A DNA stretch of 64,000 nucleotides from positions 1 to 64,000 of the forward strand of contig DASQAT010000026.1 of assembly GCA_035635555.1 (NCBI GenBank), in the 5' to 3' direction. Below, one piece after another: positions 1 through 64,000 of this stretch. A model generated the notes under the pieces. It saw nothing but the letters and a program-made list of their open reading frames with translations. It was not told the DNA's origin and searched no databases. This DNA is from Candidatus Dormiibacterota bacterium (GTDB lineage Bacteria > Acidobacteriota > Polarisedimenticolia > Gp22-AA2). Position 1 is the stretch's first letter; every line of letters starts with the position of its first letter. Position numbers and translations under genes: made by a program.

Positions 1-187
1 CCGGACGACGGACGTGACGGGGGTATCGACGCTGCCGTCGGGCGTGGAGATGGTGATGCCGGGGGACAACGTGGGACTGGCCATTGAGCTGATCACGCCG
101 ATCGCGATGGACAAGGGGCTGCGCTTCGCGATCCGCGAGGGTGGCCGCACCGTCGGCGCCGGCACGGTCACGGAGATCGTCCAGTAG
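1..187 (+). CDS. tuf: Elongation factor Tu, C-terminal fragment (5' truncated by window)
   Basis: Reading frame 2 from base 2 to the TAG at 185-187 gives about 61 residues beginning [21 protein letters not shown] and ending in [10 protein letters not shown]. This is the domain 3 C-terminus of EF-Tu, the GTPase that delivers aminoacyl-tRNA to the ribosome. The RTTDVTG and MVMPGDN strings are family hallmarks. tuf directly before rpsJ is the classical str/S10 junction. The start and any upstream str genes lie outside the window. Confidence 0.95.
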
Positions 188-272
188 TCGGAGCGGTTAA
201 GGGCCGGGATCACCGCGAAGGCGGCGGCCGGCCGGGTTCTTTGAGGACGAACAGGGGGCGGGACGCAGGACC

Positions 273-599
273 ATGCTGAACGAAAAGATTCGCATCAGCC
301 TGAAGGCATATGACCATCGCGTCCTGGACCAGTCGACCACGGAGATCGTGGCGACGGCGAAGCGGACCGGCGCGCGCGTCTTGGGACCGATCCCGCTGCC
401 GACGAAAATCAACAAGTTCACCGTCAATCGATCGCCCCACGTGGACAAGAAGTCCCGGGAGCAGTTCGAGATCCGGACGCACAAGAGGCTGCTCGACATC
501 CTCGAGCCGACCTCGCAGACGGTGGACGCGCTGATGAAGCTCGACCTCCCCGCCGGGGTGGAGGTCGAAATCAAGGCGTTCGAGAAGGAACGGCGGTGA
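273..599 (+). CDS. rpsJ: 30S ribosomal protein S10
   Basis: 108 residues, slightly longer than the usual 100-103. S10 sits in the 30S head and also serves as NusE in antitermination complexes. The core matches the family: [17 protein letters not shown] near the N-terminus, GPIPLPTKI in the loop and [18 protein letters not shown] toward the middle. It starts at ATG 273, 85 bases after tuf, so an internal promoter or processing site in the gap is possible, but none is obvious. It is the first S10-operon gene. Confidence 0.97.
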
Positions 600-606
600 G
601 GCGGGC

Positions 607-1335
607 GTGGTCGAAGGATTGATCGGGCGCAAGATCGCGATGACGCAGGTCTTCGACGTGGAAGGGGGGACGATCCCCTGCACGGTCGTCCAGGCCGGAC
701 CCTGCGTCGTGGTCGCGCGGCGCGACAAGGCGAAGGAGGGGTACGAGGCGGTGCAGCTCGGGCTCGTGGAGCCGGGCAAGGCGCGCAACGTGACCAAGGC
801 GCTGAAGGGGCATTTCGACAAAGCGAACGTGCCGCCGACCCGCCGGCTGAAGGAGTTCCGTCTGATCCCGGGCGGCGACGACCCGGCGGTAGGGGACAAG
901 GTTCTGGTGACCCTGTTCAAGCCGCAGGACCGCGTCGATGTCATCGGAGTCTCGAAGGGGAAGGGGTTCCAGGGCGTCATGAAGAGGCATCATTTCCGGG
1001 GCGGCGCGGCCAGCCACGGATCGATGTTTCACAGGGCCCCCGGATCGATCGGCTCCTCGGCCTATCCGTCGCGCACCTTCCGGGGCATGCGCATGGGCGG
1101 CCGGATGGGGGGAGACCAGGTCACCGTGAAGAACCTCGAGGTCCTCAGGATCGACGAGGAGAACAATCTCCTGGTGGTCAAGGGGGCCCTGCCGGGAGCC
1201 ACCGGCGCCGTTCTAGTCGTGCGGCGCAGCCGGGCCCCGATCAAGATCAAGCAGGTCCAGGTCCAGGCGGCCCCCAAGGGGGGCGCCAGGACCGCCGCGA
1301 AGACCGCCGCCAAGGCGGCGGCCAAGAAGGCCTAG
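607..1335 (+). CDS. rplC: 50S ribosomal protein L3
   Basis: 242 residues from a GTG start 7 bases after rpsJ. L3 is an early 50S assembly protein whose loop approaches the peptidyl-transferase centre. Visible family motifs are [12 protein letters not shown] at the start, [16 protein letters not shown] in the middle and [15 protein letters not shown]. The last 30 or so residues form a Lys/Ala tail ([13 protein letters not shown]) beyond the normal end, like tails on other ribosomal proteins here. It overlaps no neighbour and is followed by rplD after 15 bases. Confidence 0.97.
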
Positions 1336-1350
1336 GGAAGACAGGACACC

Positions 1351-1977
1351 ATGCCCAAGCTGCCGGTCGTGAATCTGGAGGGGAAGGAGGTCAGGGACCT
1401 CGTTCTTCCCGACGACGTGTTCTCCGGCCCCGTCAAGGAGCACCTCATTCAGGAGGCCGTGATCGCGTTTCGAGCCGCCGGACGGAGCGGCACGCACGCC
1501 ACCAAGAACCGCTCCGATGTCTCGGGCGGCGGCAAGAAGCCGTGGCGCCAGAAGAAGACCGGCCGCTCCAGGCACGGCTCGATCCGATCCCCGATCTGGA
1601 GAGGGGGCGGAACCGTGTTCGGCCCGCAGCCGCGCGACTACGCCTTCGCGTTTCCGCGCAAGAAACGTCAAGGGGCGCTGCGTTCCGCACTGTCGGCGAA
1701 GCTCCAGGACGGGAAGATCGTGGTGGTGGAGTCGCTGCTTCTGAAAGAGCCGAAGACGAAGGAGCTCGTGCGGCTCATGGACGAGATCGGTGTCAAGGGA
1801 TCGGCCCTCCTGGTGGACGAGCCGGGCAACCGGCACCTGGAGCTCTCGGCGCGCAACCTGCCGAAAGTGAAGGCCACCTTGAGCACGGCGCTGAACATCG
1901 TCGATCTGCTGCTCTACGACACGGTGGTCCTGACGGAGGCGGCCGCCGGCCGCGTCGCGGAGGTGCTCAAGCCATGA
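1351..1977 (+). CDS. rplD: 50S ribosomal protein L4
   Basis: 208 residues of normal length. L4 binds 23S rRNA and its loop lines the exit tunnel. In some bacteria it autoregulates the S10 operon, but no leader for that is visible here. Motifs: [25 protein letters not shown] is the extended loop (seen in two parts), followed by [14 protein letters not shown] and [12 protein letters not shown] at 1351. The stop overlaps the rplW start (ATGA at 1974-1977), indicating translational coupling. Confidence 0.97.
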
Positions 1978-2267
1978 GAAGCGCGCACGAAGTGATCGTG
2001 GCTCCTCTGATCACCGAGAAGACGACCCTGATGAAGGAGAAGGGGCCGGTCCTGGCGTTCAAGGTCGACCGCCGCGCCAACAAGGTGGAGATCCGCCAGG
2101 CCGTGGAGACGCTGTTCAAGGTGAAGGTCGCGAGGGTGCGCACCCAGAACGCCTGGGGCAAGCGCAAGCGGGTCGGGCGCTACGAAGGGCGGCGTTCCGA
2201 CTGGAAGAAGGCGTACGTGACCCTCAGGCCGGGCGAGAAGCCGGTCGAGTACTTCGAGGCGGTGTAG
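1974..2267 (+). CDS. rplW: 50S ribosomal protein L23
   Basis: 97 residues. L23 lies at the tunnel exit and is the docking site for trigger factor and SRP. The N-terminus shows [13 protein letters not shown] and the middle [17 protein letters not shown], both typical. The extended basic loop ([21 protein letters not shown]) is the rRNA-binding part. Start ATG 1974 overlaps the rplD stop by 4 bases. rplB begins 6 bases downstream. Confidence 0.96.
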
Positions 2268-2272
2268 AGGAT

Positions 2273-3088
2273 ATGGGGATCAGAAACTTCAGTCCGTCGA
2301 CTCCGAGCCGGCGCTTCATGTCGGTGACGACGAACGACGACATCACGTCCACGAAGCCTCACAAGCCGCTGACCGTCGGCAAGAAGCGGACGGGCGGCCG
2401 CAACAACATCGGCTGGCTCGCCATCCGGCACCGGGGGGGCGGTCATAAAAGGTCCTACCGGGACATCGACTTCCGGCGGGACAAGAAGGACGTGCCGGGC
2501 AAGGTGGCGACGATCGAGTACGACCCGAACCGATCGGCGCGCATCGCGCTCATCCATTACGCCGACGGGGAGAAGCGCTACATCATCGCCCCCAACGGCC
2601 TGGTGGTCGGACAGACGATCGTCAACAGCGCGGCGGCTGACATTCTGGTGGGGAACACCCTCCCGTTGAAGAGCATTCCTCTCGGCACCGCCATCCACAA
2701 CATCGAGCTGAAGCCGGGGCGCGGCGGGCAGATGGTGCGGAGCGCCGGGAGCTCGGCGCAGCTCCTTGCCAAGGACGCCGGGTGGGTGCAGGTCAAGCTG
2801 CCCTCCGGAGAAATTCGCAGGGTGCACGAAGTCTGCCAGGCCACCATCGGCCAGGTCGGCAACCTGGACCACGAAAACATTTCCATGGGCAAGGCCGGGA
2901 GGCGTCGCTGGCTCGGGATCAGGCCGACGGTCCGGGGCGTCGCGATGAACCCGGTCGACCACCCGCTCGGCGGCGGCGAGGGGAAGACCTCCGGAGGCCG
3001 CCACCCGTGCACGCCCTGGGGCGTGCGCGAGAAGAAAACGCGCAACAACAAACGGACGGACAGGTTCATCGTCCGCCACAGGAAATAG
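2273..3088 (+). CDS. rplB: 50S ribosomal protein L2
   Basis: 271 residues, the normal length. L2 is a core 23S-binding protein needed for subunit joining and peptidyl transfer. The conserved [19 protein letters not shown] and, near the end, [21 protein letters not shown] are clear. The latter includes the conserved His of the L2 C-terminal loop. It starts at ATG 2273 just after rplW, with rpsS 4 bases downstream. Confidence 0.97.
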
Positions 3089-3091
3089 GCC

Positions 3092-3442
3092 ATGGCGAGA
3101 AGCATCAAGAAGGGCCCGTACGTCGAGGCGCCGCTCAGGAAGCGCATCGAAGAGATGAACCGGCGATTCGAGAAGAAGGTCCTGAAGACCTGGTCGCGGC
3201 GCTCGACGATCATCCCCGACATGGTCGGGCACACGATCGCGGTGCACAACGGGAAGAAATTCATCCCGGTGTACATCTCCGAGAACATGGTGGGCCACAA
3301 GCTTGGCGAGTTCGCCCCGACGCGCACGTTCCGCGGCCACTCGCGCGCGGACTCGGCAGCGGCGGCGGCCGGCGCGCCCGGAGCCCCCGGGTCGCCGGGA
3401 GGCCCGGCCCCCTCGGCGGGCGTCGTTCAGACTACGAAGTAG
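3092..3442 (+). CDS. rpsS: 30S ribosomal protein S19 with Ala/Gly/Pro tail
   Basis: 116 residues; the family is usually about 90-95. The core, from [11 protein letters not shown] through [18 protein letters not shown], is standard S19, which binds the 16S head next to S13. The extra 25 or so residues at the C-terminus are low complexity ([20 protein letters not shown]). Whether the tail is ordered cannot be told from sequence. It lies between rplB and rplV in the conserved order. Confidence 0.96.
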
Positions 3443-3455
3443 GCGGAGGAGGACG

Positions 3456-3980
3456 GTGCTTCCACAGGATCTGGTTGCGTCCGCGACGGTGCGCTATCTG
3501 GGGACCTCGGCCCAGAAGGCGCGCCTCGTGGTCGACCTCATCCGGGGCAAGGATGTGGGTGAGGCGGCCGCGACGCTGCGTTTCACCAAGAAGTCGGTCG
3601 CCTCGGAGATCGGGCGGCTCTTGGACTCGGCGGTGGCCAACGCGCGCCAGAAGCGGCAGGACGTGGACGTGGACCGTCTCTTCGTGCATACGGCGTTCGT
3701 CAACGGGGGGCCGATGCTGAAGCGCATCCAGCCGGCCCCCATGGGGCGGGCCTTCCGCATCCTCAAGCGGATGTGCCATATCACCATCGGCCTGGGCGAG
3801 CGACGGGTGTCCGTCGCTCCGCGCCCGGCGCGCGCGGCGTCCGCCGACGAGGCGCGGGAGACGGCGGGGACGGAAACCAAAGGGCGCCCTGCGCGGGGCC
3901 GGAGATCGGCGGGCCGATCGAAGCCCGCGGCCCCGGCGGCCAGGAGCGGGCGCAAGGGCTCCGGCAGGAAAAAGGCTTGA
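3456..3980 (+). CDS. rplV: 50S ribosomal protein L22 with basic C-terminal extension
   Basis: 174 residues from GTG 3456, chosen because an AGGAGGA Shine-Dalgarno sequence lies just upstream and the product begins at the family N-terminus (ATVRYLGTSAQKARLVVDLIRG). L22 spans the exit tunnel. The hairpin region is NGGPMLKRIQPAPMGRAFRILKR (seen in two parts). The normal protein ends near residue 115-120. The remaining 55 or so residues are a Lys/Arg/Ala/Gly-rich tail (GRKGSGRKKA at the end). The frame stays open upstream of 3456, but that part overlaps rpsS and looks unreal. Confidence 0.95.
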   Translation: MLPQDLVASATVRYLGTSAQKARLVVDLIRGKDVGEAAATLRFTKKSVASEIGRLLDSAVANARQKRQDVDVDRLFVHTAFVNGGPMLKRIQPAPMGRAFRILKRMCHITIGLGERRVSVAPRPARAASADEARETAGTETKGRPARGRRSAGRSKPAAPAARSGRKGSGRKKA

Positions 3981-4007
3981 GGTCGGTCCTCAGAGCGAGG
4001 TGAGAGA

Positions 4008-4673
4008 GTGGGTCAAAAAGTCCATCCTTACGGCTTCCGGCTCGGGTTCAACCGCACCTGGCAGTCGCGCTGGTACGCCGAAAAGACCTATCCGGCGCTC
4101 CTGCACGAGGACCTGGCGCTGCGCACGGAGCTGAAGAAGCGCCTGGCGCACGCCGGCGTGGCGCGCATCGACATCGAGCGGGCCGCCAACAAGCTGAAGA
4201 TCAACATCCACACCTCGCGCCCCGGAATCATCATCGGCCGCAAGGGGGCCGAGGTGGACAAGCTCCGTGACGATCTGCAGAAGAAGACCGGCCGCGAGAT
4301 CTTCATCAACATCATGGAGATCCACAAGCCGGAGCTGGAGGCGCAACTGGTCTCCGAGTCGGTGGCGCTGCAGATGGAGCGGCGCGTGGCGTTCCGGCGC
4401 GCCATGAAGAAGGCGATCGAGTCGGCCATGCGGTTCGGCGCCAAGGGCGTCAAGATCCGCGTGTCGGGCCGTCTGGGCGGCGCGGAGATCGCCCGCTCCG
4501 AGTGGTACCTGGAGGGGCAGTTGCCGCTGCACACGCTGCGGGCCGACATCGACTACGGGTTCGGAGAGGCGCGCACGACGTATGGCCAGATCGGCGTGAA
4601 GGTGTGGATCTACAAGGGCGAGTTGAAGAGCGTGACGCGTCCTCAGGACAGGCTGGGTCTGGCCCAGATCTGA
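4008..4673 (+). CDS. rpsC: 30S ribosomal protein S3
   Basis: 221 residues from GTG 4008 with GAGGTGA upstream. S3 lies at the mRNA entry site and has helicase activity with S4 and S5. The N-terminus [12 protein letters not shown], the KH-domain GxxG in [15 protein letters not shown] and the C-terminal [13 protein letters not shown] are diagnostic. It ends near the normal length ([18 protein letters not shown] then a short tail). Placed between rplV and rplP as in most bacteria. Confidence 0.97.
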
Positions 4674-4704
4674 TCCGCGGACCGGCGGGAGGCACGGGAA
4701 CCCC

Positions 4705-5115
<411 letters not shown>

Positions 5116-5117
5116 CG

Positions 5118-5345
5118 ATGCCGCAGGTGAAGGCGAACCAGCTGCGCGAGAAAGGCGTGGACGAGCTCAGGACGCGCGAGCAGACGCTGCGCGAGCAGAT
5201 CTTCAAGCTGCGGTTCCAGAAGGCCACCGGGCAGTCGGAGAGCCCGCAGAAGATCGCCCTCGTGCGCAAGGAGCTGGCGCGCGTCCTGACGGTGATCCGC
5301 GAGAAGACGGCCGGGGAGTCCGCCCCGGCGACCGGGAGAGAGTGA
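5118..5345 (+). CDS. rpmC: 50S ribosomal protein L29
   Basis: 75 residues. L29 is a small helical hairpin at the tunnel exit beside L23. The first helix ([19 protein letters not shown]) and second ([21 protein letters not shown]) fit the family, including the LRFQKATGQ turn. Start ATG 5118. It ends with a short polar tail. Its stop overlaps the rpsQ start region (GTGATGG at 5342-5348). Confidence 0.95.
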
Positions 5346-5626
5346 TGGAGCTCTTGGAAGGGCAGACTGAAGCGAAGCGCCGCAGGCTCGAGAAGGACGG
5401 GATCGTGATCAGCGACAAGATGGACAAGACCGCCGTCATCGAGGTCGAGCGGCTGGTGATGGATCCGCTGTATGGCAAGTACCTGAGGCGGCGATCCCGC
5501 TTCATGGCGCACGACGAGAAGAACGAGTGCAAGATCGGCGACCGGGTGCGCATCCAGGAGTCGCGCCCGCTCTCCCGGCACAAGCGCTGGGTGGTCAAGG
5601 AGATCCTGGAGAGGGCGTCGGAGTAA
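5345..5626 (+). CDS. rpsQ: 30S ribosomal protein S17
   Basis: 93 residues from ATG 5345. A GTG three bases earlier is an equivalent alternative. S17 is a primary 16S-binding OB-fold protein. [18 protein letters not shown] and [22 protein letters not shown] are characteristic; the second matches the usual NxCxxGDxVxIxExRPLS pattern. It overlaps the rpmC stop, and 58 GC-rich bases separate it from rplN. Confidence 0.96.
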
Positions 5627-5684
5627 CGCCCGGGGACCGGCCGCCGCGGGGTGGCGGCGTCCCAGGACACGCGAGGAGATCGAC

Positions 5685-6053
5685 ATGATCCAGATGCGGA
5701 CGTACCTCGAAGTCGCCGATAATTCAGGGGCGAAGAGGATCTCCTGCATCCACACACGCGGCCGTTCGATCAACTTCTACGGCCGCATCGGGGACGTGAT
5801 CACGGCCAACGTCAAGGAGGCGATCCCCGAGGGAAACGTGAAGAAGGGCCAGGTGGTGAAGGCGGTGATCGTGCGGATGTGCAAGACGCAGAAGCGACGG
5901 GACGGGACGTACATCCGTTTCGATCAGAACGCCGCCGTCCTGATCAACGACGCAGGCGAGCCGATCGGCACGCGCATTTTCGGCCCGGTCGCGCGCGAGC
6001 TGCGCGACAAGAATTTCATGAAGATCGTGTCCCTGGCTCCGGAGGTGATCTGA
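5685..6053 (+). CDS. rplN: 50S ribosomal protein L14
   Basis: 122 residues, the canonical size. L14 forms an intersubunit bridge and contacts L19. [20 protein letters not shown] opens the protein and [20 protein letters not shown] closes it, as in the family. A clear GCGAGGAG Shine-Dalgarno lies before ATG 5685. Only 2 bases separate the stop from the rplX start. Confidence 0.97.
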
Positions 6054-6055
6054 CC

Positions 6056-6397
6056 ATGACGGCGGTGGCGCCGCGGGCGCGGAGCATCCGGAGGAACGAC
6101 AACGTGGTGGTCCTGGCGGGAAAGAGCAAGGGGCGCACCGGGCGCGTCCTGCGCGTGTTCCCCGCGGAGGGACGGGCGATCGTCGAGGGCGTGAACTTCG
6201 TCCGCAAGCACACCAAGGCGAACCCCCAGAAGAACATCAAGGGCGGGATCCTGGAGCGCGAGGCGCCCGTGGACCTCAGCAATCTCATGCCGGTGTGCGG
6301 CGAGTGCGGCAAGCCGACGCGCGTCGGACACAAGATCCTGGAAGACGGGAAGAAGGTCCGGGCCTGCCGGCGCTGCGGCGGGGTCCTGGACAAGTAG
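6056..6397 (+). CDS. rplX: 50S ribosomal protein L24 with zinc-knuckle C-terminus
   Basis: 113 residues from ATG 6056. L24 initiates 50S assembly. The KOW motif [21 protein letters not shown] is near the N-terminus, then [14 protein letters not shown]. The C-terminal part has two CxxC pairs (CGEC and CRRC), which predicts a bound zinc, a form found in some bacterial L24 proteins. The start follows the rplN stop by 2 bases, so coupling is likely. Confidence 0.95.
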
Positions 6398-6407
6398 GGG
6401 CGGAGCG

Positions 6408-6995
6408 ATGGCGCAACAGACGGCGGCGGCGGCGAAACCCGAGGGACGCTATGTGTCCCGCGTCCGGCAGGCGTACCAGAAGGAGGTCGTCCGCCAGATG
6501 ATGGAACGCTACGGGTACAAGAACCCGATGGCGGTGCCGCGCCTGCACAAGATCGTGATCAACATGGGAGTGGGCGAGGCGAATCAGAACATCAAGATCC
6601 TCGACGCCGCCGTGGAGCAGCTCGGGGCGATCTCAGGCCAGAGACCGGTGATGCGCCGCGCCCGCAAGTCGATCGCGAACTTCAAGATCCGTGAGGGCAT
6701 GCCGATCGGCTGCACCGTGACGCTGCGCGGCGACCGGATGTACGACTTCTTCGACCGGATGGTCACCATCGCCCTGCCGCGCGTGCGGGACTTCCGCGGT
6801 CTGCCCACGCGCTCCTTCGACGGGCGCGGCAATTACACGATGGGGCTGAAGGATCAGCTGGTGTTCCTGGAAGTGAACTACACCAAGGTGGACAAGGTCC
6901 ACGGGATGAACGTGACGATCGTGACGACGGCCGAGACCGACGAGGAGGCGAAGAATCTGCTGAGCCTCCTCGGCCTGCCGTTCCGGCGCGATTAG
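6408..6995 (+). CDS. rplE: 50S ribosomal protein L5
   Basis: 195 residues. L5 binds 5S rRNA and contacts P-site tRNA and S13. After a short Ala-rich leader come [29 protein letters not shown] and, near the middle, [20 protein letters not shown], all standard. The ending ([18 protein letters not shown]) is also typical. The N-terminal leader is about 15 residues longer than usual. Confidence 0.97.
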
Positions 6996-7010
6996 GGAGG
7001 CTTGAGAGCG

Positions 7011-7196
7011 ATGGCGACCACAGCCTGGATCGCGGCGATGCGCAAGAAACCGAAGTACGCGATCCGGATCCGCAACCGCTGCAAGCGCTGCGGCCGCGCC
7101 CGGGGCTTCATGCGCAAGTTCCAGATGTGCCGGATCTGTTTCCGGAACCTGACGTTGCAGGGGCTGATCCCGGGCGTCACGAAGTCCAGCTGGTAG
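7011..7196 (+). CDS. rpsN: 30S ribosomal protein S14, zinc-binding (type Z)
   Basis: 61 residues from ATG 7011, chosen over a TTG at 7002 because AGGGAGG at 6994-7000 fits the later start. The short form carries four zinc-ligand cysteines (CKRC and CRIC) and GRARGFMRKFQMCRICFRN, typical of type Z S14. S14 assembles in the 16S head near the decoding site. The final GLIPGVTKSSW is the family C-terminus. Confidence 0.96.
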   Translation: MATTAWIAAMRKKPKYAIRIRNRCKRCGRARGFMRKFQMCRICFRNLTLQGLIPGVTKSSW

Positions 7197-7217
7197 GCGA
7201 AAGGGGCCGAGGACACG

Positions 7218-7610
7218 ATGACCGATCCGATTTCCGACATGCTGACGCGCATCCGCAACGCCGTGCGGGCCCGGCACCCCCGCGTCGAGATCCCGCACTC
7301 GAACATGAAGCTGGCGATCGCCTCGATCCTGAAGGCCGAGGGGTACGTCGCGGGGGTCGCCTCGGTCGAAAAGGGGAAGTTCAAGTCCATCCGGGTCACG
7401 CTGCGCTACGACGAGGAGGGGACGCCGATACTCTCGGGCATTCAGATGGTGAGCCGGCCCGGTCGTCGCGTCTACGCGGGTTCCGGCGAGATCCCGCCGG
7501 TGATGGGCGGGCTGGGTGTGAGCATCGTGTCGACGCCCAAGGGTGTGTTGAGCGGCCACGATGCCCGCAAGGCGGGCGTGGGCGGCGAGATCGTCTGCAA
7601 CGTCTGGTGA
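7218..7610 (+). CDS. rpsH: 30S ribosomal protein S8
   Basis: 130 residues. S8 binds 16S helix 21 and in E. coli represses the spc operon. TDPISDMLTRIRNAVRARH opens it and VSTPKGVLSGHDARKAGVGG, then EIVCNVW, close it, as expected for the family. It starts at ATG 7218, 21 bases after rpsN. rplF starts 8 bases after its stop. Confidence 0.97.
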   Translation: MTDPISDMLTRIRNAVRARHPRVEIPHSNMKLAIASILKAEGYVAGVASVEKGKFKSIRVTLRYDEEGTPILSGIQMVSRPGRRVYAGSGEIPPVMGGLGVSIVSTPKGVLSGHDARKAGVGGEIVCNVW

Positions 7611-7617
7611 AGAGGAC

Positions 7618-8175
7618 ATGTCGCGAATCGGAAGAATGCCGATCGCTCTCCCCGCGGGGGTGAGCGTCAAGGTGCAGGGGAACGAGATCCTCGTGGAGAA
7701 GGGGAAGGTGTCCCTGCTGAACCCCCTGCCGGCGGGGATCACGTGCGCGGTCGACAAGGGAACTGTCGTGTTCAAGCGCGCCGACGACACGCGGCAGCAG
7801 CGTGCGCTCCACGGTCTGACCCGGGCGCTCGTGGCCAACGCCGTGAAGGGCGTCCAGGACGGCTTCAGCAAGGAGCTCGAAATCGTCGGCATCGGCTACA
7901 AGGCCCAGATCCAGGGTCGGGTCCTGTCGATCGCATTGGGATACTCCCACCCGATCGAGTTCCCGATCCCGGACGGCATCGAGATCAAGGTGGACAAGCA
8001 GACCCGTCTCACCGTCGCCGGCGCCGATCGGCAGAAGGTCGGACAGGTCTCCGCCGATATCCGCAAGCTGAGGGCTCCCGAGCCGTACAAGGGGAAGGGA
8101 ATCAGGTACGCGAACGAGGTCATCAAGAAGAAGGCCGGCAAGGCCGGGAAGACCGGAGCCGCCGCGGGAGCCTGA
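7618..8175 (+). CDS. rplF: 50S ribosomal protein L6
   Basis: 185 residues. L6 has two homologous domains and lies near the factor-binding site. [16 protein letters not shown] opens the protein. The second domain ends with [20 protein letters not shown], the family signature. A short Lys/Gly/Ala tail follows. The rplR ATG lies 2 bases after its stop. Confidence 0.97.
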
Positions 8176-8176
8176 G

Positions 8177-8539
8177 ATGGTGCATGAGCACGACAAGGAC
8201 CGGGCCAGGGAAAAGAGACACGCGCGCGTGCGGGCGCGGGTGGAGGGCGGGGCCGAGCGGCCGCGCCTGTGCGTGTACCGCAGCCTGGACCACCTCTACG
8301 TGCAGGCGATCGATGACCTGCGCGGTGTGACGCTCGCCACGGCCTCGACACTCGAGCTGCGCGGCGAGAAGGCGAAGACCGGGAACGTCCAGGCGGCGAA
8401 GAAGGTCGGGGAATTGATCGCCGCGCGTCTCCTGGAAAAGGGCCTCGACAAGGTCGTGTTCGATCGCGGCGGGTACCTGTACCACGGCCGCGTCAAGGCG
8501 GTCGCGGACGCGGCGCGGACCGCCGGATTGAAATTCTAA
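8177..8539 (+). CDS. rplR: 50S ribosomal protein L18
   Basis: 120 residues. L18 binds 5S rRNA with L5. [20 protein letters not shown] in the middle and [20 protein letters not shown] near the end are characteristic. The N-terminal region is basic, as expected for the 5S-contacting tail. Its ATG is 2 bases after the rplF stop. Confidence 0.96.
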
Positions 8540-8569
8540 GCGGGTCGGCGACGACCCGGGGGTAAACGA

Positions 8570-9100
8570 GTGCCAAGGATCAAGCCGGACTCTCTCGAAT
8601 TGAAGGACAGGGTGGTCCACATCAACCGCGTGACGAAGGTCGTCAAGGGGGGCAAGAATTTCCGTTTCTCCGCGCTGGTGGTCGTCGGCGACGCCCGCGG
8701 CCACGTCGGATACGGGGCGGGCAAGGCGAAGGAAGTCCCCCAGGCGATCGCCAAAGGGATCGAGCGTGCCAAGAGGAACCTCATCCACATCCCCATGAGG
8801 GGGACGACGATCCCGCACCCCGTGTTGGGGATCTTCGGCGCCGGGCAGGTCCTCCTCAAGCCCGCCTCTCCGGGAACCGGCGTCATCGCGGGTGGGGCCG
8901 TCCGGGCCGTGGTGGAATCGGCCGGCGTGCAGGACGTCCTGACGAAATCGCTCGGCTCGGCGAACCCGCACAACGTCGTGAAGGCGACGTTCGACGGGCT
9001 CATGAAGCTCCGGGATCCGCAGACGACCCGCAACCGGCGACGCGTCGTGGACGACGCTCCGGCGGCGCCTCCGGTCCTGACCGAGGGCGTCGATGCCTAG
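8570..9100 (+). CDS. rpsE: 30S ribosomal protein S5
   Basis: 176 residues from GTG 8570. S5 affects decoding fidelity and the mRNA helicase site. [20 protein letters not shown] and [20 protein letters not shown] are signature segments, followed by [20 protein letters not shown]. Its last 8 bases overlap the rpmD start, so the two are probably translationally coupled. Confidence 0.97.
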
Positions 9101-9488
9101 CGCGAAGAAACCGTCCGCGGGCGCCAAGCGGGTCAAGAAGACGACGGCGCGCCCTGCGGCCGCGAACAAACCGGCGAAGCGCGCCGCGGCGACGCCGAAA
9201 GCGGCCGGTGCTTCCGGGCACTCCGAGGCCGGGCCGGGCAACATCCCGGAGTCGCCGCAGCCGCGGGCCCGGGAGCCGCGCGTCCGGAAGCCTTCGGGCG
9301 CGACGATCACCATCGTGCAGTACGTGAGCGGCATCGCCTGCCCGGTGCGACAGAAGCGGGTGCTGCGCGCGCTCGGCCTGCGCCACCCGCACCATCGCGT
9401 GGTGCGGCCGGACAACCCCGCGGTGCGCGGCATGGTGAAGGCGATTCCGCACTTGGTCAGGATCGAGGAGGGGGAGCGTGGCGCGTAA
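9093..9488 (+). CDS. rpmD: 50S ribosomal protein L30 with long N-terminal extension
   Basis: 131 residues, about twice the normal 60. The last 60 or so residues are ordinary L30 ([44 protein letters not shown]). The first 70 are Lys/Ala/Pro-rich low-complexity sequence. No ATG or GTG near the core offers a shorter start, and ATG 9093 overlaps the rpsE stop as expected for a coupled start. The extension is therefore probably translated. The stop also overlaps the rplO start. Confidence 0.9.
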
Positions 9489-9945
9489 GCTGAATCTTTC
9501 GACGCTCAGGGCTGTCAAGGGGGCGCGCAAGAAGCCGAAGCGGATCGGGCGCGGTCCGGGATCGGGTCACGGCAAGACCGCCACTGCCGGCAACAAGGGG
9601 CAGCTGTCGCGGTCCGGCCGGAAGCAGTACTTCGGCTTCGAGGGCGGCCAGAACCCCCTTCACCGGCGCGTGCCGAAGCGCGGCTTCACCAACCTGTTCC
9701 GGACCGAATACGCGGTCGTCAACGTCGGGGCGCTGAACACCCTGGACGGCGAGATCACGCCCGAGCGGCTCGTGAAGGAAGGTCTGGTCAAGGCGATGCT
9801 GTCGGGGATCAAGGTCCTCGGGGACGGCGAGCTGACGAAGGCGATCGTGGTGAAGGCGCACCGGTTCAGCAAGTCGGCGGCGGAGAAGATCGCCCGCGCC
9901 GGCGGCCGCGCCGAGGTGATCACCCGCCCCGCGGCGGCCCGCTAG
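9478..9945 (+). CDS. rplO: 50S ribosomal protein L15
   Basis: 155 residues from GTG 9478, overlapping rpmD by 11 bases. L15 is a late 50S assembly protein. The Gly-rich N-terminal part (RIGRGPGSGHGKTATAGNKG, then FEGGQNPLHRRVPKRGF) and the C-terminal KAHRFSKSAAEKIARAGG segment are standard. The GGGGAG just before the start serves as Shine-Dalgarno. secY follows after 13 bases. Confidence 0.97.
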   Translation: MARKLNLSTLRAVKGARKKPKRIGRGPGSGHGKTATAGNKGQLSRSGRKQYFGFEGGQNPLHRRVPKRGFTNLFRTEYAVVNVGALNTLDGEITPERLVKEGLVKAMLSGIKVLGDGELTKAIVVKAHRFSKSAAEKIARAGGRAEVITRPAAAR

Positions 9946-9958
9946 GAAAGAGAGCGAG

Positions 9959-11353
9959 ATGATCGACTCGATCAAGAACATCTTCAGCATCCCGGACCTG
10001 AGGAAGCGTGTGATCTTCACCTTCCTGATGCTCGCGGTCTACCGCGTCGGCGGGCACATCCCGGTCCCGGGGATCAATTTCCAGGCGCTGGAGTCGTTCT
10101 TCCGCCAGCAGGGGGGCGGCATTCTCGGGTTCCTCGATCTGTTCTCCGGCGGCAACCTGAGGCGCCTGACCATCTTCGCGCTCGGCATCATGCCGTACAT
10201 CTCGGCGTCGATCATCCTGCAGCTCCTGACCGTCATCTGGCCGTATCTCGAGAAGCTGTCCAAGGAGGGGGAGGTCGGGCGCAAGAAGATCACGCAGTAC
10301 ACGCGCTACGGGACGGTGATGCTCTCGTTCGTCCAGGCGCTCGGCATCGCCTTCTGGCTCGAGAGTCTGTCGCGCGCCGGCGGGGGGGGCGGCGTGGTGC
10401 CGCATCCCGGCTGGAGCTTCCGGATGATGACGGTCCTGACGCTGACGACCGGCACCGCCTTCATCATGTGGGTCGGCGAGCAGGTGTCCGAGCGCGGGAT
10501 CGGCAACGGCATCTCGCTCATCATCTACGCCGGCATCGTGTCCGGCCTGCCCACCGCCGTCGCGACGCTCTATCAGGACGTGACGACCGGGAACCTGGGG
10601 GTCATTTCCATTCTGATCCTCCTGGCGGTGATGACCGCCGTGATCGCCGCCATCATCTGGGTCGAGAGGGCGCAGCGCAAGATCCCCGTGCAGTACGCGC
10701 GCCGCGTCGTCGGCCGGCGGATGTACGGCGGCATGCAGACGCACATGCCGCTCCGGCTCAACACGGGCGGAGTCATCCCCGTGATCTTCGCCTCCTCGGT
10801 CCTGGCGTTCCCCCTGACCTTCATGCAGTGGCTGGGAGTGCAGGACAAGCCGTGGCTGGCCAGCCTGTACCACCAGCTCGACTACACCATGCCCCTCCAC
10901 AACCTCCTCTACTTCGTGGCCATCATCTTCTTCTGCTATTTCTACATCTCGATCATCTTCAACCCGATGGACGTGGCCGACAACATGAAGAAATACGGCG
11001 GCTTCGTCCCGGGAATCCGCCCCGGGCGGAGGACGGCGGAATACCTGGACGAGATCCTGACGCGTCTGACGTTCGTGGGAGCCATCTATCTGGCCATGAT
11101 CGCGCTGCTCCCCCAGATCCTGATCAGCGGGCTCAACATCCAGGCGCTCCCGCTCATCGGTCCGACGCTGGACGCGTGGCTGCCGGCGTTCCTGACGCAG
11201 GGGCTCGGCCTGAAGTTCTATTTCGGCGGGACGTCGCTCCTGATCGTCGTCGGCGTCGCCATGGACACGGTGCAGCAGATCGAATCGCAGCTCATCATGA
11301 GGCACTACGACGGCTTCTTGAAGGGGGCGAGGATGCGCGGCCGCCGCGGGTGA
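9959..11353 (+). CDS. secY: Preprotein translocase subunit SecY
   Basis: 464 residues with about ten hydrophobic membrane spans. It is the channel of the Sec translocon in the inner membrane. IPDLRKRVIFTFLMLAVYRV opens it. The plug region (GGGILGFLDLFSGGNL), GIMPYISASIILQLL in helix 2 and GNGISLIIYAGIV are diagnostic. The C-terminal RHYDGFLKGARMRGRRG is also typical. Its location after rplO and before adk is the conserved spc layout. Confidence 0.98.
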   Translation: MIDSIKNIFSIPDLRKRVIFTFLMLAVYRVGGHIPVPGINFQALESFFRQQGGGILGFLDLFSGGNLRRLTIFALGIMPYISASIILQLLTVIWPYLEKLSKEGEVGRKKITQYTRYGTVMLSFVQALGIAFWLESLSRAGGGGGVVPHPGWSFRMMTVLTLTTGTAFIMWVGEQVSERGIGNGISLIIYAGIVSGLPTAVATLYQDVTTGNLGVISILILLAVMTAVIAAIIWVERAQRKIPVQYARRVVGRRMYGGMQTHMPLRLNTGGVIPVIFASSVLAFPLTFMQWLGVQDKPWLASLYHQLDYTMPLHNLLYFVAIIFFCYFYISIIFNPMDVADNMKKYGGFVPGIRPGRRTAEYLDEILTRLTFVGAIYLAMIALLPQILISGLNIQALPLIGPTLDAWLPAFLTQGLGLKFYFGGTSLLIVVGVAMDTVQQIESQLIMRHYDGFLKGARMRGRRG

Positions 11354-11357
11354 AGGG

Positions 11358-12035
11358 ATGAGTGCTGTGGGCGGCTCCGGGGCGAGGCTGGTGCTCCTGG
11401 GCGCCCCGGGGGTCGGCAAGGGGACGCAGGCTGCGGAGATCTCGCGGCGGACCGGCCTGCCGCACATCTCGACGGGCGACCTGTTGCGCGCGGCGATCCG
11501 GGACGGATCGCCCCTGGGTCGCAGGGTGGCGGCGATCGTCGAGCGCGGGGAGCTGGTGCCGGACGGGCTCGTGGCCGAGGTGATGGAGGAGAGGCTGGCC
11601 AGGCCGGACGCGGCGGACGGCTTTCTCCTGGACGGGTTCCCGCGGACGGTCGCCCAGGCGGACCTCTTGGACAGCATCCTGGCGAAACGCGGCCAGGCGC
11701 TGGATCGGGTGATCGGCATCGAGGTCCCCGAGGCGGAGATCGTCGACCGCCTCGCGGGTCGTCGGTCGTGCGGGAACTGCGGCGCGACGTACCACGTCCG
11801 GTACAACCGGCCGAAGGTCGACGGGGTCTGCGACCGTTGCGGTTCGGAGCTGAGGCAGCGCCCGGACGACGTGGAGGCGGCCATCGCGCAACGGCTCAAG
11901 GCCTACCGCGAGCAGACGGCACCGCTGGTGGCGCGCTACCGGAAAACCGGCAGACTCGTCGAGATCGACGGGCGGGGAACGCCGGACGAGGTGTTCGGGC
12001 GGATTGCGGCGGTGGTCACGGGACTGACGGCATGA
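11358..12035 (+). CDS. adk: Adenylate kinase (long form, zinc lid)
   Basis: 225 residues. It converts AMP + ATP to 2 ADP in the cytoplasm. The P-loop is GAPGVGKGTQA near residues 14-24, followed by ISTGDLLRAAI and DGFPRTVAQADLL. The lid carries four cysteines (CGNC and CDRC), so zinc is predicted, as in many Gram-positive and some Gram-negative enzymes. ATG 11358 is 5 bases after secY. The stop overlaps the map start (ATGA). Confidence 0.97.
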   Translation: MSAVGGSGARLVLLGAPGVGKGTQAAEISRRTGLPHISTGDLLRAAIRDGSPLGRRVAAIVERGELVPDGLVAEVMEERLARPDAADGFLLDGFPRTVAQADLLDSILAKRGQALDRVIGIEVPEAEIVDRLAGRRSCGNCGATYHVRYNRPKVDGVCDRCGSELRQRPDDVEAAIAQRLKAYREQTAPLVARYRKTGRLVEIDGRGTPDEVFGRIAAVVTGLTA

Positions 12036-12793
12036 TCATCTACAAGTCCCGGGAAGAGATTGAGACGATGGACCGTTGCAACCGCGTGGTGGCTCAGATC
12101 CTGGCCGCGCTGGCCAAGGCGGTGGCGCCGGGAGTGACCACCGCCGATCTCGATCGCCTGGCGGAGAAGATGTGCCGGGATGCGGCCGTCCGGCCGGCGT
12201 TCAAGGGGTACCGGGGGTATCCGTGCGTTCTGTGCGCCTCGGTGAACGAGGAGGTGGTGCACGGCATCCCCTCGGCGAAGAAGATGTTGAAGGAGGGGGA
12301 TATCGTCGGGCTCGATTTCGGAGTGGTACTTGAGGGATACTACGGGGACGCGGCCGTGACCGTCCCCGTAGGCCGCATCTCCCGTGAGGCCGATGATCTG
12401 CTGCGGGTGACGCGCGAGTCGCTGCGCAAGGGCATCCAGGCGGCGCGCGCGGGGGCGAGGCTTTCGGACATCTCCGCGGCGGTGCAGGGGCACGTGGAAG
12501 CACAGGGATACTCGGTGGTACGCGAGTTCGTCGGCCACGGCATCGGGACCTCGCTCCACGAGGATCCGCAGGTCCCGAATTACGGGACGCCCGGATCGGG
12601 CCCGGTCCTCAAGGAGGGGCTGGCCCTGGCGATCGAGCCGATGGTGAACGTGGGGGGGCCGGCCGTGCGGATTCACACGGACGGCTGGACCGCTTCGACG
12701 CTGGACGGTTCTCTGTCGGCGCATTTCGAGCGCTCGATCGCCATCACCGAGGACGGGCCCCTGCTCCTCGGCGGCGAAGTGGAGGGACTGTAG
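12032..12793 (+). CDS. map: Methionine aminopeptidase, type I
   Basis: 253 residues from ATG 12032. It removes the initiator Met from nascent proteins. The metal ligands of the pita-bread fold are visible: D in GLDFGVVLEGYYGDA, H in FVGHGIGTSLHEDP, E in LAIEPMVN and E in SAHFERSIAITEDG. CVSxN-type substrate residues appear as CASVNEEVVHGIP. It has no N-terminal zinc extension. infA starts on the base after its stop. Confidence 0.97.
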   Translation: MIIYKSREEIETMDRCNRVVAQILAALAKAVAPGVTTADLDRLAEKMCRDAAVRPAFKGYRGYPCVLCASVNEEVVHGIPSAKKMLKEGDIVGLDFGVVLEGYYGDAAVTVPVGRISREADDLLRVTRESLRKGIQAARAGARLSDISAAVQGHVEAQGYSVVREFVGHGIGTSLHEDPQVPNYGTPGSGPVLKEGLALAIEPMVNVGGPAVRIHTDGWTASTLDGSLSAHFERSIAITEDGPLLLGGEVEGL

Positions 12794-13012
12794 TTGCCCA
12801 AGGATGAGGCGATCCAGGTGGAGGCGGTGGTCGTCGAGCCGCTGCCGAACGCCATGTTCCGGGTGCAGCTCGACAACAAGCACCAGGTGCTCGCCCACAT
12901 CTCGGGGAAGATGCGCAAGAATTTCATCCGCATCCTGACGGGAGACAGGGTGCTCGTCGAGCTGTCCCCCTACGACCTGTCGCGGGGACGGATCGTCTAC
13001 CGGTTCAAGTGA
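12794..13012 (+). CDS. infA: Translation initiation factor IF-1 (TTG start)
   Basis: 72 residues, the standard size, if translation starts at TTG 12794 immediately after the map stop codon. IF-1 occupies the A site of the 30S subunit during initiation. [20 protein letters not shown] and [19 protein letters not shown], then [16 protein letters not shown] are the OB-fold signatures. No ATG lies near, and upstream GGAGGG in the map end (around 12781) can serve as Shine-Dalgarno. A rare start may set the level relative to map. Confidence 0.95.
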
Positions 13013-13031
13013 GGCGGGGGAGACGCCGGAC

Positions 13032-13145
13032 ATGAAGGTCAGGGCATCGGTCAAGAGAATCTGCGACAAGTGCAAGGTGATCAAGAGGCGCGGCGTGGTC
13101 CGGGTGATCTGCGAGAACCCGAAGCACAAGCAGCGCCAGGGATAG
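13032..13145 (+). CDS. rpmJ: 50S ribosomal protein L36 (zinc type)
   Basis: 37 residues from ATG 13032 to TAG 13143-13145. L36 is the smallest 50S protein. The sequence [20 protein letters not shown], then [13 protein letters not shown], contains the three Cys and one His of the zinc-binding form (CDKC, C, H). It sits between infA and rpsM as in most bacteria. GGGGGAG at 13015-13022 is a suitable ribosome-binding site. Confidence 0.97.
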
Positions 13146-13158
13146 AAGGAGAGGCTCC

Positions 13159-13548
13159 GTGGCACGCATCGCCGGTGTGGATCTGCCGCAGAACAAGCGG
13201 ATCGAGATCGCGCTGACCTACATCTTCGGGATCGGCCGGTCGCGCAGCAATCGCATCCTCGGCAAGGCGGGGGTGGGGAAGAGCATCAAGGTCAAGGATC
13301 TCGCGGAGGACGAAGTCCGCAAGATCCGCGATGTGATCCAGGAAGAGGGGCAGGTCGAGGGAGACCTGCGCAAGAACGTCCAGATGGACATCAAGCGGCT
13401 GATCGACATCGGCTGCTACCGGGGAATGCGGCACCGCCGCAACCTCCCGGTGCGGGGCCAGAGAACGCACACCAACGCCCGCACGCGCAAGGGGCCGCGC
13501 AAGACGGTCGCCGGCAAGAAGAAGGCCCCGGCCGGCAAGAAGGGATGA
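13159..13548 (+). CDS. rpsM: 30S ribosomal protein S13
   Basis: 129 residues from GTG 13159 with GAAGGAGAGG upstream. S13 forms intersubunit bridges with L5 and L31. [20 protein letters not shown] opens it and [19 protein letters not shown], then [19 protein letters not shown] close it, as in the family. The last few residues are a short basic tail. rpsK follows. Confidence 0.97.
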
Positions 13549-13575
13549 AGAGGGTGTCAAGACCCGAGGAGATCC

Positions 13576-14124
13576 ATGGCTGACGCAAAAGACACGAAGG
13601 ACGCGGGCCCGAAGGAAGGCGGCCCGAAGCCCGAGAAGGCCCCGAGGGCCAAGAAGGCCGAGGCGAAGGAGACGGCCGCACCGGGCCCCGGGAAGGACGC
13701 GGCGCCGGTGGAGGCTGCCGGCGGTGAGGGGGCGGCGGCGGTCCACAAGGCGCCGGGCCGCAAGAAGGATCGGAAGAACGTCCCGTTCGCCATCTGCAAC
13801 GTGCACGCGTCGTTCAACAACACGGTGATCAGCATCTCCGACCAGGCCGGGAACGTCCTGTCCTGGTCGTCGGCGGGGTGCATCGGCTTCAAGGGCTCGC
13901 GCAAGGGCACGCCGTTCGCGGCGCAGCTGGCGGCCCAGGCCGCGGGCAACACCGCCAAGGAGCACGGCGTCAGGCAGATCGAGGTCCGGGTCACCGGGCC
14001 CGGCGCCGGACGCGAATCATCCATCCGGGCCCTGCAGGCGATCGGGCTCGAAGTCAAGGCGATCAAGGACGTCACGCCGATCCCGCACAACGGCTGCCGC
14101 CCGCCGAAACGCCGGCGCGTCTGA
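13576..14124 (+). CDS. rpsK: 30S ribosomal protein S11 with charged N-terminal extension
   Basis: 182 residues, about 50 more than usual. The core starts near residue 73 ([20 protein letters not shown]) and ends with the standard [14 protein letters not shown]. It forms part of the 30S platform near the E site. The first 70 residues are rich in Lys, Ala, Glu, Gly and Pro. ATG 13576 has GAGGAG upstream, and no later ATG precedes the core, so I keep the long form. Confidence 0.93.
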
Positions 14125-14140
14125 GAGGAGGAGAGAAGGA

Positions 14141-14767
14141 GTGGCGAGGACACGTGGTTCGGTCTGCCGGCTCTGCCGTCGCGAGGGGCTGAAGCTGTTT
14201 CTGAAGGGGACGCGCTGCTACACGGAGAAGTGCGCCATCGAGCGGCGCAACTTCGCCCCGGGGCAGCACGGCAAGCGGCGGGTCAAGCTGCAGGGCTACG
14301 GCGTGCAGCTGCGCGAGAAGCAGAAGGTGAAGAGACTGTACGGGCTCCTGGAGAATCAGTTCCGGCTCGGATTCCAGGCGGCCAGCCGCAAGAAGGGGAT
14401 CACAGGGGAGCTGCTGCTCATCAACCTGGAGCGCCGGCTCGACAACGTCGTCTACCGTCTCGGATTCGCCTCGTCGCGCGCCCAGGCCCGCCAGATCGTG
14501 GCCCACGGCCACGTGCGGGTGGACGGCCGCAAGGTGGACATCCCGGCGTTCCTGGTGAAGCCCGGGCAGGTCGTGTCGCTCCGGCCGAAGATGGAGAAGA
14601 ACGAGGCCTTCCTCGCCTCGTTCGAGCAGGCGCGCGCGCGCGGGTTCCCGCAGTGGCTCCTGGTGGACACGGGCGGCTTCAAGGGGACTGTGTCGACGCT
14701 GCCGCGCCGCGAGGACATCACCATGCCCATCCAGGAACAGCTGATCGTCGAGCTTTACAGCAAGTAA
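14141..14767 (+). CDS. rpsD: 30S ribosomal protein S4 (zinc type)
   Basis: 208 residues from GTG 14141 with GGAGGAG upstream. S4 nucleates 16S 5'-domain assembly and can repress the alpha operon. The N-terminal cysteines (CRLCRREG, then C and C in [14 protein letters not shown]) indicate the zinc-binding form. The S4 RNA-binding domain is [20 protein letters not shown], then [14 protein letters not shown]. The C-terminus [12 protein letters not shown] is canonical. Confidence 0.97.
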
Positions 14768-14813
14768 TCGGATCGGGCCGCCCCAACGCGCGGCCCCCAG
14801 GAGGATCGACCCG

Positions 14814-15794
<981 letters not shown>

Positions 15795-15801
15795 GAGCGG
15801 C

Positions 15802-16296
15802 ATGCGCCACAACGTCGGGTACCGGAAGCTCGGCCGGACCTCCAGTCACAGGCGGGCGCTGCTGCGCAACCTGGCGACCGATCTGTTCCGCCACGAGCGG
15901 CTGAAGACCACTCTGCCGAAGGCCCGCGAGCTGCGGCCGTTCGCCGAGAAGCTGATCACCCTGGCGCGGCGGGACGACCTGCACGCCCGGCGTCAGGTCC
16001 TGCGGCAGATCAGCGACAAGACGGTCGTCAAGAAGCTGTTCGACACTCTCGGACCGCGCTTCGCGGCGCGTCCGGGCGGCTACACCCGCGCCCTGAAGCT
16101 CGGGCCGCGACCGGGTGACGGCGCCGACATGGCGATCGTCGAGCTGGTGGGCTCGGAGCCGACCTTCAAGAAGCAGAAGGACGACAAGAAGGCGCGCCGC
16201 GGCCGCAAGGCCAAGGCCGAGGAGAAGGCGCAGGTCGAGGCCGCGGCGGCCGAGGAGCCGGCTGCGGACGAGGGCGGCGAGAAGGACGAGAAATAG
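15802..16296 (+). CDS. rplQ: 50S ribosomal protein L17 with charged C-terminal tail
   Basis: 164 residues; L17 is typically 115-130. The core has [20 protein letters not shown] and [20 protein letters not shown], ending around [11 protein letters not shown]. The last 45 or so residues are a Lys-rich then Glu/Ala-rich tail. It is the last gene of the ribosomal block. Its stop is 7 bases from the end of the convergent LPS operon. Confidence 0.96.
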
Positions 16297-16323
16297 CCGA
16301 CGTTCAGCGGCCCGCCAGTCGGC
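16296..16323. terminator. Weak inverted repeat at the convergent rplQ/hldE junction
   Basis: GCCGAC (16296-16301) pairs with GTCGGC (16318-16323) across a 16-base GC-rich loop. It overlaps the ends of both convergent genes. No T-run follows on either strand, so it is not a classical intrinsic terminator. It is listed only because the two operons meet here with 7 bases between stops. Confidence 0.2.
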
Positions 16324-16813
16324 GGATCCTGGCGATCAGGTCGGTGGTGGCATGCCTCTTCGGGTCGCCCACGATGGCGACCCGCCCTCCGTATGAACGC
16401 ACGACCCCCCGCTCGGGCACGCTCGCGCGCGTGTAATCCGTCCCCTTGCACTGCACGTCCGGCCTGAGGCGCCGGAGCAACGGCGCCACGGTCGGTCCGC
16501 CGAACAGGACGACGAAGTCCACCCCGTCCACGGCGGCCACCATGCGGGCCCGGTCGGCCGACCCGAGGATCGGCCTCCCCGGGCCGCGGAGCAGACGCGC
16601 GGAGCGATCATCGTTCACCGCGACCACCAGGACGTCTCCCAGCCGGCGGGCCGCCTGGAGGTACCGGACGTGACCCACGTGCAGGAGATCGAAGAGTCCG
16701 TTCGCCAGGACGACGCGGATCTCCGGGCGGAGACGCCGCAGCCGCGCGATCTCCCGGAGGACGCGCCGAAGGGGAAGGACGCGTCCGGCGGCCGGCGCGG
16801 CGCTGCGGGTCAC
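16304..16813 (-). CDS. hldE (C-terminal function, rfaE2): D-glycero-beta-D-manno-heptose 1-phosphate adenylyltransferase
   Basis: 169 residues from GTG 16813, whose GTGA overlaps the stop of the kinase gene by 4 bases. It transfers AMP to heptose-1-phosphate to make ADP-heptose for the LPS inner core. The cytidylyltransferase-like motif is [20 protein letters not shown] with the HxGH signature. [20 protein letters not shown] and [12 protein letters not shown] follow. In many bacteria this is the C-terminal half of bifunctional HldE; here it is a separate gene directly after the kinase. Confidence 0.93.
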
Positions 16814-17850
16814 GCGCGGCGGGCGGGCGAATCGAGCGCGGGGTCGGTGCGCACGGCGCGGCGCAGCTCCTCGCGGCTTACAGTTGCCGTGCCCCGCTTC
16901 ATGACCACGATGCCGCCGGCGTAGTTGGCGAGCCTGGCCGCCTCCACCGCTCCCGCTCCCGCCAGCATCGCCAGGGTCAATACACCGATCACGGTGTCCC
17001 CCGCGCCGGTCACGTCGGCCACCTCGTCGGTCCCGTACACGCCCAGGTGCACCGGGTCGGAGTCGCGCGGAAACACGCTCATACCCTGACTGCCGCGCGT
17101 GACCACGATGGTCGAGGCGTCGAGGCTCGCGCACAGCGCCGTCCCGGCGCGCCCCAGTTTCTCGAGATCGTCCTCGACCCGCTCGCCCAGCGCCGCCTCC
17201 GCCTCCTGCAGGTTCGGCGTGGCGGCGGTCATGCCCCGGAACCGGCGGATCTGCGAGCGCGAGTCGACGAACCAGGGTTTCCGGGCGGCCCGCACCGCCT
17301 CCGTCACCGCACCGATCGTGTCCCCGTTCAGAAGCCCCAGGGAATAGTCGGACAGCAGCGTTCCCTGCGCCGTCGCGACCGCTTCGCGCACCGCCGGCAG
17401 GAGCGGCGAGCCCTGGGCCTTTACGGCCGGGCCGCCTCCCCGATCGATACGGACGATCTGCTGGCGGACCGAATGGGCGCTGCCGGCCAGGACACGGCGC
17501 TTCACCGGCGTCGCGTACCCGGGGTCGCGCCAGACGCGCGTCGTGTCGGCGCCGCGCTCGTTCAGGAGCGACAGCAGCCGATCCCCCGCCTCGTCCCCGC
17601 CGACCCGCCCGACGACGAGCGGCTTGCCGTCGAGCGCCGCCAGGTTGTGCACGGCGTTCGCCCCGCCGCCGGGCAGACGGACCGTGCCGCGATGCGCCAG
17701 GATGAGGACCGGAGCCTCGCGGGAGACGCGGTCGATCTCCCCGTACTCGAATTCGTCGAGGACGAGGTCGGCGACCACCATGACGCGCGAGCCGCCCATC
17801 CGGTCGATCGCCGCGAGCAGCGAGTCGCGCGCCGTCCCCTGAGCCTTCAT
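16810..17850 (-). CDS. hldE (N-terminal function, rfaE1): D-glycero-beta-D-manno-heptose-7-phosphate kinase (PfkB family)
   Basis: 346 residues from ATG 17850. It phosphorylates heptose-7-phosphate at C1 in ADP-heptose synthesis. The ribokinase/PfkB fold is shown by [17 protein letters not shown] near residue 60, [19 protein letters not shown] in the middle and [20 protein letters not shown] near residue 285, which contains the catalytic Asp in GAGD. The start overlaps the gmhB stop by 4 bases (ATGA). Gene order (phosphatase, kinase, adenylyltransferase) follows the pathway in mixed order. Confidence 0.94.
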
Positions 17851-18425
17851 GTCCGCCTCCGCGACAGGATGAAGCGCACGGCCCCGAGGAGATCTTCGGC
17901 TGCGTGCGCGGGCTCGGTCTTGAACCGGTGCTTCTGGTGCTCGAGCAGACCGCGCCCGTAGCCGGTGAGGACCAGGACCCCGGGCAGGCCGGCGGCCGCT
18001 CCCGCCTCGATATCGACGACACTGTCGCCGACGACGTACGAGCCGGCGATGTCGATGCCGTGCTCGCGCGCCGCCCGCAGGATCATTCCGGGTTTCGGCT
18101 TGCGGCAGTCGCAGGCGGTGCGCCAGGGGGGCGACCCCTCGCTCGGGTGGTGCGGGCAATAGTAGATCGCGTCCAGACGCGCGCCTCCCGAGGACACGGC
18201 GGAGAGCAGCTGCGCGTGCACCGCCTCCACCAGATCCTCGCTGAAGTAGCCGCGCGCCACGCCCGACTGGTTCGTCGTGACCACCGCCAGAAGACCCGCC
18301 TGGTTGATCAGACGGATCGCCTCCAGGCTCCCCGGCAGCAGCCGGCTGCGCGACAGGTGGTTGACGTACCCCACCTCCTCGCAGATCGTGCCGTCGCGGT
18401 CGAGGAAGATCGCGGCGCGGCTCAT
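17847..18425 (-). CDS. gmhB: D-glycero-D-manno-heptose 1,7-bisphosphate phosphatase
   Basis: 192 residues. HAD-family phosphatase that makes heptose-1-phosphate for ADP-heptose. The nucleophile motif is FLDRDGTI near residue 8. [14 protein letters not shown] is the second motif region and [20 protein letters not shown] the last. Zinc ligands are visible in CPHHPSEG and CDCRKPKPG, as in GmhB proteins. It overlaps lpxL upstream and the kinase downstream by 4 bases each. Confidence 0.95.
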
Positions 18426-19459
18426 CGCAGGGACCCCGCCAGCACGTCACGGGGCTGCCCGTCCCGCCCCGGCGCGCCGCCGGGGACGGCGGGCGGGCGC
18501 GTGCGCCAGCGATTGTGCATCCACAGCCAGTACTCCGGGTGACGGCGGATCTCTTCTTCGAGAACGGCGGTGCACCGGCGCGTCGTCGCCAGGATGTCGT
18601 CGGCGATGGCACCCCGCCGCTCCGCCTGCAGCGGCGGCCCGTAGCGGATCAGCAGCCGCCCGTCGTGTCTCGGATAGGAGAACACCGGCACCATCGGCGC
18701 TCCGCACTTCAGGGCGAAGATCGCGAGCGCGGGTGTGGTGGAGGCCGGCAGGCCGAAGAAGTCGACGAACAGCCCGCCCTCGCCGCGCACGTTCTGGTCG
18801 ATGAGGAGCGCCACCGCGCGCCCGCCGCGCAGCGCCCGCAGGACGCCGCGCGCTGCGTCGTACTTCGCGATCACCTCGTTCCCCGTGATGCCGCGCAGCC
18901 GGGTGAGGAATTCGTTCAGACGCGCGTTCTCGAGGGGGCGCACGACCATGGTGAACGGCACGCCGAGACGGGCCTGCAGCAGGGCCACCAGCTCCCAGTG
19001 TCCGAAATGCGCGGAGAAGACCAGGACACCGCGCCCCGCGGACGCGGCCTGCATCAAGTGTTCCTGGCCCTCGTATACGGCGACGCTCTCCAGCGGCCGC
19101 CGGGCGGTGCGCCGGAAGTAGGCGGCGTCCGCCATGATCATCCCCGCGTGGGCGAACGACGAGCGCGCCAGGCGCGCGCGGCGCCGGGGAGGCATCGAGT
19201 CGCCGAAGGCCCGCTTCAGGTTGGAGAGGGCGATGCGGCGGTGCCGCGGTGACACCAGGTAGAACAGCAGGCCGCAGCCGCGGCCGATGGCCTGGCCGAG
19301 ACTCCGCGGCAGGAGCGCGAGACAGAACATCAGGCTGCGACAGAACAGGTAAGCGACGAAGTGCCGCGCCGCACGCGTCTGCTCCATGTGGCGGAGGCGG
19401 CGGATCGGCGAGAAACGCCGGCCGGTCGCGACACGCCGCGCGGAGCCGCCGCCGCTCAC
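18422..19459 (-). CDS. lpxL: Lipid A biosynthesis acyltransferase (LpxL/HtrB family)
   Basis: 345 residues from GTG 19459, chosen because it gives the same 4-base overlap (GTGA) as all other junctions in this operon. ATG 19387 is an alternative giving 321 residues. It adds a secondary acyl chain to lipid A at the inner membrane. The catalytic H-x4-E pair is in SAHFGHWELVAL, and the VVRPLENARLNEFLTRLRG and IDQNVRGEGGLFVDFFG segments fit the family. A hydrophobic N-terminal anchor (YLFCRSLMFCLALLP) is visible. I see only one acyltransferase of this type here. Confidence 0.92.
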   Translation of the reverse strand: MSGGGSARRVATGRRFSPIRRLRHMEQTRAARHFVAYLFCRSLMFCLALLPRSLGQAIGRGCGLLFYLVSPRHRRIALSNLKRAFGDSMPPRRRARLARSSFAHAGMIMADAAYFRRTARRPLESVAVYEGQEHLMQAASAGRGVLVFSAHFGHWELVALLQARLGVPFTMVVRPLENARLNEFLTRLRGITGNEVIAKYDAARGVLRALRGGRAVALLIDQNVRGEGGLFVDFFGLPASTTPALAIFALKCGAPMVPVFSYPRHDGRLLIRYGPPLQAERRGAIADDILATTRRCTAVLEEEIRRHPEYWLWMHNRWRTRPPAVPGGAPGRDGQPRDVLAGSLR

Positions 19460-20538
19460 GTCATCCTCCGATCCGGGCGGACCTGCCGCAGCCGATCGAG
19501 GAGCCACCCCTGGGGCCCCGGTCCGAACGGGAAGGACGCCTGGATCGCCAGGGCGTACAGGGGCGGCGATCCCTCGGGGGCATCCATGAGGCGAACCAGG
19601 TCCTTCTCGGTGGTCACCAGGACATCCGCGCGGAGCCGCCGGGCCTCGAGCACGATCTCCTCCAGGTCGCGCCGGCGGAAGCGGTGATGGTCGGCGAATC
19701 GCCGGGCGCCGGCGATCCCGACACCGAGATCGCGCAGGTCCTCCTCGAACCGCTCGGGCCGCGCGATCCCGGAGAAAACGAACGCCGAGAAGCCCTTCAG
19801 CGATGCCAGGCCGACCGCTTCGCCCTCCGCCGTCACGAACCCGCGCGGCTGCAGGCGGCAGTGGAACACGGACGCGCCCGGCTTGAATCGCTCGAGCGCG
19901 GACGCCAGGTCGGCCGGGACCTGTCCCGACGACCGGGTCAGGACGAAGGCATCGGCGCGAGCCAGGGACGCGATCGGCTCGCGCAGCGGTCCGCGGGGCA
20001 GCATTCTACCATTGCCCCAGGGGTCGCGGCCGTCGAGCAGCAGGAGGTCGAGGTCGCGCGCCAGCCTGCGATGCTGGAACGCGTCGTCGAGCACGAGGAC
20101 TTCAGGAGAGCAGGAGCGCACCAGGAAACGCGCCGCGGCGACGCGATCCGCGCCGATCGCCACCGGCACCGCCGGATTGTCGCGTGCGATGAGGTAGGGC
20201 TCGTCCCCCGCGCTCTGCGCGTCGGCCAGGACGGTCCGGCCGTTCGAGACCAGGAGTGGGGCGTTCCCGCCGCGCCGGCCGTAGCCGCGGCTCACGACCC
20301 CGACCCTGTAGCCCGATTCGCGCAGCAGGGCGGCCACGTGGGACGTCAGCGGCGTCTTCCCCGTTCCGCCCATGGTCAGATTGCCGATGCTGACCACGGC
20401 GCAGGGGAGGCGGTGGGACGGGAGACGCCCCGCGTCGTACAGGGAGTTGCGCAGCGTGACGGCCGCCCGGTAGGCCAGCCCGGGCACCGCCAGGAACGGC
20501 CGGGCCAGCGGCGCGTCGAGAATCTCGAGGCCCCTCAC
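19456..20538 (-). CDS. lpxK: Tetraacyldisaccharide 4'-kinase
   Basis: 360 residues from GTG 20538, overlapping the kdtA stop by 4 bases. It phosphorylates the lipid A disaccharide at the 4' position on the inner membrane. The Walker A is NLTMGGTGKTPLTSHVAALL near residue 55, followed by VVSRGYGRRGG. VLVLDDAFQHRRLARDLDLL is the family's DDGFQH region, here with Ala instead of Gly. Length is slightly above the usual 330. Confidence 0.95.
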   Translation of the reverse strand: MRGLEILDAPLARPFLAVPGLAYRAAVTLRNSLYDAGRLPSHRLPCAVVSIGNLTMGGTGKTPLTSHVAALLRESGYRVGVVSRGYGRRGGNAPLLVSNGRTVLADAQSAGDEPYLIARDNPAVPVAIGADRVAAARFLVRSCSPEVLVLDDAFQHRRLARDLDLLLLDGRDPWGNGRMLPRGPLREPIASLARADAFVLTRSSGQVPADLASALERFKPGASVFHCRLQPRGFVTAEGEAVGLASLKGFSAFVFSGIARPERFEEDLRDLGVGIAGARRFADHHRFRRRDLEEIVLEARRLRADVLVTTEKDLVRLMDAPEGSPPLYALAIQASFPFGPGPQGWLLDRLRQVRPDRRMT

Positions 20539-21854
20539 GTCCGGGCGGCGCGCAGAGTCATCGAGCCGCCCGGAGAGAGCGCCTCCTCGATCAGGGTCAT
20601 CGTCTTGAGGAGGGCCCCGCGGTTCGTCTCGACCACGCGTCTGGCCATGGTCGACGCCACCCTGTAGCCGGCGCGGTCGTCGAGGAGACGAACGAGAAGG
20701 CGGCCCAGCTCCTCGCCGTCGCGCGCCACGAAGCCGGCCCCCGCCGACACGAGCGCCTCGGAGGCGGCCCGGAAGTTGTCGGTCAGAGGGCCGAACAGGA
20801 CAGGTTTGCCGAGGGCGGCCGGCTCCAGAACGTTCTGGCCGCCGCGCGGCACCAGGCTTCCTCCGACGAACACCAGATCGGCGGCGGCGTAGACCTCCGG
20901 AAGGACGCCGAGACGATCGAGGACCAGGACCTCCCAGGCGCCCGAGGAGGGGGAGTCCGCCGTCCTTTCCGCAAGACGGCTCCACGCGAGAACGGCGTGC
21001 CCGGCATCGCGGGCCGTCCGCTCGGCCGCCCCGAAGTTCTCCGGGTGTCTCGGGGCCAGGACGAGACGGGCGCGCGGGTGCGCGGCGCGCAGCGCGCGGA
21101 AAGCCTGAAGGACCGGGGCCTCCTCGCCCGCCGCCGTGCTTCCCGCGACGAACAGGGGCGCCGTCTCCTCGACGCCGAGGCGTCTGCGCAGCGCGACCGG
21201 ATCGACGCGCGGCGGCTCGAGATCGAACTTGAGGTTGCCGGTGACGACCACGCGATCCGCGGGCGCGCCCAGGGAGATGACCCGGTCCGCGTCGTCGCGC
21301 GACTGCATGCCGAGGGTCCGGAAACCGGGAAGAGCGCGGCCCACGAACCCCCGCAGGGCCCGGTAACGCGGGAAGGATCGGGAGGAGATCCGGCCGTTCA
21401 CCAGGAGGACCGGAACGCCGCGCTTGGCGCAGAGCCTGAGAAGATTCGGCCAGATCTCGGTCTCGACGATCAGCACGGCGCGCGGGCGCAGCCGGTCCAG
21501 GAGGCGACCCATGGCGAAGGGGAGGTCGAAGGGAAGGGCGCCGATCGATTCGGGCGGCGGTCCGCCGGCCCCGGCCGTCGCCAGCGCGCGCCCGGTCGGC
21601 GTCCCCGTGCTGACGTGGACCGGGGCGCCCGGGAAGCGCCTCCGCAATTCCGGCAGGATCCGAAGCGCCAGACGCATCTCGCCCACGGAGACGGCATGCA
21701 TCCAGAAGCCGCCGGTCAAGACGTCGTCCGGGAGGAACCCCAGCCTCTCGCGAAGGGGAAGGGGCCGCGCTCGTTGCAAAAATGACATCAGCATCTGGCA
21801 GGGAACAACGGCGGCCCAGGCGAGCGCTAGGAGAGCCCCGTAAACTCGGTACAT
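20535..21854 (-). CDS. waaA (kdtA): 3-deoxy-D-manno-octulosonic acid (Kdo) transferase
   Basis: 439 residues. It transfers Kdo from CMP-Kdo to lipid IVA at the inner membrane. After a hydrophobic N-terminal anchor (LLALAWAAVVPCQMLMSFLQ) come HAVSVGEMRLALRILPELRR with the catalytic Glu, ALPFDLPFAMGRLLDRLRP, VETEIWPNLLRLCAKRGVPV and GNLKFDL. These are GT30 signatures. ATG 21854 lies 8 bases from a strong -10 box, so the mRNA may be leaderless. First gene of the LPS operon. Confidence 0.96.
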   Translation of the reverse strand: MYRVYGALLALAWAAVVPCQMLMSFLQRARPLPLRERLGFLPDDVLTGGFWMHAVSVGEMRLALRILPELRRRFPGAPVHVSTGTPTGRALATAGAGGPPPESIGALPFDLPFAMGRLLDRLRPRAVLIVETEIWPNLLRLCAKRGVPVLLVNGRISSRSFPRYRALRGFVGRALPGFRTLGMQSRDDADRVISLGAPADRVVVTGNLKFDLEPPRVDPVALRRRLGVEETAPLFVAGSTAAGEEAPVLQAFRALRAAHPRARLVLAPRHPENFGAAERTARDAGHAVLAWSRLAERTADSPSSGAWEVLVLDRLGVLPEVYAAADLVFVGGSLVPRGGQNVLEPAALGKPVLFGPLTDNFRAASEALVSAGAGFVARDGEELGRLLVRLLDDRAGYRVASTMARRVVETNRGALLKTMTLIEEALSPGGSMTLRAART

Positions 21855-21862
21855 GCGGGCGG

Positions 21863-21892
21863 AGTATAGTCCAGCGTTTCACGGAGCGTCAA
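21863..21892 (-). promoter_or_regulatory. Promoter of the LPS operon (kdtA)
   Basis: On the minus strand TTGACG (21887-21892) and TATACT (21863-21868) are separated by 18 bases. The -10 ends 8 bases before the kdtA ATG, so the predicted transcript starts within about 2 bases of the start codon. No Shine-Dalgarno can be present in such an mRNA. Confidence 0.6.
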
Positions 21893-21997
21893 CGCGACGT
21901 CGTCCTGTGAAAGACGCCGGGCGCGCTCCGCCCGCGCCCTTCCCCGCGGGCGGGGCGGCCTGGAGCCGGAGCACGATTTCGCAAGTCACCCTTGCGG

Positions 21998-22027
21998 TTG
22001 TCCGCACCCTCGGGCGGGCCCTATATT
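21998..22027 (+). promoter_or_regulatory. Candidate promoter of the HD-GYP response-regulator gene
   Basis: TTGTCC (21998-22003), an 18-base spacer and TATATT (22022-22027) precede the gene at 22113. The predicted 5' UTR is about 80 bases. The -35 match is modest. It is divergent from the kdtA promoter. Confidence 0.4.
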
Positions 22028-22112
22028 CAACGCGAATGTTGCACAGAGGAGTTCTGTCCGGCGCCGCCCACCGCGCGGCCTCGGGCGCGGCGCGCGCCCC
22101 CCGGGGGACCTC

Positions 22113-23309
22113 ATGACCCGTCCGGCGATGCTGATCGTCGATCACGACGAGATGTCCCGCTCCCAGCTCAAGGAGAGGATCGCGGCGGTCAGTCCGCCCG
22201 GGATGGAAGTCCTGGCCGCGGCCTCGGCGGAGGAAGGGCTCGGCGTCCTGTACGCGCTGCGGGAGCAGAACCGGCCGATCGAGCTGGTGATCGCCGCTCA
22301 GAGAATGCCGGGAATCCCGGGCGGGCGGTTCCTGGAGATCGTCAACGCCCAGTTCTCGACCGTCGGGAAGATCCTCCTGTCGGACAAGCCCAGCCTGGAC
22401 GAGGCGATCTACGCCCTGAACAACGCCGGCCTCGACAAGTACATCCCGACTCCGTGGGACCTCGAGGACATCAAGTTCACCATCACCGCCCTCCTGCGGC
22501 AGCGGGAGATGAAGCGTCTGAACGAGAGGCTCCTGTCGGACCTGCAGGTGCGGAACCAGCAGCTCACGGCCGCCCTCGGCAACCTGGAGCAGGCCCGAAA
22601 CGACCTGGAGCACTCCTACATCCAGACCGTCGAGTCGCTGGCCATCGCGCTCGAGGCGAAGGACCGCTACACCTCCGGCCACTCGCAGCGCGTGGCCAAG
22701 TTCGCCCGCCTGATCGCGCGGTCCATGGGATTGCCGAAGGAGGAGGTCGACATCGTCGCGCAGGTGGCGCTCCTGCACGACATCGGCAAGATCGGCATGC
22801 TGGACAAGATCCTGAACAAGCCGGCCAATCTCACGCCGGAGGAGCGCGAGTCGATCAAGTCGCACCCCGTGGTCGGCGCCCAGATCCTGGCCCCCGTGGC
22901 CACGTTCACCAAGCACGTGGCGGGGATCAAGCACCACCACGAGATGTACGACGGCACCGGCTACCCCGACAGACTGAAGGGAACGGACATCCCGCTGGCG
23001 GCGCGCATCGTCTGCCTGGCCGACGCCTTCGACGCCATGACTTCGACGCGCCCGTACCGCGTGGGGCTGCCGCTCGAGTTCGCGATGCAGGAAATGAAGA
23101 AGATGGCCGGGCGCCAGTTCTGTCCCGAGTGCGTCGAGGCCTTCATCCGCGTCCTGAAGTCGAAGGGGGTCGTCGACGGGGAGATCGCGCAGCCTCCCGC
23201 GGCGGAGCCCGGACCGGCACCGGCGGTCCACGCCGGGCCCGCCGCCGAAGAGGCTCCCGGGGACAAGGCGGGTCCCTTCCCCGCCGCGGAAGCCCGCACC
23301 GGCACCTGA
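22113..23309 (+). CDS. HD-GYP domain protein with degenerate receiver domain
   Basis: 398 residues. Residues 1 to about 125 form a CheY-like receiver, then a coiled-coil-like linker rich in Leu/Glu/Arg, then an HD-GYP domain (about 165-345) that in this family hydrolyses cyclic di-GMP. The active-site HDIGKIGM and HHEMYDGTGYP motifs are intact. In the receiver, the position of the phosphorylated Asp is Ala62 (VIAAQRMPG instead of the usual D-x-RMPG), and the conserved Lys before the proline is Thr (YIPTPWD). It therefore probably cannot be phosphorylated in the usual way. The C-terminal 45 residues are Ala/Pro-rich. Confidence 0.9.
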   Translation: MTRPAMLIVDHDEMSRSQLKERIAAVSPPGMEVLAAASAEEGLGVLYALREQNRPIELVIAAQRMPGIPGGRFLEIVNAQFSTVGKILLSDKPSLDEAIYALNNAGLDKYIPTPWDLEDIKFTITALLRQREMKRLNERLLSDLQVRNQQLTAALGNLEQARNDLEHSYIQTVESLAIALEAKDRYTSGHSQRVAKFARLIARSMGLPKEEVDIVAQVALLHDIGKIGMLDKILNKPANLTPEERESIKSHPVVGAQILAPVATFTKHVAGIKHHHEMYDGTGYPDRLKGTDIPLAARIVCLADAFDAMTSTRPYRVGLPLEFAMQEMKKMAGRQFCPECVEAFIRVLKSKGVVDGEIAQPPAAEPGPAPAVHAGPAAEEAPGDKAGPFPAAEARTGT

Positions 23310-23354
23310 CCCCTCTCCCCGACCTTCGGGGCCGAGTCCGACCCCATCCCCCTC

Positions 23355-23383
23355 TTGACAGTCGCCCCGGAGTCGTGTAGGAT
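23355..23383 (+). promoter_or_regulatory. Promoter of the RHH-nadA operon
   Basis: TTGACA (23355-23360), 17-base spacer, TAGGAT (23378-23383). The surrounding 60 bases are the most AT-rich of this part of the window. Predicted start near 23390, inside the palindromes described in the next entry. The consensus -35 and ideal spacing make it convincing. Confidence 0.65.
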
Positions 23384-23385
23384 AT

Positions 23386-23413
23386 TATAGTTGTACTATA
23401 TAAAGTTTATATA
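23386..23413 (+). promoter_or_regulatory. Two overlapping palindromes, candidate operator for the RHH protein
   Basis: TATAGT-tgt-ACTATA (23386-23400) and TATATAAA-g-TTTATATA (23397-23413, 8-base perfect arms) overlap by 4 bases. They cover the predicted transcription start to about +24 and lie 34 bases before the start of a ribbon-helix-helix gene. Such genes commonly bind palindromes in their own promoters. That this protein binds here is inference. Confidence 0.5.
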
Positions 23414-23446
23414 ACATCAGCCGTACCCGAGGAGCCCCGAGCCACC

Positions 23447-23674
23447 ATGCCGGTTCACAAGAAGATACGCACCTACACGGCCACCGAACTCGACCTGACG
23501 ATGCTCGAGACCATCGCCCGGTACCACGGCTTCTCGAAGAGCGCCACGATCACGAGCCTCATCAAGAGGGAGTTCTGGAGAGTGTTTCCAGCCGGGACCC
23601 GCGACATCCGTCCGGAGCGGGGCGCGCGGGTGGTCGAGCACGGAGCGAAGGGGGAGAAGCATGCGGGCCGTTGA
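23447..23674 (+). CDS. Small ribbon-helix-helix (CopG-like) DNA-binding protein
   Basis: 75 residues. The N-terminal 50 residues fit the RHH pattern: a basic strand (KKIRTYTATELDLTMLETIA), a first helix, the turn HGFSKSATI and a second helix TSLIKREFWRV. The remaining 25 residues are charged and appear disordered. Dimers of such proteins bind palindromic operators. It is followed by nadA, which starts 14 bases before this gene ends, so the two are in one operon. I infer autoregulation and control of nadA from the palindromes upstream; no family name can be given. Confidence 0.75.
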   Translation: MPVHKKIRTYTATELDLTMLETIARYHGFSKSATITSLIKREFWRVFPAGTRDIRPERGARVVEHGAKGEKHAGR

Positions 23675-24668
23675 GGAGGCCGTTGCGATTGCCGAGGAGT
23701 CGACCCCCGCGCCCTGGCGCGTCGGGGACGCGCGCGCGACCGTCCGCAGGATCGAGTCGATCCGGGCCCTGGCGCGGGCCAGGAACGCGGTCCTCCTGGC
23801 CCACAACTATCAGCTCCCCGAAGTGCAGGAGGCGGCCGACTTCGTCGGGGATTCGCTCGGGTTGTCGCTCGAGGCGCAGAAGACCGGGGCGCGCACCATC
23901 GTGTTCTGCGGCGTCCACTTCATGGCGGAGTCCGCGAAGATCCTGAACCCGGACAAGACCGTCCTGCTTCCCAGCCTCTCGGCGGGGTGCGCCCTGGCCG
24001 ACTCGATCACGCCCGAGTCGCTCCTGAAATGGAAGGAGCGCTATCCCGACCACACCGTCGTGACCTACATCAACAGCAGCGCCGAGGTGAAGGCGATGTC
24101 CGACATCTGTTGCACGTCGGCGAACGCGGTGACCGTCGTCCGCAGCCTGCCGGGCCGGAAGGTGCTGTTCACTCCGGACCGGAACCTCGGACGCTGGGTG
24201 GCCCGGCAGGTCCCGGAGAAGGAGATCGTCGTGTACGACGGAGCGTGTCCGACGCACGACGTGCTGCGGGACGCCAGTGTCGACCGGGCGCGTCTGGGGC
24301 ATCCGGACGCCGTCGTGATCGCGCACCCCGAGTGCCGCGAGGACGTGCTGGCGATGGCCGACGAGGTGTGCTCGACCTCGGGCATGCTCCAGGCGGTGCA
24401 GCGCCACCCCGAGGCCCGCACCTTCATCATCGCCACGGAGTGGGCCCTCATCCATCAGCTCAAGAAGCGCTTCCCCGACCGCCAGTTCATCCCGGCCGAC
24501 GGCTGCATCGGCTGCCGCCTGCACTGCCCCTACATGAAGATGATCGGCCTCGACACGGTCGAGCGCTCCCTCCGCGAAAACGTTTTCGAAATCACGGTCG
24601 ATGCCGAGGACGCGGTCCTGGCGCGCCGGGCCCTCGAGCGCATGATGGCCGTGCCTCGGGACCGCTGA
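23661..24668 (+). CDS. nadA: Quinolinate synthase
   Basis: 335 residues. It condenses iminoaspartate and dihydroxyacetone phosphate to quinolinate in de novo NAD synthesis and carries a [4Fe-4S] cluster. Likely ligands are Cys110 (SLSAGCALAD), Cys196 (DGACPTHD) and one of Cys282/Cys285 (GCIGCRLHCP). AHNYQLPEVQEAADFVGDSL and FCGVHFMAESAKILNP are strongly conserved. GGGGAG lies 5 bases before ATG 23661. nadB and nadC, often adjacent elsewhere, are absent from this window. Confidence 0.96.
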   Translation: MRAVEEAVAIAEESTPAPWRVGDARATVRRIESIRALARARNAVLLAHNYQLPEVQEAADFVGDSLGLSLEAQKTGARTIVFCGVHFMAESAKILNPDKTVLLPSLSAGCALADSITPESLLKWKERYPDHTVVTYINSSAEVKAMSDICCTSANAVTVVRSLPGRKVLFTPDRNLGRWVARQVPEKEIVVYDGACPTHDVLRDASVDRARLGHPDAVVIAHPECREDVLAMADEVCSTSGMLQAVQRHPEARTFIIATEWALIHQLKKRFPDRQFIPADGCIGCRLHCPYMKMIGLDTVERSLRENVFEITVDAEDAVLARRALERMMAVPRDR

Positions 24669-24681
24669 CGGCGCCCGTCGG

Positions 24682-24711
24682 TTGACACTGCGCTCGACGC
24701 GTCCCTATAAT
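24682..24711 (+). promoter_or_regulatory. Consensus sigma-70-type promoter of the HAMP/HD-GYP-lexA operon
   Basis: TTGACA (24682-24687), 18-base spacer and TATAAT (24706-24711), both perfect consensus hexamers. It lies 14 bases after the nadA stop and about 65 bases before the next gene. This is the best promoter in the window. Confidence 0.75.
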
Positions 24712-24778
24712 CACCTGCGTTCTTCGTCCTTCCGCGCGTCCGGCCACCGTCGACGAGGCAGGTGACACCGGCTCCACG

Positions 24779-26542
24779 ATGACAGCCCCCAAAAGCGCCC
24801 CGAAGACCGACGCGGCCCCGCGGCCCCCGACGCGCAAGATCGTCTACTGGTTCCTGCTGGTCCTGTCGGCGATGGGGCTCCTGCCGCTGGGGATCACCGC
24901 CTACAAGCTGATCAGCTACAGCCGCGAGGCCCTGGTCACCTCGCAGCAGGAGGCGCAGCTGCAGACGGCGGCGGCGGTGGCGCGCCAGCTGAACGCGGCG
25001 ATCGAAGGGGTCAAGGCGCAGATGGGGCGACTGTCCGAGGCGATCGCGGCGCTGCCGAGGGCGTCCGCGGCCGGCGGGGGGCGTCTCATCCCGGACCGCA
25101 CGCTGATCGAGCGTCTCATCGGGACCGACCTCCTCCTGGTGCGCTACACGCCGAAGGACGGAGAGTCGGTCGAGGCGCGCCAGCCCGGGTTCCCGCGGTC
25201 GGCGGTGGAGGCGACGGTCAAGGAGGGAGTGAAGGCCGCGATGCAGGGGGGACAGGACGTGAGCGACCCGGTGGTCCTGGAGACGGACGAGGGTCAGCAC
25301 TCGGTGCTGATCGTGAGCGTCCCGGTCGGGATCGGAACCGCCCCGGTCGGAGCCCTCACGGGGGTCGTCGATTTCGCGGCGTACTGGGACCCGGTGGTGG
25401 GCGGACGGCGCGCGTCCTACCTCATCTATGCGCTGGACAGCCAGGGACGTCTGTTCGCCAGGCAGGACGAGGAGGGGGTCTTGAAACGCAGCGACCTGCG
25501 CACCTTCGGGGTGGTGCAGGACTGCCTGAAGGCCGGCGGACACTCGGCCCTGACCTCGGAGTACGTCCTGACGATCGACAACCGGCCGGTGCCGTACATC
25601 GCCTCCTGCGACACCACGGCCCAGGGCTGGAAGATCTTCGTGCAGATTGAGAAGAAGCAGGCGTACGCGACCGTGAACCAGATGATCCAGGCGACCCTCT
25701 TCTGGGCCGGCCTGGCGATGGCTCTGGCGCTCATTCTCGCGTACCTGCTGGCCGGGCTGATCACCCGGCCGATCAAGGCGCTGGCGGCCGGGACCGAAGC
25801 GTTCGCGAAGGGGCAGCTCGACCAGCGCGTGCGGGTCGACGCCCGGAACGAGCTGGGGGCGCTGGCCGACACCTTCAACGCCATGGCGGACCAGCTGCAG
25901 AACTACATCCAGCGCCTGTCGGCTGCCGTCACCCTGAACAGCGAGCTGTTCATCGGCACGGTCAAGGCGCTGGCCGAGGCCATCGACGAGAAGGACCCGT
26001 ACACGCGGGGCCATTCCGAGCGCGTCAACCAGTACGCCGTGCTCCTGGCCAAGCAGATGGGTCTCTCCAAGAAGGAGATCTACGAGGTCCACATCTCGTC
26101 GCTGTTCCACGACATCGGCAAGATCGGCATCGAGGACAAGATCCTGCGCAAGCCGGCGGCGCTCACGGACGAGGAGTACACCGTCATGAAGCAGCACCCC
26201 AACAAGGGGTATCAGATGCTGTCGAAGATCAAGCCGATGAAGGACATCATTCCAGGGGTGCGCTTCCACCATGAGCGCTGGGACGGATCGGGCTACCCCA
26301 TGGGGATGAAGGGGGAGCAGATTCCCCTGCCGGCGCGCATCGTGGCGATCGCCGACGCCTTCGACGCGATGACCACCAATCGCCCCTACCAGAAGGCGAT
26401 GCCGTTCGACAAGGCGATCGCGCGGCTGTTCGAGCTGAGCGACCGCGCCTTCGACCGGCGCGTCGTCACTGCGTTCAACGAGGCGTACAAGGCGGGGGCC
26501 TTCAAGGCGCCGGAGAAGCCGGCCGCCTACCAGGAAATGTGA
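24779..26542 (+). CDS. Membrane c-di-GMP phosphodiesterase-type protein (sensor-HAMP-HD-GYP)
   Basis: 587 residues. One membrane span lies near residues 21-45 (WFLLVLSAMGLLPLGITAY), then a periplasmic domain of about 255 residues resembling a dCache sensor, then a second span near 303-328. HAMP follows (LITRPIKALAAGTEAFAKGQ) and HD-GYP from about 395. HDIGKIGIEDKI and HHERWDGSGYPMGMKGEQ are complete, so hydrolysis of cyclic di-GMP is expected. It probably senses an extracytoplasmic ligand. The HAD gene starts 4 bases before its end. Confidence 0.9.
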   Translation: MTAPKSAPKTDAAPRPPTRKIVYWFLLVLSAMGLLPLGITAYKLISYSREALVTSQQEAQLQTAAAVARQLNAAIEGVKAQMGRLSEAIAALPRASAAGGGRLIPDRTLIERLIGTDLLLVRYTPKDGESVEARQPGFPRSAVEATVKEGVKAAMQGGQDVSDPVVLETDEGQHSVLIVSVPVGIGTAPVGALTGVVDFAAYWDPVVGGRRASYLIYALDSQGRLFARQDEEGVLKRSDLRTFGVVQDCLKAGGHSALTSEYVLTIDNRPVPYIASCDTTAQGWKIFVQIEKKQAYATVNQMIQATLFWAGLAMALALILAYLLAGLITRPIKALAAGTEAFAKGQLDQRVRVDARNELGALADTFNAMADQLQNYIQRLSAAVTLNSELFIGTVKALAEAIDEKDPYTRGHSERVNQYAVLLAKQMGLSKKEIYEVHISSLFHDIGKIGIEDKILRKPAALTDEEYTVMKQHPNKGYQMLSKIKPMKDIIPGVRFHHERWDGSGYPMGMKGEQIPLPARIVAIADAFDAMTTNRPYQKAMPFDKAIARLFELSDRAFDRRVVTAFNEAYKAGAFKAPEKPAAYQEM

Positions 26543-27201
26543 GCACGGTCTATCGCGCGGTCCTGTTCGACCTCGACGGCACCCTGACGCCGGTGATCAG
26601 CGTCTGGCGGCACATCCACGAGCGGCTGGGGTTGTGGGAGAATGAGGCTCTCCGGCACCAGGAGGCGTTCGAGCGGGGCGACATCTCCTACGAAGAGTTC
26701 TGCGCGCGCGACGCCGCGCACTGGAAGGGGATGGCCGAATCCGATTTGAGGGCGATCACGGACGCCATCCCTTACCGGCCCGGCGTGCACGAATGCGTCG
26801 CGGTCCTCAAGGAGCAGGGTCTGTTGGTGGGAGTGATCTCCACCGGCCTGACGATCCTGATCGAGAGGGTCATGCATGAGCTCGACCTGGAGTACGCCAT
26901 CGCCAACCGGCTGGTGACGAAGGCCGGTGTCCTGACCGGCGAGGTGAAGGTGAACGTGGAGCACGGCCGCAAGGGGGAGGCGGTCGATCTGTTCTGCGGG
27001 CAGTTCGGGGTCGACTACCGCGAGGTCATCACCGTGGGCGACAGCGACGGCGACATCTCGATGTTCGAGCACTCGGGATTCTCGGTGGCGTTCAACCCGG
27101 CGTCCGAGAGCACCGCGCGCGCGGCCTCGGTCGTCGGCCGGGGGGACTCGCTCCTGTCGATCGTCAACCTCTTCCCCCTGGACGCGACGCCGCCGCAGTG
27201 A
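26539..27201 (+). CDS. HAD-IB family phosphatase, SerB-like
   Basis: 220 residues from GTG 26539, overlapping the previous stop (GTGA). The nucleophile motif is LFDLDGTLTPVISVW near residue 8, and VGDSDGDISMFEHSGFSVAF supplies the metal-binding Asp residues. GVISTGLTILIERVMHEL is motif II. The layout, including the alpha-helical cap after motif I, resembles phosphoserine phosphatase, but the substrate cannot be set from sequence. Its neighbours (HD-GYP, unknown gene, lexA) do not suggest serine synthesis. Confidence 0.8.
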   Translation: MSTVYRAVLFDLDGTLTPVISVWRHIHERLGLWENEALRHQEAFERGDISYEEFCARDAAHWKGMAESDLRAITDAIPYRPGVHECVAVLKEQGLLVGVISTGLTILIERVMHELDLEYAIANRLVTKAGVLTGEVKVNVEHGRKGEAVDLFCGQFGVDYREVITVGDSDGDISMFEHSGFSVAFNPASESTARAASVVGRGDSLLSIVNLFPLDATPPQ

Positions 27202-27231
27202 ACCCCATTCCGGGACGGAGAGAACACCGCC

Positions 27232-27615
27232 ATGAGCGATGAAACACAGGGAGGACTGGACCGCGGCGCGGTCAAGTGGGCCCTCAAGGACGCCCTGGAC
27301 GAGCTCTTAGGGCTGAGCGACGTGCGCATGGCGTCGCGCTACGAGGGAGGCTCGATCATCCTCAAGCCGGGGAAGTCGGAGGCGCAGGAGAAGGCGATCC
27401 CGATCGAGGTCTTCTTCCACAAGATCATCATGGCGCGCGATCGCCTGCGCGTCCTGGAGCAGAAGATCAACGCCCACCCGAAGCTGAGCGACGAAGACAA
27501 GGTGGAGCTGCAGCAGTACATCACGCGTGTCTATGGGTCGCTCACCTCGTTCAACGTCCTCTTCAAGGACAAGGATGACTGGTTCATCGGGGCCCGTTCG
27601 ACCGAAGGGTCCTGA
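27232..27615 (+). CDS. Conserved-looking small protein of unknown function
   Basis: 127 residues from ATG 27232 with a GGAG Shine-Dalgarno. I do not recognise the family. The sequence is soluble, with no signal peptide or cysteines. It has alternating strands and helices: [20 protein letters not shown], then [20 protein letters not shown] and a helical [20 protein letters not shown], ending in a Trp/Phe-containing strand. Codon use is normal for the window. It precedes lexA by 13 bases, so expression with lexA is likely. Confidence 0.8.
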
Positions 27616-27628
27616 GGCGGAGGATCGC

Positions 27629-28237
27629 GTGCTGCCGACCCGGCGTCAGAAGGAGATCCTGGAGGCGCTGCGCTCCCTCGGCGCGGAGCGCGGGCGCACC
27701 CCGACGCTGGCGGAGATCGCCGGCCGTGCAGGGCTCGCTTCGGTCTCGACCGTCCACAAGCACCTCCGGCTCCTGGAGGAGCGGGGTCTCCTGAAGCGCC
27801 GTCGCCGGGGCCGTCGTCGGGGGGTGGATCTCCTGCCCGCGGCGCGGAGCGGTTCCGCCGTCGACGTGCCCCTTCTCGGCCGGATCGTCGCGGGGCGGCC
27901 GATCGAGACGATCGCCGAGAAGCGCACGGTCGCACTGCCGAAAGACCTGGCGCGCGGCGGACGCACCTACGTCCTGCAGGTCAAAGGGGACTCGATGACG
28001 GGGGAGCAGATCCTGGACGGCGACTATGTCGTCGTCGAGGAGCGCGCCACGCCGCGCAACGGCGAGGTCGTCGTGGCCCTCGTCGACGGCCGGGAAGCGA
28101 CCCTGAAGACGTATCGCCGTGAGCGGGGGAGAGTCCGCCTGGTCCCGGCCCATCCCTCCATGAAGCCGATCGTGGTGCGGCCGGAGTCCCTGCGGGTGCA
28201 GGGGATCGTCTCGGGACTCCTGCGCCGCTACGCCTGA
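27629..28237 (+). CDS. lexA: LexA-type SOS repressor
   Basis: 202 residues from GTG 27629 with GGCGGAGG upstream. The winged helix N-terminal domain contains PTLAEIAGRAGLASVSTVHK. The S24 self-cleavage domain has the scissile Ala-Gly (GRIVAGRPIE), catalytic Ser in KGDSMTGEQILDGDYVVV and Lys in REATLKTYRR. It represses DNA-damage genes until RecA filaments trigger cleavage. It is the last gene of the run from 24779; recA is 7 kb away. Being co-transcribed with an HD-GYP gene is unusual. Confidence 0.93.
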   Translation: MLPTRRQKEILEALRSLGAERGRTPTLAEIAGRAGLASVSTVHKHLRLLEERGLLKRRRRGRRRGVDLLPAARSGSAVDVPLLGRIVAGRPIETIAEKRTVALPKDLARGGRTYVLQVKGDSMTGEQILDGDYVVVEERATPRNGEVVVALVDGREATLKTYRRERGRVRLVPAHPSMKPIVVRPESLRVQGIVSGLLRRYA

Positions 28238-28238
28238 T

Positions 28239-28254
28239 CCGGCCCGCGGGCCGG
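28239..28254. terminator. GC-only palindrome between convergent lexA and matrixin genes
   Basis: CCGGCCCGCGGGCCGG is a perfect 16-base palindrome that fills most of the 22-base gap between the two stop codons. It can form a hairpin in either RNA. No T-run follows on the plus strand, and only a weak one on the minus strand. It may act as a bidirectional block to transcription. Confidence 0.4.
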
Positions 28255-28259
28255 AAAGC

Positions 28260-30599
28260 TCAGGGACAGGGAGAGACGTTCGGCCGGGCGGCGCCGCTCG
28301 AGGCCCGGCCCAGGCTCCCTTCGCCTGGGGGATTGCGGGCCGTGACCATGTAGAAGTAGCCGGTCCCCGCCGAGGGCGTGGCCGCGTCGATATCCGCGGG
28401 AGAGGCAAGCCCGGCGTCGAGGCAGCCGCCGTACCGGTCCGCCGCCCCGTCGCCGTCGGTGTCCACGAACGACCCCAGGCCGCCACGGTAGACGTTGTAC
28501 GCGGCGGCCCCCGCGAGCGCGTCCCACGCGAGGTGCGTGGCGTCGCCGAACACCTGATTCAGGACCTCGCCGGAGTCCTGGGTGGCGAAGTTCGGCGAGC
28601 CGAGGTCGTATCCTCCCTGGGCGTTCGGCATGAAGATCAGCAGGGAGCCGTTCGTGTCGTTGGCGTGGCGCAGCGCGTTCCCCCCGCCGACGCTCGCCGA
28701 CTGGGCGAACTCGAAGTGCTCGAAGATCGCCTGGCCCGCGGACCCCGAATAGGGGAGCTGCCGCGTGATGTCGATCTGCGCGAACGGCTCCGTCCCGTCC
28801 CCGCCCGGGCTGATTCCCGTGATCCCCCACCAGGCGCTGACGAAGCGGTTCTGGATCTCGATCCGTCCGCTCCTGAACAGCCGCACGACCGCCGTGCAGC
28901 TCTTGGTGGTCAGGGTGACCGGTATCCCGAGATAGATGAACTCCATCCGATCGTTCTGCGGGTTGGTCCCGTCGGGCACGAATGTCCAGAAGACGTCGAG
29001 CGGTCCGCCGGACCGTCCGCGGTTATCGGCGCCCGGATCGAGGTCGCTGAGCGGAAACGCGATCCGCGGCGGCACGGACACACCGGGCTGGTTCGGATCC
29101 GGACCCAGGAAGGTGCCGCTGTGCGAGAACGTGCCTCCGGCGCCGAACGTCAGGTTGGCGTTGTCGTTGACGAAGACGCTCGTCCACGACTGTCCGTAGA
29201 AGGGAAACGAGAACCCGGCGGGAAAGGCGACCCGGGCGGTGGTGCTGTTGTCCAGGTTCAGCGCCGTCGCCCCGGCCGGCGCCGGCGGAGTGTCGGTGTT
29301 GATGACGATCGAGCCGACGTCGAAGGTCTGGCCGGCCCCGATCGCGACCGCCACCTGGTCGGCCAGGTCGTCGGTGGAGGTTTCCGGGCTGCTGTAGAAC
29401 TCGGGCCGGGCGATGTAGGGTGGGTTCGCACCCCCGCTGACGTTGCTGTTGAAGATCGTGGAGTTGAAGCGATTGTCGTCCCACCAGTCGTCGTCCCCGC
29501 CGCCGCTCATCCCGGTCGTGCTGTCGAAGTACTCCACGCCGACGTAGTAGTTCGCCGGCGGCAGCCAGTCGATCCGGAACGTGCCGGGAAGGAGGGTGCC
29601 CGCGGTGAAGCGCGACACGCTGAACACCTGCACCGTCATCTCGCCGGTCGCCGTGTTGAAGGCCGTGACGCTCACGCCGTCGGCGGCCGTAGTCCCGCCC
29701 GGCAGGACCAGCCTCCCGGTGATGGTCCCGTAGAGCCCCTTCTGCGACGTCTCCGGGTAGGAGCGCGATGTGGAGGCGATGTCGTCCTGCGACAGGACGC
29801 GGAAGTCCTGGTCGAAGTCGACGGTGATGTCGACGAAGGGCGTCATGGTCGCCAGCGGGCTGACCAGCGAAGAGTGCGACAGGCCGTGGAAGTGACCCAG
29901 CTCATGCGTCGCCACGGCCACCAGGTCGAGGGTATGGGTGGTCGCGTCGAGAGGCACGTCGACGTAATCGTTTCCGGCCGGGCACCAGGCCATGTCGGCG
30001 TCGACGATCGTGCCGGCCTTCAGGACCGCGCCGTTCGGATACACGGCGGGATCGAGATCGATGATCCCGTCGCTGTTCAGGTCGCGATTCGCGCTCGACA
30101 CCGTCAAATCCGCGGTCAGGTGGAAGTTGGGGGTCGTGGCGACCACGCCCGCCGGGCAGTTCAGCGTGCCGCCGTCCGCCCAGGTGATGAGGTGCACGTT
30201 GTCGAGCCCGACGGCCGTCACCGTCGAGGTCCCCGCGTAGGTGAAGGCGATACGCGACGTGGGCACGTTCTGCCAGGTGTTGAAGGCAGCGGTCAACCCG
30301 TCGATGGCGCGCTGCAGAGTCAAAGGGGACACGCCCTCCGCGCACAACGGGTTCCCATTGTTGCAGTTGTTGATGACTCCCTGGTCGTTGAGTCTCCACG
30401 GAATCGGCAGGGCCAGCGGGCTCCAGACGGCGTCGGCGATCTGCGTATTGCCGTTGACCACCGCTTCGATGTTGCCGCCGGCGCGGGCGGGGGTGATTCC
30501 GGCGACGGTCGCCGCCGAGATCGCCAGGAGCGCGGCGACGGCGCGGCGCCAGTCCGGCCCGACGACCGGGGCAAACTGCACGCCGCACCGCCGCGTCAC
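28260..30599 (-). CDS. Secreted matrixin-type zinc metalloprotease
   Basis: 779 residues from GTG 30599, overlapping the upstream gene by 4 bases. An N-terminal signal peptide (AALLAISAATVAGITPARAG) indicates export. The metzincin motif HELGHFHGLSHS (HExxHxxGxxH) lies near residue 235 and a Met-turn candidate follows (LATMTPFVD). The rest is beta-rich and includes a region with TGRLVLPGGTTAADGVSVTA, suggesting a carboxypeptidase-regulatory-like fold, and a Ca-type DTDGDGAADR loop near the end. No C-terminal sorting signal is clear. Substrate unknown. Confidence 0.82.
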   Translation of the reverse strand: MTRRCGVQFAPVVGPDWRRAVAALLAISAATVAGITPARAGGNIEAVVNGNTQIADAVWSPLALPIPWRLNDQGVINNCNNGNPLCAEGVSPLTLQRAIDGLTAAFNTWQNVPTSRIAFTYAGTSTVTAVGLDNVHLITWADGGTLNCPAGVVATTPNFHLTADLTVSSANRDLNSDGIIDLDPAVYPNGAVLKAGTIVDADMAWCPAGNDYVDVPLDATTHTLDLVAVATHELGHFHGLSHSSLVSPLATMTPFVDITVDFDQDFRVLSQDDIASTSRSYPETSQKGLYGTITGRLVLPGGTTAADGVSVTAFNTATGEMTVQVFSVSRFTAGTLLPGTFRIDWLPPANYYVGVEYFDSTTGMSGGGDDDWWDDNRFNSTIFNSNVSGGANPPYIARPEFYSSPETSTDDLADQVAVAIGAGQTFDVGSIVINTDTPPAPAGATALNLDNSTTARVAFPAGFSFPFYGQSWTSVFVNDNANLTFGAGGTFSHSGTFLGPDPNQPGVSVPPRIAFPLSDLDPGADNRGRSGGPLDVFWTFVPDGTNPQNDRMEFIYLGIPVTLTTKSCTAVVRLFRSGRIEIQNRFVSAWWGITGISPGGDGTEPFAQIDITRQLPYSGSAGQAIFEHFEFAQSASVGGGNALRHANDTNGSLLIFMPNAQGGYDLGSPNFATQDSGEVLNQVFGDATHLAWDALAGAAAYNVYRGGLGSFVDTDGDGAADRYGGCLDAGLASPADIDAATPSAGTGYFYMVTARNPPGEGSLGRASSGAARPNVSPCP

Positions 30600-31117
30600 C
30601 GGGGACGTCCCGGCGTGTCCTGCTCCTGACCGGCCATCTCCCGTCGGATCACTTCTTCGAACTCTGCCGGGCTCCGGCGCGCGCCGCCGAACACCACGAA
30701 GTCTCCCTTGACGTCGTGCCGCAGGGGGACGTGCCCCTGGAACAACCCGACGACGTAACGCTCACCCGTGTTCCCCAGCTGCAGGAAGAAGTAGGCCTCG
30801 TCGCCGACGCGGAAGGTCGGGGCCCCGGGGACGGTCATCTCGAGCGGCACGGGCGATTCCACACGGCCTCCCGCCTGCAGGAACGTCAGCCGGTCTCCCC
30901 GCGCTCCCTTCAGCGCCCGTGACACTTTGACCCGGACCTCGGTATGAATCTGCTTTCCCTGCCAGAACGAGCGCATCGATTCCACGCGACCCTGGACGAT
31001 CGTATCGGACGCACCGACGATCTCCTTGATGTCCAGATGCCTCACGGTGGTGGCGAAGGCTGGCATCGAGGCGAGAGTGAGAGAGGCGAGGAGGGCCGCC
31101 CTCATGCGGGAGTCCAT
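30596..31117 (-). CDS. Exported protein of unknown function paired with the matrixin
   Basis: 173 residues. A signal peptide (RAALLASLTLASMPAFATTV) is followed by a compact beta-rich domain: IVGASDTIVQGRVESMRSFW and TEVRVKVSRALKGARGDRL. I do not know the family name, but the pattern of strands suggests an OB-like fold. It is transcribed first and overlaps the protease gene by 4 bases (GTGA), so a role beside the protease in the envelope or outside the cell is likely. Chaperone or inhibitor roles are guesses. Confidence 0.75.
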   Translation of the reverse strand: MDSRMRAALLASLTLASMPAFATTVRHLDIKEIVGASDTIVQGRVESMRSFWQGKQIHTEVRVKVSRALKGARGDRLTFLQAGGRVESPVPLEMTVPGAPTFRVGDEAYFFLQLGNTGERYVVGLFQGHVPLRHDVKGDFVVFGGARRSPAEFEEVIRREMAGQEQDTPGRPR

Positions 31118-31125
31118 GATCGCTC

Positions 31126-31154
31126 CTTATACGATTAAGCCTCAGTAGCGTCAA
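31126..31154 (-). promoter_or_regulatory. Promoter of the matrixin operon
   Basis: On the minus strand TTGACG (31149-31154) and TATAAG (31126-31131) are 17 bases apart. The -10 ends 8 bases from the ATG at 31117. The AAGGAG that looks like a Shine-Dalgarno overlaps the -10 and would not be in the mRNA if transcription starts at the predicted site. Confidence 0.55.
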
Positions 31155-31335
31155 TGAGTTTGCGCCGGAGCGGGCAATAGTTCCTTGACCCTCCGCGTGG
31201 CGCGTGATAGCCTTTGGCGCTCTCGTTCGTCATGTCGTCCGTCGTATCCTGTTGCGTCGGTTCCATATCCGGAGGAAAGAGGGAACCGGCGCGCTTCCCA
31301 TCAGGCCAATCCCCAAAGTGTCTCGGAGGGACCCG

Positions 31336-31824
31336 ATGAAAGCACGCAGAATCGCCCCGCTCCTGATCCTTCCTTTTCTGGTCGTCCTTGCCACACCCGC
31401 CCTCGCACAGGGAACCGCCCAAGTCGGTTATCGCGGCTGGGGGGCGCGCGTGGGACTGTCGAGCAATCCGGACCAGTTCTACGGCGGCGTCCACTGGGAC
31501 CTGGGAGAATTCGCCCGCAACGTACGGTTCCGTCCGAACGTCGAGATCGGCTTCGGAGATCACGTCACGGTCCTGCAGGCTAACGCCGAGGTCCATTACG
31601 TCTTCTCGAAGGTCCAGGTCTGGAAGCCGTACGTCGGCGGCAGCGCCGGGCTCATCTACGCGGACCCGGACCACGCGAACAGCCAGACCGACTTTAGCGT
31701 CATGGGGGTCGGCGGAGTCGAGACCAAGCTCAAGTCGGCCACGTCGTTCTTCATCGAGGCGAAGGTCGGACTCACGAACGACGATCCCGATCTGAAAGTT
31801 GGAGTCGGCTGGACCTGGAAGTAG
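31336..31824 (+). CDS. Small outer-membrane beta-barrel-like protein
   Basis: 162 residues from ATG 31336 with GGAGGG upstream; an in-frame start at 31204 would add residues unlike a signal peptide. The signal peptide is MKARRIAPLLILPFLVVLAT, ending at ALAQ. The mature part has alternating beta strands typical of an eight-stranded barrel (VGYRGWGARVGLSS, VRFRPNVEIGFGDH, KPYVGGSAGLIY) and ends in a Trp-rich strand (VGVGWTWK). It stands alone between divergent and downstream genes. Function unknown. Confidence 0.8.
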   Translation: MKARRIAPLLILPFLVVLATPALAQGTAQVGYRGWGARVGLSSNPDQFYGGVHWDLGEFARNVRFRPNVEIGFGDHVTVLQANAEVHYVFSKVQVWKPYVGGSAGLIYADPDHANSQTDFSVMGVGGVETKLKSATSFFIEAKVGLTNDDPDLKVGVGWTWK

Positions 31825-31911
31825 ACCGCCCCGACGACCTCCGCCTCGCGCCCCTCCCTCTAGCAGGACAGGCTACCAGGCAGGAGCGCCGCGCGCGGCC
31901 GGAGGATTCCG

Positions 31912-32928
31912 ATGGCGACCCTGGGACGACTCCTGCGCGCCGCGCTCGAGCTGCTTTTCCGTCTCGGCGGCGCGCTCGGGATGCGCGGGGCGCGGTGGGA
32001 GTGGAAGAAGCAGGTCTGGCGCCAGGCGCTCGAGGTCAAGGTCGCCGGCTGGCAGAACCTCGAGCGCGGCGTGCGCGTCCGGATGCGGATGTGCCGCGAG
32101 TGCCGCACTCTCGTCCCGCGTCGCGAGAGGCGCTGCCCCTCCTGCGGCGCCTCGATGTCGGGTGTTCCGTCCGGTGGCGTCGGCCGGCTGGTCTCCCTTC
32201 TGTTCCCCGGATCCGGCACGGTGACGACCCTCCTCATCACCGTCAACGTCGGGATCACCCTCCTCATCCTCCTGGTGTGGGGGACGAGCGGGCCGGGCGC
32301 CGGGCCGATGCGGTTCCTGTCTCCTCCGGGCGTGGCGCTCTGGCTGTTCGGTGAGAAGGCACGCCCCGAGGTGTTCCAGGGAGAGGCCTGGCGTCTGGTC
32401 ACGGCCAACTACCTCCATGGCGGTCTCCTGCACCTCCTGTTCAACTGTTACGCGCTCACGACGCTGGGCCCGCTGGTCGAGGAGACGTTCGGGGCGCGCA
32501 AGTTCTTCGTCATCTACACGGTCTGCGGCGTGTTCGCGCTCTTCGTGAGCGCCCTCTTCAGCCCGGCGCCCGCCGTCGGCGCCTCGGGGGCGCTGTTCGG
32601 GCTGATGGGTTTCGGGATCGTCTACGGCCGCTTCCATGGCGGCAGCGTCGGCAGGCTGGTCGCAGAGCAGCTGATGCGCTGGCTGATTTACGGCGCCTTC
32701 ATGCTGTTCATGCCCGGGATCGACAACCTGGCGCACTTCGGAGGGCTGGTCGCCGGCGGCATGCTGGGATTCCTCGTCTCGCCCGGAGAGCCGAAGACCC
32801 GCGGGGGGGAGATTGCGCTGCGACTGCTCGCCTCTGCGGCGCTCCTCGTCACGGTCGGATCGTTCGCCGCGATGGCTTTGACCTACGGGCGGCACCTCGA
32901 GATCGCGCGGCTCAACGGATGGCTCTGA
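31912..32928 (+). CDS. Rhomboid-family intramembrane serine protease with zinc ribbon
   Basis: 338 residues. An N-terminal soluble part has CREC and CPSC near residues 61-80, which predicts a zinc ribbon. Six or seven membrane spans follow. The rhomboid catalytic pair is visible: Ser in AVGASGALFGLMGFG and His in GIDNLAHFGGLVAGGMLG. The HGGLLHLLFNCYALTTLGP segment is the conserved loop-helix 2 region with its HxxxHxxxN. It cleaves membrane proteins within the bilayer. GGAGGA precedes ATG 31912. Confidence 0.9.
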   Translation: MATLGRLLRAALELLFRLGGALGMRGARWEWKKQVWRQALEVKVAGWQNLERGVRVRMRMCRECRTLVPRRERRCPSCGASMSGVPSGGVGRLVSLLFPGSGTVTTLLITVNVGITLLILLVWGTSGPGAGPMRFLSPPGVALWLFGEKARPEVFQGEAWRLVTANYLHGGLLHLLFNCYALTTLGPLVEETFGARKFFVIYTVCGVFALFVSALFSPAPAVGASGALFGLMGFGIVYGRFHGGSVGRLVAEQLMRWLIYGAFMLFMPGIDNLAHFGGLVAGGMLGFLVSPGEPKTRGGEIALRLLASAALLVTVGSFAAMALTYGRHLEIARLNGWL

Positions 32929-32944
32929 CCGGGCCGCGCGCGCC

Positions 32945-33274
32945 TCAGGACGTCTCGAAGAAACCGAGACAGCGCTCCTGCTCGGTCAGCGCCTCGCAGC
33001 GCCGGTCGATCTCCTTGTACTCCTCGGCATTCGCTTCGGAGAATGCCCTGTAGGACGCCAGATCCTCCCAGACGTCGATGGTCACGTAGCGGCCGGGCAC
33101 CTCGCGATCGCGCAGCAGGATCGTCTCCCTGTACCCCTTTCCGCGACGGAAAAACTGCGCCCACATGCCGTTCCCGCCGTAGTGCTCCTCGAACTCGGGG
33201 GTCCGGTTCTCTCGGACGCGAAACTCCCAGAGGATCCGGAGCGCCGCCCGCCTGCCGTCGGCCCGGCGCTTCAC
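32945..33274 (-). CDS. ABM-fold (dimeric alpha/beta barrel) protein
   Basis: 109 residues from GTG 33274, overlapping the aminotransferase stop by 4 bases (GTGA). The ILWEFRVRENRTPEFEEHYG start and YVTIDVWEDLASYRAFSEAN segment fit the antibiotic-biosynthesis-monooxygenase superfamily, a ferredoxin-like dimer. Members range from monooxygenases to proteins of unknown role. No residues allow a specific reaction to be assigned. Translational coupling to an aminotransferase suggests a shared pathway. Confidence 0.7.
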   Translation of the reverse strand: MKRRADGRRAALRILWEFRVRENRTPEFEEHYGGNGMWAQFFRRGKGYRETILLRDREVPGRYVTIDVWEDLASYRAFSEANAEEYKEIDRRCEALTEQERCLGFFETS

Positions 33275-34431
33275 GCCGCCCGGGTCTCCCGCGGCGGGAC
33301 GACTGCGCGGAAGGCGGCCAGGAAACGCCGCATCTCGTCCGGCGTGCCGATCGACACACGCAGCCAGTTCGGCAGGGAAGGGAACTTCCGGCCGACCAGG
33401 ATGTCGCGGGCGCGCAGCGCCGCGATGACCGGCTCGACGTCCGAGCCGACTTCGATCATGACGAAGTTCGCCTCCGACGGCATGACGGCCCGGCCGTCCT
33501 TCCCGATCTCCTCGCACAGACGCCGGCGGGTCTCGTTGATACCCCGGCGATTGCGCGGCACGTATCCGCCATCCGCGAGCGAGGCCAGCGCCGCCTTGAG
33601 CACCGAGGCGTTGGTATTGCTCCAGATGCGATGGCGTCCCATCCTCTCCACGGCCTCCTTCGTCCCGACGGCGTAGCCGAGACGCATCCCCGCCAGACCG
33701 TAGATCTTCGAGAACGTGCGCACCACGATCAGGTTCGGAGTCGTGCCGATCCATTCGAAGGCGCTGGCATAGCGCGGATCCTCGACGAAATGAAAGTAGG
33801 CCTCGTCGACCAGGATGGTCGCGGTCTTCGGGACGCCTCCGATGAACGCCCGGAGCTCCTCGCGCGTGACGATCGTCCCGGTCGGGTTGTTCGGGTTGCA
33901 GACGTAGACCAGACCGGTGCGCTCGTCGCAGGCTTCCGCCATTTTCACGAGGTCGTGACGATGGTCCGGGGTGAGCGGCACCTTCACCGGGTCGGCCCGC
34001 GTGACGCGGGCGTACGCCAGGACCGCCTCGAACGTCGGCTCGGCCGCGACGACCTTCTTCTCCTGGCCAAGGAACGCCATGTCCGCCATTCTCAGGATTT
34101 CGCCCGAGCCGCACCCCAGGAGGACACTGTCCGGCGAGACGCCGTGCAGCTTCGCCAGGGCCCGCGCCAGCTCCTCCTCCAGCGCGTCGGGATAGCGCGC
34201 GGCGATCTTCTGCGAGTCGCTCATCGCCTCGAGCGCCATCGGCGACGGACCGTAGGGGTTCTCGTTGGAGTCGATGCGCACCGTGCCGGGCGGCAGATCG
34301 CTGTGGGGGCGGGCGGCCGCGGGCGTGCTCGATGGCGCGGACGCGCCCGCGAGCCCGGGCGCGACGACGCACGCGCCGAGCGCGGACGCGAGCCCGCGTG
34401 CGAAGCCACGACGGGTCAGACATTCGTTCAT
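33271..34431 (-). CDS. HisC-like PLP aminotransferase with a Tat signal peptide
   Basis: 386 residues from ATG 34431. The start is set by a twin-arginine signal: LTRRGFARGL then a hydrophobic stretch ending AGLAGASA. The rest is a fold-type I aminotransferase close to histidinol-phosphate aminotransferase: IDSNENPYGPSPMALEAM, VYVCNPNNPTGTIVT, DEAYFHFVEDPRY and the PLP lysine in RTFSKIYGLAGMRLGYAVG. Tat export of a folded PLP enzyme is plausible, since cofactor loads in the cytoplasm. The export prediction makes a biosynthetic HisC role less likely. No other his genes are nearby. Confidence 0.88.
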   Translation of the reverse strand: MNECLTRRGFARGLASALGACVVAPGLAGASAPSSTPAAARPHSDLPPGTVRIDSNENPYGPSPMALEAMSDSQKIAARYPDALEEELARALAKLHGVSPDSVLLGCGSGEILRMADMAFLGQEKKVVAAEPTFEAVLAYARVTRADPVKVPLTPDHRHDLVKMAEACDERTGLVYVCNPNNPTGTIVTREELRAFIGGVPKTATILVDEAYFHFVEDPRYASAFEWIGTTPNLIVVRTFSKIYGLAGMRLGYAVGTKEAVERMGRHRIWSNTNASVLKAALASLADGGYVPRNRRGINETRRRLCEEIGKDGRAVMPSEANFVMIEVGSDVEPVIAALRARDILVGRKFPSLPNWLRVSIGTPDEMRRFLAAFRAVVPPRETRAA

Positions 34432-34755
34432 GAGCGCCTCCGGGCGGCCGCCCGGCCGGAACGGGTGTCCCGGGCGGCGGGCCGCGGCGCCCATTATCGT
34501 ACGGGCGTGCGATTCGCGTCCGCGCGATCAGCGGCGGAGAGGTGCCGGCGGGCAGCACCCCACAACCAGCCTGCCCTGTTGCTTCTCGGTCAGATCAGCG
34601 GCGCGGCCAGCCCCGTTCATGCTGTCCGCTTCAGGTTTCACGCCATCCTCGGTCAGTCCGGCATCGCGTTGATGCAGTGATACGCTCAGCGATGGTCACA
34701 GATCCGTCACGCATGAGCGGGGGGAAGAGAGGTGGAGGCCAGGTGCTTGATTTTG
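34432..34755. other. Gene-free stretch between the aminotransferase and tRNA-Phe
   Basis: 324 bases. A GATAAT-like box on the minus strand (34493-34498) may serve the aminotransferase gene, but it has no -35. I see no RNA gene, terminator hairpin with T-run or repeat. The stretch 34700-34755 carries G-rich runs only. Confidence 0.5.
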
Positions 34756-34831
34756 TGGTGCCGCGGGACGGAATTGAACCGCCGACGCAGGGATTTTCAG
34801 TCCCTCGCTCTACCGACTGAGCTACCGCGGC
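34756..34831 (-). tRNA. tRNA-Phe (GAA)
   Basis: 76 bases including an encoded 3' CCA. Read on the minus strand, the acceptor stem GCCGCGG pairs with CCGCGGC. The D arm is GCTCAGTCGGTAGAGC. The anticodon arm is AGGGA-CTGAAAA-TCCCT with anticodon GAA, and the T arm has GGTTCAATTCC. All four stems pair, so it appears functional. A promoter lies about 32 bases upstream. Confidence 0.96.
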
Positions 34832-34862
34832 ACCCTCGGTGGGATGTTACTGGAAGCGCCGG

Positions 34863-34892
34863 ATGCTAGCAACCGGCGGCGCGCGCTGTCAA
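34863..34892 (-). promoter_or_regulatory. Promoter of tRNA-Phe
   Basis: On the minus strand TTGACA (34887-34892), 18-base spacer and TAGCAT (34863-34868). Predicted start is about 25 bases before the tRNA 5' end. It lies between the recA stop and the tRNA. Confidence 0.55.
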
Positions 34893-34908
34893 TACTGCGG
34901 ACAGGCTC

Positions 34909-36063
34909 CTAGGGCCGGGCGGCGGGGACGTGGCCGCGCGGTCGGGGCTGGTCGCGCGATGAGGCGTCCTTCGGTGGCGCGGGCTTCGAGGCGTCCCTGC
35001 TCTCCGGGGCCCGCGTCGCGTCCTTGCCGTCCCCCTTCATGTCAGAGACGGTGCGCGGCTCCTTGATCAGACCGAGGACGCGGCGCAGCTTGGCCTCAAT
35101 CTCGCGCGCCAGGTCGGCGTTCTGTTCCAGGAACTGGCGGACGTTCTCGCGTCCCTGGCCCAGCCGCGTCTCGCCGTAGGAGAACCAGGCGCCGCTCTTG
35201 TCGATGATCTTGTGCGTGATGGCGAGATCGATGAGATCGCCGACGCGCGAGATGCCGCTGCCGTAAAGGATGTCGAACTCGGCGATCTTGAAGGGGGGAG
35301 CGGTCTTGTTCTTGACCACCTTGACGCGGGTGCGGCTGCCGATGTCGACGTCGCCGTCCTTGATCTGGGCGATGCGCCGGATGTCCAGGCGCACCGAGGC
35401 GTAGAACTTCAGGGCGCGGCCGCCCGACGTGGTCTCGGGGTTGCCGAACATCACGCCGATCTTCTCGCGGATCTGGTTGATGAAGATCAGGCAGGTCTTC
35501 GAGCGGGCCACCGCACCGGTGAGCTTGCGCAGGGCCTGCGACATGAGGCGGGCCTGCAGCCCGACGTGCGAATCCCCCATCTCCCCTTCGAGCTCGGCCC
35601 TGGGAACGAGGGCCGCGACCGAGTCGATCACCAGGACGTCGATCGCCCCGGATCGCACCAGGACCTCGGTGATCTCGAGGGCCTGCTCGCCGGAGTCGGG
35701 CTGGGAGACCAGGAGGTTGTCCACGTCCACGCCGAGCTTGCGCGAGTAATCCGGATCGAGCGCGTGCTCCGCATCGACGTACGCCGCGAGCCCGCCGTTG
35801 CGCTGCGCCTCGGCCACGATGTGCAGGGCCAGCGTCGTCTTGCCGGACGACTCCGGGCCGAAGATCTCGACCACCCGGCCGCGCGGCACGCCGCCGATTC
35901 CGAGTGCCGTGTCGATCGACAGCGAGGTCGTGGAAATGATCGGGATCTCCTGCTGGAAATCCTTCGCTCCCAGCTTCATGATCGATCCCTTGCCGAATTG
36001 CTTCTCGATCTGGGCGACCGCGAGCTCGATCGTCCGGCCTTTCTCCTTGGGGTCCATGATCAT
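34909..36063 (-). CDS. recA: Recombinase RecA
   Basis: 384 residues from ATG 36063; this start leaves 18 residues before [14 protein letters not shown], as in E. coli, and AAGGTG lies upstream. ATG 36120 in frame would add 19 Pro-rich residues, but the candidate promoter overlaps that codon. RecA forms filaments on single-stranded DNA for strand exchange and triggers LexA cleavage. Walker A is [13 protein letters not shown], Walker [12 protein letters not shown]; loop regions [20 protein letters not shown] and [18 protein letters not shown] are intact. The C-terminal 50 residues are charged and Pro-rich. Confidence 0.95.
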
Positions 36064-36118
36064 CTCTACGATCACCTTTGGCGGACGGGGTTTCGGGGTC
36101 TCCGGGGAGAGCGCGGCC

Positions 36119-36147
36119 ATCTTAGGATAATCCTCCGGGGCTGTCAA
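36119..36147 (-). promoter_or_regulatory. Candidate recA promoter with a palindrome in the spacer
   Basis: On the minus strand TTGACA (36142-36147), 17-base spacer and TAAGAT (36119-36124). The spacer contains the perfect palindrome AGGATAATCCT (36124-36134). A repressor bound there would block polymerase; LexA is an obvious candidate but the site cannot be confirmed by eye. If real, transcription starts after codon 36120, favouring the start at 36063. Confidence 0.45.
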
Positions 36148-36337
36148 CGCGCGTGAGCGCAGAGACGCGGCAACAGACCGCCTTTCGCAAGAGGCGGGCC
36201 ACCCCGAAAAGGCCCGCAGGATCAGGAGTTCCGGCTTCCCGACCGGCCGGGGAGGGACGCGTCGGATCGTTGACGTCCGCGGGCGGACGGGGCGGCGGGG
36301 ACGCGGCACATCGGGCAGGTTACCAAGCATCCTTTCC

Positions 36338-36366
36338 TTGACACCCCGGCGGACCCCCCTTATATT
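36338..36366 (+). promoter_or_regulatory. Promoter of the lytic transglycosylase gene
   Basis: TTGACA (36338-36343), 17-base spacer and TATATT (36361-36366). Predicted start is near 36373, giving a 5' UTR of about 37 bases that begins almost at a hairpin. Confidence 0.7.
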
Positions 36367-36374
36367 GAGGAAGC

Positions 36375-36408
36375 GATCGGCGGATCGGTCATCGCCGATC
36401 ATTTTTGT
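36375..36408 (+). promoter_or_regulatory. 5' UTR hairpin with T-run before mltD
   Basis: GATCGGCG (36375-36382) and CGCCGATC (36393-36400) form a perfect 8-base stem with a 10-base loop, followed by ATTTTTGTT and then the ATG at 36410. The shape is that of an intrinsic terminator, but it lies inside the transcript leader, so it could be an attenuator or a 5' stabilising stem-loop. No Shine-Dalgarno is visible between it and the start codon. Confidence 0.45.
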
Positions 36409-36409
36409 T

Positions 36410-38572
36410 ATGAGACCTCAGACGCGTTTCCATTGGTACTTGATGCTCGGGCCTCTGGCCCTGCTCACGGCCGCCTGCGCCACTACGGGCACGAGCGCCC
36501 CCGACGCATCGCCTGCGGCGGTCCCGCAGGATGAATCCAGCCCCGCGGCACGCCCGGCCACGACCGACCCGGCCGGCGCCACGGGCGAGCAGGGGGACCG
36601 CGCGGTGCCGGTGGTGGCTCGCGAGACGACCCCCGACCGGACGCGCCGCGAGTCGGTCCCCCAGCACGTGCGCCAGGTGCGCGAGCAGATGGAGGAAGCC
36701 TACCAGGCCGGTCTCGAGGCCTACCAGGCCGGGCGCTTCGACGAGGCGAAGGAGCACTTCGACCACGCGGTCGACATCGTGCTGTCGAGCGACGTCGATC
36801 TCGACGAGCAGCCGGCGTTCAAGAAGGCGTTCGACGAGATCGTTCGCAACATCGCCGACATGGACACCGATCTGTACAACCGCGACAGCGAGCCGGAGGG
36901 ACAGGAGAACCGCTCGCCTCTCGACGAGCTGAAGGACATCACCACCTACCTGCCTCCCGAGGAGGCGGAGAAGGAGCGCCAGAAGATCCAGCAGGTGGTC
37001 GGGAAGATCTCGTACGACATCCCGGTCGTCCTGAACCCGCGGGTCCTGGCGTACATCGAGGCGTTCCAGACCCGGCTCAGGGACGAGTTCGAATCCGGTC
37101 TGAAGCGCTCCGGCGCCTACCTGCCGATGATCAAGAAGATCTTCCGCGAGGAGGGCCTCCCGGAGGACCTCGCCTACATGGCCCACCAGGAATCGGCCTT
37201 CAAGCTCAACGCTTACTCGCGGGCCCGGGCCAAGGGGATGTGGCAGTTCATGTCGTTCACCGGGCGCAAGTACGGTCTCAGGAGCGACCTGTGGGTGGAC
37301 GAGCGCAGCGATTTCGACAAGGCGACGCGCGCGGCCGCGGCCTACCTGAAGGAGCTGCACGCGCGCTACGGCGACTGGTACCTGGCGATGGCGGCGTACA
37401 ACGCGGGGGAGGGGAAGATCGACCGCGCCCTGGCCCGGACCCATGCCAAGGACTACTGGGCCCTCACGAAGACGCGCTACATCCGCACCGAGACCAAGTG
37501 GTACGTGGCCGCCATCCTCGCGTCGATCCTGATCGACAAGTCGCCGGAGGACTATGGCTTCTTCGTGGACCTCGACCCCGAGCTGAGCTGGGACACGCTG
37601 ACGATCGACAAGGCGACGGACCTCCAGGTGGTGGCGGACGCCGCCGGGGTCCCGCTCGAGACGGTGCGCTCCCTCAACCCGGAGCTGCGTGGTCTGGTGA
37701 CCCCTCCGAACCGGGACACCTACGTGCTGCGTGTCCCGGACGGAACCAAGGCCGACGTGGAGGCGAAGTTCGAGACCCTGGCCGACGAGCAGCGTGTGTC
37801 CTGGACTCTGCACGAGGTCCGCCCGGGCGAGACCTTCTCGTTCATCGCGCGCAAGCACGGTGTCCCCGTGCGCGCCGTGCTCGACGCCAACCCGCGCTAC
37901 GCCGGAAAGCGCCTGCGTCGCGGCATGGTCCTGAACATCCCGATCTCGAAGAGCACGCCCCAGGTCGCGCTGGCGGCCGCCAGCGAGGACCCGACGTTCG
38001 ACATGGGAGAGAAGGTCGTCCACCGCGTGCGCAAGGGGGAGACGCTGCAGCAGATCGCCGCCAAGTACCGCACGACGATCGCCAACCTGAGAAGGTGGAA
38101 CAACCTGAACGGAACGACCATTCGTCCCGGCCAGCGGCTGGTGGCCTACTACGGCGAGAAGGGGAACGGTCCGCGTCCGGACCAGGACTCGTCGAACGCG
38201 GCGGTGTCGGTCAACGGCGGGCGGATCGAGTATCGCGTGCAGATGGGTGACACGCTGGGGTCGATCGCCGTCAAGTTCGGAGTGACCTCCGACGATCTGT
38301 GCCGCTGGAACAAGCTCCCCCCCGACACGGTCCTGCGTCCCGGCGACCGGGTGCTGGTGGGCGAGAGCGAGACTCCATCCGGGGTGTCGGGGGGCGGCGT
38401 CGCCGGCAAGAGAGGCCGGGTCGGCTTCATCAAGCACCGCGTCAGACGGGGGGAGACTCTGTACCGCATCGCGCAGCTCTACGACGTGACCGTTCATCAG
38501 GTGCGCGCCTGGAACCGCCTCGCCGGGAACACCGTCCACGCCGGGCAGGTCCTGACCATCCGGGTTCTATAG
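36410..38572 (+). CDS. MltD-like membrane-bound lytic transglycosylase with four LysM domains
   Basis: 720 residues from ATG 36410. The signal peptide ends in a lipobox (LLTAAC), so it should be a lipoprotein. An acidic helical region (about 90-210) precedes the GH23 SLT domain; the catalytic Glu is in [20 protein letters not shown] and GMWQFM and [14 protein letters not shown] follow. Four LysM modules occupy the C-terminal half, each with a (R/M)-x-G-(E/D)-T core: [56 protein letters not shown]. It cleaves peptidoglycan in the periplasm. Longer than E. coli MltD because of the N-terminal insertion and extra LysM. Confidence 0.92.
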
Positions 38573-38628
38573 CCCCGTCGCCCACCCCCGTCCCTCATCG
38601 CCCCTGTGTGGCTTTGCCCGCAAGCGTT

Positions 38629-38637
38629 TGCTAAGAT
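38629..38637 (+). promoter_or_regulatory. Extended -10 promoter of TPR gene copy 1
   Basis: TGcTAAGAT (38629-38637) is an extended -10 element, ending 9 bases before the ATG at 38647. No good -35 is visible. The predicted transcript would start about 3 bases before the ATG. Confidence 0.45.
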
Positions 38638-38646
38638 CCGGCCGCG

Positions 38647-39741
38647 ATGACCCGCGATACGCCCGCCGTCTGCAAGGCCGTCGCCGCCGTTCTTCTGTGC
38701 GCCGCGCTCGCCGGCTGCCCGGGCGGCGGTCCCGAGACCGGACCATCCACCCCGGCGGCACGGCCCACCGAATCCCTGCAGACCATCCTGTCGCACGCCG
38801 AAAATACGTTTCGGGACGGCGACTACCTGGAAGCGCAGATGGCGTATGAGCAGGCCGTGCAGATCGATCCCGATCAGTCCCGCGCCACGGTCAACCTCGC
38901 GACCTGCTATCTGAAGAACCGTCTCGTCAAGAAGGCGCAGGACCTTCTGGAGCAGTTCCTCGCGCGGCATCCAGATGACCCCGCGGCGCGGCTGGTGCAG
39001 GCGCGGACGCTGATGCGTGTGGGGGACCTGGGAGCGGCGGCCCAGGCCCTGCGTCAGGTCCTCCGGACGAATCCCGACCTGGTCATGGCGCACTACAACC
39101 TGGGCTTCGTCGCGTACCGAAGCAGACTCTACGAGGAGGCGGAGGTGCACCTCAAGCGGGCCTGCGAGCTGAAGCCGGACCTGCCCGACGCCTTCTACAC
39201 TCTCGGCCTCACGTATCTCGCGCTGAAGCGGTACCCGGAGTCGATCGCCTCTCTGGAACAGGCGGTGCGTGTCGACCCGAGACACGTGGGGGCGCGCTTC
39301 AACCTGGTCAACGCCTACGCCCGGGCCGGCAGGATGAAGGAGGCCGAGAAGCAGCAGGCCGTGTACGCCGATCTGAGCGGCCACAGCAAGGCGCAGAAGG
39401 AAAAAGACACCCAGATCAAGGCCAGCAGCGTGAAGGCGATCCGGTTCATGCTCGACAAGAAGTATCCCGAAGCGCTGCAGGAGTACCAGGCGCTCTCCGC
39501 CCGCTTCCCGGACGACGCTTCGATCTACAGCCAGATCGGCCAGATCCTGATCATCCTGTCCCGGCGGGAGGAGGCCTTCGCCGCGCTCCAGAAGGCGACC
39601 ACGCTCGATCCCAAGCTCAGCGACCCGCACTACCTGCTCTCGGGTCTCTACCGCGAGCGTGGGGACGCGCAGGCGGCCGAGCGCGAGCTCACGACGTTCG
39701 CCGCGCTCGAAACGATTCCCGAAGGGAAGTCGGGTTACTGA
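38647..39741 (+). CDS. TPR-repeat lipoprotein, copy 1
   Basis: 364 residues. The signal peptide ends in a lipobox (AALAGC), so it should be anchored in a membrane. The rest is a series of tetratricopeptide repeats: GDYLEAQMAYEQAVQIDPDQ, PDLVMAHYNLGFVAYRSRLY, PDAFYTLGLTYLALKRYPES and RREEAFAALQKATTLDPK are examples. The protein probably acts as an interaction scaffold. Its stop shares one base with the next start (TGATG), so it is coupled to a CRTAC-like gene. A paralogous pair lies at 43822-46697; the two TPR proteins have equal length and similar repeats throughout. Confidence 0.88.
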   Translation: MTRDTPAVCKAVAAVLLCAALAGCPGGGPETGPSTPAARPTESLQTILSHAENTFRDGDYLEAQMAYEQAVQIDPDQSRATVNLATCYLKNRLVKKAQDLLEQFLARHPDDPAARLVQARTLMRVGDLGAAAQALRQVLRTNPDLVMAHYNLGFVAYRSRLYEEAEVHLKRACELKPDLPDAFYTLGLTYLALKRYPESIASLEQAVRVDPRHVGARFNLVNAYARAGRMKEAEKQQAVYADLSGHSKAQKEKDTQIKASSVKAIRFMLDKKYPEALQEYQALSARFPDDASIYSQIGQILIILSRREEAFAALQKATTLDPKLSDPHYLLSGLYRERGDAQAAERELTTFAALETIPEGKSGY

Positions 39742-41486
39742 TGGGAAGACTCGCCCGCCCCGCAGCGCGGGTCCTCAGCGGCGCGGTCCTGATCGCGGGC
39801 GTCCTGGCGGCGGCGCCCGGGCCGGGAGGAACCTCCGGCGGGTCGGCGGTCACCTTCAACGACGCGACCGCGGCGGCGGGGCTCGCCGACGTCGTCCACG
39901 TCCACGGCGGGACGGGGCGGAAGTACTACATCGAGACGGTCCCGCCCGGCGTCTGCTTCCTGGACTACGACCGCGACGGCTGGCAGGATCTCTACTTCGT
40001 CCAGAGCGGGCCGCTGCCCGGGGCTCCGCGCCCCGCCGGGACGCCCCATTCACGCCTGTTCCGGAACAAGGGGGACGGCACGTTCGTCGACGTGACCGAC
40101 AAGGCCGGGGTCGCCGACGCCTCGGGATACGGCAACGGCTGCACCGTCGGCGACTACGACAACGACGGCGACGAAGACCTGTACGTCACGAATTTCGGTC
40201 CGTCGATCCTGTACCGCAACAATGGCGACGGCACCTTCACCGACGTGACCCAGGAGGCGGGCGTGAAGAACGGCCTGTACGCCACGAGCGCAGCCTGGGC
40301 CGACTACGACAACGACGGGCGTCTCGATCTGTTCGTGGCGAATTACGTCGACTTCACCATGGACGACGAGAAGTTCTGCGGCAACGCGCGCACCATGCGG
40401 CGCTCCTACTGCCATCCCGATGCCTACGGAGGGCTCCCCGACGTGCTGTATCACAACGAGGGGAACGGGAAATTCAAGGAGGTGGCGCGCGCCTCCGGCA
40501 TCTGGGATCCGGACGGCAAGGGGCTGGGCGTCGTCTGGTTCGACTACGACGCGGACGGCGACCAGGATCTCTACGTCGCCAACGACGCCACGATCAACAC
40601 GCTGTACCGGAACGACGGCAACGGCCGGTTCACCGACATCACTCTTTTGGCCGGTGTCTGCTGCAGCGAGGACGGCAAGCCGCAGTCCGGCATGGGAACC
40701 GACGCGGGGGATCTGGACGGCGACGGCTGGCAGGACCTGTTCGTGACCAACCTGAGCAACGAGACGAACGAGTTCTATCGCAACCTGGGGGGCAAGGGGC
40801 TCTTTTCCATCGACACCTACCCGGCCGGTCTGGGCGAAGTGAGTCTCTTGATGACCGGCTGGGGGACGGACATGTTCGATTACGACAACGACGGCGACCT
40901 TGACATCGTGGTGACCAACGGCCACCCGATGGACGACATCGCCCTGGACAGCGACATCATCACCTACGCGCAGCGGCCGTTCCTGTTCGAGAACGACGGC
41001 CACGGGAAGTTCGCGGACGCCGGGCGGGCCCACGGCGCCTACTTCGGCACGCCGGCCGTCGGGCGCGGCCTGGCCACCGCCGACTACGACAACGACGGTG
41101 ACCTCGACTTCGTTGTCGCCGCGAACAACGGCCACGCCAAACTCCTGCGCAACGACGGCGGCGCCGCCGCGGGCCGGTTCATCACTCTGCGCCTGGAAGG
41201 GACCCGCTGCAACCGGGACGCCATCGGCGCGCGCGTCACCGTGCGAGCCGGCGGCCGGACGCAGGTGCAGGAAGTACGCAGCGCGTCGTCCTACCTGTCC
41301 CAAAACGACATGCGCCTGCACTTCGGTCTGGGCGCCGCGACGCAGGTCGATTCGATCGAGATCCGGTGGCCCGAGAAAGTGAAAAAGGTAGAGAAGGTCG
41401 GCCCGGCCGCAACGGACCAATTTCTCATCATCCGCGAAGGCAGCGGCATCGTCGCGAAGTCCGGGCCGGGAACCGCCTCACGCTGA
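39741..41486 (+). CDS. FG-GAP/VCBS repeat protein with ASPIC/UnbV domain (CRTAC-like), copy 1
   Basis: 581 residues, exported by an N-terminal signal (AVLIAGVLAAAPG). Repeated calcium-type loops D-x-D-x-D-G occur along the chain (DYDRDGWQD, DYDNDGDED, DYDNDGRLD, DYDADGDQD, DLDGDGWQD, DYDNDGDLD), predicting a beta-propeller. The C-terminal 110 residues (ITLRLEGTRCNRDAIGARVT, SYLSQNDMRLHFGLG) are an ASPIC/UnbV domain. Conserved cysteines (KFCGNA, YCHPDAYGG, GVCCSEDGK) suggest disulfides. Function is unknown; the location is probably the periplasm or cell surface, together with the TPR lipoprotein. Confidence 0.88.
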   Translation: MGRLARPAARVLSGAVLIAGVLAAAPGPGGTSGGSAVTFNDATAAAGLADVVHVHGGTGRKYYIETVPPGVCFLDYDRDGWQDLYFVQSGPLPGAPRPAGTPHSRLFRNKGDGTFVDVTDKAGVADASGYGNGCTVGDYDNDGDEDLYVTNFGPSILYRNNGDGTFTDVTQEAGVKNGLYATSAAWADYDNDGRLDLFVANYVDFTMDDEKFCGNARTMRRSYCHPDAYGGLPDVLYHNEGNGKFKEVARASGIWDPDGKGLGVVWFDYDADGDQDLYVANDATINTLYRNDGNGRFTDITLLAGVCCSEDGKPQSGMGTDAGDLDGDGWQDLFVTNLSNETNEFYRNLGGKGLFSIDTYPAGLGEVSLLMTGWGTDMFDYDNDGDLDIVVTNGHPMDDIALDSDIITYAQRPFLFENDGHGKFADAGRAHGAYFGTPAVGRGLATADYDNDGDLDFVVAANNGHAKLLRNDGGAAAGRFITLRLEGTRCNRDAIGARVTVRAGGRTQVQEVRSASSYLSQNDMRLHFGLGAATQVDSIEIRWPEKVKKVEKVGPAATDQFLIIREGSGIVAKSGPGTASR

Positions 41487-41501
41487 GTCGCGCGGTCCAC
41501 T

Positions 41502-43730
41502 TCAGAAGTCGATGCGGCGCACGTCAATGGCCGCCAAATTCGAATCGCCCTCGACGATCCGGTAGACGCGATCCATTTTCGGGTTACGGAAGGTCTGCGG
41601 CTCCCCGGGTGTCGGCCAGCGCACCTCGATCCATTCGATCGCGGTCGCCCGGCCAAGGCCGATCTCCTGCTGCAGGCTGTTGCCGCCGAAGCTGCCGCCC
41701 GTGCCTCCTGTGGAATAGATGTCGCGCGGGCCCGCCGAGGTCGTGAGGTGCACCTTGATGCGCGCGCCGATCGCCGAGCGGTTCGAGCGCCGGCCCTCGA
41801 GGCGGAGCGTGATGAAGTGGTTTCCGTGGCCGGGGTTTTTGAACAGCACCGCCGGCGCCATGTCGCTCTCGAACCAGCCGCCCATCTCCTCGAGGATGTC
41901 CTGGTCGCCGTCGTTGTCGATGTCGCCGAACGCCACGCCGTGCCCCTTCTGGAGATTGCCGACGTCGGCCGAGTAGGTGACGTCCTGGAACGTCTTCCCC
42001 TCGGCGTTCCGGAGCAGCCGGTTCGGAATGAGAGTCCCGAGCCACGGCTCGCCGTCCCCGATGTAGACGTCCGTCCACCCATCGTTGTCGAGGTCGCCGA
42101 AGTTGGACCCCATCGGCAACGCCACTCGGTCGAAACGCACCGCGTGGGTGACATCCTCGAATGTTCCGTCATGCCTGTTACGGTACAGACGCGACAGCGC
42201 GGTGCGCGTCGGCTCCCCCAAGTGCAGGGCGACGACGTCGGACAGGTCGGTGATCTTGTATCCGCCGACGTAGAGGTCCTCCCAGCCGTCGTTGTCGTAG
42301 TCCCAGAACCAGGTCGAGAAGCTGTCCCTGGGACCGGTCACGCCGGCGGCAGCCGCCACGTTGGTGAACTGCCACTCCTCGCCGCGCGGCCCCGGCCGGG
42401 CCCTCCTGCCGTCGTTCCGGAACAGGAGATTGTCGCCGCCCAGGACGGAGACGTACAGGTCCTGCCTTCCGTCGTTGTTGAAGTCGCCCCAGGCGACCCC
42501 CTTCACGTAGCCGAAATCGGTGTTCCCCAGCTCGACGGAGCGATCGGTGAAGGTGCCGTCCCCATTGTTGTGGTACAGCTCGCTCGGGTGCGTGTCCCCT
42601 GCCCTCGATTCGTTGCCGATGAACAGATCGACCCGCCCGTCGTTGTCATAGTCGCCCCAGGCCCCTGTCTGCGTCGGATGGAAGCTGAGGACGCCGGCCT
42701 TCTCGGTCGTGTCCTCGAACGTCCCGTCGCCGTTGTTGCGCAGGAGCGAGGTGGGATACCGCCCCCCTTTCTGCATCCAGCCGCCCCGCAGGACGAAGAC
42801 GTCGGGGTGTCCGTCGTTGTCGTAGTCGGCGTGGATGATGTTCAGGCCGCCGGTCTCGCCCATGAGACCGGCCGCCTCCGTCCGGTCGGTGAACGAGCCG
42901 TCGCCGTTGTTGTGGAAGAAGTGGAGCTGGTCCTGCACCCCCATGGACGAGAACATCACGTCGAGGAAGCCGTCTTGGTCGAAGTCCTCCATGATGGCGC
43001 CCCCCGCGTGCCCCTGGATCGCGAGACCGGCTTTCGGCGCGACGTCGTAGAAGCGCCCGACGTCGTACTCGGAGGCGAAGGTCTTCGGCGGGATGAGCCA
43101 TTTCGGCGGCACCTTGTCCGGGTACTCCCCGAGCGTCATGTAGGCGATGTTCATCAGCCAGCGGGCGCCGAGGTCGTCCGGATGGTCCCCGAGGACGGCG
43201 GCGAACTCGGCGATCGCGGATCGCGAGCCGCGCGTCACGGTATGCAAACCACTCCCCTTGATCGGTGCCAGGCACGAGTCGATGCCGTGGTGGGCCACAC
43301 AGTTCTCCTGCTCGCCCAACCGCATGTAACAGAGGCCCAGGAATCTGTGGGTCCCGACCGCAGGAGGAGCATGGAGCGTGTCGGGATGCAGGAGGGACAG
43401 GCTGATCGCGATCGCCTCCTCAGTCCTGCCGGCTCTCAACAGCTCGTCGGCGAGCAGTGGCAGGAGGTCTGCCCTCGCGCTGGGAGTCTGCTCCATTTCG
43501 GCCCGCATGCGCGCGGCCCGTTGCGTGTTCAGAAACACGTTTTTCACCGGATCGAGGCCGCCGGTGATTTCGTCGAGGCGCGCTGCCATTCGCCGCGTGC
43601 CGCTTTCCGTTGAGGTGGCCGGGGTGGTCGTCGCTCTTGAGGACTCCTGCTCTCCGCTGCATCCCGACAGAAGGAACGTCAGGCCGGCCGAGAGGAGTAC
43701 CGCGATCGACGCCTGGATGTCGGCGTTCAT
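41502..43730 (-). CDS. Lipoprotein fusing a helical-repeat region to FG-GAP/ASPIC-UnbV domains
   Basis: 742 residues. The lipobox is TFLLSGC. Residues 45 to about 215 are helical with TPR-like segments (LLADELLRAGRTEEAIAISL, FLGLCYMRLGEQENCVAHHG). From about 225 come D-x-D-x-D-G loops (DFDQDGFLD, DYDNDGHPD, DYDNDGRVD, DFNNDGRQD, DYDNDGWED, DLDNDGWTD, DIDNDGDQD), and the end is ASPIC/UnbV (ITLRLEGRRSNRSAIGARIK). It combines in one chain what the flanking gene pairs encode separately. It is convergent with copy 1 and divergent from copy 2. Confidence 0.87.
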   Translation of the reverse strand: MNADIQASIAVLLSAGLTFLLSGCSGEQESSRATTTPATSTESGTRRMAARLDEITGGLDPVKNVFLNTQRAARMRAEMEQTPSARADLLPLLADELLRAGRTEEAIAISLSLLHPDTLHAPPAVGTHRFLGLCYMRLGEQENCVAHHGIDSCLAPIKGSGLHTVTRGSRSAIAEFAAVLGDHPDDLGARWLMNIAYMTLGEYPDKVPPKWLIPPKTFASEYDVGRFYDVAPKAGLAIQGHAGGAIMEDFDQDGFLDVMFSSMGVQDQLHFFHNNGDGSFTDRTEAAGLMGETGGLNIIHADYDNDGHPDVFVLRGGWMQKGGRYPTSLLRNNGDGTFEDTTEKAGVLSFHPTQTGAWGDYDNDGRVDLFIGNESRAGDTHPSELYHNNGDGTFTDRSVELGNTDFGYVKGVAWGDFNNDGRQDLYVSVLGGDNLLFRNDGRRARPGPRGEEWQFTNVAAAAGVTGPRDSFSTWFWDYDNDGWEDLYVGGYKITDLSDVVALHLGEPTRTALSRLYRNRHDGTFEDVTHAVRFDRVALPMGSNFGDLDNDGWTDVYIGDGEPWLGTLIPNRLLRNAEGKTFQDVTYSADVGNLQKGHGVAFGDIDNDGDQDILEEMGGWFESDMAPAVLFKNPGHGNHFITLRLEGRRSNRSAIGARIKVHLTTSAGPRDIYSTGGTGGSFGGNSLQQEIGLGRATAIEWIEVRWPTPGEPQTFRNPKMDRVYRIVEGDSNLAAIDVRRIDF

Positions 43731-43738
43731 AGGGCCCG

Positions 43739-43747
43739 ATTATATCA
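43739..43747 (-). promoter_or_regulatory. Extended -10 promoter of the fused lipoprotein gene
   Basis: On the minus strand TGaTATAAT (43739-43747), a consensus extended -10, ends 8 bases before the ATG at 43730. No -35 is apparent. The predicted mRNA is leaderless. Confidence 0.55.
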
Positions 43748-43802
43748 AGCGCTACGGAAGGGCGAGCCGATCCCCCCGCTCTCCAGCGTGGCCCTTGGGA
43801 TC

Positions 43803-43811
43803 TGCTATGAT
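43803..43811 (+). promoter_or_regulatory. Extended -10 promoter of TPR gene copy 2
   Basis: TGcTATGAT (43803-43811) ends 10 bases before the ATG at 43822. The layout matches that of copy 1 (TGcTAAGAT). It also includes the in-frame ATG at 43807, which therefore cannot be the start. Confidence 0.5.
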
Positions 43812-43821
43812 CTCTCGACAT

Positions 43822-44916
43822 ATGATCTTGATAGACACCGCCCACGCCCGCAGCATGGTCGTGGCTCTCCTGTGCGCCGTGAGCTCCGGCTGCGCTCGGG
43901 ACGAACGCGGCACGGGACCCACCGCTCCGGGCGCGCATCCCTCCGAAACGCTGCAGTCACTCCTGAGCCGCGCGGAAACAGCGTTCCAGGACGGCGACTA
44001 CGCCGAGGCAGTCGTGCCCTACGAACAGGCCGCTCGAATCGACCCGGATGAGTCGCGCATCACCGCCAGTCTGGGGATCTGTTACGTGAACCTCGGGATG
44101 CTCAGGAAGGCGCAGACCTTCCTGCAGGCATTTCTGGAGGGCCATCCCGAGGACGTGCCGGCGCGCTTGCTCCTGGCTCGGACACTCCTGCACCAGGGCG
44201 AGCTGGGCCCGGGGGCCGCGGCCCTCCGTGAAGTCCTGCAAACCCATCCCGACATGCTCATGGTCCACTACAACCTGGGCGTCGTCGCCTACCAGAGCCG
44301 GCAGTATGACGAGGCAGAGGAGCACCTCAAGTACGTCGTGGAGCATAAGCCGGATGTGCCGGACGCCTACTACAGCCTCGGCCTCACTTACATGGCCCTG
44401 AAGCGGTACCCGGAGGCAATCGCCTCCCTGGAAAAGGCCGTGCAGGTCGACCCGAATCACGTCGGCGCGCGCTTCAATCTCGCGAACGCCTGCGCCCGCG
44501 CTGGACGTCTGCAAGAAGCGGCGAAGCAGCAGGCGGCGTACGCCGAACTGAGCGGTCGCAGCAGGTCACAGCAGGAGAAAGAGGCCCGGGTCAAGGCGAG
44601 CAGCCAGACGGCCGTCCAGTACCTGCTCGACAAGAAGTATCCGGAAGCGCTGGCGGAATACCAGGGGCTCGCCGTCCGTTTTCCCGACCACGCACCGATC
44701 TACGACGAGATCGGCCAGATTTTCATCCGGCTCGGGAGGCGCGAGGAGGCTTTCGAGGCTCTGAAGAAGGCGACCAGTCTCGATCCGAAGCTGAGCCGGC
44801 CGCACTACCTCCTCGCCGGCCTCTACCTCGCGCGCGGCGACCAGGAGGCGTCCAACCGGGAGCTCACGACATTCGCCGCCCTGCAGACGATCCCCGAAGA
44901 GAAGTTGGGGTACTGA
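43822..44916 (+). CDS. TPR-repeat lipoprotein, copy 2
   Basis: 364 residues from ATG 43822, identical in length to copy 1. A short signal with lipobox (CAVSSGC) precedes TPR repeats: GDYAEAVVPYEQAARIDPDE, PDMLMVHYNLGVVAYQSRQY, PDAYYSLGLTYMALKRYPEA and RREEAFEALKKATSLDPK. The last residues (TTFAALQTIPEEKLGY) match copy 1 closely. Its stop shares one base with the next start, as in copy 1. The pair evidently arose by duplication of both genes together; many synonymous differences indicate an old event. Confidence 0.88.
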   Translation: MILIDTAHARSMVVALLCAVSSGCARDERGTGPTAPGAHPSETLQSLLSRAETAFQDGDYAEAVVPYEQAARIDPDESRITASLGICYVNLGMLRKAQTFLQAFLEGHPEDVPARLLLARTLLHQGELGPGAAALREVLQTHPDMLMVHYNLGVVAYQSRQYDEAEEHLKYVVEHKPDVPDAYYSLGLTYMALKRYPEAIASLEKAVQVDPNHVGARFNLANACARAGRLQEAAKQQAAYAELSGRSRSQQEKEARVKASSQTAVQYLLDKKYPEALAEYQGLAVRFPDHAPIYDEIGQIFIRLGRREEAFEALKKATSLDPKLSRPHYLLAGLYLARGDQEASNRELTTFAALQTIPEEKLGY

Positions 44917-46697
44917 TGATCAAGTGCGGGCCGCCGGGTGTGCCGGGTCTGCTCATCGTGCTCCTGTCGGCGGGCGCGTTCGTGACAGTGCCGGTTGTGG
45001 CGGGCCGGGCCGGAGCGGCCGATCCGCCGAAGCCCCTCGGCCCAGAGGGGCCGGCTCCTGTGACCTTCGTTGACGTCACGGCCGCCGCCGGACTGGACGG
45101 CGTCGTCCACACGCACGGCGGCACGGGGCAGAAATACTACCTCGAGACCGTGCCCCCGGGGGTCTGCTGGCTCGATTATGACCGCGACGGGTGGGAGGAC
45201 ATCTACTTCGTGCAGAGCGGGGCGCTCCCCGGGACTCCGCGTCCCGCCGGGTCTGCGCACTCGCGACTCTTCCGGAATGCAGGGAATGGGACGTTCGTCG
45301 ATGTGACCGACCGGGCGGGCGTTGCCAACGCCTCGGGCTACGGCAACGGCTGTACGGCCGGCGATTACGACAACGACGGAGACGAGGATCTCTACGTCAC
45401 GAACTTTGGCCCGTCGGTCCTGTACCGCAACAACGGCGATGGAACGTTCACCGACGTCACCCAACAGGCCGGCGTCAAGAACGGCCTGTACGCGACGAGC
45501 GCCGCCTGGGCCGACTACGACAATGACGGTCGGCTGGACCTGTTCGTCGCCAATTACGTTGATTTCACCTTGGACGACCAGAAGTTCTGCGGCAATCTGC
45601 GTTCCAACCGCCGCTCCTACTGCCACCCGGACTCCTACGCCGGGCTCCCCGACGCGCTCTACCACAACGAGGGGAACGGCGCCTTCAAGGAAGTCTCGCG
45701 CCGCTCTGGAATCTGGGACCCGGGTGGCAAGGGGCTGGGGGTGGTCTGGTTCGATTACGATCTCGACGGCGACGAGGACCTCTACGTCGCGAACGACGCG
45801 ACGCCCAACAGGCTGTACCGCAACGACAGCAACGGACGATTCACGGACGTGACCCTGCTCGCCGGGGTCTGTTGCAGCGAAGACGGCAAGCCCCAGTCCG
45901 GCATGGGCGTCGATGCAGGCGACCTGGACGGCGACGGCTGGCAGGACCTCTTCGTGACCAACCTCACCCACGAAACCAACGAGTTCTATCGCAATCTCGG
46001 CGGCAAGGGACCGTTCTCCATCGATACCTATCCGGCCGGTCTGGGCGAGGTCAGTCTCCTGATGACCGGCTGGGGGACAGACATGTTCGACTACGACAAC
46101 GACGGCGACCTGGACATCGTCGTGACCAATGGCCACCCGATGGACGATATCGAGCAGGACAGCGACATCATCACCTACGCCGAGCGGCCGTTCCTGTTCG
46201 AGAATGACGGCCGCGGCAGATTCGCCGATGTCGGCCGGGCGCGCGGCGCCTACTTCAACGCCATGGACACCGGCCGCGGCCTGGCGACGGCGGACTACGA
46301 CAACGACGGCGACCGCGACCTGGTGCTCACGACGAGCAACCGCAGGGTCACGCTGCTGCGCAACGACGGCGGAAACACCGCCGGTCACTGGATCACCCTG
46401 CGACTCCAGGGGGTGCGCTGCAACCGCGACGGAATCGGGGCGCGCGTCACCGTGCGAGCGGCCGGCCGCACCCAGGTTCAGGAAGTGCGCAGCGCCTCCT
46501 CCTACCTGTCGCAGAACGACATGCGCCTGCATGTCGGTCTCGGCGCCGCCGCGCAAGTCGACTCGATCGAGGTCCGCTGGCCAGCGAATGAGAAGAGGGT
46601 CGAGAAAATCGGCCCCGTCGCCGCCGACCAGTTCCTGGTCATCCGCGAGGGGAGCGGTCTCGTCGCCAGCTCCGGGCGGGGCACCGTGCCGCGCTGA
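44916..46697 (+). CDS. FG-GAP/VCBS repeat protein with ASPIC/UnbV domain (CRTAC-like), copy 2
   Basis: 593 residues, with a signal peptide (GLLIVLLSAGAFVTVPVVAG). The domain order and calcium loops match copy 1 almost exactly (DYDRDGWED, DYDNDGDED, DYDNDGRLD, DYDLDGDED, DLDGDGWQD, DYDNDGDLD), as do the cysteines (KFCGNL, YCHPDSYAG, GVCCSEDGK) and the ASPIC/UnbV end (SYLSQNDMRLHVGLG). By eye it is more similar to its paralog than the two TPR proteins are to each other. Function unknown. Confidence 0.88.
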   Translation: MIKCGPPGVPGLLIVLLSAGAFVTVPVVAGRAGAADPPKPLGPEGPAPVTFVDVTAAAGLDGVVHTHGGTGQKYYLETVPPGVCWLDYDRDGWEDIYFVQSGALPGTPRPAGSAHSRLFRNAGNGTFVDVTDRAGVANASGYGNGCTAGDYDNDGDEDLYVTNFGPSVLYRNNGDGTFTDVTQQAGVKNGLYATSAAWADYDNDGRLDLFVANYVDFTLDDQKFCGNLRSNRRSYCHPDSYAGLPDALYHNEGNGAFKEVSRRSGIWDPGGKGLGVVWFDYDLDGDEDLYVANDATPNRLYRNDSNGRFTDVTLLAGVCCSEDGKPQSGMGVDAGDLDGDGWQDLFVTNLTHETNEFYRNLGGKGPFSIDTYPAGLGEVSLLMTGWGTDMFDYDNDGDLDIVVTNGHPMDDIEQDSDIITYAERPFLFENDGRGRFADVGRARGAYFNAMDTGRGLATADYDNDGDRDLVLTTSNRRVTLLRNDGGNTAGHWITLRLQGVRCNRDGIGARVTVRAAGRTQVQEVRSASSYLSQNDMRLHVGLGAAAQVDSIEVRWPANEKRVEKIGPVAADQFLVIREGSGLVASSGRGTVPR

Positions 46698-46705
46698 TCC
46701 CGGAC

Positions 46706-46730
46706 CGCCTGCGGCTATCGCCTGCAGGCG
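46706..46730 (+). terminator. Hairpin after CRTAC copy 2
   Basis: CGCCTGC (46706-46712) and GCAGGCG (46724-46730) form a perfect 7-base stem with an 11-base loop, 8 bases after the stop codon. There is no T-run, so termination is uncertain. Confidence 0.35.
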
Positions 46731-46735
46731 TCGAC

Positions 46736-46765
46736 TTGACGCAAGGCTCCGCGCGCAATTACCAT
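46736..46765 (+). promoter_or_regulatory. Promoter of the comM-like gene
   Basis: TTGACG (46736-46741), 18-base spacer and TACCAT (46760-46765). Predicted start is about 25 bases before ATG 46797, which leaves room for the GGAGAG Shine-Dalgarno. Confidence 0.45.
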
Positions 46766-46796
46766 CCACATACCGCAACCGCGTCCCGGAGAGCCG

Positions 46797-48341
46797 ATGG
46801 TCGCGGCTGGGGGCGCCTTGCTTGAAGACACCCCGCCGCCGGAGCGGTCCATGCTGGCCCGGGTCCGGAGCGCCACCCTCCTCGGTATCGAGTCGATCCC
46901 TCTGTTCGTCGAATGCGACATCAACCGCGGCCTGCCCGGCATCCACACCGTCGGGCTCCCCGACGCGGCCGTGCGCGAGAGCGCGGACCGCGTGCGCGCC
47001 GCCATCCGGAACGCCGGGTTCACCGTGCCGCCGAGCCGGATCACGATCAGCCTGGCTCCGGCCGATCTGCGCAAGCAGGGTTCCGCCCTCGACCTCCCGA
47101 TCGCCCTCGGCATTCTGGCGGCGAACGGCGACCTTCCGGCACAGAGGCTCGCCGACATCCTCGTTCTCGGAGAGCTGGCCCTCGACGGCTCGGTCCGTCG
47201 GGTGCCCGGCTGCCTGCCGGCGACGCTCCTGGCGCGCAGCAGCGGGATCGACGAGGTCATCGTGCCGCTCCCCAACCGCGAGGAGGCGCTGTCCGTCCCG
47301 GGGCCGGGCGTGCACGGCGTCGAGCGGCTGCTCGACGCGGCCGCCGTCCTGCGGGGAGAGCGACGCGCGGAGCGTTCCGAGGCCGCCACCTACCAGCCGG
47401 ATTCGTCGAGATTCGGACTCGATCTCTCGGAGGTGAAGGGGCAGGCGCACGCCAAGAGGGCGCTGGAGGTGGCGGCCGCCGGCGGTCACCATGTGCTCAT
47501 GATCGGGCCGCCCGGCTGCGGCAAGACCATGCTCGCGCGGCGGCTGCCCGGTATCCTGCCGCCGCTCGCGCTCGATGAGTCGATCGAGGTGACCTGCGTC
47601 TACAGCGCCGCGGGTCTCCTGCGCGAGCCGGGTCTCGTCAGGGCAAGACCCTTCCGGAGCCCGCACCACACGATCAGCGGCGTGGGTCTCGTGGGGGGTG
47701 GTCGACTGCCGCGACCCGGCGAAGTGACCCTGGCGCACCATGGCGTGCTGTTCCTGGACGAGATGGCGGAGTTCGGCCGCACGACCCTCGACGTCCTGCG
47801 GCAGCCGCTCGAGGATGGTGCGATCGTCATCAATCGCATCGGCTACGCCGCAAGGATGCCGTGCCGGTTCACTCTCGTGGGGGCGATGAACCCCTGCGTA
47901 TGCGGCCAGCTGGGGCGAAGCGATCGAGCGTGTGCGTGCACGCCGGCCCAGGTGGCGCAGTATCGTTCGCGAGTGTCGGGACCTCTTCTCGATCGTTTCG
48001 AGATGCACCTGGAGGTGCCACCGGTCTCCCTCGGAGACCTCGCGAGAGCCGCGCCCGGAGAACCTTCCGCGGTCGTGGCCGCCCGTGTCGCGGCCGCGAG
48101 ACGAAGGCGCGAACAGGGAATCGAGACGGCGCCGCTGGCCTCGGCACAGCAGATGTTGCGGCAGGCCATCCGTCGCCTCGGGCTCTCGGCCCGGGCGCAT
48201 GACGCGATCGTTCGGGTGGCCCGCACCGTCGCCCATCTCGAAGGCGCCACGTCGGTCGAGCCTCGACATGTCGCCGAGGCGGTGCAGTACCGCTGCCTCG
48301 ACAGGCCGGTCTTCCGCCCTTACGAGGCAGGCTCCGAGTAG
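46797..48341 (+). CDS. comM: YifB/ComM-type AAA+ ATPase (Mg-chelatase-like)
   Basis: 514 residues. In naturally competent bacteria ComM is a branch-migration helicase that helps integrate foreign DNA. The N-terminal ChlI-like domain has ECDINRGLPGIHTVGLPDAA and DLRKQGSALDLPIALGILAA. The Walker A is MIGPPGCGKTMLARRLPG near residue 235 and Walker B VLFLDEMAEFGRTTLDVLRQ. NPCVCGQLGRSDRACACTPA supplies the conserved cysteines. GGAGAG precedes ATG 46797; ATG 46851 is an alternative. It appears monocistronic. Confidence 0.93.
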   Translation: MVAAGGALLEDTPPPERSMLARVRSATLLGIESIPLFVECDINRGLPGIHTVGLPDAAVRESADRVRAAIRNAGFTVPPSRITISLAPADLRKQGSALDLPIALGILAANGDLPAQRLADILVLGELALDGSVRRVPGCLPATLLARSSGIDEVIVPLPNREEALSVPGPGVHGVERLLDAAAVLRGERRAERSEAATYQPDSSRFGLDLSEVKGQAHAKRALEVAAAGGHHVLMIGPPGCGKTMLARRLPGILPPLALDESIEVTCVYSAAGLLREPGLVRARPFRSPHHTISGVGLVGGGRLPRPGEVTLAHHGVLFLDEMAEFGRTTLDVLRQPLEDGAIVINRIGYAARMPCRFTLVGAMNPCVCGQLGRSDRACACTPAQVAQYRSRVSGPLLDRFEMHLEVPPVSLGDLARAAPGEPSAVVAARVAAARRRREQGIETAPLASAQQMLRQAIRRLGLSARAHDAIVRVARTVAHLEGATSVEPRHVAEAVQYRCLDRPVFRPYEAGSE

Positions 48342-48414
48342 GTGTTCCGGAATTTCGGGACGGTGACGGTTTCTTGACTCTCTCGGAGGCATCCACGCGT
48401 CGCTGCATTTCATA

Positions 48415-48442
48415 TTGACGGTCGGAGAATTGGCTGTAAAAT
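48415..48442 (+). promoter_or_regulatory. Promoter of the polysaccharide export gene
   Basis: TTGACG (48415-48420), 16-base spacer and TAAAAT (48437-48442). It lies in an AT-rich patch after comM. The predicted 5' UTR is about 60 bases and contains the hairpin described next. Confidence 0.5.
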
Positions 48443-48484
48443 AAAACGACGCCGTTTCTCGCCCACGTCAGTTGATGATAAGGC

Positions 48485-48505
48485 AGCGGCTCAAGCGGAG
48501 CCGCT
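48485..48505 (+). promoter_or_regulatory. Hairpin that buries the Shine-Dalgarno of the Wza-like gene
   Basis: AGCGGCTC (48485-48492) and GAGCCGCT (48498-48505) form a perfect 8-base stem with a 5-base loop. The only Shine-Dalgarno candidate, GGAG at 48497-48500, is 9 bases before the ATG and lies at the loop edge and in the 3' arm. Translation may thus depend on opening the hairpin. Confidence 0.45.
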
Positions 48506-48509
48506 TTCC

Positions 48510-49181
48510 ATGACTGCAGCCCGAGAAGGTTTGATCAGAGTTCTGGCTCTCTGGTGTGCCGGGATCGCGCTGTCGATTCCGGCGCAGGTGCTCGCCGCCT
48601 CCCCCGATCAGGACCAGCCCCCAGCGGCGGAGCCGAGCCCGCAGGAGAGTTCCGGGAAGCCGGTCGTGGGCACGGCCAAGGAGGTCTACCCCGCGGAGCC
48701 GCAGTACCGCATCGGAGTGGAGGATGTGCTTCTGGTCTCGGTCTGGCGGGATGCGGATTTGACCCGTGAGGTTCCGGTCCGGCCGGATGGCAAGATCTCC
48801 CTGCCGTTGATCCAGGACATCGCCGCCGCCGGCAAGACCCCGGCGGAGCTCGGGAAGGAGATTCAGGTCCGTCTGAAGGAATTCATGAGCAACCCGTCGG
48901 TGACGGTCGTCGTCCGGGAGATCAACAGCATCAAGATTTACCTTCTCGGTGAAGTGGTCCGCCCCGGTCCAGTCACGCCGAAGTCCCAGGTGCGCCTGCT
49001 CCAGGCGATCTCCATGGCGGGTGGAATCACTCCGTTCGGAGGGAAGAAGAAGATCGCGATCTTTCGCAAGACTCCCTCGGGGGAGAAGGTGATCGAGGTC
49101 TCGTATGAAGCCATCGTCTCCGGCAAGAAGCCGGACGACAATCTGACTCTCCAATCCGGCGACACGGTGGTGGTGCGCTGA
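48510..49181 (+). CDS. Polysaccharide export protein (Wza-like, Poly_export/SLBB)
   Basis: 223 residues. A signal peptide (VLALWCAGIALSIPAQVLAA) lacks a lipobox, unlike Wza. The Poly_export domain has YRIGVEDVLLVSVWRDADLT and VRPDGKISLPLIQDIAAAGK. An SLBB domain follows (IKIYLLGEVVRPGPVTPKSQ, LLQAISMAGGITPFGGKKKI). Such proteins form the outer-membrane or periplasmic exit channel for capsule or exopolysaccharide. It is the first gene of the polysaccharide locus. Confidence 0.92.
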   Translation: MTAAREGLIRVLALWCAGIALSIPAQVLAASPDQDQPPAAEPSPQESSGKPVVGTAKEVYPAEPQYRIGVEDVLLVSVWRDADLTREVPVRPDGKISLPLIQDIAAAGKTPAELGKEIQVRLKEFMSNPSVTVVVREINSIKIYLLGEVVRPGPVTPKSQVRLLQAISMAGGITPFGGKKKIAIFRKTPSGEKVIEVSYEAIVSGKKPDDNLTLQSGDTVVVR

Positions 49182-49185
49182 TTGG

Positions 49186-51324
49186 GTGCGAAGTAGACAG
49201 GCCGCGATCGCAACCCCACGCACAGTGACTTACCGCCTGGCCGATCTGACCTGGGACATCAGGAAGGCCCTTTCCCTTCCGGCGGGGGAGGGACTGCGCC
49301 GCCTGTCGGGACGAGTCGTGCGATACGCGCGGAGGCTCCGGAACCGCCGGCGCGTCACCCACCTGAGCGATGCCGACCTGCTTTCCTGCATGACCTCCCC
49401 CGCGTCCTCGCTGGCCGACCTGGTCGCGCGACGCCGTGAGGGCGTCCCGCTGGTCCCCGCCTCGAGTCATTGCGCGACGACCGCGGGCACTCTTCGAGAT
49501 GCGGTGCCCGTCTCGTGCGAGCCGATCCTGGCGGCGGCACGCGCCGTGACGGACGGAATCTTCGACCTCCTGGGGTCCGGGCCCGTGAATCTCGGGCCGA
49601 ATCCCGACTGGCATCGCGACTTCAAGTCGGGCCAGCGCTGGGAGCGCGGAGTCTATTCTCTCGAGATGGTCCATGCACCCGATCGTGGACAGGATTACAA
49701 GGTTCCCTGGGAGATTTCCCGTCTCCAGCATCTCCCCACGCTGGGAATGGCGTCGGCGCTGAGCGGTGACCCCGCCTTCAGGGAGCGCGCGGTGTCCCAC
49801 ATCGCCTCGTTCGTGGCGGAAAACCCCGTCTATCGCGGGATCAACTGGAGCTGCACGATGGATGTGGCGATCAGGGCTGCGCAGATCCTGGCCTCGGAAG
49901 GATTTCTCCGCGGGGCGGGGGACGACCGGTTCTGGGGTGAGCTGCTCAAGTCCCTGCTCCTCCACGCCCGATTCATCCTCGACAACCTGGAGGACGGTCC
50001 GGTTCGGGGGAACCATTACGTCTCGAACCTTTCCGGTCTGTACCTCTGTGGTCTCGGTCTCGCCGAGTTCCGCGAGGCCGGAAACTGGAGAGAGTTCGCC
50101 CGCGAGAAACTGCTTTCCGAGATGCAGCGCCAGGTCACGGCGGACGGGCTCCACTATGAAGCCTCTCTCTCCTACCACGCCTTCGTCACCGAGATGTTCC
50201 TCTTTCCCGCGCTCCTGGAATCCGAAAGAGGGGGGGCCTTCCCCGGGCCCTATCTCGAGACGTTGGAAAAAATGATCGAGGCGGTGGCGATCCTGATTCG
50301 GCCCGACGGGACGCTCCCTCAAGTGGGAGACAACGACGACGGCCGTTTCCTCATCTTCTCTCAATACCATCGTCCGCGCCGCGACTGGAGGCCTCTCCTG
50401 GCGCTGGGGGCGTATCTCTTCCGCCGATCGGAATGGCTCCTGCTCGCCGGCGACGCCTGGGTGGAAGGGGCCTGGGTACTGGGACGGCCGTTTCTCGCCT
50501 GGAGGGACTCGCTGCGAGCCCTCGACGTATCCCCGGGCTTCCGCTGTCATGCTTTTCGGCACGCAGGAATTTACCAGCTGGGCGCCGGGAGCATCCAGAT
50601 GGTGGTGGACGCGGGAGGCATCGGGCAGAGAAACAACGGCAGCCACGCCCACAACGACACTCTGGCCTTCGATCTCTATGCCTTCGGCCTGGAGGTCCTG
50701 CCCGATCGCGGCACCGGCCTCTACGCCTCGGACCTGTCGCTGCGAAACCGCTTCCGCTCCACGCGCGCGCACAATGTCCTGCAGGTCGACGACGAGGAGA
50801 TCAATCCGTTTCCCGACGAGCCATTCCGTCTGATTCCGGAGGACGCCCCCCGTGTGCTGCGCTGGCGCTCGCGCGAGCGATACGCCTATCTGCGGGCCGA
50901 GCACCAGGGATACCGGCGTCTTCCCGCCGGTGTCGTTCATCGCCGGAGCGTGCTCATGAACCGATCGAGCAGCAACATCCAGATCGAGGATCGGCTCGAT
51001 GGGAACGGCCGGCACCGGTGCCTGGCCAGCTTCCACCTGGCTCCCGGCTGGAGCGTCACGTCCGGGCACGAAGGCTGGACCGCCCGTAGCCACGAACGTG
51101 GACTGATCCTGAATTTCCTGTGGAAACGATCTCCGGAAGGCAGACGGACGTGGGTGGAGGATGACCTGCATTCTCCCTCCTACGGCGTCACGCAGAGAGC
51201 CCGAACCGTGCGGGTCGAATGGGAGGGAGATGTGCCTTGCAGGCTTCATTACGAGATGACTCTTGCCTGTCTCGAAAGTGCTGATACGGCGGGAGATTTC
51301 CAAACTGTAAAAACCAAGAGTTGA
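49186..51324 (+). CDS. Heparinase II/III-family protein
   Basis: 712 residues from GTG 49186; GTG 49225 is an alternative and neither has a strong Shine-Dalgarno. The alpha/alpha toroid region contains FKSGQRWERGVYSLEMVHAP and NPVYRGINWSCTMDVAIRAA, then DGPVRGNHYVSNLSGLYLCG and GLHYEASLSYHAFVTEMFLF. The C-terminal beta region includes the conserved NGSHAHNDTLAFDLYAFG with its His. Family members are polysaccharide lyases, and in polysaccharide loci they may trim or release polymer. No signal peptide is evident, so location is unclear. Confidence 0.85.
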   Translation: MRSRQAAIATPRTVTYRLADLTWDIRKALSLPAGEGLRRLSGRVVRYARRLRNRRRVTHLSDADLLSCMTSPASSLADLVARRREGVPLVPASSHCATTAGTLRDAVPVSCEPILAAARAVTDGIFDLLGSGPVNLGPNPDWHRDFKSGQRWERGVYSLEMVHAPDRGQDYKVPWEISRLQHLPTLGMASALSGDPAFRERAVSHIASFVAENPVYRGINWSCTMDVAIRAAQILASEGFLRGAGDDRFWGELLKSLLLHARFILDNLEDGPVRGNHYVSNLSGLYLCGLGLAEFREAGNWREFAREKLLSEMQRQVTADGLHYEASLSYHAFVTEMFLFPALLESERGGAFPGPYLETLEKMIEAVAILIRPDGTLPQVGDNDDGRFLIFSQYHRPRRDWRPLLALGAYLFRRSEWLLLAGDAWVEGAWVLGRPFLAWRDSLRALDVSPGFRCHAFRHAGIYQLGAGSIQMVVDAGGIGQRNNGSHAHNDTLAFDLYAFGLEVLPDRGTGLYASDLSLRNRFRSTRAHNVLQVDDEEINPFPDEPFRLIPEDAPRVLRWRSRERYAYLRAEHQGYRRLPAGVVHRRSVLMNRSSSNIQIEDRLDGNGRHRCLASFHLAPGWSVTSGHEGWTARSHERGLILNFLWKRSPEGRRTWVEDDLHSPSYGVTQRARTVRVEWEGDVPCRLHYEMTLACLESADTAGDFQTVKTKS

Positions 51325-51349
51325 TGGCTCCACCCCATGATATTCTTCC

Positions 51350-51395
51350 TTGACTCCCCCCAGGAACCCGGTATATTCGAACGTAATCTCGAATA
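51350..51395 (+). promoter_or_regulatory. Promoter with overlapping inverted repeat
   Basis: TTGACT (51350-51355), 16-base spacer and TATATT (51372-51377). The inverted repeat TATTCGA-acgtaatc-TCGAATA (51374-51395) overlaps the -10 and covers the predicted start near 51384. This is a typical operator position. The next gene starts about 760 bases downstream. Confidence 0.55.
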
Positions 51396-51502
51396 GATTT
51401 CTGATCGCCTGCTAGTGACGACGTGGGGTGGTCACGCTGCAGGGTAGGGGTTCTGCCAACCCTCCGAGAGGTCAGTGCTTACGAGATCGTCGTAGGGTCT
51501 GA

Positions 51503-51531
51503 GGCTTCGTGTGGCCGCTGGCCGGGAAGCC
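51503..51531 (+). other. Two-tier hairpin in the polysaccharide leader
   Basis: GGCTTC (51503-51508) pairs with GAAGCC (51526-51531), and inside it GGCC (51513-51516) pairs with GGCC (51520-51523) around a GCT loop. The nearby GGG/CCC runs (51495-51497, 51537-51540) could lengthen the outer stem. It lies about 120 bases into the predicted leader RNA. Confidence 0.35.
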
Positions 51532-51540
51532 GAAGTCCCC

Positions 51541-51582
51541 AGCGACATTCTAAGTGTATTCATGCTCCAAGCGACATTTTAA
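51541..51582 (+). repeat. 13-base direct repeat, 29-base period
   Basis: AGCGACATTCTAA (51541-51553) recurs as AGCGACATTTTAA (51570-51582) with one mismatch. The spacing is close to three helical turns. It could be a pair of protein-binding sites; no partner is known. Confidence 0.4.
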
Positions 51583-52145
51583 CGTCAATTTTACATGAGA
51601 ATTCTGTCGATGAACGACCTCGCACAGTCTCAGGCCCGGATATCCAGAGTGGAGGGGTGTGAGGCCGTCTCCTTCCAAGTCAGGGCTGGGTCTGCCAGAC
51701 AGATTCTTCCACAAGAGACGTGGTACCGCATTGGTACGCCCAACCTGGTCATCACAGGCAGGATTTCCGAGCAGATCCGGTGAGATCGAGAAGTTCCTCC
51801 TGCTCCGCCACGGGATGGCGGGTCCGCATATATCCCATCGTGGCCTGGAAGATTGGGCTTAGACGACCCTGCAAATCCTTGCCCAGGACATCAGGTTCCG
51901 CATCAGGCCGGCGTGCTGCGCCGGGCGTAGCGACGCCCACGCGGATCGAAATCGTGGCGGAGGCAAAACCCCGATGCGTTTTCGGCAGGAACCGGACAAG
52001 GAATTTTGCCGGTCCGACACCGATTATCAGACCAGCGGGCAGGGTTTCTCCAATCGGATATCCAGGTGAGTACCTGATGGCAGCTACCGGGTCCTCGGGG
52101 TATTCATGCGCGCGAAATTGTGTAGGTACAACGCCTGAGGCCTCC

Positions 52146-53384
52146 GTGATCAAGATCTGGTCAAGACTGGACCTCTTCACGGTGACCTCAAGAAAGGTCC
52201 TCTCCCGCAGCACCGGACGCCGGATCCTGCTTTTGCTCCTCGGAGCCTGTTGTCTGCCGGCGGGACTCCTTCGCGCCCAGGTGCAGGATGGGGCGGCTCC
52301 GACACGCGGTGACTTCAAGTTCAGCGTCGGCGTGGGAGGGGGATACACGACCAATCCCGCCCTGCGGTCCGACAGCGGAGGATCGAACGGCGACTCCATC
52401 ACGGACCTCCGAGCCGGTCTTGCGGATCACAAGAGCAGCCAGAGGACGGACTGGTCGGCGAATTACGATGCCTTCTACACACGGTACGGGAGCAACAATC
52501 AGTTCGACACGATCAATCATGCGCTCCATTTCGATGGCCGATACCTCGTCACCCGTCGCACCCACCTCAATCTCTTCGAGCACTTTTTCTACAGCCGCAA
52601 CCCGCTCCAGATAGGGGCGGCGCCGACGGACGAAACCATCATTCTCACGCGGCAGACCCATCGTTGGCGGAGCGTATCCGACGCAGGATTCGATACCAGC
52701 GTGTCGCGATCGCTCGTCCTGCAAGTCGGTGGCTCATCCCGTCTCGAGCGGCTCGATCTGACGCCGTCAGTCGACGTCAATACCTACTCCGGCCGTCTCG
52801 GCATCCAGAAGCAGGTCGGGCTGAGGGACAGCGTTTCCTCCACGTACGGCTACTCCCGTTTCGACTTCCTCAGCGAGTCGACCGCCGACGCAGAGGCCCA
52901 CAGGGTGGACGTGTCCTGGTCCCACGGGCCCCCAGCGGGCGCCGGGTATGTGTTGTCGACGGGAGTGTCGCGTGTCACCCGCGAAGGGGATAGCCGCAAC
53001 TGGCTGATGGCTGCGGCGACATTGCACCACCCCTTCCGGCGCTTCGATTTCGTCTCGGGCTACCGCCGGAGCCTGGACGCCGACGCAGGCGTCGCCACGG
53101 TGACCGTGGCGCAGAACGCCTATGCCGGAATCTCGGGAACCGTCGGACGGTCGGCTTCGCTGGGGGTGTTCGGTGAGTATGGGACCCGCGACTCGGTTCT
53201 CGAATCGGGGGATCGGACTGCGCTCACGTACACCGGTGGCGCCATCCGGGGCTCGGTCACACTCGATCCGCGATTCAGTATTTCGGGAGAAGCCCGGCGG
53301 CGCAAGCAGACGGCAGCCGAGGGCTCGGGCGAGGATTTGACTGTGGACACACTTTTCCTTGGATTGGTTTTCCAGGTCTTCTAG
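52146..53384 (+). CDS. Outer-membrane beta-barrel protein of the polysaccharide locus
   Basis: 412 residues from GTG 52146, with GAGG upstream; the frame is open further upstream, including ATG 52077, but the earlier part is unlike a signal peptide. The signal segment is RILLLLLGACCLPAGLLRAQ. The mature protein is a series of amphipathic strands (FKFSVGVGGGYTTNPALRSD, DWSANYDAFYTRYGSN, RFSISGEARRRKQ) ending in aromatic FLGLVFQVF, the usual C-terminal Phe of outer-membrane barrels. It probably aids polymer export or surface attachment. Confidence 0.8.
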   Translation: MIKIWSRLDLFTVTSRKVLSRSTGRRILLLLLGACCLPAGLLRAQVQDGAAPTRGDFKFSVGVGGGYTTNPALRSDSGGSNGDSITDLRAGLADHKSSQRTDWSANYDAFYTRYGSNNQFDTINHALHFDGRYLVTRRTHLNLFEHFFYSRNPLQIGAAPTDETIILTRQTHRWRSVSDAGFDTSVSRSLVLQVGGSSRLERLDLTPSVDVNTYSGRLGIQKQVGLRDSVSSTYGYSRFDFLSESTADAEAHRVDVSWSHGPPAGAGYVLSTGVSRVTREGDSRNWLMAAATLHHPFRRFDFVSGYRRSLDADAGVATVTVAQNAYAGISGTVGRSASLGVFGEYGTRDSVLESGDRTALTYTGGAIRGSVTLDPRFSISGEARRRKQTAAEGSGEDLTVDTLFLGLVFQVF

Positions 53385-53405
53385 GACCGGGACAAAGGAC
53401 TGGCG

Positions 53406-53918
53406 ATGCCCTGGTACGCGATCCAGACCAAGCCGAACAAAGAGCGCCCCGTTGAGGCCGCACTCAACCAGGCGGGGCTCGAGGTCTATTGTCCCCGGAT
53501 CCGAAGGCCGGTCCGAGGAGGGAACTCCCCCTCGTGGCGGGAAGCCGCCCTCTTCCCCGGCTACCTCTTCGCCCGATTCGAATTCGCCCGGGATTATGCG
53601 CGGCTGCGGTGGCAACCCGGTCTCGTCAGAGTGCTGATGAGCGGTACGACGCCCCTCGCGGTCACCGACGCGACCCTCGCTTCCGTACGACAGATTGAGA
53701 AAGATGGCATCCGGCAGTTGCTTCGGCCCGTCCGATTGAACACGGGAACTCGAGTCCGAGTGCTGCAGGGTCCGTTCACGGGATTCGAAGGACGGGTGTC
53801 GATGACGTTCAGGAGTGGCGACAGGGTACGCATCTTGCTTGAACTCTTCCGCCGGCAGGCGGCCCTGGAGTGCGATCCCGATCTGCTCCAGCCGCTGGCC
53901 TCTGCAGGCGGTCTTTAG
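53406..53918 (+). CDS. NusG paralog (RfaH/UpxY-type transcription antiterminator)
   Basis: 170 residues. The NGN domain runs from WYAIQTKPNKERPVEAALNQ through FPGYLFARFEF, and the KOW motif is LNTGTRVRVLQGPFTGFEGR near residue 112. Within a polysaccharide locus such specialised NusG paralogs usually travel with RNA polymerase and suppress pausing or termination in the long operon. The gene lies near the head of the coupled run 53970-64000, where antitermination would matter. The housekeeping nusG is not in this window. Confidence 0.9.
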   Translation: MPWYAIQTKPNKERPVEAALNQAGLEVYCPRIRRPVRGGNSPSWREAALFPGYLFARFEFARDYARLRWQPGLVRVLMSGTTPLAVTDATLASVRQIEKDGIRQLLRPVRLNTGTRVRVLQGPFTGFEGRVSMTFRSGDRVRILLELFRRQAALECDPDLLQPLASAGGL

Positions 53919-53969
53919 AGGTAAGTTGTTTGTCTTCAGATATTTTTGGCGGGGAGCCAGAGACTCTCA

Positions 53970-54614
53970 ATGGCGGAGCTGTACGCGGTGACCAGCACAA
54001 CTGAATCGTCGATCTTCCTGCCCGTTGCGATGCCCGCCCAGCCGGAGGCGGTGCCCCAAATCGGGGGCGCAAGCCCTTTGTGGCGGAGCCTGCTCTTCCC
54101 GCGCCCCGGTCAGAGAGCGGTGGAGTTCGCCAGCAAAGGTTCCACTCTCTTTTCTTCGCTGCGCCAGATGGGAGTCCGACTGGAGTCCTGGAACGATCAG
54201 CCCGAGCCGGCCGGGACGGCCAGCTTCGATCTGATGCTCGAGGATCGAACGAACGGGCATCCGCCGGCTCGGCCCGAGCGCCTCCGGGCGCTCCTGGCTC
54301 CGGGTGGACAGTGGGTCGTAGTCCTGGAAAGGAGGCGCTGGGTCGGGTTGGCGGGTCGCGAGGTCTTGCGGCGCGCCCGCCGGGAGGGGTTCGACACGAT
54401 CGAAACCTTCTACGCCTACCCGTCGCTGCGCTCGCCGCGGATCCTGGTGCCTCTCGATCGGCCGGAGCCGTTCCTGTACTTCCTGCGTCTCGCCGTCGGC
54501 GTTCGCGGTCCCCGGCAGCGGCTGCTCGCGCTCGGTGCCCGCTGCCTGTGCGCCTTGCGCCTGCACCGGTTGTTCCTCCCGAACCTGATCGTGGTGGCCC
54601 GGAGAGAAGCATGA
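53970..54614 (+). CDS. Divergent methyltransferase-like protein of the polysaccharide locus
   Basis: 214 residues from ATG 53970. The segment PERLRALLAPGGQWVVVLER resembles the post-motif strand of class I SAM methyltransferases, and FYAYPSLRSPRILVPLDRPE is like the end of methyltransferases found in similar loci. However, no clear glycine-rich motif I exists (VEFASKGSTLFSSLRQMGVR is in its place), so SAM binding is doubtful. It ends in a basic, Leu-rich tail. It overlaps the next gene by 4 bases, so it may work with the APH-fold protein. Confidence 0.6.
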   Translation: MAELYAVTSTTESSIFLPVAMPAQPEAVPQIGGASPLWRSLLFPRPGQRAVEFASKGSTLFSSLRQMGVRLESWNDQPEPAGTASFDLMLEDRTNGHPPARPERLRALLAPGGQWVVVLERRRWVGLAGREVLRRARREGFDTIETFYAYPSLRSPRILVPLDRPEPFLYFLRLAVGVRGPRQRLLALGARCLCALRLHRLFLPNLIVVARREA

Positions 54615-55630
54615 TCGACGCTCTGTCCAATACGTACAGGGAACTGGCCGCGGAGTCGATGGGCGTCCCTCCAGGCGAAGTCTCGATCTTGATGATCCAT
54701 CGCCCTCAGGAAGAGAAGGACTACGCCGACCAGTCGGTCTATTTCTTCTTCCTCACCGGGGACCCCTTTCCGTCGGCGGTGGGGAAGGTGGGGTTCGATC
54801 CGGCGGGAGCCCATTACCTGGAGAGGGAGCGCCGCGGACTCATGTCCCTCGGCGACTGCCAGAAGACCATCCCCGCGGCTTCGGTGCCGCGGCTTCTCCT
54901 CTACAGAGAAGTGGGTGGTCGTCACGCTCTCCTCCAGAGCGCCCTTCGCGGCGAAAAGGTATCGACGTGGCTGACCCCGGGGATGCGTCTCAACGGTCGC
55001 CTCCGCCGGTTCCTGGCCTGGGCCGCGGACTGGAGCGCCATGCTCGGGCGTGCCACCCGAACCGGACGCGGGGAACTGATTTCGGCCTGGACTCAGGAGT
55101 TCAGCGTGAAGCTGGATCGGACCGGCCGCTCGCGGGAGCTGCTGGAAGCGGCGGCGCGGAATGTTCGGGAGGGATTCGGGGGGAGTCTGCCCGCCGTCCT
55201 GGCGCACGGAGATTTCTGCGGTGAGAACATCCTGGGGGACGATGAGCACTACGGCGTGATCGATTGGGAGCTCTGCGATGAGCTCTCGGTGCCCGCGTAC
55301 GACATCATGGACCTCTGTCTGTGGGTCCTGTTGCGGACCGAGGGACAGATTGAGCACGATCCATTCACTGCCCTCGAGCGGCTCCTGCACGGGCGGGACC
55401 CACTGGCCCATGAGTTGCGTCGCACTTTGGGCCGTTATGCGGCTGCCATGAACATTCCGCGGGAACTCCTGCCGCCGCTTCTGACCCTCGCCTGGGCCGG
55501 TTACTGCCTGAACAAGTTCCGGCACCTCGAGCGAGACGAGACCGGCCATTTCGCGCGGGCCCGGGTCGCAGTGCGCAAGATTCTCGGGACTCCCGCCGCG
55601 GTGCTTTCTGGCGACGAGGACGCTGAATGA
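54611..55630 (+). CDS. Aminoglycoside-phosphotransferase-fold kinase
   Basis: 339 residues. The kinase motifs are visible: catalytic VLAHGDFCGENILGDDEHYG (HGDxxxxN) near residue 205 and the metal-binding Asp in GVIDWELCDELSVPAYDIMD. In this setting a sugar or lipid-linked phosphotransfer is more likely than antibiotic resistance, and proteins of this fold recur in polysaccharide loci. Substrate unknown. It overlaps both neighbours by 4 bases (ATGA). Confidence 0.8.
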   Translation: MIDALSNTYRELAAESMGVPPGEVSILMIHRPQEEKDYADQSVYFFFLTGDPFPSAVGKVGFDPAGAHYLERERRGLMSLGDCQKTIPAASVPRLLLYREVGGRHALLQSALRGEKVSTWLTPGMRLNGRLRRFLAWAADWSAMLGRATRTGRGELISAWTQEFSVKLDRTGRSRELLEAAARNVREGFGGSLPAVLAHGDFCGENILGDDEHYGVIDWELCDELSVPAYDIMDLCLWVLLRTEGQIEHDPFTALERLLHGRDPLAHELRRTLGRYAAAMNIPRELLPPLLTLAWAGYCLNKFRHLERDETGHFARARVAVRKILGTPAAVLSGDEDAE

Positions 55631-57135
55631 GCGTGTCGCGGGTGGCGCGGAACATCGGTTCCGGGTATGCCGGCGCAGCGGTCAACGGGGTCGTCATGCT
55701 CCTGTTGACGCCGCTCGTGGTGCGGCACCTCAGTCCGCGTGCGTACGGGATCTGGGTCCTGTCGACCGCCATCGGAAGTTACCTGGGCTTCCTCAACGCC
55801 GGGAGCGGAGCGGCCGGCGTCCGGGCGGTCGCCCGGCTGGCCGGGAGCGGCAGGATCGGCGACGCCAGCCGCGATATCGGCTCGATCTTCCGGATCTACC
55901 TGGCGGTGGGAGTCTTCGCCAGCGGGGCGCTCACTCTGGCGAGCTTCACGACGCTGGGCTTCTTCCACGTGCCGGCTGCGGAGCAGGCGGCGGCCCGCGC
56001 CCTCCTGATCCTGATCGCCATCAACTTCCTGGTCTCCTTTCCGTTCGGCGTGACCCGCAGCGTCCTGGCCGGGCTCCATCGCTTCCAGGAGCTCAACGCC
56101 GTCGAGATCGTGTGGGCGCTGTCGCGCCTCGGCGCCACGTTCTTCCTCCTGTCCACCGGCCATGGCCTGCTGTCGCTGGGGGGCATCCAACTGACCACCT
56201 CGATCGGAGGGCACCTCACCCGGTGGCTGGTGATCCGGCGGGTCGCGCCCCAGATTCATCTGACGGGTGGGCCGGAATGGCGCGGGGTGTCCACCGACGT
56301 CTCGATCTTCTCCGCGCTCTCGTTCGGGTACGAGAGCCTTCGCACCCTGTTCGACAACGCCGATCTTCTTCTGCTGGGGGTTCTGGCCGGGCCGGCGGCC
56401 GTCGCCGTCTTCAGCGTCGGGGTCACTCTCGCGTCCTTCGTCTCGAAGGGATTGCAGCCGATCTCCGGCGTTCTCTTCCCGATGGCCTCCGAGATGGAGG
56501 CCTTGGGCCAGCGCTCGGGATCGGCGCGCCTGCTCGAGGTCGGGACCCGGGTCAATCTCGCGCTCGCCCTGCCGCTGGTCACCATTCTCCTGGTGGATGG
56601 CCCGACGCTGCTGCGCCTGTGGGTCGGCGATGGGTTCGAGCAGAGCTATCCGGTCCTGGCGGCCTTCGCCCTGGCGAACCTGATGATCGCAGCCTCCCTC
56701 ACCTCGTCGACTCTGCTGTTCGGATCGGGCCGCATCGGCGTGCTCCTGGGCGCGGAAACAGTCCGATACGTTCTCAATCTGGTTCTGGCGCTCGTCCTCT
56801 ATCCCACCCTGGGGTTCCTCGGAATGGCCTTGGGCACTCTCGTGTCGATCGTGGTGGTTGACGCGGGGATCGTGATCGTCCGGGCCACCCGGTGGGCGGG
56901 CCTCGATGCCGCCGGATTCTTGACTCGATCGGTGGGCGCCCCGATTCTCACGGCTCTTCCCTTCCTCATGCTCATGGCCGCCTGGAAGAGCGTGACCCCC
57001 AATCCCTCGATTCCGATCGTGGGTCTGCGGGCCGCTTCCTGTCTCGCCGGCTTCGGCCTGATCTATGCCCTGTCGGGAGCGTTCCGGGAGGAGCGGCGGC
57101 TGGTGGGCAAAGTCTGGGCGGAGGCGTTCCGATGA
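55627..57135 (+). CDS. Wzx-like polysaccharide flippase (MOP superfamily)
   Basis: 502 residues with 12-14 predicted spans and few charges. It starts SRVARNIGSGYAGAAVNGVV and has TPLVVRHLSPRAYGIWVLST, typical of Wzx-type transporters that flip lipid-linked oligosaccharides. FDNADLLLLGVLAGPAAVAV and NLVLALVLYPTLGFLGMALG are characteristic later helices. It supports a Wzx/Wzy-type or related route. It overlaps its two neighbours by 4 bases. Confidence 0.88.
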   Translation: MSVSRVARNIGSGYAGAAVNGVVMLLLTPLVVRHLSPRAYGIWVLSTAIGSYLGFLNAGSGAAGVRAVARLAGSGRIGDASRDIGSIFRIYLAVGVFASGALTLASFTTLGFFHVPAAEQAAARALLILIAINFLVSFPFGVTRSVLAGLHRFQELNAVEIVWALSRLGATFFLLSTGHGLLSLGGIQLTTSIGGHLTRWLVIRRVAPQIHLTGGPEWRGVSTDVSIFSALSFGYESLRTLFDNADLLLLGVLAGPAAVAVFSVGVTLASFVSKGLQPISGVLFPMASEMEALGQRSGSARLLEVGTRVNLALALPLVTILLVDGPTLLRLWVGDGFEQSYPVLAAFALANLMIAASLTSSTLLFGSGRIGVLLGAETVRYVLNLVLALVLYPTLGFLGMALGTLVSIVVVDAGIVIVRATRWAGLDAAGFLTRSVGAPILTALPFLMLMAAWKSVTPNPSIPIVGLRAASCLAGFGLIYALSGAFREERRLVGKVWAEAFR

Positions 57136-58853
57136 CCGGCCGTGTGGGCAGGAGAGAATGGATCTTTCCGCTTCTGATCGCCGCGCTGCTGCTGGCGATC
57201 GCCTGGACACCGTATGGCGTCGCCTTCCGCAAGACATCGCCGTCCGATCGGTTCATGGGTCTGATCGGTGTGGCGGCCATCGACGACAACAACGTCTACC
57301 TGGCGCTGATGCGACAGGCCGCCGAAGGACGTTTTCTCTTCACCAACAACTACACGCCGGAGCCGAATCCTCCGGCTCTCTTCAACTTCATCTACCTGGT
57401 ACTGGGCCGCCTCGCCGGCTCGACGGGATGGAGTCTCGATTTCGTCCACAGGCTGTTCGGCGGGTTCTCCATCGTTTCCCTGGTCCTGGTCACCTACGCC
57501 TTCATCGCCACCGCGATACGCCGGGTCCGGTACCGCCGGATGGCCTTGATTCTCGCCTGTTTCAGCGTGGGGTTCGTCTGGGTGTCGCGGCTCGTCTATC
57601 GCCTCATCGGCATCCATACCAAGACGGTAGACTCCTGGCTGGTCGAGACCAGCCTGTTTCACGCAATGCTGGTCTATCCCCATTTCGTGTTCGCGGCGGC
57701 GCTGATGGTGGGGTGTCTCCTCGGTCTCCTGAAGGCGGAGCGGGCAGGAAAATTCGCGCCGGCGCTGATCGGAGGACTTTGCGCGACCATCCTCGCTTCC
57801 AGCCACACCTTCGAGGCGGTCGTGCTCCTTCCCACAGCCGTCGCCTACGTTTTTCTGGAATGGCTGGTTCGGGAGCGAATACCGGCGCCCCGGAGATGGC
57901 TCTACCTTGCCGCGATCGTGGGTCTGCCGCTGCCGGTCCTGCTCCTGAATCGCTGGACCCTGTCCCGGGAGCCGATGTGGGGAAACGTCGTCGATCGGCT
58001 CGATTTTTTTACTCCGGATCCGTTTCGACTGGCCCTCGGTCTCGGTGCCAGCCTTCTGATCGTGCTCTTGACGTTCGATGGCTTCCTGCGTCCCAACCGC
58101 AGCGCCGGGGAGCGGATGGCCAAGGCGTGGCTCCTCGTGGCGTTGGCAGTCGCTTACTTCCCGAAGTTCAACTGGCGCTGGCATCTCATCAACGGGGCCC
58201 AGATCCCGCTGGCGATCCTGGCCACTCAGGGGCTCCGCCGCACCGTGTTTCTGACGATGCTCCGGCGCCGTCGGCGAACGGCGGAGCGGTGGTGGCCAGG
58301 CTTTCTCAGAGGATGGCGGGGGGTGAGGGCCGCCAGCGCGGCGGCCATCGTGCTGTGCTGCCTGGGCAGTGTGAATCTGACGCTGACTTACCTCTACGAA
58401 GCCACCCAGGTATCCGGGCCCACCTATCTGCCGAAGACGGAGGTGGCGGCGCTCGAGTGGATGGGCCGGGAGATACCGAAGGATGCGCTGGTTCTCTCCA
58501 CCTATCCCACAGGCAACTACATTCCCAGGCTCTCCGGCCAGCGCGTCTTCATCGGCGAGGACAAGCTGACGGGTGATCTTGAAGGTCGGCAGTCTGACCT
58601 CGAAGGCTTCTTCCGCCCGGGCTGGAGCGATGAGCAGCGGATGGATCTCCTGCGCCGCTTCGGCGTGGATTACGTCTTCTACGGTCCGGAAGAGCGAAAA
58701 GTTGGCGCCTACGACCTGTCTCGAGCGTCCTTCCTACGGCCGGTCCATCAGGAAGAGGACGTGCAGATTTTCCGGGTGGTCGGTCCGGAGCCGAGCGAGA
58801 GCCGGACAGCCTCCGACTCCCTCAAGTCCGGGACAGCGATCTCGAGGAGATGA
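57132..58853 (+). CDS. Multi-span membrane protein, possible GT-C-type glycosyltransferase
   Basis: 573 residues from ATG 57132. About ten hydrophobic spans lie in the first 450 residues (WIFPLLIAALLLAIAWTPYG, FSIVSLVLVTYAFIATAI, FAAALMVGCLLGLLKAE), followed by a soluble 130-residue domain (ALEWMGREIPKDALVLSTYP, RLSGQRVFIGEDKLTG). The first loop has an acidic pair (AAIDDNNVYLALMRQAAEGR), the position of catalytic acids in GT-C enzymes. It could transfer a sugar or act as the polymerase; the data do not decide. Confidence 0.65.
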   Translation: MTGRVGRREWIFPLLIAALLLAIAWTPYGVAFRKTSPSDRFMGLIGVAAIDDNNVYLALMRQAAEGRFLFTNNYTPEPNPPALFNFIYLVLGRLAGSTGWSLDFVHRLFGGFSIVSLVLVTYAFIATAIRRVRYRRMALILACFSVGFVWVSRLVYRLIGIHTKTVDSWLVETSLFHAMLVYPHFVFAAALMVGCLLGLLKAERAGKFAPALIGGLCATILASSHTFEAVVLLPTAVAYVFLEWLVRERIPAPRRWLYLAAIVGLPLPVLLLNRWTLSREPMWGNVVDRLDFFTPDPFRLALGLGASLLIVLLTFDGFLRPNRSAGERMAKAWLLVALAVAYFPKFNWRWHLINGAQIPLAILATQGLRRTVFLTMLRRRRRTAERWWPGFLRGWRGVRAASAAAIVLCCLGSVNLTLTYLYEATQVSGPTYLPKTEVAALEWMGREIPKDALVLSTYPTGNYIPRLSGQRVFIGEDKLTGDLEGRQSDLEGFFRPGWSDEQRMDLLRRFGVDYVFYGPEERKVGAYDLSRASFLRPVHQEEDVQIFRVVGPEPSESRTASDSLKSGTAISRR

Positions 58854-58859
58854 GCCGCC

Positions 58860-59654
58860 GTGCCTGACGCTTCCGGCATCAACGTGCTCGCGTACCACTG
58901 GGTCGATCCCGACCCGGGCCACAGACTGCGCCAGTGGGGTGTGACACCGGAGGAGTTCGAGGCGCAAATGACCGCGCTCGACGAGGGCGGATACAAGGTC
59001 CTGTCGCTGGACGAGGTGTTCCAGGTCGTGCGCGGCGAGCGGGTGTCCCCCCCCAAAGCCGTGGCCCTGACCTTCGACGACGGGTACCGGGGCCTCCTCG
59101 ATCATGCCGTGCCGGTTCTCGAGCGGTTCGGTTTCCGAGCCGCCTTTTTTCTGGTGAGCGATCGGGTGGGAGAGACGAATGCCTGGGACGCGCGCCACGG
59201 CGACGCCCCCCGGGCTCTCATGAGCTGGGACGAGGCGGCGGGGCTCGTTGCCCGCGGAATGGAGATCGGGGCGCACAGCCGGACGCACCCTTTCCTGCCC
59301 GACCTGCCGGATCGGGCGCTCGAGGACGAAGTCCGTCGTTCCAAGAAAACGATCGAGGACCGGCTTGGCCAATCAGTCCGTTTCTTCGCCTACCCGCATG
59401 GGCTCTTCGACGAGAGGTGTCGGCGGTCGGTCAGGGCGGCGGGGTACGCGGGGGCCTGCTCGAGCGAGCCTGGTGGGAACGGGCGGGAGACGGATCCCTT
59501 CGCGCTGCGCCGGACGGAGATCTCCTGCCACGACTCGGTCCGGTCCTTCGCGTTCAAGGCCCGCACCGGCTACGGGGTGCGGCGATGGGTGGGAGCGCGG
59601 ATTCGGGAGATGTTTTCGAGACGGTCCCCGGTCGTCCGTGAGGTGGCGCGGTGA
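58860..59654 (+). CDS. Polysaccharide deacetylase (NodB/CE4 family)
   Basis: 264 residues from GTG 58860. CE4 motif 1 is TFDDGYRGLLDHAVPVLERF near residue 65, with the catalytic and metal Asp residues; motif 2 is EIGAHSRTHPFLPDLPDRAL (HxxxH), and motif 3 follows near RFFAYPHGLFDE. It removes N- or O-acetyl groups from sugars. No signal peptide is visible, so it may act in the cytoplasm on a precursor. It overlaps the next gene by 4 bases. Confidence 0.9.
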   Translation: MPDASGINVLAYHWVDPDPGHRLRQWGVTPEEFEAQMTALDEGGYKVLSLDEVFQVVRGERVSPPKAVALTFDDGYRGLLDHAVPVLERFGFRAAFFLVSDRVGETNAWDARHGDAPRALMSWDEAAGLVARGMEIGAHSRTHPFLPDLPDRALEDEVRRSKKTIEDRLGQSVRFFAYPHGLFDERCRRSVRAAGYAGACSSEPGGNGRETDPFALRRTEISCHDSVRSFAFKARTGYGVRRWVGARIREMFSRRSPVVREVAR

Positions 59655-60652
59655 GCCGGGCGGGACTCTCGGTGGTCGTGCCGACGTTCAACCGCCGATC
59701 GATTCTGGCGAGGACCATTCCGGCCTTGCTGAATCAGCGTGACGTCGGAGCGGATCTCGAGGTCATCGTGGTCGTCGACGGCTCGACCGACGGAACGCTC
59801 GCCCTGCTCGACGATCTGGGAACCGCCCCGCGTCTGCGGGTCATCGCGCAGAGGAACAGGGGCCTGGCCGCGGCCCGCAACCGCGGCGCAGAAGCGGCCC
59901 GGGGCAAGATCGTCCTTTTCCTCGACGACGACATGATAGCCGCCCCGGATCTGGCGGCGGTCCACCTCGCGGAGCACGGCGATGCCCCGGAGAGGGTCGT
60001 GCTTGGAGCGTTGAGGCTGGTCGAGGAGGTGCGCAGGTCCTTCCTGAAGGAAGGGGTCGAAGCCTGGAGCCGCGACATGGAACGACGCCTCTCGGCGCCG
60101 GGTTACCGGATGCGATTCGACGACTGGTCCTTCGGGCACGCCTCGATCGATCGTGCGCTGTTCCTGGGTCTGGGCGGCTTCGACGAGACGTTCGTAGACT
60201 ACGGGAACGAGGACTACGACCTGGGCTGGCGGTTGAGCGAGAAGGGAGTCGATGTCCGTTTCACCTCCCGGGCCGTGGCCCGCCAGATCTACGACAAGAG
60301 CTTCCCGGCCTGGTTGCGGGACCTGGGTTGCGTCGGCCGGGCCGACGTGGCGCTGGCCGGGAAGCATCCCGAGCTCGCCTCATCGTTGAGGCTGTCGGAA
60401 CGGGAAACCCATCCGCTCAAACGACTGGCTCGCTGGTCCGGTCTGGCGTCGCTCGATCCGCTCGCCCCTGCATGGGCGACGCTGGCCGGATCGTTGACCG
60501 TGGCGGAATGGCTCTCGCTGCGGGGGTCCTACCTGAGTCACGCCCAGTCTTTGATGGGACAGCGGGCCTACTGGCGAGGCGTTCGTGAAGCCCGGGATCC
60601 CGCCGTTCTGCCCGATGCGGCTGCGATGAAGCGGACGGGAAGGACGGCGTGA
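59651..60652 (+). CDS. Glycosyltransferase family 2
   Basis: 333 residues from GTG 59651. GT-A fold: LSVVVPTFNRRSILARTIPA, VIVVVDGSTDGTLALLDDLG, the DXD-like LFLDDDMIAAPDL and the acceptor-side GGFDETFVDYGNEDYDLGWR. It probably transfers a sugar from an NDP-sugar to a lipid-linked acceptor at the inner membrane; specificity cannot be told. No membrane span is obvious. Coupled to both neighbours by 4-base overlaps. Confidence 0.9.
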   Translation: MSRAGLSVVVPTFNRRSILARTIPALLNQRDVGADLEVIVVVDGSTDGTLALLDDLGTAPRLRVIAQRNRGLAAARNRGAEAARGKIVLFLDDDMIAAPDLAAVHLAEHGDAPERVVLGALRLVEEVRRSFLKEGVEAWSRDMERRLSAPGYRMRFDDWSFGHASIDRALFLGLGGFDETFVDYGNEDYDLGWRLSEKGVDVRFTSRAVARQIYDKSFPAWLRDLGCVGRADVALAGKHPELASSLRLSERETHPLKRLARWSGLASLDPLAPAWATLAGSLTVAEWLSLRGSYLSHAQSLMGQRAYWRGVREARDPAVLPDAAAMKRTGRTA

Positions 60653-61566
60653 AGACTCCGAAAATTTCCGTCCTGATCGCCACCGCCGATCGCCCCGAGC
60701 TCCTGGCGGGATGTCTGAAAAGTCTGTCCGCCACCCGCTTCACCGAGGCGGAGGTCTTGATCCTCGACCAGAGCCGGCAGGAGCAGTCGTGTCCCGTCGG
60801 GCCGGGGGACGGTCCTGCGTTCCGGTATTTCCGCTGCGCGCGCCGGGGGAAGAGCGCGGCGCTCAACCTGGGAGTGAAGGAGGCCCGTGCGTCCTGGCTG
60901 GCCTTCACGGACGACGACTGCCTGGTGGCCGCCGACTGGCTGGAGGTGATCGGCCGGACGGCATCGGAGACGGGAGGGGGATGCGTCCTTACCGGCCGGG
61001 TCGTCGGGGAGACTCCTGAAGGGGATGCGGTGACCGCGCCATCCCTCCGGGAGAACGGTCGGGAGACAACGTACACGCGGCCGACCTTCCGGGATGTTCT
61101 CTTCGGGAACAACATGGTCATCCCCGCTGATCTCCTGCGCAGCGTCGGCCCCTTCGACGAAACGCTCGGTCCGGGGACCGCGGCACCGGCCGCCGAGGAC
61201 AACGATCTGGGGTACCGCCTCCTCCGCGCCGGGGTTCCGATCCGGTATCTGCCGACGATGGTGGTGACACATCGATCGTGGAGACGAGGACCGGATCAGG
61301 TGAGGCTGTACCACGGCTACGGCGTGGGGCAGGGGACCTTCTATGGAAAGCATCTCCACCGGGGGGACCTGCACATGGCGGCGCGGATGGCCAGGAACGT
61401 CTGGGACGCCGGTCGGGATCTGGGCGGGGCGATCATGCTGGGACGTCGCCAGGATGTGCTCTCCTCGTGGGCCTTCGCCCGTGGGCTCGTCAAGGGCTTC
61501 GTCCAGGCCGCCTGGTCGGGAAACCGGGAGCGGGCGGAGCCTGCGACCCTGATGGAGGAGAGATGA
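60649..61566 (+). CDS. Glycosyltransferase family 2
   Basis: 305 residues from GTG 60649. ISVLIATADRPELLAGCLKS, EVLILDQSRQEQS, the DXD-like AFTDDDCLVAADWLEVIGRT and GPFDETLGPGTAAPAAEDND are GT2 features. It resembles the third GT2 at 63490 (both have DQS and AFTDDDCL), so the two are probably paralogs. It overlaps the preceding gene and the methyltransferase. Confidence 0.9.
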   Translation: MKTPKISVLIATADRPELLAGCLKSLSATRFTEAEVLILDQSRQEQSCPVGPGDGPAFRYFRCARRGKSAALNLGVKEARASWLAFTDDDCLVAADWLEVIGRTASETGGGCVLTGRVVGETPEGDAVTAPSLRENGRETTYTRPTFRDVLFGNNMVIPADLLRSVGPFDETLGPGTAAPAAEDNDLGYRLLRAGVPIRYLPTMVVTHRSWRRGPDQVRLYHGYGVGQGTFYGKHLHRGDLHMAARMARNVWDAGRDLGGAIMLGRRQDVLSSWAFARGLVKGFVQAAWSGNRERAEPATLMEER

Positions 61567-62369
61567 GCGCGCCGGCTCCGGCGGCTGTGCGACAGGTCGA
61601 CGAAAGGCGGGAGGCCGCGCGAGTCGTAAGGCGAATCTCGAGACCCCGGCTCTGGCAGCACGACTACCTCATGCTGCAGGAGATCGCAGACGGTCTGACA
61701 CGCCAGGCCGCCGCCCTCAACGGCAAAGTCGGCATCGACGTGCTCGACGTCGGATGCAAATACAAGCCTTATCGAGGCTTGTTCGAGAACAGGGCGTCCC
61801 GCTATGTCGGGCTGGATCTAAACCGGTACTGGGGCGTGGAAGTCCAATCGGACGCGACCCGTCTGCCCTTCGGGGGGGACTGCTTCGATCTGGTGCTCTG
61901 CACCCAGGCTTTCTATCTCATGAAGGATTATCGCCGGGCACTCGCCGAGTTTGTCCGTGTGACGCGCGCCGGTGGCCGGATCCTCCTTACGACGATCGGG
62001 ATCTGGCCCTATCCGCCTGGCGACCGTGTCCATCGATGGAGCCGTCGTGAGCTCGAGGAGATGCTCGGGGAATTCGGCGAGGTCCGCGTCGAAGAGAACG
62101 GCGGATACCTGCGGCTCATTCCCCAGCTGGCGAATACGGCGCTCGCGATGGGCGTGGAGGACTACCTGATTCGCAGGTACGGCCGGCCGGGTCGCATCGC
62201 GGCCGTCCCTCTGAAGGGAATCTACCTCGGGCTCAACCTGCTCGCCTTGTCCGCAGAGCGGGCGATCCGATCGGCGGCCCGATCCGGCATCGGAGTGGCC
62301 CGCGCGCTCGAGAACCTGGATACACATCTTGCGATCAATTACCTGGCGGTGGTGACGCCTCGGAAATGA
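61563..62369 (+). CDS. SAM-dependent methyltransferase
   Basis: 268 residues from ATG 61563. Class I fold: motif I VLDVGCKYKPYRGLFENRAS, motif II at the DLNRYWGVEVQSDATRLPF stretch and motif III AGGRILLTTIGIWPYPPGDR. The FDLVLCTQAFYLMKDYRRAL segment is typical of Methyltransf_11. The C-terminal 80 residues are hydrophobic (LKGIYLGLNLLALSAERAIR). It may methylate a sugar of the repeat unit. The stop is 9 bases before the radical SAM gene. Confidence 0.85.
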   Translation: MSAPAPAAVRQVDERREAARVVRRISRPRLWQHDYLMLQEIADGLTRQAAALNGKVGIDVLDVGCKYKPYRGLFENRASRYVGLDLNRYWGVEVQSDATRLPFGGDCFDLVLCTQAFYLMKDYRRALAEFVRVTRAGGRILLTTIGIWPYPPGDRVHRWSRRELEEMLGEFGEVRVEENGGYLRLIPQLANTALAMGVEDYLIRRYGRPGRIAAVPLKGIYLGLNLLALSAERAIRSAARSGIGVARALENLDTHLAINYLAVVTPRK

Positions 62370-62378
62370 GTCTCCCCC

Positions 62379-63482
62379 ATGTCGTATGAGCTGGCCTCAC
62401 GACTCAAGGGCGTCCTGCTGAGGACCGGGCCGGCGTTCATGCCGGATCGCTGGTCGTCGCCCCGGCTCCTCACCTTCATGATGACCTACCGCTGCAACCT
62501 GCGCTGCACCATGTGCTGGCAGTGGGGCGAGCAGGGACTGTTTCATGAGTTGAGCAAAGAACATGAGATCCAGCAGCTGGACCTGGCCACCCTGCGCGCG
62601 GTCATCGATGACGTGGCCGGGGACGGCACGGGTGTCTTTCTCTGGGGAGGGGAGCCGTTCCTGCACCGGGACCTGATGCCTTTCGTCGAGTACATCAAAT
62701 CGAAGGGACTCTATTGCAGCATCAACACCAACGGCACCTATCTTCCCCGGGACGCAAAGCGTCTGGTCGAGCTCGGCGTCGATGCCGTCATGGTCTCCGT
62801 CGACGGACCCCCGGACGTTCACGACCGGATTCGCGGGATGGACGGTTCGTTCAAGCGCATCGCCGACGGTGTCGCGGCGCTCCGGGCGGCGCGGAATGGC
62901 AGCGGCGGCAAGCCTGAGATCATCGTGAACACGACCGTCTCCCCCGGGAATCAGCACGTACTCCTCCCCACGTACGACACGGTGGAGAGAATGGGGGCGG
63001 ACCGGATGATCCTGTCCCAGCTCTGGTTCACCACCGAGCAGATCGGACGAGCCAACGAAGCCTACTTCATGGAGAAGTTCAAAGCCCACGCCGGGTCGTG
63101 GCGCGGTTTCGTCATGGATGTGTCGGTGCTCGACTCCGACTCGATCGCCGCTCAGATGCGCGAGATGGCTCTGCGGAAGAGCGCGATGGAGCTCCGGTTC
63201 CTGCCCGATCTCCATCCCGGCCAGGTCGGTGACTACTACGCGCGCCCCGAGGAGGCCTTCGGCAAGACCCGCTGCCTCGTGCCCTGGCTGGAGGCAGAGA
63301 TCCTCCCCAACGGCGACGTCACACCCTGCTCCGACCGCCCCGATCTGATCGTCGGGAACGTGCGGAAGGAGCACTTCCAGGACATCTGGAACAACGATGC
63401 CTACAGAGCGTTCCGCCGCGCCATGCGGGAGGACGGGCTCTTCCCCTACTGCTCCCGCTGCTGCGGTCTCTGGTCCCATTGA
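62379..63482 (+). CDS. Radical SAM enzyme with SPASM-type C-terminus
   Basis: 367 residues. The radical SAM [4Fe-4S] motif is YRCNLRCTMCWQW (CxxxCxxC) near residues 38-46, followed by VFLWGGEPFLHRDLMPFVEY. The C-terminal part has clustered cysteines (TRCLVPWLEAEILPNGDVTP, then PCSD, and CSRCCG at the end), as in SPASM proteins that carry an extra cluster. Such enzymes modify peptides or sugars, including glycan-linked steps in polysaccharide loci. The substrate cannot be named. Confidence 0.85.
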   Translation: MSYELASRLKGVLLRTGPAFMPDRWSSPRLLTFMMTYRCNLRCTMCWQWGEQGLFHELSKEHEIQQLDLATLRAVIDDVAGDGTGVFLWGGEPFLHRDLMPFVEYIKSKGLYCSINTNGTYLPRDAKRLVELGVDAVMVSVDGPPDVHDRIRGMDGSFKRIADGVAALRAARNGSGGKPEIIVNTTVSPGNQHVLLPTYDTVERMGADRMILSQLWFTTEQIGRANEAYFMEKFKAHAGSWRGFVMDVSVLDSDSIAAQMREMALRKSAMELRFLPDLHPGQVGDYYARPEEAFGKTRCLVPWLEAEILPNGDVTPCSDRPDLIVGNVRKEHFQDIWNNDAYRAFRRAMREDGLFPYCSRCCGLWSH

Positions 63483-63489
63483 GGAAGCG

Positions 63490-64000
63490 ATGACGACACG
63501 TCCGGATGTCTCGGTCCTCATCTGCACGCGCGATCGAAGCGCCCTCCTCGAGAACTGCCTGGACTCCGTGCTGGCCTGCTCGCCTGCGCCGGCCGAAGTG
63601 GTCATCGTGGATCAGAGCGGGGACCAGGCGACCCGGAAGGCCGTCGACGGTCGCCAGGGGAGGAAGGTGCCGGTTCGGTACATCCGGGGAATCGGCACGG
63701 GGCTCTCCCGCGCGAAGAACCAGGGGATCCCCGAGTGCGCCGGAGCGATCATCGCGTTCACCGACGACGACTGTCTCGCGGACACACGATGGGTCGAGGC
63801 GTTGACCGGACCGATCATATCCGGCCGGGCGGGAGCGGTGGTGGGCCGGACGCTGCCGGAGAAGGGTGTCGCGGGACGGGAGGACACGACTTCTGTCTAC
63901 TCTCCCGAGGGATGCCCGGTCTTCTCGAGGCGTACCCACCCCTGGCGCGTCGGTGGCGGAGGCAACTTCGCGGCCGCACGCGACGTCCTGCGGCTGTCGG
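63490..64000 (+). CDS. Glycosyltransferase family 2 (3' truncated by window)
   Basis: 170 residues visible from ATG 63490. VSVLICTRDRSALLENCLDS, EVVIVDQSGDQ and the DXD-like AFTDDDCLADTRWVEALTGP are GT2 features. The sequence is like the GT2 at 60649. GGAAGCG before the ATG serves as a weak Shine-Dalgarno. The gene runs past the window edge, so its length and C-terminal domain are unknown. Confidence 0.88.
   Translation, partial: MTTRPDVSVLICTRDRSALLENCLDSVLACSPAPAEVVIVDQSGDQATRKAVDGRQGRKVPVRYIRGIGTGLSRAKNQGIPECAGAIIAFTDDDCLADTRWVEALTGPIISGRAGAVVGRTLPEKGVAGREDTTSVYSPEGCPVFSRRTHPWRVGGGGNFAAARDVLRLS

Follow-up and report, generated by a model that had tools for sequence, protein, structure and literature searches.

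The window, which is the whole 64-kb stretch of DNA that we analyzed, encodes a 75-aa protein that is likely a CopG-like ribbon-helix-helix (RHH) autorepressor of NAD supply. We propose that it controls de novo synthesis where that pathway is present and probably nicotinate import elsewhere, with a pathway metabolite as the co-repressor. The linkage of its gene to nadA, the phased operator in front of it, the match to the RHH fold, and the association with loss of nadA and nadC are shown below. DNA binding, repression, the ligand, and the transported substrate are inferred, and there are no binding or expression data.

Four types of NAD-pathway repressors have been described, namely, NadR, NiaR, NrtR, and NadQ (PMC12421817). 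Their folds are other than RHH, being helix-turn-helix (HTH) with 3H, HTH-NMNAT-kinase, or Nudix-type. Our searches of the open-access literature turned up no RHH protein regulating NAD or niacin genes, and the phyla carrying the present family are not known to have an NAD regulator. The small protein very likely represents a previously undescribed family of NAD-supply regulators, with the reservation that its DNA binding, repression, and ligand are inferred.

RESULTS

A small gene overlaps nadA in the window

The regulator gene occupies positions 23447 to 23674 of the + strand and encodes 75 aa. The gene behind it, at positions 23661 to 24668 of the same strand, encodes a 335-aa quinolinate synthase, NadA. 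Its product matched PF02445 with an E value of 1.5e-116 and both TIGR00550 and NF006878 above cut-off in Pfam and NCBIfam scans, and its identity is unambiguous. The last 14 bases of the small open reading frame (ORF) are the start of nadA. An earlier note, made from sequence alone, had described a 75-residue RHH protein sharing 14 bases with nadA, and the coordinates and the NadA domain matches bear this out. Upstream on the + strand are a −35 element, TTGACA, at positions 23355 to 23360, which was read from the sequence, and a −10 element, TAGGAT, at positions 23378 to 23383, which was inferred from the consensus and is separated from the −35 element by a 17-bp spacer.

The two-gene unit is flanked by genes at positions 22113 to 23309 and 24779 to 26542. 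The products of these flanking genes share a common region of about 180 residues that is 47% identical and appears HD-GYP-like by motif. Both genes are kept in close relatives.

The 75-aa protein resembles DNA-bound CopG

Library scans gave no significant Pfam match and no NCBIfam match for the 75-aa protein, and RHH Pfam families were absent from the matches of all 67 family members scanned. A few members had weak PHROG matches to CopG-like repressors. The absence of an RHH family-model match reflects a gap in library coverage rather than a test of the fold. The Pfam and NCBIfam scans also detected none of the domains of NadR, NiaR, NrtR, or NadQ (HTH-NMNAT-kinase, HTH-3H, and Nudix-type), and the statement in the earlier note that these known regulators are not RHH proteins held.

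We built an AlphaFold model of the monomer on 67 family members. It has an extended N terminus followed by two helices (residues 14 to 27 and 31 to 46), with a mean pLDDT above 90 over residues 11 to 50. The strand that defines the RHH fold forms only in the dimer. The top Foldseek matches were CopG-DNA complexes, with a probability of 0.99 and 42% identity over 38 columns, but with E values above 0.1. These E values are poor because the domain is so small, a 40-residue fold. A sequence search of the family profile against solved structures returned only noise, apart from CopG at an E value of 0.33. Beyond the RHH core, the family has a conserved C-terminal stretch (FP-GT--I-PD-GA-V) that was modeled with low confidence. 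Family proteins are about 64 to 84 aa long, and no ligand-binding domain was visible in the small RHH protein. The fold is likely of a known kind, and the family, its target, and its operator appear to be new.

The RHH gene is linked to nadA across phyla

A protein search found homologues in 10 of 60 related genomes, and all 10 were directly upstream of nadA and in the same direction. A wider scan, with one genome per species, yielded 66 named homologue loci from about eight phyla. They come from Acidobacteriota, Myxococcota (including five Anaeromyxobacter species), Planctomycetota, Gemmatimonadota, Latescibacterota, SAR324, Lambdaproteobacteria, and Melainabacteria, all of which have nadA-linked loci, and from Betaproteobacteria. 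At 54 of the 66 loci, nadA lies directly downstream in the same order and orientation; one of these (L015) was counted via its contig, that of L004 and L012. The two genes mostly overlap by 4 bases, in an ATGA-type start/stop.

We placed 78 NadA proteins in a tree. The 58 that are RHH-linked, from many phyla, fell on one side of a branch with 100/100 support, and those from Acidobacteriota of the same class that lack the RHH gene fell on the other. Therefore, the RHH gene and nadA traveled, or were retained, together as a cassette. With 41 relatives checked, every NadA of more than 70% identity had an upstream RHH gene. We considered a genome of the same genus (G001) as a counterexample lacking both genes. 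It was rejected because contig C51 of this genome begins within the RHH gene, which lies behind a perfect operator and there encodes MPGHKKIRTFTATEQDLVM.

Two further arrangements were seen. One contig (C349 of genome G004) carries the RHH gene and nadA twice (L004 and L012), 3.35 kb apart and with equal match scores; the two alternatives are that a tandem duplication occurred recently and that this is an artifact of assembly. At two SAR324 loci and one deltaproteobacterial locus (L025, L038, and L039), the ORF right after nadA looked NadC-like by eye, and these may be RHH-nadA-nadC operons.

The operator is a row of 8-bp boxes with an 11-bp period

Three boxes, which make up an AT-rich operator, precede the gene in the window, all on the + strand. 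Box 3, at positions 23407 to 23414, is TTATATAA, a perfect 8-bp palindrome supported by the sequence and by family comparison. Box 2, CTATATAA, at positions 23396 to 23403, has one mismatch to TTATATAA. Box 1, TTATAGTT, at positions 23385 to 23392, is degenerate, with 3 mismatches, but it lies 11 bp before box 2 and fits the period. Together, the boxes cover the expected transcription start.

The earlier note had instead seen two overlapping perfect palindromes on the predicted transcription start and had taken them as the site. Their placement at the start held. The palindromes themselves held in part: the second, at positions 23397 to 23413, is exact (TATATAAA-g-TTTATATA), and the first, at positions 23386 to 23400, has perfect 6-base arms around a central TGT that is not palindromic. 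As a conserved functional unit, the nested palindromes failed and were replaced by 11-bp-phased boxes, because box pairs across the family peak at 11, 22, and 33 bp. With two mismatches allowed, 66 pairs were 11 bp apart, compared with 4.5 in shuffled sequences; the counts were 20 versus 3.0 at 22 bp and 8 versus 1.6 at 33 bp. No pairs were found at a spacing of 10 or 12 bp. Smaller peaks at 9 and 13 bp may stem from the TA repeat inside the box. The conserved element is thus a row of self-palindromic 8-bp TTATATAA boxes with an exact 11-bp period.

The 17-mer palindrome at positions 23397 to 23413 occurs once in the 4.28-Mb genome, even when 3 mismatches are allowed. Of 70 sequences, 48 had a two-box site with at most 2 mismatches ahead of the homologue, versus 1.2 expected from locally shuffled upstream regions of the same 70. 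Because the 17-mer is unique in the genome and the two-box site is enriched over shuffles, the operator site is not a chance occurrence. We also looked for a wider regulon in the window's own genome and saw none. The operator site occurs there once, and therefore nadC, on contig C46, is not under the same site.

The position of the boxes relative to the promoter varies among relatives. In several of them (e.g., L028, L049, and L053), the −10 hexamer, at 17 bp from TTGACA, doubles as the first box. By a permissive criterion, a −35-like hexamer precedes box-like sequences in 50 of the 70 upstream regions. In Anaeromyxobacter, one good box is kept and the second is poor. Tandem operator boxes about one helical turn apart are a feature of the RHH class, and the 11-bp period meets it, although binding is inferred. 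Phased boxes over a promoter are the arrangement expected for side-by-side RHH dimers; this predicts repression, an inference without binding data.

The linkage and the operator bear on whether the RHH gene is a chance neighbor of nadA or an orphan antitoxin-type gene unrelated to it. Many RHH proteins are antitoxins, and three orphan loci in Lambdaproteobacteria and SAR324 (L031, L056, and L059) have no nadA, no recognizable operator, and unrelated neighbors. However, the same order and orientation with nadA at 54 of 66 loci in about eight phyla, together with a conserved operator, all but exclude this explanation. No toxin gene lies between the RHH gene and nadA; the neighbor is nadA at 54 of 66 loci and a transporter at nine. 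We therefore rejected a chance or antitoxin neighbor on the comparative linkage data. The earlier note had held that its reading would be refuted if the gene sat beside unrelated genes in relatives with no conserved palindrome. We looked for this outcome and it was not met, as the gene adjoins nadA and the operator is conserved. The proposal in that note of an autoregulated RHH repressor of quinolinate synthase is supported by the linkage and the operator, with repression and DNA binding still inferred. The note missed how the operator is actually organized, how widely the family is distributed, and a second target, a transporter.

Nine genomes without nadA have a transporter behind the same operator

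Of the homologues, 12 lack an adjacent nadA; nine of these are betaproteobacterial, one is lambdaproteobacterial, and two are from SAR324. None of these 12 genomes has nadA, and none has a convincing nadC, with no match or only weak matches (E values of 1e-6 or worse). By comparison, nadC gave strong matches (1e-38 to 1e-68) in all 17 nadA-linked genomes tested. The exceptions therefore strengthen the link to NAD.

At the nine betaproteobacterial loci, it is a Liv-type ABC transporter that follows the same operator and the RHH gene (positions 3186 to 6169 of L032, with equivalents at L023, L029, L037, L045, L047, L049, L053, and L057). The gene order is a binding protein (PF13458), a fused permease (PF02653), and two ATPases. 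All nine also have a strong match for pncB, a gene of nicotinate salvage (PF04095, 1e-66 to 1e-74), and three of these were checked as TIGR01514. In seven of the nine, pncB is on the same contig, 8 to 24 kb downstream of the operator, and in the other two the contigs differ. A second operator target in the nadA-less genomes was not supported, since other two-box matches were few and at the level of the reversed-pattern control. Therefore, pncB is near but not visibly under an operator of its own.

We then surveyed 300 genomes from the order of one of the betaproteobacteria (G399), of which 238 had nadA and 62 lacked it. The three RHH-bearing genomes among them all lacked nadA. The transporter binding protein was present in 40 of 62 nadA-minus genomes versus 8 of 238 nadA-plus genomes (Fisher, 6.6e-26, with relatedness ignored; the statistics treat related genomes as independent). 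Because the occurrence of the binding protein follows the loss of nadA, the transporter very probably brings in an NAD precursor. That precursor is most probably nicotinate, for PncB. In both statements, the transported substrate is inferred.

These genomes also speak against a role of the small protein as an accessory subunit of NadA or as a translational-coupling leader rather than a transcription factor. The ORFs overlap in most members and both genes co-occur, as such a role would have it. However, in the nine betaproteobacterial genomes that lack nadA, the protein has been retained with the same operator in front of a transporter, and the fold match is to DNA-bound CopG. We regard this alternative as very unlikely.

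DISCUSSION

We favor a model in which the RHH protein acts as a repressor. RHH dimers would line up side by side on the TTATATAA boxes, one per 11-bp turn. The boxes overlap the transcription start, and in several relatives also the −10 element, and occupancy would block RNA polymerase. The protein's own gene and the co-transcribed, overlapping nadA would be shut off together, and the protein would release its target genes when the NAD precursor is short. In lineages that have lost the de novo pathway, the RHH protein would use the same operator to control the Liv-type transporter and thereby, most probably, nicotinate import for PncB. The signal is inferred and is most likely a co-repressor from the NAD pathway (nicotinate, NAD(H), or an intermediate), because both targets share the supply of an NAD precursor.

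The main rival is a ligand-free autorepressor that senses no metabolite and holds its own operon and nadA at a set-point, for noise control. This remains possible. The family proteins are only about 64 to 84 aa and lack a ligand domain, and CopG is a ligand-free autorepressor in plasmid copy control. However, where nadA and nadC are absent, a transporter has taken the place of nadA as the target, which suggests that the protein senses NAD supply, and DNA binding alone leaves the conserved C-terminal stretch beyond the RHH core unexplained. A second rival is a regulator with a non-NAD signal, such as aspartate, or oxygen, iron, or a redox state relevant to the oxygen-sensitive Fe-S protein NadA, which is a 4Fe-4S enzyme. 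We consider it unlikely. The family proteins examined contain no cysteines that could serve in a redox or Fe-S sensor, and oxygen or iron does not explain an alternative target that is a solute transporter tracking nadA loss.

The repressor that we favor has the same predicted job as NadR, NiaR, NrtR, and NadQ, to repress genes of NAD synthesis or precursor uptake, and resembles NiaR and NadR in that the genes of the regulon may be for synthesis in one organism and for transport in another. It differs from all four in having 75 aa, a predicted RHH fold, and none of their domains. With CopG, Arc, and MetJ it shares a small predicted RHH core (CopG being its best structural match), phased palindromic boxes over the promoter, and expected autoregulation. 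Unlike them, the family has no Pfam or NCBIfam match, a TTATATAA box with an 11-bp period, a conserved C-terminal stretch, and a tie to nadA or a transporter, not to plasmid copy control or methionine genes. MetJ offers a precedent, as an RHH protein that represses a cofactor pathway with the end product, S-adenosylmethionine, as co-repressor.

If the model is true, this would be a fifth type of NAD-pathway repressor and the first with an RHH fold. Along with MetJ, it would also provide a second example of a very small RHH protein that represses a cofactor pathway and may do so in response to one of its metabolites. On balance, we lean toward a bolder reading, that a fifth, RHH-type family of NAD-supply repressors in about eight phyla detects a metabolite of the NAD pathway with no separate ligand domain and, where de novo synthesis was lost, switched its target from quinolinate synthase to a previously unrecognized Liv-type nicotinate ABC importer. 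The simple operator code is offered for testing.

By guilt by association, the model also suggests that, in betaproteobacteria without de novo NAD synthesis, a family of ABC importers takes up an NAD precursor, probably nicotinate. Among solved structures, the nearest relative of the betaproteobacterial binding protein is the Liv-type solute-binding protein of PDB 3I45 (E value of 2e-145), whose database name is only Tat-signal protein. This structure may contain nicotinic acid, and our conclusion does not rely on it. In at least two genomes, the region between the transporter and pncB (positions 9401 to 11186 of L152 and 6256 to 8038 of L153) carries a RutE-like malonic semialdehyde reductase gene (NF003768) and a CoA-transferase-like gene.
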